Source of the DNA: an uncultured Bacteroidota bacterium
GTDB lineage: Bacteria > Bacteroidota > Bacteroidia > Chitinophagales > S012-47
DNA: 37,036 nucleotides
NCBI GenBank assembly: GCA_913062655.1
Contig: CAJXXO010000002.1
Coordinates: 1 to 37,036, forward strand
Direction of reading: 5' to 3'
Part shown: piece after piece, positions 1 through 37,036 of the stretch
Layout of the letters: every line of letters begins with the position of its first letter
Numbering within the stretch: the first letter of the stretch is position 1
Notes under the pieces: model-generated
Seen by the model: the letters and a program-made list of their open reading frames with translations, nothing else
The model's database searches: none
What the model was told of the DNA's origin: nothing
Made by a program: the position numbers and the translations under genes

Positions 1-2075
1 GTAAATACGATAGCACACAGCTCAATGCGACAGGCGGTGTTGCTTATCAGTGGAGCCCTGGCGCTTCCCTCACTTGTACCACTTGTCCTGATCCGGAGGC
101 ATTTCCTTTGGTAACCACTATGTATACGGTTGAGGTTACCGATCAATATGGATGTGTCAACGAAGACAGTATCGAAATACTGGTTAACTCAGCGGCAGGC
201 AATATTAGTCCCGACACCGCAATATGCATAGGTGGTGCTGCTAACCTTCAAATTGGCGGAGGGGTATCCTATCTGTGGTATCCCGGCACTGACCTGTCAT
301 GTACAGCTTGCCCAAATCCGGTAGCTACGCCTACGAGTACCATTACCTACAATGTAGAAGTAACAGATGCCAATGGTTGTCGTGATACAGCAGATGTGAC
401 GGTTACTGTTAATCCGCTGCCTACAGTTAATGCAGGGCAGGATGTGACCATATGTGAAAATGACGATACACAATTGAATGCCGTTTCGCCAACGGCTACC
501 AGTTTCAACTGGCTGCCTACGGTGGGCTTGAGCAACCCTAATATTGCCAACCCTATTGCCTCTCCGCCTACCACCACAACTTATGTAGTGACCGTAGAGG
601 ATGCAAATACTTGCCAGAATACGGACGATGTAACGGTAACAGTCAATCAACGACCCAATACCAATGCGGGTAATGATGTGGCCATTTGCCTGGGCGATAC
701 AACTCCTTTGCAAGCTACAGGTGCCCTATCTTATGTGTGGAGTCCGGCTGCAGGCCTGAGTTGTGTAAATTGCCCGGACCCACTTGCCCATCCTACGTCC
801 ACCACCACCTATACCGTGGTGGGAACGGCTGCCAATGGCTGTACACAAGAGGACCAAGTCACCGTTACGGTAAATAGTTTGCCCACCGTCACCGTGACAC
901 CTAGCAGTACCATTTGTATTGGAGATGATATCCAGTTATTGGCCTCTGGCGGTGTAAGTTACCAATGGAGCCCAGCAACAGACTTAAGTTGTACCAACTG
1001 TCCCAATCCAGTTGCTAATCCCGACACTACGATTACGTACACAGTAACTGCCTTCAATGCAGCAGGCTGTTTCGATGTCGACTCTACTACTATTACAGTG
1101 GCCAGTCCTGCTGCTATTTCAGTTTCAGCAGATACTACGGTTTGCCCGGATGAACCATTGCAGTTGAGCGCCAGTGGTGGGGTTACATACAACTGGAATC
1201 CACCAAACAACAACATGGTTGGGGCTAATACGGCTACCCCTACGCTTACCGTAACTGAAAATCAAGTGTATACGCTTACCGTCATAGATGTCAATGGTTG
1301 TGAGATTATTGAGACGGTTGATATTGGTGTATTTGTGCCGGCAGATCCATTGGCGACAGGAACAGATACTATTTGCTTTGGTGAATCTGTAGTACTTGGG
1401 GCTTCAAACGGGGTAACCTATAATTGGTCGCCTGAAAACACCGTGTCAGACCCCACTATACCAGACCCAATCGCTACCCCGGATGTAACGACTACTTACA
1501 CTATTGACATCATTGATGCCAACGGTTGTCCCAATAGTGATGAGGTTACGGTGACGGTGATTCAGTTGCCGAATGTGGATGCCGGACCGGATATCTCCTT
1601 ATACTCTTCCTCACGCGCTGTTTTGGAAGTTACTGGAGCGGTCAGCTACGTGTGGTCACCCAATATTTGGATTCAGGACACCAACTCGGCTCGCACCTTT
1701 ATCTATCCTGAAGATTCCATCACTTACTATGTAGTAGGTACAGATGCTTTTGGTTGTCAGAATATTGATTCGGTAAATGTGTTTGTGTTGCCTAGTCCAA
1801 AATATTTCGTGCCCAACGCATTTACACCCAACGGAGATGGTCAGAATGACCTGTTTAGAATTAGCTACTATGAGAATTTTCTATTAGAGTCCTTGCAGGT
1901 GTTCAATCGCTGGGGCCATATGGTCTTTTCCACTGAAGATATTACACAAGCCTGGGACGGTCGAACGCCTGATGGCGAACCGCTACCCGCTGGAACGTAC
2001 ATCTATATCATAAATGGAACAGATGAAATAGGAGCTCCACTGTATCGACAGGGTAATGTGATCATAATGCGCTAG
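1..2075 (+). CDS. Large repeat-containing surface protein with gliding motility-associated C-terminal (T9SS type B) domain, 5' truncated
   Basis: Frame stays open from base 3 (KYDSTQLNATGG...), upstream of the ORF-track ATG at 108. Repeated ~80-aa modules (TICxGdsxxLxAxGgxxYxWxPxxxLs...NPxAxPxxTTTYTVxxxDxnGC). C-terminus FVPNAFTPNGDGQNDLF...IFNRWG-like...WDGRTPDGEPLPAGTYIYII is typical of CHU_C/type B sorting domains. Confidence 0.9.
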   Translation, partial: KYDSTQLNATGGVAYQWSPGASLTCTTCPDPEAFPLVTTMYTVEVTDQYGCVNEDSIEILVNSAAGNISPDTAICIGGAANLQIGGGVSYLWYPGTDLSCTACPNPVATPTSTITYNVEVTDANGCRDTADVTVTVNPLPTVNAGQDVTICENDDTQLNAVSPTATSFNWLPTVGLSNPNIANPIASPPTTTTYVVTVEDANTCQNTDDVTVTVNQRPNTNAGNDVAICLGDTTPLQATGALSYVWSPAAGLSCVNCPDPLAHPTSTTTYTVVGTAANGCTQEDQVTVTVNSLPTVTVTPSSTICIGDDIQLLASGGVSYQWSPATDLSCTNCPNPVANPDTTITYTVTAFNAAGCFDVDSTTITVASPAAISVSADTTVCPDEPLQLSASGGVTYNWNPPNNNMVGANTATPTLTVTENQVYTLTVIDVNGCEIIETVDIGVFVPADPLATGTDTICFGESVVLGASNGVTYNWSPENTVSDPTIPDPIATPDVTTTYTIDIIDANGCPNSDEVTVTVIQLPNVDAGPDISLYSSSRAVLEVTGAVSYVWSPNIWIQDTNSARTFIYPEDSITYYVVGTDAFGCQNIDSVNVFVLPSPKYFVPNAFTPNGDGQNDLFRISYYENFLLESLQVFNRWGHMVFSTEDITQAWDGRTPDGEPLPAGTYIYIINGTDEIGAPLYRQGNVIIMR

Positions 2076-2263
2076 TAAAACTGATTCCAAGCTTGTTTGG
2101 CAGGTTTGCATTGAGAGAACAAATATTACACATTAGCATTCTGCCTTTTGTATCCTGTATGTGAAGGAACTTTAATGAAGCGCTAACATTTTAATGTTTA
2201 CGTAACAAGTTCTATTTTTAGACACTTTTGGTCGGGGTAACACATAATTGAAAGGGGATCAGA

Positions 2264-5200
2264 ATGAAAAGACTATTACTAGCCTTAGGGTTTATATTGG
2301 TGTCAACAGCTGTATTTGCAACACACATTGCAGGTGGAGTTATAGAGGTGGCCTGCACTGCTTCTGGAAATTACTCTGTTACTGTCCGTAAGTATAGAGA
2401 TGTTACTGGGGCAGGGTATGCGGGAGCTATTACGCTCACAGCTGAAGAAGTTAATTCAGGAAATACGCAAAACTTCCAATTAACAAGGGTTCAAATCAAT
2501 GCCAACCTTCAACCTCCTGTCACAAACCCCTGTCTAGTACCACCGGCTAATAGTGGACAAGATGAGCATGTTTATGAGGGAACTATTACCCTGAACAATG
2601 GGTCTGCTTACTACTTGTATCATCAGGATAATGCCAGGAACACAACCATGAATGTAACAGGTCAACCTGGAGCCACTATTTATGCTGAGTACCCCGATCC
2701 TGGAATTTATGGTTGTAACAATTCCCCGATTTTTAATGTAGGACCTCCCGTATCGGTTTGTCTGAATGAGCCATTGAATTATGATAATTCAGCTTTTGAT
2801 CCTGATGGAGATCAGCTTCAATACAGATTATGTGAGGCGTTTATCAATACCCCAGCCAATCCACCCTTCAACAGTGTACCATATACCAACCCTTACACTG
2901 CGCAAGACCCGGTATCTGCCAATCCTAATTTAGCCATTGATCCAGTTACCGGTATTGTAACCGGAACGCCAGACCTGGCCGGCCGCTGGGTTTTTACCGT
3001 TTGTGTAGATGAGTTTAGAAATGGCGTGCAAATCGGAGAATATCGTAGAGATGTGCAGATGACAGTGACAGCGTGCACCCAAACAACAACCGTTAATGTA
3101 CCGACAGATTATAATAGTGTTGCCCTCGGTCAAGATGTAATTGCCAGTTGTGATGACTCTACAGTTAACTTTACTACCACCAATGCAAACGCTTTCAATT
3201 ATTTCTGGGATTTTGGCGTAGCAGGCACCAACGCTGATACTTCAGATATTCAAAACCCAACTTTCACCTACCCTGATACTGGCACCTACACGGCTATGCT
3301 TATAATAAATGAAGGCTACATTTGTGCCGACACTGGATTTGTGACGGTCATTGTATATCCATATACGTATGCGGGTTTCACCGTTGCAGAACCGCAGTGT
3401 GTGGGTCAGCCCATACAGTTTAATGACACGTCATCTTGGACCTATGGTACTACCTTTAATTGGTCTTGGAGTTTCGGTGCAATTGGTATACCCAATTCGG
3501 GTACTCCCAATCCATCGCGAACCTATACTTCTCCGGGCGTTTACAATGTAAATCTGGTAGTTGAATCAAGCAAGGGCTGTAGGGATACGGCCAACCAACA
3601 AGTAAATGTTTATACGCCACCCACGGCCAATGCCGGTCCACCAACGATTACCATATGTGAGGGAGAGCCTGTTACACTACCTGCAACCGCCACAGGTGCC
3701 AATTCTTATCAGTGGACCTCCCCAAGTGGAGTGGCTTCGCTTGATTGTGATACATGTTTACAACCTACCGCCACACCATCTTCCACAACTGTTTATTCCC
3801 TGACCGCCACCGGTCCGGGAGGATGTGAAGATGATGACTTTATAACGGTTGTGGTACAACCAGCACCTGTAGTCAATGCCGGTCCAGATCAATTTTTATG
3901 TGGTACAGGAAGTGTGCAGCTAAGTGCGCAATTAGTGTCTAGCCCAGGTGGGGTATTCTGGAATTGGTCTCCTTCTACGGGGCTCAATAGTACGCAAGTA
4001 TCCAATCCTACGGCCAGTCCATCCCAGACTACAACGTATGTTGTAACAGCTACTTCCATCAATGGCAGTTGCGTAGGACGGGATACAGTTACGGTTTTTT
4101 TAAATGCCGTTTCGGTGGATGCTGGCACAGCACCTACGATTTGTCCAGGCGATACGGCTACCTTATCGTCTTCCACACCAGTGGCTAATGCTACCTATAG
4201 TTGGGCACCTGCCACCAACATATCGGATCCTACGTCAGCCAACCCTGATGTTTGGCCGGCAAGTACTACTACCTACACGCTAACCATAACAGACCCCGTC
4301 TCTGGTTGTAATGGGGTAGATTCTGTGGAAGTCACCGTAAGTCCTTTGCCACCTGTAAATGCGGGTAACGATAGCACAATCTGTATCAATACTACGGCTC
4401 AGCTCAATGCAACAGGAGCGTCTACCTATACCTGGGATGCCGATCCAACCCTTAGTGGGACGAATATTCCCAATCCAGTGGCCTCGCCAGGTCAAACTAC
4501 TACCTATTACGTAACGGGTGAGGACGCTATTGGGTGTGTAAATAGAGATAGCATCACCTTGACTGTTGTGCCGCCAGCGAACATTAATGTAACTCCGGAT
4601 ACCACCATTTGTGCTAATACTTCTGCGGCACTCAATGCGAGTGGAGGTGTAACCTATACCTGGACGCCAGCAGGGTCTCTGGTGGGGGCAAATACAGCCT
4701 CACCAACCGCCTCTCCAACCTCGTCTACCACGTATTCGTTGACGGTAGAAGACGCCAATGGATGTTTTATAGATACAACGGTAGCTGTTACGGTAACACC
4801 ACCACCATCAATAGATGCAGGTACGGTCAACTCCATATGTTTTGGTGACTCTACCATATTAAATGCCACAGGCGGCATTAGTTATACGTGGACACCTAAC
4901 ACCAATATTATTGGCGCTAACACAGCAAATCCAACTGTATTCCCCGCGGCCACCACTACATACACAGTAGTGGGGGAAGACGCTACAGGTTGTACCAATG
5001 TAGATTCGGTTACTGTAGTAGTAAATACATTGGCCAACGGAGGCTTTAGCCCTGATACCGCCATCTGTGACGGTGAATCAGTAGTATTGTCGGCCAACGG
5101 ATTTACACAGTACACGTGGAAGCCGGCTGGCTCGCTGAGTACCCCAACCGGTAACGCAACAACCGCCTCACCAACTACTACAACCACTTACACTGTTGTA

Positions 5201-7624
5201 GTGGAAGACAATAATGGCTGCGTAGACAGTGGCACAGTGCAAGTAACGGTTAACAGCTTGCCTACCATTCAGGTGTCTGGCCTGCAAACTATCTGTGTCG
5301 GTGATAGCGCGCAACTTACTGCTAATGTGACGAGCACTCCGGGTGGTCAATCGTATACCTGGACACCTGCCGCTTCGCTGAATGATCCTAACGCTCAGAA
5401 TCCATGGGCATCGCCTACCAGTAATACCATTTACACCGTAGAAGCCACTGACGGCAACGGTTGTGTGAACACATCTACCACTACGGTAAATGTAAACCCA
5501 CTGCCGCCCATCACGCTGCCGTTTGCATCTACTACCATCTGTGAGGGCGATAGCGTTCAATTGCCGATATCAACTACGGCTACAGGCGCAACCTACAACT
5601 GGTCACCCAATAATAACCTGACCTGTTTGACTTGCCCTGATCCTATTGCTCACCCGATGCTGAATGAGGTGTACACCGTAACGGTAACTGATGCGATTGG
5701 TTGTAGCAACAGAGATTCAATAGCCGTCAATGTAAATGTGCTGCAGCCGGGTAATTTCATCTCAGATACGGCCATTTGTGTGGGTGAAAGTGTCACGCTT
5801 TTCGCCAACGGCTTTAGCAGCTATACCTGGTTCCCGGGCACTGATTTGTCTTGTACCAACTGTCCTACACCTACAGCCACTCCGTCCACCACCACAACTT
5901 ACTTTGCTGCGGTAGAGGATGCCAATGGTTGTCAGGATACCGGTTCTGTAGAAATAACGGTGAATGCATTGCCAACAGTTAATGCCGGACAGGATGTCAC
6001 TATTTGTGAGAATGATAATGTAACGCTTTCGGCTACGGCACCAACGGCAACCGGCTTCAGTTGGAGTCCGGCCACAGGATTGAGCAATGCCAATATTGCC
6101 TCTCCGGTAGCTAGCCCAGCCACTACCACCGACTACACAGTTACGGTTACGGATGCTAATAACTGCACCAACAACGATGATGTGCGGGTCACTGTCAATC
6201 AGCGACCACCAACCAATGCGGGGCAGGATCAACCGATTTGCTTTGGCGATACAATACCCTTGCAAGCTTCTGGTGCAGTAAGCTATACCTGGGCACCGGC
6301 TGTAGGGTTGTCTGATCCTACTATTGCCAATCCAGATGCTTATCCTACATCGACCACAACTTATACGGTTACCGGAACGGCTGCCAACGGTTGTACCGAA
6401 ACCGATGAGATTACGATAACCGTAAATCCATTGCCTACCATTAGTCTGACCCCTAACAGCAGTATCTGCCAGGGAGAAGACATACAATTGGTAGCCAGTG
6501 GTGGTACCGGGTATAGTTGGTCACCTGCCGCGAGCTTGAGCTGCACCAATTGTCCGGCTCCGGTGGCTACCCCCACACAAACCACCGTGTACACGGTAGA
6601 GGTGTCAACTGCTGCAGGCTGTATTGATACCGCATCGGTAGAAGTATTTGTAGCTACCCCGGCCAGTATAGGTATCCCAAATGATACCGCTGTCTGTCCT
6701 GGGGAAAGTGTAACACTAAACATTATTGGAGGTGTGACCTACGATTGGGAGCCTAAGGTGGATATTACCAATGCCAATACTGCCAATCCGACCATAACAC
6801 CTACACAACCTCGTACGTATACTGTTACTATTGTCGATAATAATGGTTGTGATATCCAGGGTACAGTGGATGTGGGTATTTACACCCCAGCCGATCCGCT
6901 GGCCGGTACTGCACAAACTATTTGTGTAGGGGACAGCGTGACGTTGAGTGCGCAAAATGGCGTGACGTATAACTGGACGCCAGCCACCAACATCATCGAC
7001 CCAACGGTAAGCAATCCTACTGCTGTACCCGCACAGACGACCACCTTTACCGTGGAAATTGTAGATGCAAACAATTGTGTCAATACGGATGAGGTAACTA
7101 TTAATGTACAACCGTTGCCTGCCGTAGACGCAGGGCCGGATATGGCGATTTATGAAGACTCTCGAGCTGTATTGCAGGCTTCCGGTGCACAGACTTATGT
7201 GTGGAGCCCGAATGTATGGATCGAGGATACGGCTGCGGCCAGCACCATCATTTATCCAGAGGACTCTATCAGGTACTACGTATTAGGCACAGATGCCTTT
7301 GGATGCCAGAATACAGACTCCATCTACATACGCGTGCTGCCTAAGCCTAAATTCTACGTTCCCAATGCTTTCTCACCGGATGGTGATGGTCAGAATGACC
7401 TATTTATCATCTCGTACTACCAGAACTTTAACCTGAATTCCTTTAAGATATTCAATCGTTGGGGACAACTGGTGTTCGAAACGGATGACGTAGATCAAGG
7501 CTGGGACGGTCGAACGCCTGGTGGAGAGCCGCTGCCAATGGGTACGTACATTTTCCGCATTGAAGGGGAGGATGACCTGGGTATCCCGCAGGATCGACAA
7601 GGAAATGTGACGCTCTTACGGTAA
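2264..7624 (+). CDS. Giant (1786 aa) PKD/repeat-module surface protein with gliding motility-associated C-terminal (T9SS type B) domain
   Basis: Signal peptide MKRLLLALGFILVSTAVFA; PKD-like segments (FTTTNANAFNYFWDFG, NWSWSFG); many ~80-aa modules; C-terminus FYVPNAFSPDGDGQNDLF...FNRWGQLVF...WDGRTPGGEPLPMGTYIFRI. Confidence 0.93.
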   Translation: MKRLLLALGFILVSTAVFATHIAGGVIEVACTASGNYSVTVRKYRDVTGAGYAGAITLTAEEVNSGNTQNFQLTRVQINANLQPPVTNPCLVPPANSGQDEHVYEGTITLNNGSAYYLYHQDNARNTTMNVTGQPGATIYAEYPDPGIYGCNNSPIFNVGPPVSVCLNEPLNYDNSAFDPDGDQLQYRLCEAFINTPANPPFNSVPYTNPYTAQDPVSANPNLAIDPVTGIVTGTPDLAGRWVFTVCVDEFRNGVQIGEYRRDVQMTVTACTQTTTVNVPTDYNSVALGQDVIASCDDSTVNFTTTNANAFNYFWDFGVAGTNADTSDIQNPTFTYPDTGTYTAMLIINEGYICADTGFVTVIVYPYTYAGFTVAEPQCVGQPIQFNDTSSWTYGTTFNWSWSFGAIGIPNSGTPNPSRTYTSPGVYNVNLVVESSKGCRDTANQQVNVYTPPTANAGPPTITICEGEPVTLPATATGANSYQWTSPSGVASLDCDTCLQPTATPSSTTVYSLTATGPGGCEDDDFITVVVQPAPVVNAGPDQFLCGTGSVQLSAQLVSSPGGVFWNWSPSTGLNSTQVSNPTASPSQTTTYVVTATSINGSCVGRDTVTVFLNAVSVDAGTAPTICPGDTATLSSSTPVANATYSWAPATNISDPTSANPDVWPASTTTYTLTITDPVSGCNGVDSVEVTVSPLPPVNAGNDSTICINTTAQLNATGASTYTWDADPTLSGTNIPNPVASPGQTTTYYVTGEDAIGCVNRDSITLTVVPPANINVTPDTTICANTSAALNASGGVTYTWTPAGSLVGANTASPTASPTSSTTYSLTVEDANGCFIDTTVAVTVTPPPSIDAGTVNSICFGDSTILNATGGISYTWTPNTNIIGANTANPTVFPAATTTYTVVGEDATGCTNVDSVTVVVNTLANGGFSPDTAICDGESVVLSANGFTQYTWKPAGSLSTPTGNATTASPTTTTTYTVVVEDNNGCVDSGTVQVTVNSLPTIQVSGLQTICVGDSAQLTANVTSTPGGQSYTWTPAASLNDPNAQNPWASPTSNTIYTVEATDGNGCVNTSTTTVNVNPLPPITLPFASTTICEGDSVQLPISTTATGATYNWSPNNNLTCLTCPDPIAHPMLNEVYTVTVTDAIGCSNRDSIAVNVNVLQPGNFISDTAICVGESVTLFANGFSSYTWFPGTDLSCTNCPTPTATPSTTTTYFAAVEDANGCQDTGSVEITVNALPTVNAGQDVTICENDNVTLSATAPTATGFSWSPATGLSNANIASPVASPATTTDYTVTVTDANNCTNNDDVRVTVNQRPPTNAGQDQPICFGDTIPLQASGAVSYTWAPAVGLSDPTIANPDAYPTSTTTYTVTGTAANGCTETDEITITVNPLPTISLTPNSSICQGEDIQLVASGGTGYSWSPAASLSCTNCPAPVATPTQTTVYTVEVSTAAGCIDTASVEVFVATPASIGIPNDTAVCPGESVTLNIIGGVTYDWEPKVDITNANTANPTITPTQPRTYTVTIVDNNGCDIQGTVDVGIYTPADPLAGTAQTICVGDSVTLSAQNGVTYNWTPATNIIDPTVSNPTAVPAQTTTFTVEIVDANNCVNTDEVTINVQPLPAVDAGPDMAIYEDSRAVLQASGAQTYVWSPNVWIEDTAAASTIIYPEDSIRYYVLGTDAFGCQNTDSIYIRVLPKPKFYVPNAFSPDGDGQNDLFIISYYQNFNLNSFKIFNRWGQLVFETDDVDQGWDGRTPGGEPLPMGTYIFRIEGEDDLGIPQDRQGNVTLLR

Positions 7625-7644
7625 GTGCGTCTGGCGATACGAAT

Positions 7645-7675
7645 AAGACCATTGGGCAACCCAATGGTCTTTTTT
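7645..7675 (+). terminator. Rho-independent terminator after the giant surface protein gene
   Basis: Perfect hairpin AAGACCATTGGG-CAA-CCCAATGGTCTT followed by a T tract. Confidence 0.9.
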
Positions 7676-7685
7676 ATTCTTGACT

Positions 7686-8300
7686 ATGCAATCTGGTCAA
7701 CTCTTAGTGATGTTAAAAACGCCTGTTTTGGGCGCTGTGAAGACCCGACTGGCTGCATCCATAGGTGCGGAAGGCGCCTTGCACATCTACCAACAGTTGC
7801 TCAGGAACACCATACGCACGGTGGCCGAAAGCAGATGGCCAACGCAGATATGGTGGACAGGAGAGGCCGCGGCCTTGCCTGCCTTTCCAACAGGATTTGC
7901 GCTGCATGAGCAGCCAGCCGGAGATTTGGGGCAGCGAATGGGCGCGGCTTTTGCCCACAGCTTTACCCGGTTTCCTGATCAACCTGCGGTGATTATTGGA
8001 ACCGATTGCTGGACCTTGAGTACCCAAATCCTGGATGCCGCCTTCGAAGCCTTGCAGCATCACCAAACAGTGCTTGGTCCCGCTACCGATGGGGGATATT
8101 ACCTATTAGGTATGCGGCAATGGTACCCTGAATTGATGGAGGGCATTGCGTGGAGTACGGCAAAAGTGGCAGCGCAAACCAGCGCAAGAATTGCCGCACT
8201 TGACCTTTCCTGCCATACCTTAGTAGCTATGAATGATATTGATACCCTCGAAGACCTATTGCAGACCCCCTTGCGTTATGAAATAGATAAAAAATTGTGA
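7686..8300 (+). CDS. TIGR04282/DUF2064-type glycosyltransferase (GT-A fold)
   Basis: LLVMLKTPVLGAVKTRLAASIG...DQPAVIIGTDCWTLSTQILDAAFEAL...VLGPATDGGYYLLGM is characteristic of the DUF2064 family. ORF track starts at TTG 7680; ATG at 7686 is the more likely start. Confidence 0.85.
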   Translation: MQSGQLLVMLKTPVLGAVKTRLAASIGAEGALHIYQQLLRNTIRTVAESRWPTQIWWTGEAAALPAFPTGFALHEQPAGDLGQRMGAAFAHSFTRFPDQPAVIIGTDCWTLSTQILDAAFEALQHHQTVLGPATDGGYYLLGMRQWYPELMEGIAWSTAKVAAQTSARIAALDLSCHTLVAMNDIDTLEDLLQTPLRYEIDKKL

Positions 8301-8794
8301 TGAAAACGGTAGTCCTCATTCGCCATGCTAAGTCCTCCTGGGATAATCCAACATTGGATGACTTTGACCGTCCCTTGAATGCACGAGGACAGCGGGATGC
8401 TCCCGCCATGGCCCATCATCTGAGCAAGGAGGGCTTTGCAGAAGGTCGCTGGATCAGTAGCCCCGCCAAGCGTGCGCTTACTACGGCTCAGCTTATGGCA
8501 AAGACATTGGGCCGCCCTGCTGATACCCTGGAGACAGACTCACGCTTGTATCACGCCTGGACAGACACCCTACTCGACATCATCCGCGAACAGCCGGCAG
8601 CAGTAGATCGACTGTTGTTGTTTGCCCACAACCCTGGCTTGACAGAGATGGCACATAGACTCACACAAGTGCGGCTGGATAACCTACCCACATGCGGTAT
8701 CTTTGTGGTATCCTTTCCCATAAGCGATTGGCGTGCGGCAGCCTATGGCAAGGGTAACTTTGTTTGGCTAGACTATCCCAAAAACCACCGTTGA
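8300..8794 (+). CDS. sixA: SixA-type histidine phosphatase (phosphohistidine phosphatase)
   Basis: MKTVVLIRHAKSSWDNP (RHG-like motif), ISSPAKRALTTAQLMA, LLLFAHNPGLTEMAHRL. The ATG at 8300 overlaps the upstream stop (TGATG). Confidence 0.85.
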   Translation: MKTVVLIRHAKSSWDNPTLDDFDRPLNARGQRDAPAMAHHLSKEGFAEGRWISSPAKRALTTAQLMAKTLGRPADTLETDSRLYHAWTDTLLDIIREQPAAVDRLLLFAHNPGLTEMAHRLTQVRLDNLPTCGIFVVSFPISDWRAAAYGKGNFVWLDYPKNHR

Positions 8795-8796
8795 TT

Positions 8797-10929
8797 ATGT
8801 CTGTAGTGTTGGATCGAGCGATATATGAAGTAGAAAATGAACAGGGAGAGAAGTATCCTATTTTCAATCGGGAGCTCAGTTGGCTGTCCTTTAACTACAG
8901 GGTGTTACAGGAAGCAATGAATCCCGATACGCCATTGTATGAACGGGTGAAATTTCTCGCTATTTACTCGTCCAATCTGGAAGAGTTTTTTAAGGTGCGC
9001 GTGGCCTCCCTACGGCATATGATCCATTTCAGCGAAAAGGTCCGTAAAAAGCTCGATTTTGACCCATATGAGCTCCACCGGGATATCCTGATGACCATTG
9101 ACAGGCAGCAGCATGAGTTTCTGGATATCTTTTACAATCAATTGATACCTGCTCTCCAGGCAGAAGATATCTATATCCTTGATCCCAATGCCTTGAATAA
9201 GAAGCAAGACGTCTTTGTACGTGACTATTTCGAGCATTATGTCCGGCCGTGGACGCGCCCCATGCTGATCGTAAAGAACCGTATTTCCGCCTTTTTGAAA
9301 AACAACACCCTCTATCTCCTTTTGCGTATGGTGCCTAAACCGGAAAAAGGAGAGGAGCAAAAAAGAACGCGTTACCACTATGCCAGCCTGGAAATCCCCA
9401 CTGATCACTGCTCCCGCTGGCTGGTGTTACCCGAAGAAGGTACAAAACGATTTGTCATGTTTTTGGATGATGTCATTCGGCACAATCTGGATGCCTTGTT
9501 TCCCGGATATGACATCATAGAAGCCAAAGCGGTGAAGCTGACGCGTGACGCTGATCTCAATATTGACGATGAGTATTCCGGCAATATGGTCAATAAGATC
9601 CGTAAAATGATAGAAAAGCGGAGAACCGGCTTGCCTTCCAGGTTTGTGTATGATAAGTCGATGAGCAAAAAGACCCTCAGCTACTTCATGGAAGCCTTTT
9701 CCATTCGCAAGGAAGACCTGTTGCCTAGCGATCGGTATCACAACTATGAGGACCTGTTCAGCTTTCCCAAATTTGATCGCAGCGGGCTGGTGTATGACAA
9801 GTTGGCACCGCTGAAAGTGGCGGCCATTGATACCAGTTACAATCTACTGGATCAGATCCGGGACAAGGAAGTGCTGATGTATTTCCCCTACCACGATTAC
9901 GACCCGGTGCAAGCTTTCTTACACCATGCGGCCAGAGACCCCAATGTAATCAGCATCAAGATTTCACTGTATCGGGTGGCCAAAGAGTCGCGGATTGTCA
10001 AAGCACTGCGCAAAGCAGCCGAGAAAGGAGTGGATGTCACGGTATTTAGTGAGCTCAAGGCACGTTTTGATGAAATGTCCAATATTCAAGTATCGGAAAA
10101 GCTGGAGTCTTCCGGAGCCAATGTATTGTACAGCCTACCCGGTTTGAAGGTGCACACGAAGATTTGTCTCGTGGCCCGCAAGGAGGGGGATCAAATCAGG
10201 CGATACGCTTATTTGGGTACCGGTAACTTTAACGAGAACACCGCCAAACTGTATACGGACTTTGGCTATTTTACCACCAATGAGCAAGTCTCCAATGATA
10301 TTCGTAAGATATTTAAAGTACTTGCCGGACTGGAGGCCGACCAGCGGTATGAGACCCTGCTTGTAGCGCCCAAGCGAATGCGCATGCAATTCAATCGGTT
10401 GATCGACTTCGAGATCAATCAAGCCAAACAGGGCAAGCCAGCGGCCCTTTTTCTGAAGATGAATAGCCTGGAGGATAAGCGGATTATCATGAAGCTGTAC
10501 GAAGCCAGTAAGGCGGGCGTACAGATTCGTATGATCGTTCGCGGTATCTGTTGCCTGGTGCCGGGTGTGCCTGGTTTGAGTGATAATATCCAGGTGATTA
10601 GCATTGTCGATCGATACCTGGAGCATGCACGGGCTTTCATTTTTCACCACGGGGGAGCCGAGAAAACCTATCTCTCTTCTGCGGACTGGATGTCCAGAAA
10701 CCTAAGCCGGAGAATTGAAACGGCTTTTGAGATCACCGCTCCTCACCTGAAGCAGGTGGTGCAGGATATCCTGGAAATTCAATGGCGCGACAACGTAAAG
10801 GCCCGGCACGTTAATGAGGCGCAGGATAACCCCTTCGTTGTCAATAATGAACGACCCAATCAATCGCAGCTTACGATACACGACTACTTGCAGTCGGTAG
10901 AAACGGTAGCCCTATTGCCTAAGGTATGA
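8797..10929 (+). CDS. ppk1: Polyphosphate kinase 1
   Basis: FNRELSWLSFNYRVLQEA, LAIYSSNLEEFFKVRVASL, MYFPYHDYDPVQAFLHHAARDPNVISIKISLYRVA, LKVHTKICLVARKEG, YAYLGTGNFNENTAKLYTDFGYFT, SSADWMSRNLSRRIETAFEI. The track start at 8764 extends into sixA; ATG 8797 is preferred. Confidence 0.97.
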   Translation: MSVVLDRAIYEVENEQGEKYPIFNRELSWLSFNYRVLQEAMNPDTPLYERVKFLAIYSSNLEEFFKVRVASLRHMIHFSEKVRKKLDFDPYELHRDILMTIDRQQHEFLDIFYNQLIPALQAEDIYILDPNALNKKQDVFVRDYFEHYVRPWTRPMLIVKNRISAFLKNNTLYLLLRMVPKPEKGEEQKRTRYHYASLEIPTDHCSRWLVLPEEGTKRFVMFLDDVIRHNLDALFPGYDIIEAKAVKLTRDADLNIDDEYSGNMVNKIRKMIEKRRTGLPSRFVYDKSMSKKTLSYFMEAFSIRKEDLLPSDRYHNYEDLFSFPKFDRSGLVYDKLAPLKVAAIDTSYNLLDQIRDKEVLMYFPYHDYDPVQAFLHHAARDPNVISIKISLYRVAKESRIVKALRKAAEKGVDVTVFSELKARFDEMSNIQVSEKLESSGANVLYSLPGLKVHTKICLVARKEGDQIRRYAYLGTGNFNENTAKLYTDFGYFTTNEQVSNDIRKIFKVLAGLEADQRYETLLVAPKRMRMQFNRLIDFEINQAKQGKPAALFLKMNSLEDKRIIMKLYEASKAGVQIRMIVRGICCLVPGVPGLSDNIQVISIVDRYLEHARAFIFHHGGAEKTYLSSADWMSRNLSRRIETAFEITAPHLKQVVQDILEIQWRDNVKARHVNEAQDNPFVVNNERPNQSQLTIHDYLQSVETVALLPKV

Positions 10930-11277
10930 TCATTCCTGGATGACACCACTGTTCTTACCGAAGGCATAGGCAAGCTGTTTCATGTCATCTGCGCCCTTTT
11001 TGTTGCCGGTAGCGCGTAGATAGGAATCGGCCATGGTAAGAAAGGTCTGGTAGTAAAAACGATCCATCTCATCTACACGCATTTCTTTGGTCCAAAGGTC
11101 AATACGCAGGGCATTGCTCTCCTCCGCATCCCAGAAACCAACCATGATGGACTTGGTCTCCTTTTCCCCATCAAACGGGGCATCGCTGGCGCTCCAGGTG
11201 ATTTTTTCAGGAACATTTTGCTCATCCAGGTGCACTTGAATATCGATTTTCGAAGTCCGATTGTTATCCGTAGCCAT
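10930..11277 (-). CDS. gldC: Gliding motility protein GldC
   Basis: MATDNNRTSKIDIQVHLDEQNVPEKITWSASDAPFDG...KSIMVGFWDAEESNALRIDLWTKEMRVDEMDRFYYQTFLTMADSYLRATGN resembles GldC. Start corrected to ATG at 11277. Confidence 0.9.
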   Translation of the reverse strand: MATDNNRTSKIDIQVHLDEQNVPEKITWSASDAPFDGEKETKSIMVGFWDAEESNALRIDLWTKEMRVDEMDRFYYQTFLTMADSYLRATGNKKGADDMKQLAYAFGKNSGVIQE

Positions 11278-11298
11278 GTTACTTCGTTTTGTGAAGGG

Positions 11299-11306
11299 CA
11301 AAGGTA
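11299..11306 (-). promoter_or_regulatory. Bacteroidota -7 element (TACCTTTG) for gldC
   Basis: Reverse complement of CAAAGGTA gives TACCTTTG, a perfect TAnnTTTG, 21 bp upstream of the gldC ATG. Confidence 0.6.
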
Positions 11307-11349
11307 GCTCACCTGAACGGTACTGCACGAATAGTTGTAATTTGCGGGC

Positions 11350-12045
11350 ATGTTACAAGAAAGCACACTCGAGTTCTTGCGGCAATTGGCCAGACACAAC
11401 GACCGAGACTGGTTTCAGGCGCACAAGAAAGAGTATAAAGCCGCCAAATCCGATTTCGATCAGTTTGTCGATCAACTTATCGCAACGCTGGCAGCAGAAG
11501 ACCAAGACCTGTTAGGGCTTCAGGCCAAAGATTGTGTCTTTCGCATTTACAGGGATGTGCGGTTCTCGAAAAACAAGCAACCCTACAAGCCCAATTTTGG
11601 TGCTTCGATCACCAGCGGTGGGCGCAAATCCATCGTACCGGGTTATTATATCCACCTGCAACCAGGTGAGCAGTCGTTTATTGGCGGAGGCATGTATCGT
11701 CCACCGGCCCCATTATTGAAGGCAGTCCGCCAGGAGATCGACTACAACCAATCGACCTTTGAAGCGATTCTCAATGATCCGGTCTTTGTCGCTACGTATG
11801 GATCTATCCAAGGCGATCAGTTGGTGCGTGCCCCAAAAGGGTACGATATCGACCATCCGGCTATAGCCTGGCTGAAATACAAGGATATCATTGCTATGAA
11901 GAAGGTGGGTGACACAACCTGGACAAAAGAAGGGGCTGTCCAGGAAATAGCACAATCATTATTGGTGATGAAACCCCTTAAAAACTTTTTGCAGGCGCCC
12001 CTTGCAGACGAAGAAGTAAAGGAGGCCTTACAGCAAAAGGCATAA
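11350..12045 (+). CDS. DUF2461 (TIGR02453-like) domain protein
   Basis: FLRQLARHNDRDWFQAHKKEYKAAKSDFDQFVDQLIA...CVFRIYRDVRFSKNKQPYKPNFGASI...GYYIHLQPGEQSFIGGGMYRP is the DUF2461 signature. Confidence 0.9.
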   Translation: MLQESTLEFLRQLARHNDRDWFQAHKKEYKAAKSDFDQFVDQLIATLAAEDQDLLGLQAKDCVFRIYRDVRFSKNKQPYKPNFGASITSGGRKSIVPGYYIHLQPGEQSFIGGGMYRPPAPLLKAVRQEIDYNQSTFEAILNDPVFVATYGSIQGDQLVRAPKGYDIDHPAIAWLKYKDIIAMKKVGDTTWTKEGAVQEIAQSLLVMKPLKNFLQAPLADEEVKEALQQKA

Positions 12046-12274
12046 GAATTGAAACATTGTTAAACCGTTGCAGTACAAGAGCTGAGGGATGATTTGCCAA
12101 CCCAACGTGTAAAAAGCGTTTGGATATTATGGGGCATCTACCTAATTTTCATGCTGCAAATTTTTACCATAAGACGGATTGACAGCTAGCGATGCATGGT
12201 GTACCATCAGGCGGAAATGCTTGATGTAGCTGGATTTTGTCTGGGTTAAAATTTGGTTTGATTGAAAATTAAAT

Positions 12275-12282
12275 TATTTTTG
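12275..12282 (+). promoter_or_regulatory. Bacteroidota -7 element (TATTTTTG) for the OmpA-family gene
   Basis: TAnnTTTG match 61 bp upstream of the ATG, with TTTG about 15 bp further upstream as a possible -33. Confidence 0.45.
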
Positions 12283-12343
12283 CTCGTAATACCATTGAAT
12301 TAATGGGAGGCGAATCCATTTAATTGCTAAAACCTAAAATCGT

Positions 12344-13960
12344 ATGCTGATTAGAAGTCTACTACTCGTTTGCCTCATTACGCTCTCAGCTGTGGCGGTT
12401 CAAGCGCAGCCAACTGAGCGCCCTGGGCCCAATGAGGCTAACATCCCTTCTTATCGGATGGAGCAACACGACAAATGGCTCAACAATGAGACCAGTTTTC
12501 CTGCTAAGGAGCGCAACATGTGGCAAGTGGCTTTGAACACTGGCTCACTGCGTATTGGTGGTGATGTTCGTTCTGAGTGGGGGTATGGTTTCGGCCTGTC
12601 CGTTCGCAAAGCGTTAGGATATACAGTAAGTGTCCGTGCCCGTTATATGGGTGGAGATGCATACGGTTTGAATTCTGCTCCTACAGGAGGCATAGCATTC
12701 AACCCTGCTGTAAATGGAGTTAACAATCCAGTGGCCGATTATTACAATGAGACATCTGGATATGGAGAAGCCTACCTGAACTATAAGAACAGAATGCATG
12801 ATGTTGGTGTCGATGCGATCATTAACATCAACAACCTCAAGTTCCACAAGGAGAAGAATTTCTTCGCTCCTTACGTGTTCTTCGGTGTGGGTGCAATGAC
12901 GTACAACACTACCGTTGACCAGGTGGATGCTAACGGTAATGCGTATGACTATGAGTCTGCACCTAGTGGTAACACACAAGCACAAGTAAAATACGTAAAG
13001 AATCTTCTGGACCGCGATTATGAGACAGAAGGGGAAGACAATACCAAAAGTGATTTCCGCTTGAATGGACAAGCCGCTAACTTGACACTTTCTGGTGGAT
13101 TGGGTCTTGGCTTCCGTCTTACTGATCGTTTCGAAGTAGGATTAGAGCATCGCTTTACCTGGACCGGTGATGACCTGTTGGATGGTGTGGCTTTTGTTTC
13201 TGAGCGTACCTTCGAAGGGCCTAAGCCTATCCCGACACAAGGCCGCGATCTGATTCACTACACCAGCTTTATCTTGGGGGTAAACTTGGGTAAGAATGCG
13301 CAAGAGCCTACCTGGTATGTTAATCCAATCGATTACACTTACGACTACCTGTCTTACCTGGAAGAAAAGACCAACTTCAAGGATGGAGACGAAGACGGTG
13401 TGCCTGACTTGTGGGACCAGGAATTGGATTCTCCTGAAGGCGCTGTTGTGGATACAAAAGGTATCACAAAAGATAGTGACGGTGACGGCTGCCCAGACCA
13501 CGAAGATCCAGAGCCATTCTCTTCTCCTCAGTATGAAATCGTAGACTGTAAGACACAGTGGCCACAGCCATTGTCTGAAGAGCGTGTAGTAGAGCTGATC
13601 AAGGAGAACTCTATCGATGGCTGGTTCTTGCCAACCATTCACTTCAATACGAACAAGTCTAAGATCCTGACTGAGTTCTATGATGACATGCAGTACATCG
13701 GTGAAATGATGGCACGCTACAACAACATCAATGTTGATGTAGTTGGCCACACGGACTACCGTGCCTCTGAGCAGTACAACATTGGCTTGTCACAGAGACG
13801 TGCTGAGGCTGCGGTTAACTTCCTGGTTGAGAACTATGGTATCAGCCGCGATCGCTTTAACATCAAGTACGAAGGCGAAAGCCAAGAGTTGATCAAAGGT
13901 GGTCGATCTGAGAAAGAAATGTACATGAACAGACGAGTTGAGTTCAAGGTAACTGAGTAA
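12344..13960 (+). CDS. OmpA-family outer membrane protein with acidic TSP3-like calcium-binding segment and C-terminal OmpA domain
   Basis: Signal peptide; beta-barrel-like N-terminal part; DGDEDGVPDLWDQELDSPEGAVVDTKGITKDSDGDGCPDHEDPEP; HFNTNKSKILTEFYDDMQYIGEMMARYNNINVDVVGHTDYRASEQYNIGLSQRRAEAAVNFLVENYGI. Confidence 0.95.
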   Translation: MLIRSLLLVCLITLSAVAVQAQPTERPGPNEANIPSYRMEQHDKWLNNETSFPAKERNMWQVALNTGSLRIGGDVRSEWGYGFGLSVRKALGYTVSVRARYMGGDAYGLNSAPTGGIAFNPAVNGVNNPVADYYNETSGYGEAYLNYKNRMHDVGVDAIININNLKFHKEKNFFAPYVFFGVGAMTYNTTVDQVDANGNAYDYESAPSGNTQAQVKYVKNLLDRDYETEGEDNTKSDFRLNGQAANLTLSGGLGLGFRLTDRFEVGLEHRFTWTGDDLLDGVAFVSERTFEGPKPIPTQGRDLIHYTSFILGVNLGKNAQEPTWYVNPIDYTYDYLSYLEEKTNFKDGDEDGVPDLWDQELDSPEGAVVDTKGITKDSDGDGCPDHEDPEPFSSPQYEIVDCKTQWPQPLSEERVVELIKENSIDGWFLPTIHFNTNKSKILTEFYDDMQYIGEMMARYNNINVDVVGHTDYRASEQYNIGLSQRRAEAAVNFLVENYGISRDRFNIKYEGESQELIKGGRSEKEMYMNRRVEFKVTE

Positions 13961-13985
13961 TTCAACTCTCGAAAGCTATAGGAAA

Positions 13986-14012
13986 GGGGCATCCACGGGT
14001 GCCCCTTTTTTT
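13986..14012 (+). terminator. Rho-independent terminator after the OmpA-family gene
   Basis: GGGGCATCC-AC-GGGTGCCCC hairpin plus TTTTTTT. Confidence 0.85.
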
Positions 14013-14565
14013 ATGGCTGTAGTCGATAAGTGACCTGTAGGAACAATCCGCCCAGTCGATGGAATTGGTAAGACCTTACTTGCATACCTAACGCATTGAA
14101 AAGGCTAAGCCAGCCCTCATGCTTTCGGTTGTTGTGCGGGTGGCCTCTCCATTCAGCATTGACAAGGCTGTCCATTTGCCATGTGAGCCACCTTTGCCAG
14201 GCATGGGTATAAATGTCTTCCATAATAAGCATCTCATGACGCGTAACCCGCTGTGCCTCTCGCAGTAATCCTTCCACATCATGGACGTGATGGAGTACTG
14301 TAGTGAGCAGCGTTCCGTCAAAGGAGTTATCCGCAAAAGGTAGTTGCTGGCCATCAAAGCATAGCGGTCGTATGGTCGGGAAAAGGGACTTGTCGATCAC
14401 ATCAATGGCGGTGACGGAGAGGCCTGCTTGCTGAAATAGATAGGTGAGTGCACCATTCCCTACCCCTATATCCAGGTAACGGTGGTCCTTTTGCAAATAG
14501 GGAAGCAGTCGTTTGTACTTAATCCTTGCCCTTTGTAAGGCCTGCCATTGGTGAAAAGTGGCCAT
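14011..14565 (-). CDS. Class I SAM-dependent methyltransferase
   Basis: YLDIGVGNGALTYLFQQAGLSVTAIDVIDKSLFPTIRPLCFDGQQLPFADNSFDGTLLTTVLHHVHDVEGLLREAQRV: canonical motif I and HHV motif. Confidence 0.87.
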   Translation of the reverse strand: MATFHQWQALQRARIKYKRLLPYLQKDHRYLDIGVGNGALTYLFQQAGLSVTAIDVIDKSLFPTIRPLCFDGQQLPFADNSFDGTLLTTVLHHVHDVEGLLREAQRVTRHEMLIMEDIYTHAWQRWLTWQMDSLVNAEWRGHPHNNRKHEGWLSLFNALGMQVRSYQFHRLGGLFLQVTYRLQP

Positions 14566-15847
14566 AGCGGTAAAGATCGATCAAAATAGCCAGAGCCAAG
14601 CTCCCATATTCGACAAATAAGACGTGATTGGGCACCTGCATCGTGGGGGAACCAAAGGCACTATAGCTAAGTAAAATGGTGGCACTCCACACCCATGGCG
14701 TTATATAATCGGTGAAAGTTGCGGCTACTAATATGGGTGCCAGGTACCAGGGGTTTACCGTTGTTGCCGTTATAAGGTACCACAGGAATACCAGCACTAT
14801 GAATTGAGGAATGGCCATTCGTTGTCTTGCTAGCGGGATAAGTAAGGCTGCATAACCTGCCGCAAAAAGAAAGGATAGAACCGTAGCAATCACTTGCCGG
14901 CTAGTCTCTGGATGGAAAATGGCCTTGCCCAATGGATAGAGACTACCGTTAAACTCAAAGTGATTCACGTATAATCGAAGGCTTTCCAGCACATTGCCTA
15001 TAGTCTGTTGCGGTTCGTACAGCAGAAAAGGAATACCTGCAAGCGCCATGGAGAGGAGTAATACCTTTGCTTTGTTATGCCGTCCTCGCATTCGAAGGAC
15101 AATGGGCCAGATTACTACAGGAAGAATTTTCCATGCCGCAGCTATGCCGAGTCCGGCACCTGTCCACCAGGCTTTTCGCGATCCGATCGCCCACAGCGCC
15201 AGTGTCAACCCAAAAGCTACCCCCACTTCGAGGTGGACATTGCCTATTAACTCTACAATCACCAAGGGGTGCAAGGCATACCAGAGTGATTTATGCGGAG
15301 CAAGGCCGAAGTGGCGGAGTGCTTTGGGGAGCAGGAAGAGGGTCATGCCTTCCAATGCCAACCAACATAATTTCAGTAAGAAAACACGACTCCACATTGT
15401 AGTGGCGAGACCATTTACCAACGCAAAAAACCACTGCGCTACCGGTGGATAGACCGTGAAATAATTCTTCTCTTCAATAAGTGCTGTCTGGGCTGTCGTG
15501 GTATTGACTGTTGGCAGGTGGGTGGCGGGATAGTCAAGAAAAGGATTTATGCCGAGTAGGGACAGTTGCCCATCGTAGAGGTAGCGAAGGTAGTCGTCTG
15601 ACAGGTTGGGTAGATAGAACAATACACTTACCCGAAGCACCATGCCCGTCCACCACCACCAATTACCCGGCTTTTCCCGCAGGTATCGATACAGCAAGGC
15701 TGCTAAGGCAAATAGGGCAGCGCCCAGCGATAGTAGCATCCAACTCTGCTCGCGGGGAATCGTACCCTGCCAGGCGTATAAGGCCATGCTGAGCAACAAG
15801 GCCAACGCTAATTTTACGGTTGAGTGGCTACAGACAGAGGGCTTCAT
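14519..15847 (-). CDS. Multi-pass membrane GT-C-type glycosyltransferase (GT87/DUF2029 or mannosyltransferase-like)
   Basis: Many TM segments; early loop YLPNLSDDYLRYLYDGQLSLLGINPFLDYPATHLP with an Asp-rich GT-C-like signature; WKILPVVIWPIVL; NPWYLAPILVAATF. Confidence 0.75.
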   Translation of the reverse strand: MKPSVCSHSTVKLALALLLSMALYAWQGTIPREQSWMLLSLGAALFALAALLYRYLREKPGNWWWWTGMVLRVSVLFYLPNLSDDYLRYLYDGQLSLLGINPFLDYPATHLPTVNTTTAQTALIEEKNYFTVYPPVAQWFFALVNGLATTMWSRVFLLKLCWLALEGMTLFLLPKALRHFGLAPHKSLWYALHPLVIVELIGNVHLEVGVAFGLTLALWAIGSRKAWWTGAGLGIAAAWKILPVVIWPIVLRMRGRHNKAKVLLLSMALAGIPFLLYEPQQTIGNVLESLRLYVNHFEFNGSLYPLGKAIFHPETSRQVIATVLSFLFAAGYAALLIPLARQRMAIPQFIVLVFLWYLITATTVNPWYLAPILVAATFTDYITPWVWSATILLSYSAFGSPTMQVPNHVLFVEYGSLALAILIDLYRYGHFSPMAGLTKGKD

Positions 15848-17337
15848 TTTGCCGGGCTTAGAACAGCTTCACGTATTGAACGGTAGAAGACATGTGCAAA
15901 TCCAAGTGTAGCCAAAATATGGACCGGGAGCATGCCAAAGTTCTCATATTGAAAGGCCATGTAGATGCCCCATCCAAAGTAGAATACGAGAAAGCCCTCC
16001 AGAATAGTAGTCCATTCCAGCTTACCACTCAGGTATTTCGTAGGTTGGAAGCCCTTCTTTTTGTCTGTTACATTGAATTTGGGCGTACGTACAAAAGGGG
16101 TTTGCTGTCCCAGGTAGCCGCGTAAAACAGCTACTGCATTATGCAGCGACAATCCCAGGTTGATCGCCAAAAAAGCGGGGAACAGCAACAGGTAATGCAA
16201 GAAAAGGTATAGCCGGCTGCGATGATAGGTGCTGCTAAACATAGCCACGAAAAAGACAATTGCGGTAGCAAAAGTGGCCAATAAGAAAATGGACAGGTAA
16301 TTGTACAATTCACGGGAAAAATACTGATCCATAACCCATAGCAGGGGGACGCTCAGTACTATAGAGGTCCAAATACAGAGGTAGACACTGCTGTTGAGCA
16401 GATGTGCGATACCATGTAATTTCACTGACCATGGGGCCTTGGCGCGCATAATGGAAGGAATCATCTTGCGAGCCGTTTCTGCGCCTCCTTTATTCCAGCG
16501 GAATTGTTGCGACTTATAGCCTTGAATGGCTGCCGGGAGTTCTGCGGGTGAGCCCACTTCCTCCAGGTACACAAACTGCCATCCTCTTAGCTGCGCCCGA
16601 TAGCTCAGGTCCAGGTCCTCTGTTAAGGTATCTGCCGACCAGCCACCGGCATCTGCTATGGCCTTCTTTCGCCAAATACCTGCCGTACCATTGAAATTGA
16701 TGAAATATCCTTTCGCATTTCGACCACGCTGTTCGATGGAAAAGTGCACATCCAATGCAAAGGCCTGGATACGTGTCAGTAAGCTATAGCTTTTATTGAT
16801 GTGCTGCCATCGGGTTTGCACCACACCTACTTCCGGCTGAGCAAAGTAGGGCACGGTGCGCAACAGAAAGTCCGGTTCAGGTACAAAATCAGCATCAAAA
16901 ATGGCGATCAATTCACCATTAGCAGCAGGTAGCCCCTCCGCTAAAGCCCCCGCTTTGAACCCAACTCTATCCTTTCGGTGGAGATGCTGCACCCGAAGCC
17001 CCTGCTCCTCCAGACCGGGCAATAGTTGCTGAATGAGTGCGGTAGTGTCATCTGTGCTGTCATCCAGAATCTGAATCTCAAAGCGATCTTTGGGGTAGGT
17101 AAACCGGCTCACGGACTCCAACAAGCGTTCTACGACAAAATATTCATTGTACAAGGGCAACTGCACCGTTACAAAGGGCAGATTTTTATCGCTGGCGTGA
17201 GCTTTGGGCATAGGTGCGGTCGGCTTCCGCTGCCGCAGATAGCTAATAGCCAGGGACAACTGCAGTAGGCAATAGAGCAGAATGCCCAACATAGCCATCA
17301 GGTAAAAAGCGAAGAATACATACACGGCACTACTCAT
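15844..17337 (-). CDS. Membrane GT2 glycosyltransferase (cellulose-synthase/glucomannan-synthase-like)
   Basis: PFVTVQLPLYNEYFVVERLLESV...IQILDDSTDDTT...IFDADFVPEPDFL...QTRWQHIN...TLTEDLDLSYRAQLRGW...QQFRWNKGGAE: D,D,D,Q(Q/R)xRW motifs plus C-terminal TM segments. Confidence 0.93.
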   Translation of the reverse strand: MSSAVYVFFAFYLMAMLGILLYCLLQLSLAISYLRQRKPTAPMPKAHASDKNLPFVTVQLPLYNEYFVVERLLESVSRFTYPKDRFEIQILDDSTDDTTALIQQLLPGLEEQGLRVQHLHRKDRVGFKAGALAEGLPAANGELIAIFDADFVPEPDFLLRTVPYFAQPEVGVVQTRWQHINKSYSLLTRIQAFALDVHFSIEQRGRNAKGYFINFNGTAGIWRKKAIADAGGWSADTLTEDLDLSYRAQLRGWQFVYLEEVGSPAELPAAIQGYKSQQFRWNKGGAETARKMIPSIMRAKAPWSVKLHGIAHLLNSSVYLCIWTSIVLSVPLLWVMDQYFSRELYNYLSIFLLATFATAIVFFVAMFSSTYHRSRLYLFLHYLLLFPAFLAINLGLSLHNAVAVLRGYLGQQTPFVRTPKFNVTDKKKGFQPTKYLSGKLEWTTILEGFLVFYFGWGIYMAFQYENFGMLPVHILATLGFAHVFYRSIREAVLSPAK

Positions 17338-18043
17338 CCTTGGTAAAGATATGGGTAAAGATGGTGGCTAATATCTTGTAACTGGCGCCTATGGTGCCTT
17401 TAACGGTTCCGGTCACCTTAGATTGACCAATGCGCTTGCGGTAGCGTACCGGTACTTCTGTGCAAGCATATCTTTTTTTTGCGGCCTTTATCTGCATTTC
17501 TACCGTCCATCCATAGGTCTTGTCTCGCATGTGCAGGGCTTGTAATTTATCCCACTTGATGGCGCGAAAAGGGCCGAGGTCGGTAAAGCGAACGCCATAG
17601 AAGAGACGAATCAACCTCGTGGCAAGCCAATTGCCAAATACCTGTTGTGGTAGCATGGCGCCTTTTTCCCGATCGCCCAACGCCCGCGATCCGATGACCA
17701 TATCCTTGTTATCCTGTAGTATAGGAGCCACAACTTGCGGCAACTCTTCCGGATAGTCCGAATAATCTGCATCCAGGAAGACGATGATGGCTGGCTGTTC
17801 AGTGGTGGGCATTGCCTGCAAATAGTCGATCCCCTTCAGGCATGCGTATCCATAGCCTTGACGAGGTTCATCCAGCACCACAGCACCGGCTGCCTGTGCT
17901 TGTGCTGCAGTTTGATCAGCGGAATTGTTGTTGACGACAATAATATGATCTACCCTGTCGGGCAGGTCACGTACCACCTTGCCTACGCTGTTTTGCTCAT
18001 TAAAGGCGGGAATAATCACCGCCACCACTTTTCCATCTATCAC
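17330..18043 (-). CDS. GT2 glycosyltransferase, dolichyl/polyprenyl-phosphate sugar synthase-like
   Basis: VVAVIIPAFNEQNSVGKVVRDLP...IIVVNNNSADQTAAQAQAAGAVVLDEPRQGYGYACLKGIDYL...IVFLDADYSDYPEELPQVVAPI. Confidence 0.9.
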   Translation of the reverse strand: MIDGKVVAVIIPAFNEQNSVGKVVRDLPDRVDHIIVVNNNSADQTAAQAQAAGAVVLDEPRQGYGYACLKGIDYLQAMPTTEQPAIIVFLDADYSDYPEELPQVVAPILQDNKDMVIGSRALGDREKGAMLPQQVFGNWLATRLIRLFYGVRFTDLGPFRAIKWDKLQALHMRDKTYGWTVEMQIKAAKKRYACTEVPVRYRKRIGQSKVTGTVKGTIGASYKILATIFTHIFTKDE

Positions 18044-18067
18044 GCAGCCCTATTTGTTACAAAAGTA

Positions 18068-19444
18068 TCAGGGCTCCAACAACTTCACCTCATCCCGGTC
18101 AATGTGGATTACAGTTTTATGTGTTGTGGGGCCACTTTCCAGTTTTAACACGCCTCGAGGGCAGACAGCCGAGCAAATACCACAGCCGACACAACTGGCC
18201 CGTACGATATTTTGCTCGCGTTGGGCGTACCATTTAACATCGATACCCATTTCGCAGTAGGTAGAGCAATTGCCACAAGAGATACACTGACCGCCATTGG
18301 TGGTAATGCGAAAGCGCGAGAAATACTTCTGCAAGATACCCAGGATAGCAGCCTGCGGACAACCAAACCGGCACCATACCCGGGAGCCAAATAACGGGTA
18401 AAAACCCACGCCCACCACTCCGGCAAACACACTGCCGATCAGAAAACCATAGCCCTGCTGCGCTCCTTCTGCCCACTGTTGGGGCAGAAAGGACCATTGC
18501 CAGTTAACCAGTAACCCAACGGTCAAAACCGTAATAACCAGCAATACACCATGAATCAAATAGCGCTCAATTTGCCAGGCACGCAGCGACTTGTCAGACA
18601 AATGGCGGAAGGGATCACCGGCTGTTTCGGCCAGCCCGCCACAACCGCACACCCAGGAGCAGTACCAGCGTTTACCAAAAAAGTAAGTCAATACTACGGT
18701 ACCGGGTACAGCTAGTATCAAAGCCCACCAAAAGAAGAACTGCGCTACGGCAGGCCCTTGTGTCAGGGTGGCAACAGAAGAAGGGAAGAGCACATCGTAG
18801 TCGAGGGGCCAGAAGTAGTGAAAGTATAACTCTTGCCCATTTAGTGCAGCCAGAAAATTGGGTAATACAAAAGCAAATACCAACTGAAAAAACATCACCG
18901 AAAGCGTGCGTACCTGTTGGTAGCGGATATGCCGGTATTTGTACAAAAAGCGAATGCCCATCACCAAAACGGCCAGCGAGTACAGCAACCCATAGGCGAG
19001 CCAGGGGTTGTAATAGCCACCTGTATTTTCCGGTAGTCCACTGCGGCCAAACCAATGCTGGAAAAGGGGGTCTACCAAGGCGATTAAGCTATGTAAGTAC
19101 TCCGGCCACCAGTAGAGTATGATGTAAAATCCGGTAAAGACCAGGCCCAGTATCCAGGCCATTGCGCCCCAGGGTTGGGTAGCAGAGCGATGAAAATTTC
19201 CATCATTGCGGATGCCGGCTGGCCCTTGCCCAAAACGGTAGTAGTAATATGCCGCTCCCCCTCCAATGAGGGATAGCAGCATGCCATAGGCCCACAGGTG
19301 CGCCCACAAACCAGGTAGGGCAACCGGGTGCGCCAAACTACCTACCAAAAGCAAAAGTACACCCAGCCCCAACACGCCCAGGCTGATTCGCTGCGCAGCA
19401 GACATGTCGGAGGGTGGTGTCAGTGATAAGGTATGGTCAGCCAT
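18068..19444 (-). CDS. NapH/CcoG/NosR-like membrane 4Fe-4S binding protein
   Basis: Several TM helices; WYCSWVCGCGGLAETAGDPFRHLSDKS; RVWCRFGCPQAAILGIL; two ferredoxin motifs CISCGNCSTYCEMGIDV and CVGCGICSAVCPRGVLKL. Confidence 0.87.
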   Translation of the reverse strand: MADHTLSLTPPSDMSAAQRISLGVLGLGVLLLLVGSLAHPVALPGLWAHLWAYGMLLSLIGGGAAYYYYRFGQGPAGIRNDGNFHRSATQPWGAMAWILGLVFTGFYIILYWWPEYLHSLIALVDPLFQHWFGRSGLPENTGGYYNPWLAYGLLYSLAVLVMGIRFLYKYRHIRYQQVRTLSVMFFQLVFAFVLPNFLAALNGQELYFHYFWPLDYDVLFPSSVATLTQGPAVAQFFFWWALILAVPGTVVLTYFFGKRWYCSWVCGCGGLAETAGDPFRHLSDKSLRAWQIERYLIHGVLLVITVLTVGLLVNWQWSFLPQQWAEGAQQGYGFLIGSVFAGVVGVGFYPLFGSRVWCRFGCPQAAILGILQKYFSRFRITTNGGQCISCGNCSTYCEMGIDVKWYAQREQNIVRASCVGCGICSAVCPRGVLKLESGPTTHKTVIHIDRDEVKLLEP

Positions 19445-19450
19445 ATAGCA

Positions 19451-20788
19451 TTAGGGTTTGAAGAATAACAGGTCACGTAATTGTCGTTTCTTTTTTGGTA
19501 CAATCGGTGCATCAGGAAACCGCTCTCGATAGGCGTCCAGCAAGGCAGGCGTAAGCGACCGGCTCATTTCAGGATCAAAGTAGAGTGCGGCCCAATGGGT
19601 CATCACCTTCGACAATGGCCAGGCTTCACGAATCATCTTATCCGCTACATCGTGGCGTATGCGTACACCCAATACATTGATGCCCTGCAAAGCATGGGGC
19701 GGAGCCGCAGTGAAGTGCAGGCGGATGCTTTGCCACTGCCGGGCATCTTGCCAAAGCAATGTGTTTTCTGCTGCCGGACGAGAGGGAATAGTCCCGTATA
19801 CCTGGTATTCGATGTCGAAGAATTTGGCCGAATTGTACCAAATGCCGGGTCGGTAAGGTGTGGGGGTGGTGGCCAGGGTGCGGGCTACCGTTTTGCCCAT
19901 CAGCTTACCGGTGTACCATACCGGCTCAATCGCTTTTCTGCCGGGTGGTGGTTGGCGCAGCTCCGCGCAATCTCCAATAGCGTAGATGTCTGGATGAGAG
20001 GTTTGTAAATAGTCGTCCACTAGTACACCTTTATTACAAGCCAGTCCCATCGACTGTGCCAACGCAGCATTGGGGTGTACCCCTACAGCAAGTCCCACCC
20101 ATTGACAAGGAATCACTTCTCCGCCATCAGTCACTACCTCCTTGACACGCCCCTCTTCATCACCCACGATACGCTGCAATTGGGTGGAGAGACGGAGATC
20201 GACCTGGTGCGCTTCAATGTGCCTATCAATCAGTTGTGCTTCCTCTTTGGGTAGTACATTGTCCCAGTAGTTGTCTTCCCGTACCAGCATGGTAACGTGT
20301 ATGCCCCGGCTTTGGAGCATTTCCGCCAGTTCAATACCGATTAGTCCTCCTCCTACCACCACCGCTTGGCGGGTAGAAGCACTCCACTCTTCCAATGCCG
20401 CAAGATCTTGCAAGCTGTACAGACCTTGCACCCCTTGTAAATCCTGACCCGGCCAGTCAAAACGGTTGGAATGTGAACCGGTGGCCAAGATCAGTTTGTC
20501 AAAGGATAGGGGAGCGCTTTGGGACAGGTGAACGGTTTTTGTTGCGGTATCAACTTTAGTTACCCAGTCCTGCAGCAATTGAATGCGGTTTTTGGACCAA
20601 AAGAAATCTTCATACAATTTGGTGTCTTGGTACCGCAGGTGACCCATATACATGTACATCAGCGCGGTGCGCGAAAAGGGATGGGCGCTCTCTCCACTGA
20701 TCATGATAAGCTCATGGTCAGCGCGTTTTCTGAGGTAGCGGGCGGCCGTGGAGCCGGCAATTCCATTTCCTATGATGACAATGCGCAT
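19451..20788 (-). CDS. FAD-dependent NAD(P)/disulfide-type oxidoreductase
   Basis: MRIVIIGNGIAGSTAARYLRK (Rossmann), LILATGSHSNRF, AVVVGGGLIGIELAEML, DIYAIGDCAEL. The track start at 20905 runs into HK sequence; ATG 20788 is preferred. Confidence 0.9.
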   Translation of the reverse strand: MRIVIIGNGIAGSTAARYLRKRADHELIMISGESAHPFSRTALMYMYMGHLRYQDTKLYEDFFWSKNRIQLLQDWVTKVDTATKTVHLSQSAPLSFDKLILATGSHSNRFDWPGQDLQGVQGLYSLQDLAALEEWSASTRQAVVVGGGLIGIELAEMLQSRGIHVTMLVREDNYWDNVLPKEEAQLIDRHIEAHQVDLRLSTQLQRIVGDEEGRVKEVVTDGGEVIPCQWVGLAVGVHPNAALAQSMGLACNKGVLVDDYLQTSHPDIYAIGDCAELRQPPPGRKAIEPVWYTGKLMGKTVARTLATTPTPYRPGIWYNSAKFFDIEYQVYGTIPSRPAAENTLLWQDARQWQSIRLHFTAAPPHALQGINVLGVRIRHDVADKMIREAWPLSKVMTHWAALYFDPEMSRSLTPALLDAYRERFPDAPIVPKKKRQLRDLLFFKP

Positions 20789-20876
20789 AGTTTCTATCTT
20801 GCGGGGTAGCGGGCCATAGCGCCAGTCCCTTGTCAGAAAAGACAAGTTAGTTGTTTTCCTACACGAAATAAATGAC

Positions 20877-21920
20877 TTAGGAGGCCTTTTCCAATGTAAA
20901 AGCAAAGGTGGACCCTTCGTCCTTGGTGCTGCGAACGTTGATGGTTTGATTGTGCGCTTCGATGATGTGTTTTACGATGGATAGCCCCAGGCCGGTTCCG
21001 CCCATGTGGCGACTGCGGCTCTTATCTACCCGGTAGAAGCGTTCAAAGACGCGTGGAAGGTCATCTTTGGAAATACCAATGCCATCATCGGCCACCTCTA
21101 TGAGAATATTGGGGTCCATATCATAGAAACCAATGAGCGTGCGGCCATTTTCGGAGCCGTATTTAATGGAGTTGGTCACCAAATTGACCAGTACCTGGCG
21201 TATGCGGTCACGGTCGCCTAAGACGATAGTTGGCTTTTCGCAACCTTTTTTAAAGCCCAGGGTGATATCATTGGAGTCGGCTTGCATCTCCAGCGATTCA
21301 AATACCTCCTGCGCTAATTGGTAAATGTCGAAAGGGCGCAGCTCCATGGCCAGGGTGCCCGATTCCAAGAGCGAAATGGCTTCCAGGTCTTCGACAATGG
21401 TATTCAGTCGCTCCGCATTCTTTGAGGCTTTGTAGAGGTAGTCCAGGTTGATTTTGTCGTCTTTCAGCCCTCCATCAATGAGGGTATGGATATACCCTTG
21501 CATATTGAAAAGGGGGGTTTTCAGCTCATGTGATACGTTGCCCAGGTACTCCCTGCGGAATTGCTCTGTTTGTTTCAGCTCTTCAATTTCCTTTTGCCGG
21601 TCCGCTGTCCACTCCCGCACCTCAGTCTCCACCTCTTCCAGGAAGTTATCCCGCAAACTGAGCTGTTTTACAGATGATTTGGTGCGCTTGCTGTCGTGTA
21701 TGGCTTTGTAGATAACCTTCACCTTTCGGTAAATGAATTGCTCCAGCATATACATGGTAAAGAGGTAAGCAGCCGGAAAAAATATGATAACCCCCACCAA
21801 CAGCACCCACCAGTCAAAATGGTTGGTAAACCATTGGGCGACCAACATCACCACCAGCATCATAGCGGTTAACACCGCGGCTGATAACAGTGCGATCTGC
21901 CTGGGGGTTGGGTTTTTCAT
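20877..21920 (-). CDS. Membrane sensor histidine kinase, PhoR-like
   Basis: Two N-terminal TM helices; FRREYLGNVSHELKTPLFNMQGYIHTL (H box); LVNLVTNSIKYG (N box); VADDGIGISKDDLPRVFERFYRVDKSRSRHMGGTGLGLSIVKHIIEAH. Confidence 0.93.
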   Translation of the reverse strand: MKNPTPRQIALLSAAVLTAMMLVVMLVAQWFTNHFDWWVLLVGVIIFFPAAYLFTMYMLEQFIYRKVKVIYKAIHDSKRTKSSVKQLSLRDNFLEEVETEVREWTADRQKEIEELKQTEQFRREYLGNVSHELKTPLFNMQGYIHTLIDGGLKDDKINLDYLYKASKNAERLNTIVEDLEAISLLESGTLAMELRPFDIYQLAQEVFESLEMQADSNDITLGFKKGCEKPTIVLGDRDRIRQVLVNLVTNSIKYGSENGRTLIGFYDMDPNILIEVADDGIGISKDDLPRVFERFYRVDKSRSRHMGGTGLGLSIVKHIIEAHNQTINVRSTKDEGSTFAFTLEKAS

Positions 21921-22603
21921 TAATAATCGAGTTTGTAGCCGATGCCTTTGATGGTTTTGATGGCATCGTCACCGAGTTTTTCGCGCAGCTTACGAATGTG
22001 TACGTCAATGGTTCGGTCCCCAACGATCACATCCTTGCCCCAGATTTTACTGAGGATTTCTTCCCGCTTGAATACTTTGCCCGGCTTGGAGGCCAGTAAG
22101 TACAGTAATTCAAACTCCTTTCGAGGCAGGAAAATTTCATTGTTCTCCATGCGCACAATAAACCGCTCCCGATCGATCTGCAAATTGCCCACGCGGATTA
22201 CGCTATCCGTTTCTTCCTTGAGCTGTCTGCGGAGCAAGGCATTTACCCGGCTTACCAAAAGGCGCGGTTTGATAGGTTTGGTAATGTAATCGTCAGCGCC
22301 AACATCGAAGCCGGCAATTTGGGTAAAGTCTTCGTTTCTGGCTGTCAAAAAAGCGATAAGGGTATTTTTGAATTCGGGCAGCGCCCGCAGTTCACGGCAC
22401 GTTTCGATGCCGTCCATTTCCGGCATCATGATATCCAGAAGGATCAAATCGGGTGATTCCAGCTTGGCCTTTTCGATCGCCTCCTGGCCGTTTTCAGCCA
22501 GCACTACCTGGTAGCCTTCCTTCTGTAAGTTGTAGTCCACGAATTCGAGAATATCGGGCTCGTCATCTACGACCAGGATGGTGAATTTTGATTTGCCAGC
22601 CAT
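21920..22603 (-). CDS. OmpR/PhoB-family response regulator
   Basis: ILVVDDEPDILEFVDYNLQKEGYQVVLAENG...LILLDIMMPEMDGIETC...AFLTARNED...GADDYITKP; winged helix FELLYLLASKPGKVFKREEILSKIWGKDVIVGDRTIDVHIRKLREKLGDDAIKTIKGIGYKL. Shares one base with the kinase start (TAATG). Confidence 0.95.
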   Translation of the reverse strand: MAGKSKFTILVVDDEPDILEFVDYNLQKEGYQVVLAENGQEAIEKAKLESPDLILLDIMMPEMDGIETCRELRALPEFKNTLIAFLTARNEDFTQIAGFDVGADDYITKPIKPRLLVSRVNALLRRQLKEETDSVIRVGNLQIDRERFIVRMENNEIFLPRKEFELLYLLASKPGKVFKREEILSKIWGKDVIVGDRTIDVHIRKLREKLGDDAIKTIKGIGYKLDY

Positions 22604-22620
22604 ACCGTTCCAGTTTTTTG

Positions 22621-22628
22621 CAAAGGTA
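22621..22628 (-). promoter_or_regulatory. Bacteroidota -7 element (TACCTTTG) for the response regulator operon
   Basis: Reverse complement of CAAAGGTA; perfect TAnnTTTG, 17 bp upstream of the start codon. Confidence 0.65.
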
Positions 22629-22638
22629 GCGGGCCTTA

Positions 22639-22678
22639 CGTTAAGCTTTCGTTACGCTTGGCTTAGCAAGGTGTTAAT
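22639..22678 (-). promoter_or_regulatory. Pho-box-like array: four half-sites at 11-bp spacing
   Basis: Minus-strand reading ATTAACA CCTT GCTAAGC CAAG CGTAACG AAAG CTTAACG: TAA core repeated every 11 bp, ending 10 nt before the TACCTTTG element. Confidence 0.6.
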
Positions 22679-22772
22679 ATACAGGTAATTTTACCAAACG
22701 GTCAACCGCTGATTTTTATCAACTGTCTAGATTCGAAAAACTGGTATTTTTCCCGTAAATCAAAGTAACCCT

Positions 22773-23690
22773 ATGAAATCAATAAAACGCCTAATGGTTG
22801 CCCTGGACCTTTCCGACATGGACCGGACCCTGGTGCAATATGCCTTTTTCCTGGCTGAGACCATTGACCTGAAGCACCTCGACTTTGTGACAGTGGATGA
22901 GCAGATGGATGAGAGCGATCAGCAAATATTGGCTGAACTCAATCTACAAGTAAGCCCGGAAGTCAACTTCAAAGACTGGGTAGATGAGCTCACAAAGGAG
23001 CATGCTAAGCCGGATCATGTTGACGTGGGGTGTCATTTGCTCACCGGCTCGCCTCTGCATGAATTACTCCGATATGCGCGGGATGAGTCGGTGGATATGA
23101 TATTGGTGGGGGCGAAGCAGCACCAGGATGGTACCGGCATATTGTCGAGTCGATTGGTGCGAAAGGCCCCTTGCTCGGTAATGTATGTGCCGGAAAATCC
23201 ACCCACGGCCATCAAACGAATCCTTATCCCTACAGACTACTCGGAGTACTCCAGGATGGCTTTTGATGAAGTGAAGCTCTTTAAAGACGATTTTCCCGAT
23301 GTTGAAGTGGTGGCCCAACACGTTTATCGTGTGCCTTTGGGCTTTTACAAAACGGGCAAAAGCTATGAGGAGTTTGCACAGATTATGGAAGAGAACAGCA
23401 AAAAGCTGTTTGACCAATTTGTTGAGGAGAACGACCTGGCCGACATGGACCTGAAGCCGCAATTTGTATTGGACGATGACAAGAATCCGGCTGACAAGAT
23501 CGTAGCGCAGGCAGAGGCAGAGAAGGTGGATTTGATGATCATCAGTGCCAAAGGACACACGAGGGCTTCATCAATCTTGTTGGGTAGTACAACAGAGAAG
23601 GTCTTGCGTTTGGACAAGCGCATTCCCGTGATGATTTTGAAGAAAAAAGGAGAGACCCTTAATCTGCTTGATATTTTGTTGAAAATTTAG
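22773..23690 (+). CDS. Universal stress protein, two-domain
   Basis: KRLMVALDLSDMDRTLVQYAFFLAE...DMILVGAKQHQDG...KRILIPTDYSEYSRMAFDE...LMIISAKGHTRASSILLGSTTEKVLRLDKRIPVMILKKK. Confidence 0.9.
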   Translation: MKSIKRLMVALDLSDMDRTLVQYAFFLAETIDLKHLDFVTVDEQMDESDQQILAELNLQVSPEVNFKDWVDELTKEHAKPDHVDVGCHLLTGSPLHELLRYARDESVDMILVGAKQHQDGTGILSSRLVRKAPCSVMYVPENPPTAIKRILIPTDYSEYSRMAFDEVKLFKDDFPDVEVVAQHVYRVPLGFYKTGKSYEEFAQIMEENSKKLFDQFVEENDLADMDLKPQFVLDDDKNPADKIVAQAEAEKVDLMIISAKGHTRASSILLGSTTEKVLRLDKRIPVMILKKKGETLNLLDILLKI

Positions 23691-23698
23691 GAGGCGTC

Positions 23699-24538
23699 AT
23701 GAAAAAGATTCTAGTGGCCTTTGATGGTTCGTACTACTCCGAATCTGCACTCCAGTTTGCCATTGGGCTGGCCAGGCGTGAGGAAGCACAAATTACCGGG
23801 GTATTCCTCGAAGATGTAACGGCTTATCACCAGTTTAGCCCCATATTCGAAGCCCCGGACGCGGTGGGCTTGGCAGAGGATGTAATCCGGGACTTGAAGA
23901 ACGAGGTGCGGGAAAACCTATCCGTGACCGTCAATCGGTTTAAAAAAACCTGTGACCAGGCCGGTATTCCTTACCTCATAGAGATGGAAGAGGGAATCCC
24001 TTCTTTAGAGCTGTTGGAGGAAACGCAATTTGCAGACTTATGTGTAGTAGGTTCAGTAACCTATTTCAGTAACCTCAGCTTTGCCAATGAATCGCGTCTG
24101 CTATCTGATTTATTGGGTAAGGCGCACTGTCCGATTCTTGTGGTACCCGAACAAGCGGAAGAGCTAAAACATGTAATCCTCACTTACGATGGCTCGGCCT
24201 CCTCAGTGTATGCCATAAAACGCTATGTGCAGCTCTTTGCCCGGACCCATTGCCAGCTTCCATCCACCTTGTTGACAGTAGTAAGACACGAAGGCGATAA
24301 ACTACCCCAGGAAGAGGCTTTGGTGGACTACTTGCGGTTGTATTGTGACACCTTGCAGCAACAAACCCTGGTCGGTAAGCCCAGCGAACAAATACTGTAT
24401 ATGGCCAAAACCACTCCGGGTAGTATGGTGGTCATGGGGGGGTATGGGCGAAATGCCTTTAGCCAGTTGCTGAAAAGTTCTGTGGGTAAGAAAGTAGTTA
24501 ATGCCCGAACGGTACCGGTATTGGTAGCGCATGAGTAA
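23699..24538 (+). CDS. Universal stress protein, two-domain
   Basis: KKILVAFDGSYYSESALQFAIGLARREEAQITGVFLED...CPILVVPEQ...MVVMGGYGRNAFSQLLKSSVGKKVVNARTVPVLVAH. Confidence 0.9.
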   Translation: MKKILVAFDGSYYSESALQFAIGLARREEAQITGVFLEDVTAYHQFSPIFEAPDAVGLAEDVIRDLKNEVRENLSVTVNRFKKTCDQAGIPYLIEMEEGIPSLELLEETQFADLCVVGSVTYFSNLSFANESRLLSDLLGKAHCPILVVPEQAEELKHVILTYDGSASSVYAIKRYVQLFARTHCQLPSTLLTVVRHEGDKLPQEEALVDYLRLYCDTLQQQTLVGKPSEQILYMAKTTPGSMVVMGGYGRNAFSQLLKSSVGKKVVNARTVPVLVAHE

Positions 24539-25277
24539 TAGTATGGAGTCCATCCAACAAAAAGAAGATAAGCTGCATGGCAATGGCCTGGGGCAACTCA
24601 AGGTGTACCTCAGTGAGTTTGTCTATGGCGGTATTGATGGTAGTGTGACCACCTTTGCGGTGGTGGCAGGTGCTACGGGGGCCAATTTATCGGTAAACAC
24701 CGTCCTTATCTTGGGTTTTGCCAACTTGATTGCCGATGGGCTATCCATGTCGATAGGCAATTATCTATCAGTCAAGTCAGAGATACAGGAGTTTTATCGA
24801 CACAAGAATATCGAGTACTGGGAGGTGGACAACCTGCCGGAAAAAGAGAAGGAAGAGATACGGGATATCTACCGTGCCAAAGGGTTTACAGGAGAGCTGT
24901 TGGAGCAGGTGGTAGAGACAATAACGGCTAACCGGGAGCGCTGGGTGGATGTGATGATGAAAGAAGAGCTGGAAATGGCTTTGCCGGCAGAATCACCGGT
25001 AAAGAAAGCCGCTGCAACCTTCATCTCCTTCTTTCTGGTAGGCCTGATACCCTTGCTTACCTACGTATGGCATGCGCTTCATCCCATTGTAGAAAGCAGC
25101 TTGTTTACCGTATCTTGTATATTGACCTCAGTGGCCTTTATCCTGATCGGTTGGCTGAAGAGTTACATCACCGAAACCAGTCGCTGGCGGAGTATGGTAG
25201 AGACCTTGCTTTTAGGTGGCGTAGCGGCCATCACCGCCTACTTTGTCGGTGATATCTTAGAGTCTTTATTAACCTAA
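24531..25277 (+). CDS. VIT1/CCC1-family transporter
   Basis: YLSEFVYGGIDGSVTTFAVVAGATGANLSVNTVLILGFANLIADGLSMSIGNYLSVKSE is typical of the VIT family; followed by an acidic cytosolic helical segment and more TM helices. Overlaps the usp stop by 8 bp. Confidence 0.9.
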   Translation: MSNSMESIQQKEDKLHGNGLGQLKVYLSEFVYGGIDGSVTTFAVVAGATGANLSVNTVLILGFANLIADGLSMSIGNYLSVKSEIQEFYRHKNIEYWEVDNLPEKEKEEIRDIYRAKGFTGELLEQVVETITANRERWVDVMMKEELEMALPAESPVKKAAATFISFFLVGLIPLLTYVWHALHPIVESSLFTVSCILTSVAFILIGWLKSYITETSRWRSMVETLLLGGVAAITAYFVGDILESLLT

Positions 25278-25287
25278 ATCCTGCCTT

Positions 25288-26118
25288 ATGAAACGTATTG
25301 TAGTAGCTACCGATTTCTCCTCCATTGCGGATCAGGCATTTCTCTACAGCGCTCACCTGGCGGCCCACTTTGGCGCTGAACTCCACGTGGCGCATGTGGT
25401 ATCTCCCAGCCCTTTCCTGGCACACTCACCAGGAGACCTGATAGATCAAACCCTGAAGGAAATGACCCGGGAAGTGGAGCTACATATGACTGAAATGCAG
25501 CAACAATTACCCCAATCCATAAAGGGAAAGGTTGACTTGGTGTATGAAGTGCGCGAAGGGCTTGTCATAGACCAATTACGCGACATTGCGGATGATGTAG
25601 AGGCGGATCTGATGGTAATGGGTACGCATGGTAAGACCGGCTGGCGAGAAGTATTGATGGGTACCCATGCCGCAGCGATGGTAGGGCGGTTGGACATTCC
25701 CTTGCTACTTGTCCCGCCAAAGACTGACTACAATGGTATGCGGCACATCGTGTACGCTATCGACTATCATGACGTACCAGACCGGGAACTGCAGCAATTG
25801 CAGGTTTGGACCCGTTCCTTCTCTTCCCGGCTCTCGCTTTTGCATGTAGATCAAGAGGAAGGAGAGGTAGATGAGGACCAATTGTTTAGCCTGCGCAACA
25901 CGGTAGCGGCACTGGATGGGGTTGATGATGTAAAGTATGCCTTTATTGAAGGTGACGATGCTTTACTGTCCATCAACGATTGGGTAGAAAGTCATCAGGC
26001 AGACCTGCTGGTAGTGAAGCATCGCAATCAAAATTTCTTTCAGCAGTTGGTCCGGAAGAGCTTGTCGCGCCAAATGACCCGGTACACCAGTATTCCCATG
26101 ATGGTTTTTAGCCAGTGA
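25288..26118 (+). CDS. Universal stress protein, two-domain
   Basis: KRIVVATDFSSIADQAFLYSAHLAAHFGAELHVAHVV...ADLMVMGTHGKTGWREVLMGTHAAAMVGRLDIPLLLVPP. Confidence 0.92.
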   Translation: MKRIVVATDFSSIADQAFLYSAHLAAHFGAELHVAHVVSPSPFLAHSPGDLIDQTLKEMTREVELHMTEMQQQLPQSIKGKVDLVYEVREGLVIDQLRDIADDVEADLMVMGTHGKTGWREVLMGTHAAAMVGRLDIPLLLVPPKTDYNGMRHIVYAIDYHDVPDRELQQLQVWTRSFSSRLSLLHVDQEEGEVDEDQLFSLRNTVAALDGVDDVKYAFIEGDDALLSINDWVESHQADLLVVKHRNQNFFQQLVRKSLSRQMTRYTSIPMMVFSQ

Positions 26119-26157
26119 GAACGAAAAAGCATTGAAAATCAATAGGTTTACCGAGTG

Positions 26158-26197
26158 CTTAACACAAACTTAAAGTACGGGTAAAGGGCCAGTAATA
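26158..26197 (+). promoter_or_regulatory. Pho-box-like array: four half-sites at 11-bp spacing
   Basis: CTTAACA CAAA CTTAAAG TACG GGTAAAG GGCC AGTAATA: TAA cores at 26160, 26171, 26182 and 26193. Confidence 0.6.
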
Positions 26198-26206
26198 TCT
26201 CATATC

Positions 26207-26214
26207 CACCTTTG
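26207..26214 (+). promoter_or_regulatory. Probable -7 element (CACCTTTG, one mismatch to TAnnTTTG)
   Basis: Lies 9 nt downstream of the half-site array and upstream of the ATG at 26253. Confidence 0.4.
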
Positions 26215-26252
26215 CAGGCGAATTGATTCACTCACACAAATCGCAAATCGAT

Positions 26253-27944
26253 ATGAGAAGACTTGTACTACTGAGCTTAGCTATGATTGGGTTCGTAGCG
26301 GCCAAAGCGCAAACTGTAGTCACCATCACAGATGCTGACCTGCAGCCTAACCAAACTTACAACTGGACAAAAGACAACATCTACTTGTTGGATGGTTTCG
26401 TATTCGTAGACTCAGGAGCTACCTTGAATATCGAAGCAGGTACAGTAATCCAGGCCAAGGAAACACCAACTACTGGTGACAATGCTTCTGCTTTGATTGT
26501 GGCCTCTACGGCACAGATCTTTGCAACCGGTACGGCTGACGAGCCAATCATCTTCACCTCTGAGTTGGATGATGTAAACAACCCTTCCGATCTGGACGAG
26601 ACCGATCGTGGTTTGTGGGGTGGCCTTATCCTATTGGGCCCTGGTACCATTGGTAATACGACACCAACCACCGGTATTGAGGGTATCCCGGTATCGGAAA
26701 CACGTGCTATCTATGGTGGCAATGATGACGACAACAACGTTGGTACATTGCAGTACGTTTCTATCCGTCACGGTGGTGCCGCTTTGTCACCTGGTGATGA
26801 AATCAACGGTTTGACCTTGGGGGGTGTTGGTTCGCAAACTACTTTGGAGCACATTGAAGTGTTTGCCAACTCTGACGATGGTGTTGAGTTCTTTGGTGGT
26901 AAGCCAGAGCTGAAATGGGCCATTACGGCCTTCTGTGGTGACGATGCTTTCGACTGGGATACAGGATTCCAGGGTAAGGGTCAATTCTGGCTCGTTGTGC
27001 AAGCTACCGATGCCGCTGACAACGGTGCTGAGCAAGATGGTGCCAAGCCGGATGATAACCCTCGCTTTGCTGCACCTACCATTTACAATGCTACCTATAT
27101 TGGTGGAGGCGCCAATACCCCGGTTCAGGGTGACTTTGCCAACACCAACGCTTTGTACTTCCGCGATGGAACAGGCGGATACTACGGCAATTCAATCTTC
27201 ACCGACTTTGCCCAAAAGGCCATCGAAGTGGAAGATTTAGAAGCTTCAAAAGGTGTCGATTCCCGTCAGCGCATGGAGAATGGTGAGTTGTCGTTGGAAA
27301 ACAACCTATGGTTTGGTTTTGGCAACTTCACTGCTTTAAATGCTGATCCGGCTACAGGTATCATTCGTTTCACACCAGGTGGCGAGGATACTACTTGTCA
27401 GTTTTTGATCGACCACTTGGCCAACAATGGTAACCAATTGGTAGACCCTCAATTACGCGGTATCTCTCGTACTGCCGGCAGCAAAGGGTTGGACCCTCGT
27501 CCGCAAGCAGCAGAAGCCACTACCGGATTGGCAGCCTACCCTACAGGGGATGATTTCTTCACTGCTACAGGCTACAAAGGAGCATTCAACCCGGCCTTCT
27601 CTACGACCTGGGCACACGGTTGGACAGCATTAGATGAGTACGGTTACCTGGCAGAGCCAACAGGCATCAATGCTTTGACTGAAGCAGGATTCGTATTGAA
27701 CCAAAACCAGCCCAACCCGGCAGATGCTGCCACCATCATCACTTTCGAATTGCCAGAAACAGCTGACATCAACGTATACGTAACCGATATTACCGGTCGT
27801 ATCGTGAAGGAGGTAGTTAACGGTACCTTCAATGCAGGTACACACAATGCTACCATCAACACAGCTGACCTGCAAGCAGGCGTTTACTTCTACACTTTAG
27901 CAGTAGGTAATAGCCAAATCACGAAGAAGATGATTGTTCAGTAA
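26253..27944 (+). CDS. Secreted repeat/beta-helix-like protein with T9SS type A C-terminal sorting domain
   Basis: Signal peptide MRRLVLLSLAMIGFVAAKAQ; DGFVFVDSGATLNIEAGTVIQAK...; C-terminus NQPNPADAATIITFELPETADINVYVTDITGRIVKEVVNGTFNAGTHNATINTADLQAGVYFYTLAVGNSQITKKMIVQ. Start corrected to ATG at 26253. Confidence 0.9.
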   Translation: MRRLVLLSLAMIGFVAAKAQTVVTITDADLQPNQTYNWTKDNIYLLDGFVFVDSGATLNIEAGTVIQAKETPTTGDNASALIVASTAQIFATGTADEPIIFTSELDDVNNPSDLDETDRGLWGGLILLGPGTIGNTTPTTGIEGIPVSETRAIYGGNDDDNNVGTLQYVSIRHGGAALSPGDEINGLTLGGVGSQTTLEHIEVFANSDDGVEFFGGKPELKWAITAFCGDDAFDWDTGFQGKGQFWLVVQATDAADNGAEQDGAKPDDNPRFAAPTIYNATYIGGGANTPVQGDFANTNALYFRDGTGGYYGNSIFTDFAQKAIEVEDLEASKGVDSRQRMENGELSLENNLWFGFGNFTALNADPATGIIRFTPGGEDTTCQFLIDHLANNGNQLVDPQLRGISRTAGSKGLDPRPQAAEATTGLAAYPTGDDFFTATGYKGAFNPAFSTTWAHGWTALDEYGYLAEPTGINALTEAGFVLNQNQPNPADAATIITFELPETADINVYVTDITGRIVKEVVNGTFNAGTHNATINTADLQAGVYFYTLAVGNSQITKKMIVQ

Positions 27945-27970
27945 CACTTATTCACCTTCATCATACATAG

Positions 27971-27998
27971 GGCGTAGTCTTCGGGCTACGCCTTTTTT
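27971..27998 (+). terminator. Rho-independent terminator after the T9SS secreted protein gene
   Basis: GGCGTAGTC-TTCG-GGCTACGCC (one G.U pair) plus TTTTTT. Confidence 0.9.
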
Positions 27999-28028
27999 AT
28001 GCATGACAGTCAGCGACTTGATAATCGC

Positions 28029-28068
28029 CTTAACAATTACATAACACTAGCACAAAGTTTTCATAAAT
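28029..28068 (+). promoter_or_regulatory. Pho-box-like array at 11-bp spacing (three TAA and one CAA half-sites)
   Basis: CTTAACA ATTA CATAACA CTAG CACAAAG TTTT CATAAAT. Confidence 0.5.
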
Positions 28069-28099
28069 CCCGCACCACCAGCAGGGTAGGGCATAAAAG

Positions 28100-28107
28100 T
28101 AACTTTG
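28100..28107 (+). promoter_or_regulatory. Bacteroidota -7 element (TAACTTTG) for the TonB-dependent receptor
   Basis: Perfect TAnnTTTG, 17 bp upstream of the ATG at 28124. Confidence 0.6.
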
Positions 28108-28123
28108 CTCAAAATTTGAAACC

Positions 28124-31000
28124 ATGAATAAGGCTATTGGTTGTACGCTCCTCTTCATGGCATTAACACTTTGGGTGCAAGCCCAAACCGGTACCATTCG
28201 CGGTACCATCACGGATAAAGAAACCGGTGAAACCTTAATCGGTGTTAATGTCTACATTCAGGATCCCTTTATTGGAACCATCACTGATCTCAACGGAGCT
28301 TTCACCCTGGAAAACGTTCCTGCAGGTGTACATACGGTTGTCGTTTCCTATGTATCCTACACTACACAGAATATAGAAGGGGTCAATGTACAGGCTGATA
28401 ATGTTACGGTCCTGGATGTGCCCATGGCAGGCGAGTCCTTTGGACTGGAGGAAGTGGTGGTGCAAGCCAAAATAATGGACAATACCGAGAATGCTATTCT
28501 GGCTATGCAGAAGAAGTCACTTTCAGTGCAGGATGGCATTTCCAGCCAGGAGCTCAGTAAGATTGGCGCGGGCGATGCTGCCGAATCAGTGAAGTATATT
28601 ACCGGTGTATCCATTGTAGATGGCAAGTACATCAATGTTCGTGGCCTGGGTGACCGCTACTCCGGGGCACAGTTGAATGGTGTTACCCTGGCCAGTACAG
28701 ATCCCAATTCAAACAGTGCACAGTTGGACATCATACCGGCTAACCTGTTGGATAATATCATTACCTCTAAGACCTTCACTCCCGACCAACCGGGTGACTT
28801 TACCGGGGGTAATGTGAATATGAAGACCAAATCCTTCCCGGAGCAGTTTACCATGCAAGTATCTACCTCCTTGAGCTATAATGATGTAGTTACCGGGAAT
28901 AGTGACTTTCTGACGCACGAGGGCGGTGACCTGGAGTGGTTGGGCTACGATGACGGTAGCAGAGCCATGCCGGCTGTATTGCAACCGGAAGAAACGCGCG
29001 ACCTGTTGACACAAGGCTTTTACATCCGGGCGCGTGGCAACCAGGAGTTGGCCAATCTATTAGATGCAACTGCCAATTCGGTAAGTCCGCACATGGCACC
29101 TGTAAATGGAGCCGCCAGGCCCAATCACGGGGTGTCGGTATCATTTGGGAATCAGTACAAGGTGGCCGGTAAACCATTCGGTTTATTGATGGGGGCCAGT
29201 TACAAGCGTAATTATGGGGGGTATTTCAACGGGACCTTTGCCAACTGGGACCTGACCGGTGCTGCTGCAGAGGAAATGTTCAATTATTTCCGTTTTAACG
29301 ACAACCGCAATACCGACAACCCATCCATCAGTGCTTTGGCTAACTTATCGTATCGGTTAGCGCCCAAGCACGAGATTGGGGTAAATTTCATTTACAATCA
29401 TGATGCGGTCAAGGCCTCTCAGTTTATGGAAGGTCCTTATCCGGGTATTATATCGGCTACCAACAATGCATTCCAAACCCGCGCCCTGCACTTCAAAGAA
29501 AGAGGAATGCGTACGGTGCAGGTGAGGGGTAAGCACGTATTTGAAAGCTTGCGCAAGGCTGAGTTCGAATGGATCGGTGGCTATACCCGCTCTTTCCAGA
29601 ATGAACCGGACCTGCGCTTATTTGCCAACGAGTATGATGGCGCTAATGATGATTATTTTGTTCGCGTATCCGAGTATGATCGCCCTTCGCACTTCTTCCG
29701 CGACCTGCAGGATGATAGCTACGAATTCAAAGCTGATGTGACCATTCCATTGGGCTACGATGGTAAGCTTGGCAAGGTGAAATTAGGCGGCAACTACAAG
29801 CAGAAGGACCGGATGTCAAACGAAGACCGTTTCCGGTACAATTGGGTGGTCAACAATGCCAATGAAAGCTTATATACCCCCTATGAGGGCGATGCTTTAG
29901 CCTTTTTTGGTCCCGATAATACCGGAATTATTGGCTTTGACTCTACGCGTAATCGCTACCTCTTTGGTAATTACCTGATCGATGAATCGTTGGATGACAA
30001 CGACTACACCGGTACGGAAAGGATTACAGCCGGGTATGGTATGTTGGTATACCAATTGTCAGAGGACCTGAAGTTTATTGGAGGGCTGCGCGGAGAAGGA
30101 ACCTTCATGCAGGCCCAAAGTGCCGATACAACCCTGGAGGCCGGTGAGATCAACCGGATTGACCTTTTGCCTTCCGTTAACCTGATCTACTCGCTGACGA
30201 ATAATATGAATATTCGCCTGGCCGGTAGTCGAACCATCGCACGCCCTACCATGCGGGAAATGTCTCCTTTCAGTACCTATGATTTTATTGGTGGTGCTTT
30301 GGTGTCGGGTAATCCCAACCTCGACCGCAGCTTGATCTACAATGTAGACTTGCGCTGGGAATGGTTTGTGCGTCCGGGAGAGATTGTCGCTATCAGTGGT
30401 TTTTACAAGAACTTTCAGGATCCCATTGTCCGCTTGTTTATTCCTCGTGCGGCCAACCAGGAGATTACTTGGGTAAATACCAACGATGCTACGGTTTATG
30501 GAATAGAGCTGGATTTCCGTAAAGACCTGGACTTTATTTCACAGCGTCTGGCCAATTTCCGCTTTGGCATCAACTTTACCTACACTTACTCTGAAGTAGC
30601 GCTCGATCCCGAAGAGTACGAGACACTGGTGCGCATCAATCCTGAGATCCAGCCGACTCGCCCCTTCAACGGCCAGTCGCCCTACTTGCTGAATACCATG
30701 TTGAACTACAAAGCGGATTCGCTTGGACTGGAAATGAACCTGAACCTGAATGTGTTCGGCCCAAGGCTGACGGAGATCGGGTTCAATGGGGTGCCAGACA
30801 TCTACGAGCAGCCTCGTCCAATGCTGAATTTCAACCTGATGAAGGACATTGGCGATCGCTTCCAGGTCAAGCTCGGTGTCAGCAACATCCTAAATGCAGA
30901 ATTCAAGAAAACACAGACGTATAACAACCAGGAGTACATTACCCAACTCTATCAAATTGGGCGCACCTACTCCTTTGGCTTGTCCTATACGATTCGATAG
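28124..31000 (+). CDS. TonB-dependent outer membrane receptor with N-terminal carboxypeptidase-regulatory-like domain
   Basis: Signal peptide; GTIRGTITDKETGETLIGVNVYIQDPFIGTITDLNGAFTLENVPAGVHTVVVSYVSYTT; plug-like VKYITGVSIVDGKYINVRGLGDRYSGAQLNGV; C-terminal aromatic barrel end YSFGLSYTIR. No SusD homologue adjacent. Confidence 0.92.
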   Translation: MNKAIGCTLLFMALTLWVQAQTGTIRGTITDKETGETLIGVNVYIQDPFIGTITDLNGAFTLENVPAGVHTVVVSYVSYTTQNIEGVNVQADNVTVLDVPMAGESFGLEEVVVQAKIMDNTENAILAMQKKSLSVQDGISSQELSKIGAGDAAESVKYITGVSIVDGKYINVRGLGDRYSGAQLNGVTLASTDPNSNSAQLDIIPANLLDNIITSKTFTPDQPGDFTGGNVNMKTKSFPEQFTMQVSTSLSYNDVVTGNSDFLTHEGGDLEWLGYDDGSRAMPAVLQPEETRDLLTQGFYIRARGNQELANLLDATANSVSPHMAPVNGAARPNHGVSVSFGNQYKVAGKPFGLLMGASYKRNYGGYFNGTFANWDLTGAAAEEMFNYFRFNDNRNTDNPSISALANLSYRLAPKHEIGVNFIYNHDAVKASQFMEGPYPGIISATNNAFQTRALHFKERGMRTVQVRGKHVFESLRKAEFEWIGGYTRSFQNEPDLRLFANEYDGANDDYFVRVSEYDRPSHFFRDLQDDSYEFKADVTIPLGYDGKLGKVKLGGNYKQKDRMSNEDRFRYNWVVNNANESLYTPYEGDALAFFGPDNTGIIGFDSTRNRYLFGNYLIDESLDDNDYTGTERITAGYGMLVYQLSEDLKFIGGLRGEGTFMQAQSADTTLEAGEINRIDLLPSVNLIYSLTNNMNIRLAGSRTIARPTMREMSPFSTYDFIGGALVSGNPNLDRSLIYNVDLRWEWFVRPGEIVAISGFYKNFQDPIVRLFIPRAANQEITWVNTNDATVYGIELDFRKDLDFISQRLANFRFGINFTYTYSEVALDPEEYETLVRINPEIQPTRPFNGQSPYLLNTMLNYKADSLGLEMNLNLNVFGPRLTEIGFNGVPDIYEQPRPMLNFNLMKDIGDRFQVKLGVSNILNAEFKKTQTYNNQEYITQLYQIGRTYSFGLSYTIR

Positions 31001-31022
31001 ATGCAACCAATAGTCTGAAAGA

Positions 31023-31053
31023 GGGGAGTCGAGTAATTGACTTCCCTTTTTCT
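31023..31053 (+). terminator. Probable Rho-independent terminator after the TonB-dependent receptor gene
   Basis: GGGGAGTC-GAGTAATT-GACTTCCC (one G.U) followed by a T-rich tract. Confidence 0.7.
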
Positions 31054-31096
31054 TTGCACAACTGTTAACTTCACAGCCACCCAAAATCGTGCTAGC

Positions 31097-32812
31097 ATGA
31101 ATGTGATTCTGGATATTCTGGTGATCGTGGGCGCACTTGGCATCTTCATTTACGGGATGAAGATGATGAGTGAGGGTATCCAGAAAGTGGCCGGTAAGCG
31201 GCTGCGCAAGCTGCTCAGCGGCATGACCCGTAACCGTTTGACTGGTATTATCACCGGTTTTTTTACCACCTCAGTGGTGCAGTCATCCAGCGCTACTACG
31301 GTAATGGTTGTAGGTTTTGTGAATGCCGGCCTACTGACCTTGGTGCAAGCCTCCGGGGTGATTATGGGCGCGAATATTGGCACCACCATCACCGGTTGGA
31401 TTGTCTCCGTACTTGGCTTCAAGGCCAACATAGAAGTCTTTGCCCTCATCGTAGTGGCGGTGAGTTTTCCTATGCTTTTTTCTAAAAAGGACAACCTGAA
31501 AAACCTGGCCGAATTCATGATCGGTTTTGGTATTCTTTTTATCGGCTTGAGTATTCTGAAGGATTCTGTGCCCGACCTGCGGCAAAACCCGGAGGCTCTC
31601 GAGTTTCTGAATCAGTTCACCGGCTATGGCTACGGTTCCGTTTTGATCTTTATTGCCGTGGGCACGCTGCTCACAATCGTGGTGCAGTCCTCCAGTGCTA
31701 CGATGGCCATTACACTGGTATTGATTGCAGAGGGGTGGATCAACTTTGAAACGGGGACGGCTATGGTGCTCGGTGAAAATATCGGCACCACTATTACGGC
31801 CAACCTGGCCGCATTGGTCGGTAATATTCATGCTAAACGGGCCGCCCGTTTTCACAGTGTGTTCAACTTGTTAGGGGTTATCTGGGTGTTGATCATATTT
31901 TTCCCTTTTCTCGATTTTGTCGATTGGCTGAATCAGCGCCTTTTTCACGATGCATCGATTTACACAGTAGTGCAAGACCCTGAAAATCTAAGTGCCAATA
32001 ACACCGTATTGACGGATGGGCTGGCACTGTTCCATACCACCTTCAATATTATCAATACGTTTTTGCTGTTCTTCGTAGCACCGTACCTGGTGCGATTGAT
32101 CGTGAAGTTGGTGCCCTCCAAGGGGAGCGATGATGAAGGATTTAAGCTCACTCATATCAGCTCCGGCTTGATGTCAACGCCTGAGTTGTCTATTCAGGAA
32201 GCACTTAAGGAGCTGCAACAATTCGGTCGACTGATTGAGAAGATGTGTGCCAATGTGATGGTGATGATGTTTAAGACGCCACGCAATCGCGATAAGTTGT
32301 ACATGAAGATTCGTGACCGGGAAGACATCACCGACCGGTTGCAAAATGAGATCACCACTTACATGGCCAAACTGGGGCAATACCGGTTGAGTGAAGACAG
32401 TGCCGGTAAGGTGAAGGGTATGATTCGGATGGCCAATGACCTGGAGCGAATGGGGGATATTTTTTACAAGCTGGCCATCAATAAGCGCAAACAAGAGGAG
32501 CAAAAGAAATTGATGCCGGAGAGTATTGCCACTGAGCTGGACCTGTACTTTGATCAGATCTATCGAGCCATTAAGCAGATGAACAAAAATATGCTGGCTC
32601 CGGCAGGTGAAATAGATATGGAACAAGCGTACGAAAACGAGCGTGAGATTAATGAAACCCGCGACCACCTGAAGCAAGTAGTGTACGAGCGAATCGAGTC
32701 GGGCCAATATGGCGTGGAGGAAGGGATCCTGTACCTCGACTTCGTAAACAGCGCTGAAAAGTTGGGCGATCACATAATCAATGTCAACCAAGCTTTAAGC
32801 GGTATCAAGTAA
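31097..32812 (+). CDS. Na/Pi cotransporter family protein with C-terminal PhoU-like domain
   Basis: Duplicated QSSSATTVMVVGFVNAGLL / QSSSATMAITLVLIAEGWI and GANIGTTITGWIV / GENIGTTITANLAAL motifs typical of NptA/PNaS transporters; helical PhoU-like C-terminus. Start corrected to ATG at 31097. Confidence 0.94.
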   Translation: MNVILDILVIVGALGIFIYGMKMMSEGIQKVAGKRLRKLLSGMTRNRLTGIITGFFTTSVVQSSSATTVMVVGFVNAGLLTLVQASGVIMGANIGTTITGWIVSVLGFKANIEVFALIVVAVSFPMLFSKKDNLKNLAEFMIGFGILFIGLSILKDSVPDLRQNPEALEFLNQFTGYGYGSVLIFIAVGTLLTIVVQSSSATMAITLVLIAEGWINFETGTAMVLGENIGTTITANLAALVGNIHAKRAARFHSVFNLLGVIWVLIIFFPFLDFVDWLNQRLFHDASIYTVVQDPENLSANNTVLTDGLALFHTTFNIINTFLLFFVAPYLVRLIVKLVPSKGSDDEGFKLTHISSGLMSTPELSIQEALKELQQFGRLIEKMCANVMVMMFKTPRNRDKLYMKIRDREDITDRLQNEITTYMAKLGQYRLSEDSAGKVKGMIRMANDLERMGDIFYKLAINKRKQEEQKKLMPESIATELDLYFDQIYRAIKQMNKNMLAPAGEIDMEQAYENEREINETRDHLKQVVYERIESGQYGVEEGILYLDFVNSAEKLGDHIINVNQALSGIK

Positions 32813-32820
32813 GGGTAGCT

Positions 32821-32834
32821 GGTATTTTAATACC
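32821..32834. repeat. Short inverted repeat upstream of rfbA
   Basis: GGTATT-TT-AATACC, overlapping a TACCTTTA promoter-like element. Confidence 0.4.
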
Positions 32835-32866
32835 TTTATGGGGCAGACCGCAAAACCTCTCATCAC

Positions 32867-33733
32867 ATGAAGGGAATCATCTTAGCCGGAGGATCCGGTA
32901 CCAGGCTGTACCCCATTACGTACGCCATCTCCAAGCAGATTATGCCCATATATGACAAGCCGATGATTTACTATCCCTTGTCAACCCTTATGAAGGCGGG
33001 CATCAGTGACATTCTCATTATTTCTACCCCTAAAGACTTGCCTACTTTCCAAAATCTCCTAAAAGATGGGAGCCAATTTGGGTGCTCCTTCCAATATGCA
33101 GAGCAGCCGGAGCCAAAGGGCCTGGCGCAGGCATTTACCATCGGGGCTGACTTTATTGGACAAGAGAAGGTGGCGTTGATCCTTGGCGACAACATCTTTT
33201 ATGGTACCGGTCTGGGTGATATTCTGCGCAGCCACGTAGACCCGGAAGGCGGTGTCATCTTCGCTTATCACGTCTCCGATCCGGAGCGGTATGGGGTGGT
33301 AGAATTTGACAACCGTCAGATGGCCATATCCATCGAGGAGAAACCGGCCAAGCCCAAGTCCAATTATGCCGTACCCGGATTGTACTTCTACGACAACCAA
33401 GTGGTGGATATCGCCCGCAACCTGCAACCCAGCCAACGGGGTGAGTTGGAGATTACCGATATCAACAAAGAATACCTGAAGCGAAAGCAACTGCAGGTAG
33501 CCATTCTCGACCGGGGCACAGCCTGGTTGGATACAGGTACCTTTGAATCCTTAATGCAAGCCTCACAATTTGTTCACACCATTGAAGCCCGTCAGGGGTT
33601 AAAGATTGGGTGCATCGAAGAGGAAGCCTACCGAAGTGGCTTTATCAATGATGCTCAATTGGAAGCCTTGGCCAAGCCGCTTATGAAAAGCGGGTATGGC
33701 GAGTACCTGATGGATTTGATCGAACATCGATAG
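32867..33733 (+). CDS. rfbA: Glucose-1-phosphate thymidylyltransferase
   Basis: [46 protein letters not shown]...[16 protein letters not shown]...[17 protein letters not shown]...[18 protein letters not shown]. Confidence 0.96.
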
Positions 33734-33734
33734 T

Positions 33735-34670
33735 ATGCGTAAGATTCTTATCACCGGTGGGGCCGGTTTCATTGGAAGTGCCTTGGCCGACAAATTGATT
33801 GCCGATCCGGACAATTATGTGGTTGTGGTGGACAATTACCTGACCGGCAAAACCACTAACCTGGATCGATTCAAAGGCGTCAATGCCAAGTTTATCAAGT
33901 GTGATGTCAACAGTTTCCGCGATATCTCACAAGTGATGATCGCCTATTCCTTTGATTATGTCTTTCATTATGCAGCCGTAGTGGGCGTACAGCGGACCCT
34001 ACGTAATCCGGTGATGGTATTGCAAGACATTGATGGCATCAAGAACATTCTCGAACTTTCAAAGAATACAGGCGTCAGGCGAGTTTTCTTCTCCTCCAGC
34101 TCAGAAGTGTATGGAGAGCCGGTGGAATTGCCCCAAAACGAAACCACCACACCACTCAATAGTCGCCTGCCCTATGCTGTGGTCAAGAATGTTGGGGAAT
34201 CCTTTTGTCGTTCCTTTCAGCAGGAGTTTGGATTGAACTTTACCATATTCCGCTTTTTCAATACCTACGGACCGCGGCAAAGCACCGATTTTGTCATGTC
34301 GCGCTTCATTCGTTCGGCCCTGGCCAATAAGCCCATCACCATCTATGGGGATGGCAGCCAAACGCGTACCTTCTGCTATATAGACGATAACATTGATGCA
34401 ACCACCAACGCTTTTTATAAAGAGCGCTTTGTCAATGATGTAGTGAATATTGGCAACGACATCGAAGTGTCCATCAAAGAGTTGGCCGAGCAGGTGATTG
34501 CCCTTACCAATTCCCAATCGAAAATTCGTTTTGTATCTGCATTGAAGGAGGGCGATATGAGACGCAGAATGCCCGACATCAGTAAAATGCACTCGTTGCT
34601 GGATAGACCGCTGTTACCGTTGGAGAAAGGTATCATGCGGGTGATCCAGGAGGGGAATTTTGTGCAGTAA
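33735..34670 (+). CDS. NAD-dependent epimerase/dehydratase (extended SDR, nucleotide-sugar)
   Basis: KILITGGAGFIGSALADKL; SSSSEVYGEP; YAVVK (YxxxK); FRFFNTYGPRQSTDFVMSRFI; ITIYGDGSQTRTFCYIDDNIDAT. Confidence 0.92.
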   Translation: MRKILITGGAGFIGSALADKLIADPDNYVVVVDNYLTGKTTNLDRFKGVNAKFIKCDVNSFRDISQVMIAYSFDYVFHYAAVVGVQRTLRNPVMVLQDIDGIKNILELSKNTGVRRVFFSSSSEVYGEPVELPQNETTTPLNSRLPYAVVKNVGESFCRSFQQEFGLNFTIFRFFNTYGPRQSTDFVMSRFIRSALANKPITIYGDGSQTRTFCYIDDNIDATTNAFYKERFVNDVVNIGNDIEVSIKELAEQVIALTNSQSKIRFVSALKEGDMRRRMPDISKMHSLLDRPLLPLEKGIMRVIQEGNFVQ

Positions 34671-35577
34671 GCTGCTGTAACAAGGCGCCTTCCCGTAGGC
34701 CATATTTCGAGATGACCAGCGCTGTGGCACCAAGTTGTTCCATTACCCAGCGCGCCTGAAAAGCCGCCATTAAGAAATATTCAGCTCGTGCGGGCTTCAG
34801 TCCCGGCCAATCCAGCCGCTGTTGCAAGGTGCTATGCATGATAGGATCCAGCACTTCGCGTACGGTGGTGGCCTTCAGCCGGATACCCGGTTGGTCCCCA
34901 CAGAGCGCATAGAATGATTTGCCGGGGTGTTGCAATTCAGGAATAGTCTCAAACGAACCAGAAGTACCTACCATCAGCGGTTGGCCGTCCTTTTTTATAT
35001 CCGCTAGTGTTTCATCCAACTGTTCCCCCAACCACTTAGCTGCCAGCTCTGCTTTTTGCGCATCTAGGGTATCAAAGGCGTCAAAGCGTGTGGCCATCAC
35101 TGCTGCACCAATGGGGAAGCTACGCGCCCACTGAATGATGCCATTCTTGCACCAGGTCAGCTCTGTGCTGCCGCCTCCGATGTCCATGAGTAGGAAATGC
35201 TGCTCATCCGGCAGGCCCAATTGCACCGCTTCGCAAGTCCAACGCGCCTCTTCTTCGCCTGAAATGATTTGAATAGGGACCTCCAACAGTTCCGATAATT
35301 CTTGCTGTAGCGCCTGCCCTTCCTCCAGGGTGCGGAAAGCCTCAGTGCCTACAGCTACTATCGTATCGGGATTATAGGCATCGATTTGATGAATAAACCG
35401 CTTCAGCGCCTCAACGGCTCGCCTGCGCATGGTGGGGACTACTTTGGTAGCAGATTCCCTGGTCATCTTCACGAAGACTTCATCCTGCTCTACAAAAATG
35501 AGATTAGGGCCCGGTTCTACAATATAAAGGCCAAGTTGAAAAGTGTTTGTCCCTAAGTCCAGTACCGCTGCTTTCAT
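34633..35577 (-). CDS. Ppx/GppA-family phosphatase (exopolyphosphatase-like)
   Basis: AAVLDLGTNTFQLGLY; TIVAVGTEAFRTLEEG; IISGEEEARWTCEAVQLGLP; LLMDIGGGSTELTW; LMVGTSGSFETIPEL: ASKHA signatures of Ppx/GppA. Confidence 0.92.
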   Translation of the reverse strand: MKAAVLDLGTNTFQLGLYIVEPGPNLIFVEQDEVFVKMTRESATKVVPTMRRRAVEALKRFIHQIDAYNPDTIVAVGTEAFRTLEEGQALQQELSELLEVPIQIISGEEEARWTCEAVQLGLPDEQHFLLMDIGGGSTELTWCKNGIIQWARSFPIGAAVMATRFDAFDTLDAQKAELAAKWLGEQLDETLADIKKDGQPLMVGTSGSFETIPELQHPGKSFYALCGDQPGIRLKATTVREVLDPIMHSTLQQRLDWPGLKPARAEYFLMAAFQARWVMEQLGATALVISKYGLREGALLQQLTAQNSPPGSPA

Positions 35578-35639
35578 ACCACAAGGTTACAATGGAATTG
35601 ACAAATTATCGGTAGCATTGTTAGACGAAAAAAAGCATT

Positions 35640-36236
35640 ATGCGGAATTGGATAGTACTTTTCTTTTGCACAACAGCCCTATGCATACAAGCGCAAGTGC
35701 CTCGTAGTGAACTGCGCACCTTCAACGAGCAGCGAATCCAACTGACCGAGAAAGGCATGCAGGCACTCGGGTATTGGTCGATTGGGAATATTGCCACGGG
35801 GCTGTTCCTTCGTGGGCAAACCGATGGACAAGCCCGGGCTTTTCATACGATGAATGCCGGTTGGAATCTGGTTAACCTGGGTATTGCTACAGCCGGGTAC
35901 CTGGGGTTGCGCAAACAACGGCCCGGTCGTTTCGACTTACAGGAAACCATACGCGAGCAGTACAACATGCAAAAAATCCTGCTCTTCAATGCCGGCCTTG
36001 ACCTTGGCTATATGGCGGGTGGATTGTACTTGCGAGAGCGGGCCATGGCAACCGATAACCCTGACCGGATGCGGGGGTGGGGCAATAGCATCATTTTGCA
36101 AGGCGGCTTTTTGTTTGTGTACGATTGTGTGATGGCCTACCTGCATAGCCGCAGAAACAAAAAACTGGATGCCTTGATGGATGGTGTAGACCTTACTGCC
36201 GGTGTTGGAGGCGTAGGGCTACGGTACACATTCTAA
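35640..36236 (+). CDS. Conserved hypothetical protein with signal peptide and hydrophobic helices (possibly DUF6992-like)
   Basis: MRNWIVLFFCTTALCIQAQ signal peptide; several glycine-rich hydrophobic segments; family name is from memory only. Confidence 0.7.
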   Translation: MRNWIVLFFCTTALCIQAQVPRSELRTFNEQRIQLTEKGMQALGYWSIGNIATGLFLRGQTDGQARAFHTMNAGWNLVNLGIATAGYLGLRKQRPGRFDLQETIREQYNMQKILLFNAGLDLGYMAGGLYLRERAMATDNPDRMRGWGNSIILQGGFLFVYDCVMAYLHSRRNKKLDALMDGVDLTAGVGGVGLRYTF

Positions 36237-36273
36237 AAAAAGCAAAGCCCTGACGTAAACGCCAGGGCTTTGC
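36234..36273 (-). terminator. Strong hairpin terminator for the minus-strand T9SS/DUF4397 gene
   Basis: GCAAAGCCCTG-A-CGT-AA-ACG-C-CAGGGCTTTGC followed on the minus strand by a T tract. Confidence 0.85.
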
Positions 36274-36294
36274 CAAAACTGGATAACTGAATTA

Positions 36295-37036
36295 TTATCG
36301 CTGCACTGTCAGGTTGAGTGTAGTTGTGCCTGACTTCGTAGTCAGAATCACTTTGTACACACCTGAAGCCCAACGGCTGGTATTCAAGTTGGTGTAGTGC
36401 GATCCGGCTGATAAAGTGCCCAGGTTTTCACCGGCCACCATTCTGCCTTGGATATCCACTACCATGTACCCTACTTCCTGTCCTTCGTCCATCGTGAACT
36501 CTAAACGAGCCCCATTGGTAGCAGGATTCGGGTACAAGCCGCTTGCAGTTATTGGATTAGCTTCAATACCTGTGGTTACCGGTAGTGGCACCAGTGCACC
36601 ACCATTTGGCAAGGAAGCGTACAATCCGAAGTCAGGGCCATCGCTGTTTGTGGCCGGGTTCAAGAAACCGGAAGCCAATACGGTGATAGCCGCATCTTGC
36701 AGACCCAGTGCTTGCAGTGGAGCATCAAATACCGCCACTGTAGTGCTACCGGTCTGATCTTGCACAGCCAGTCTGTAGTAGTCCGTTGGCAGCTCCAGGT
36801 AACCCTGGAAGTCACCGTAAGACAGGTTATCTACTACCGTACCGGCACCTTGTCCGATCTCAGCTACATCCACTGTAGGTGCATCAGTTGCACCGTGGAA
36901 TACCAGTACATCTGTCTCGCCACTGTTGTTAGCCGATTGACGTGCCTGGTTGAATACGTAAAGATCGAATGGCTCAGCCGGCAGGTAGCCGCTTGGGCTA
37001 ACAATACCGTTAGCTACGATTTGTAGCACACCACCA
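36295..37036 (-). CDS. DUF4397-like protein with T9SS type A sorting domain, truncated by window end
   Basis: LVFHGATDAPTVDVAEIGQGAGTVVDNLSYGDFQGYLELPTDYYRLAV (DUF4397-like) and LYPNPATNGARLEFTMDEGQEVGYMVVDIQGRMV...LSAGSHYTNLNTSRWASGVYKVILTTKSGTTTLNLTVQR. Frame is open through the window end; the track start (GTG at 37029) is internal. Confidence 0.88.
   Translation of the reverse strand, partial: GGVLQIVANGIVSPSGYLPAEPFDLYVFNQARQSANNSGETDVLVFHGATDAPTVDVAEIGQGAGTVVDNLSYGDFQGYLELPTDYYRLAVQDQTGSTTVAVFDAPLQALGLQDAAITVLASGFLNPATNSDGPDFGLYASLPNGGALVPLPVTTGIEANPITASGLYPNPATNGARLEFTMDEGQEVGYMVVDIQGRMVAGENLGTLSAGSHYTNLNTSRWASGVYKVILTTKSGTTTLNLTVQR

Follow-up and report, generated by a model that had tools for sequence, protein, structure and literature searches.

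A predicted Pho box of 11-bp direct repeats at a phoBR-like promoter of an uncultured Bacteroidota bacterium

The Pho box of E. coli stands in for the -35 promoter element, and the PhoP box of B. subtilis consists of TTAACA-like half-sites, often in four copies, with phoPR being autoregulated. Head-to-tail binding to tandem repeats of 11 bp is established for PhoB and PhoP, and the E. coli box precedes the -10 element by 10 bp (PMC4415409, PMC1906773); the B. subtilis box likewise contains 11-bp repeats (PMC4415409). The cyanobacterial SphR Pho box is composed of 8-bp repeats, CTTAACCT, that are separated by 3-bp linkers and present in at least three copies (PMC1906773). In F. johnsoniae, the PUSIV phoBR cluster, which includes the TonB receptor Fjoh_0545 and the FII lipoprotein Fjoh_0546, is strongly Pi-regulated, with induction by Pi depletion, and the paper that describes it reports no DNA box, the words 'Pho box', 'motif' and 'promoter' being absent from its text (PMC8115612). 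In B. fragilis, PhoB binds the pstC promoter, an example of a PhoB of this phylum that contacts pst DNA (PMC3547664). The kind of element is thus already known from E. coli PhoB, B. subtilis PhoP and the cyanobacterial CTTAACCT repeats. In agreement with the earlier note on this DNA, no Pho box defined for Bacteroidota was found in the open-access literature, where the lineage-specific box, its link to the TAnnTTTG promoter and its regulon appear to be undescribed.

The window analyzed here is a stretch of 37,036 nucleotides from an uncultured Bacteroidota bacterium. Its minus strand contains a Pho-box-like array of four half-sites at positions 22639–22678, upstream of a phoBR-like operon. Read from 22678 to 22639, the half-sites are ATTAACA (22678–22672), GCTAAGC, CGTAACG and CTTAACG (22645–22639), separated by CCTT, CAAG and AAAG, respectively. 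The TAA cores at 22676, 22665, 22654 and 22643 confirm by coordinates the exact 11-bp steps that had been proposed. A possible fifth half-site, TTACCTG (22682–22688, minus strand), precedes the first by 11 bp, in register. The array is followed, after the proposed spacer of 10 nt (TAAGGCCCGC), by the -7 promoter element TACCTTTG (TAnnTTTG; 22621–22628, minus strand), with 20 bp between the last TTA and TTTG; the ATG of the response regulator is located further downstream at 22603 (minus strand), 35 nt from the end of the array and not 38 nt as first counted, a trivial difference. A position about 10 bp upstream of a core promoter element is that of a Pho box. At the -33 spacing, the window shows no TTTG, and the population comparison gave an uninformative 1/15 versus 4/78. 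The array separates divergent genes, with the phoB side on one flank and a universal-stress-protein operon on the other.

Compared with the E. coli Pho box, the array has the same tandem 11-bp direct repeats and the same 10-bp distance to the promoter element; however, the half-site is TTAAC rather than CTGTCAT, the promoter element is TAnnTTTG (-7) instead of a sigma-70 -10, and there are four or five half-sites. The B. subtilis PhoP box shares the TTAACA-like half-site and the 11-bp period, but belongs to a Firmicute sigma-A promoter, and the regulator encoded here is about 45% identical at best to its Bacillota relatives. The cyanobacterial CTTAACCT repeats are nearly identical in half-site and period, although phylum, promoter type and target set differ.

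The operon downstream of the array encodes an OmpR/PhoB-family response regulator (21920–22603, minus strand) with a receiver and a winged-helix DNA-binding domain, and a paired PhoR/PnpS-like histidine kinase (20877–21920, minus strand) in which no PAS or HAMP domain was found. The regulator is the top PhoB candidate of the genome and its best match to NF053854. It scores below the NCBIfam cut-offs for PhoB (227.8 versus 296.2 for TIGR02154; 218.6 versus 270 for NF053854); it is therefore not assigned to the PhoB equivalog. Linkage of the regulator to phosphate genes is seen in relatives, where the upstream stretch of the phoB ortholog ends with a PhoU-like C-terminus in five cases, two of them confirmed as PhoU by Pfam.

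The neighborhood of the array is a phosphate-acquisition cluster. On the plus strand, it encodes a T9SS-sorted surface protein (26253–27944), a TonB-dependent receptor (28124–31000) with the CarbopepD_reg_2, Plug and OMP_b-brl_3 domain set of Fjoh_0545, and a Na/Pi symporter with a C-terminal PhoU domain (31037–32812); a Ppx/GppA exopolyphosphatase-like protein is encoded on the minus strand (34633–35577). As in PUSIV of F. johnsoniae, phoBR adjoins a TonB receptor of the same domain set together with, in F. johnsoniae, an extracellular FII lipoprotein, a likeness of gene neighborhood and domains rather than of aligned sequences. Judged by position, the 26253–27944 protein is likely the counterpart of the Pi-induced FII lipoprotein. 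In contrast to PUSIV, the protein in the window is T9SS-sorted and a Na/Pi symporter-PhoU protein is present. pstC was not found in the genome (an 83%-complete MAG), and the symporter-PhoU protein could supply a phosphate signal to the PhoR-like kinase.

Four TAA cores at 11-bp steps occur twice in the window, at 22641–22676 (minus strand) and 26160–26195 (plus strand), whereas none of the other periods between 6 and 20 bp gives a fourfold pattern; none of 100 dinucleotide shuffles of the window holds even one such array. The whole genome (2.88 Mb) contains three, compared with zero for a reversed control pattern, and the third is located upstream of a PhoD-like phosphatase gene.

Conservation was assessed in 108 upstream regions of phoB orthologs, sampled across 150 order-level genomes and named contigs; the order was used because family-level searches covered only four genomes. 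Same-strand TAA pairs at 11 bp numbered 121, versus 36 in shuffles, with background values at the neighboring distances (40 at 10 bp and 28 at 12 bp) and a second peak at 22 bp. The excess at 11 bp was also found for TTAA pairs (67 versus 6.4 in shuffles) and for TAAC pairs (27 versus 0.75), and the half-site consensus is (G/A)TTAAC(A/T)TT. The half-site spacing is thus conserved upstream of the orthologs, with a best step other than 11 bp in about a third of the regions. Moreover, the last TTA lies preferentially 19, 30 or 41 bp from TTTG, i.e. in an 11-bp register with the -7 element. A search for three TAA cores combined with TAnnTTTG at a gap of 14–18 bp gave no excess over the reversed control, a result that is silent on the true geometry (gap 11–12 bp).

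The earlier note had counted three arrays in the window, and this number holds. The second array (26148–26214, plus strand), upstream of the T9SS-sorted surface protein, reads TTACC-TTAAC-TTAAA-GTAAA-GTAAT at 11-bp steps and is followed by CACCTTTG, with its final half-site exactly 19 bp from TTTG. The third, upstream of the TonB receptor (28030–28047, plus strand), consists of two half-sites, TTAACAATTACATAACAC, the top-scoring pair of half-sites in the window, and lies 63 bp (19 + 4×11) from the TTTG of TAACTTTG at 28100. The distances to TTTG for the three arrays are therefore 20, 19 and 63 bp.

A half-site matrix trained on phoB promoters alone, with the window excluded, was applied to other genes at steps of 7–16 bp. 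With two half-sites, a step of 11 was best in 14 of 17 promoters of T9SS-protein orthologs, where the second array is conserved, in 9 of 11 PiT promoters and in 11 of 20 pst stretches, versus 5 of 30 unrelated loci. The moxR promoters, initially picked as a neutral control, gave 1/27 (6/27 with three half-sites, p = 0.05); they carry an array of their own with a 10-bp step, and the unrelated loci are therefore the cleaner control. The phoX promoters were marginal (5/21, p = 0.05), and in distant phoX orthologs the array shows no clear conservation.

An additional search of the bacterium's own genome, blind to function, used the pattern TAAC-TAA-TAA with steps of 10–12 bp. Period 11/11 accounts for 12 of the 31 matches, compared with 19 for the other eight combinations together, and all 12 sites are intergenic. 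Five of them are at phosphate loci (phoB, the T9SS surface protein of the cluster, PHO4/PiT, PhoX and PhoD), versus 0 of 18 other sites (Fisher p = 0.006, a guide value, since the 'phosphate gene' class was assigned after the matches were seen). The other seven have no established phosphate link; one is a TonB receptor with its array 19 bp from TTTG. The arrays are thus not equally frequent at random promoters, and the enrichment at phosphate genes that the earlier note had proposed as a test was found for the T9SS protein, PiT and pst as well as, within the genome itself, for phoX and phoD, with phoX being weak in the orthologs.

The array itself, its period and conservation, its register with the -7 element, the enrichment at phosphate genes and the identities of the genes are shown by the sequence analysis. 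The array is very probably a Pho box, the predicted operator of the PhoB-like regulator encoded just downstream, and is probably autoregulatory, which would render phoBR self-amplifying. The proposal of a PhoB-type Pho box at a phoB/phoR-like operon is supported by the periodicity, the ortholog conservation, the held-out gene sets and the phosphate loci of the genome. Activation with autoregulation is the most likely mechanism because the geometry beside TAnnTTTG is like that of E. coli. We infer that phosphate is the signal, and that the regulator is phosphorylated, binds the array and acts positively. Under phosphate limitation, the PhoR-like kinase would phosphorylate the PhoB-like regulator, whose winged-helix domains would occupy, head to tail, the direct repeats that follow each other at one helical turn (11 bp), with two dimers on the four half-sites. 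The bound regulator would be placed about 10 bp upstream of TACCTTTG, where region 4 of sigma would contact a -33 element, and would recruit RNA polymerase to the Bacteroidota -7 promoter, thereby amplifying expression of phoBR itself. Through matching arrays, the adjacent genes for the surface protein and the TonB receptor would also be switched on, as would PiT, PhoX and PhoD in other parts of the genome.

It is improbable that the array is instead the operator of another OmpR-family regulator, e.g. an RprY-like paralog that reads TTAAC repeats and has the phosphate genes as only part of its regulon. Several OmpR-family paralogs are present in the genome, and TTAAC repeats are also found in moxR promoters. 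Additionally, 'PhoP' of Riemerella anatipestifer binds motifs of the form TTTAACA, obtained by DAP-seq and described as ArcA-like, and is autoregulated according to EMSA (PMC9603813). However, throughout the order, the moxR (bat operon) promoters carry repeats of the form TTAAC-N5-TTAAC with a best step of 10 bp in 15 of 23, distinct from the 11-bp arrays; the upstream stretches of the RprY-like paralogs show no obvious array by eye; and arrays with the 11-bp step cluster at phosphate genes and in front of the phoB ortholog. The moxR repeats were located in the moxR upstream regions L294 (around 3001–3023) and L343–L372.

The Riemerella motif, the closest one published for Bacteroidota, was also considered as prior art for the 11-bp box. 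It comes from the same phylum, has a similar core and is associated with autoregulation. It was set aside because the regulator is likely a paralog: its targets include moxR/bat, pstS rises rather than falls in the mutant (PMC5399024), the residues encoded by the primers (GYQLGAD and GEEGLK) are closer to the RprY-like paralogs than to the regulator in the window, and moxR carries a 10-bp array. As judged from these short primer translations, TTTAACA is probably the motif of a paralogous regulator, and an RprY-like regulator, the equivalent of Riemerella 'PhoP', may be what binds the 10-bp moxR repeat.

The Pho box could also repress or feedback-limit phoBR, or serve mainly the divergent usp operon, rather than activate phoBR. 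The array is placed between divergent genes, regulators of the PhoP and PhoB type can repress, and the matrix score of the array is higher on the plus strand (20.5) than on the minus strand (16.0). The array can be read on both strands because the TTAA core is self-complementary; its orientation was therefore taken from the -7 register and from the TAAC asymmetry in the orthologs, not from the array alone. Against repression or a role on the usp side, the array is located 10 bp upstream of the phoB-side -7 element in the 19/30/41 register, which is the geometry of an activator, no TAnnTTTG in register was noted towards usp, and in F. johnsoniae Pi depletion induces phoB (PMC8115612). We consider this explanation to have little probability compared with activation of phoBR. 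An origin by chance in A+T-rich promoter DNA, where TAA is frequent and two-copy matches also occur at other spacings, was rejected as extremely unlikely, since the shuffles predict none, the peak is sharp and restricted to 11 bp, and the 11-bp period is conserved in orthologs and recurs in held-out gene sets.

Bacteroidota are the dominant agents of phosphorus and polymer turnover in soils, oceans and guts, and proteomics has revealed their phosphate-induced TonB and surface systems, with no operator defined in the open-access literature found. As a tentative generalization, held at somewhat less than even chances, much of the phylum may use one Pho box, (G/A)TTAAC(A/T)TT per 11 bp in helical register (19 + 11n bp) with the phylum-specific -7 TTTG, to control TonB receptors, T9SS surface proteins, PiT, PhoX/PhoD and pst, with a sister TTAAC array of 10-bp step serving a different regulator at moxR/bat. 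If so, half-site spacing would set which paralog binds. The matrix, spacing and promoter register would allow phosphate regulons to be predicted across the phylum, and the arrangement suggests a way in which activators of the PhoB type may dock at TAnnTTTG promoters. With its familiar Pho-box architecture, the finding is useful and testable rather than surprising.

Three further observations concern sequences next to the arrays. Divergent from phoB, the region 22773–26118 encodes consecutive universal stress proteins and a transporter of the VIT1 family, towards which the array reads on the plus strand. A period-11 TAA array elsewhere in the genome (L265, 6197–6221) precedes an apparent serine tRNA gene and an ExbB-like operon. 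The TTAA array of a 996-residue TonB-dependent receptor (L268, 3001–3035) is located 19 bp from CTTTG, and the ATG follows within a few nucleotides of TTTG, which suggests a leaderless mRNA or a different start.
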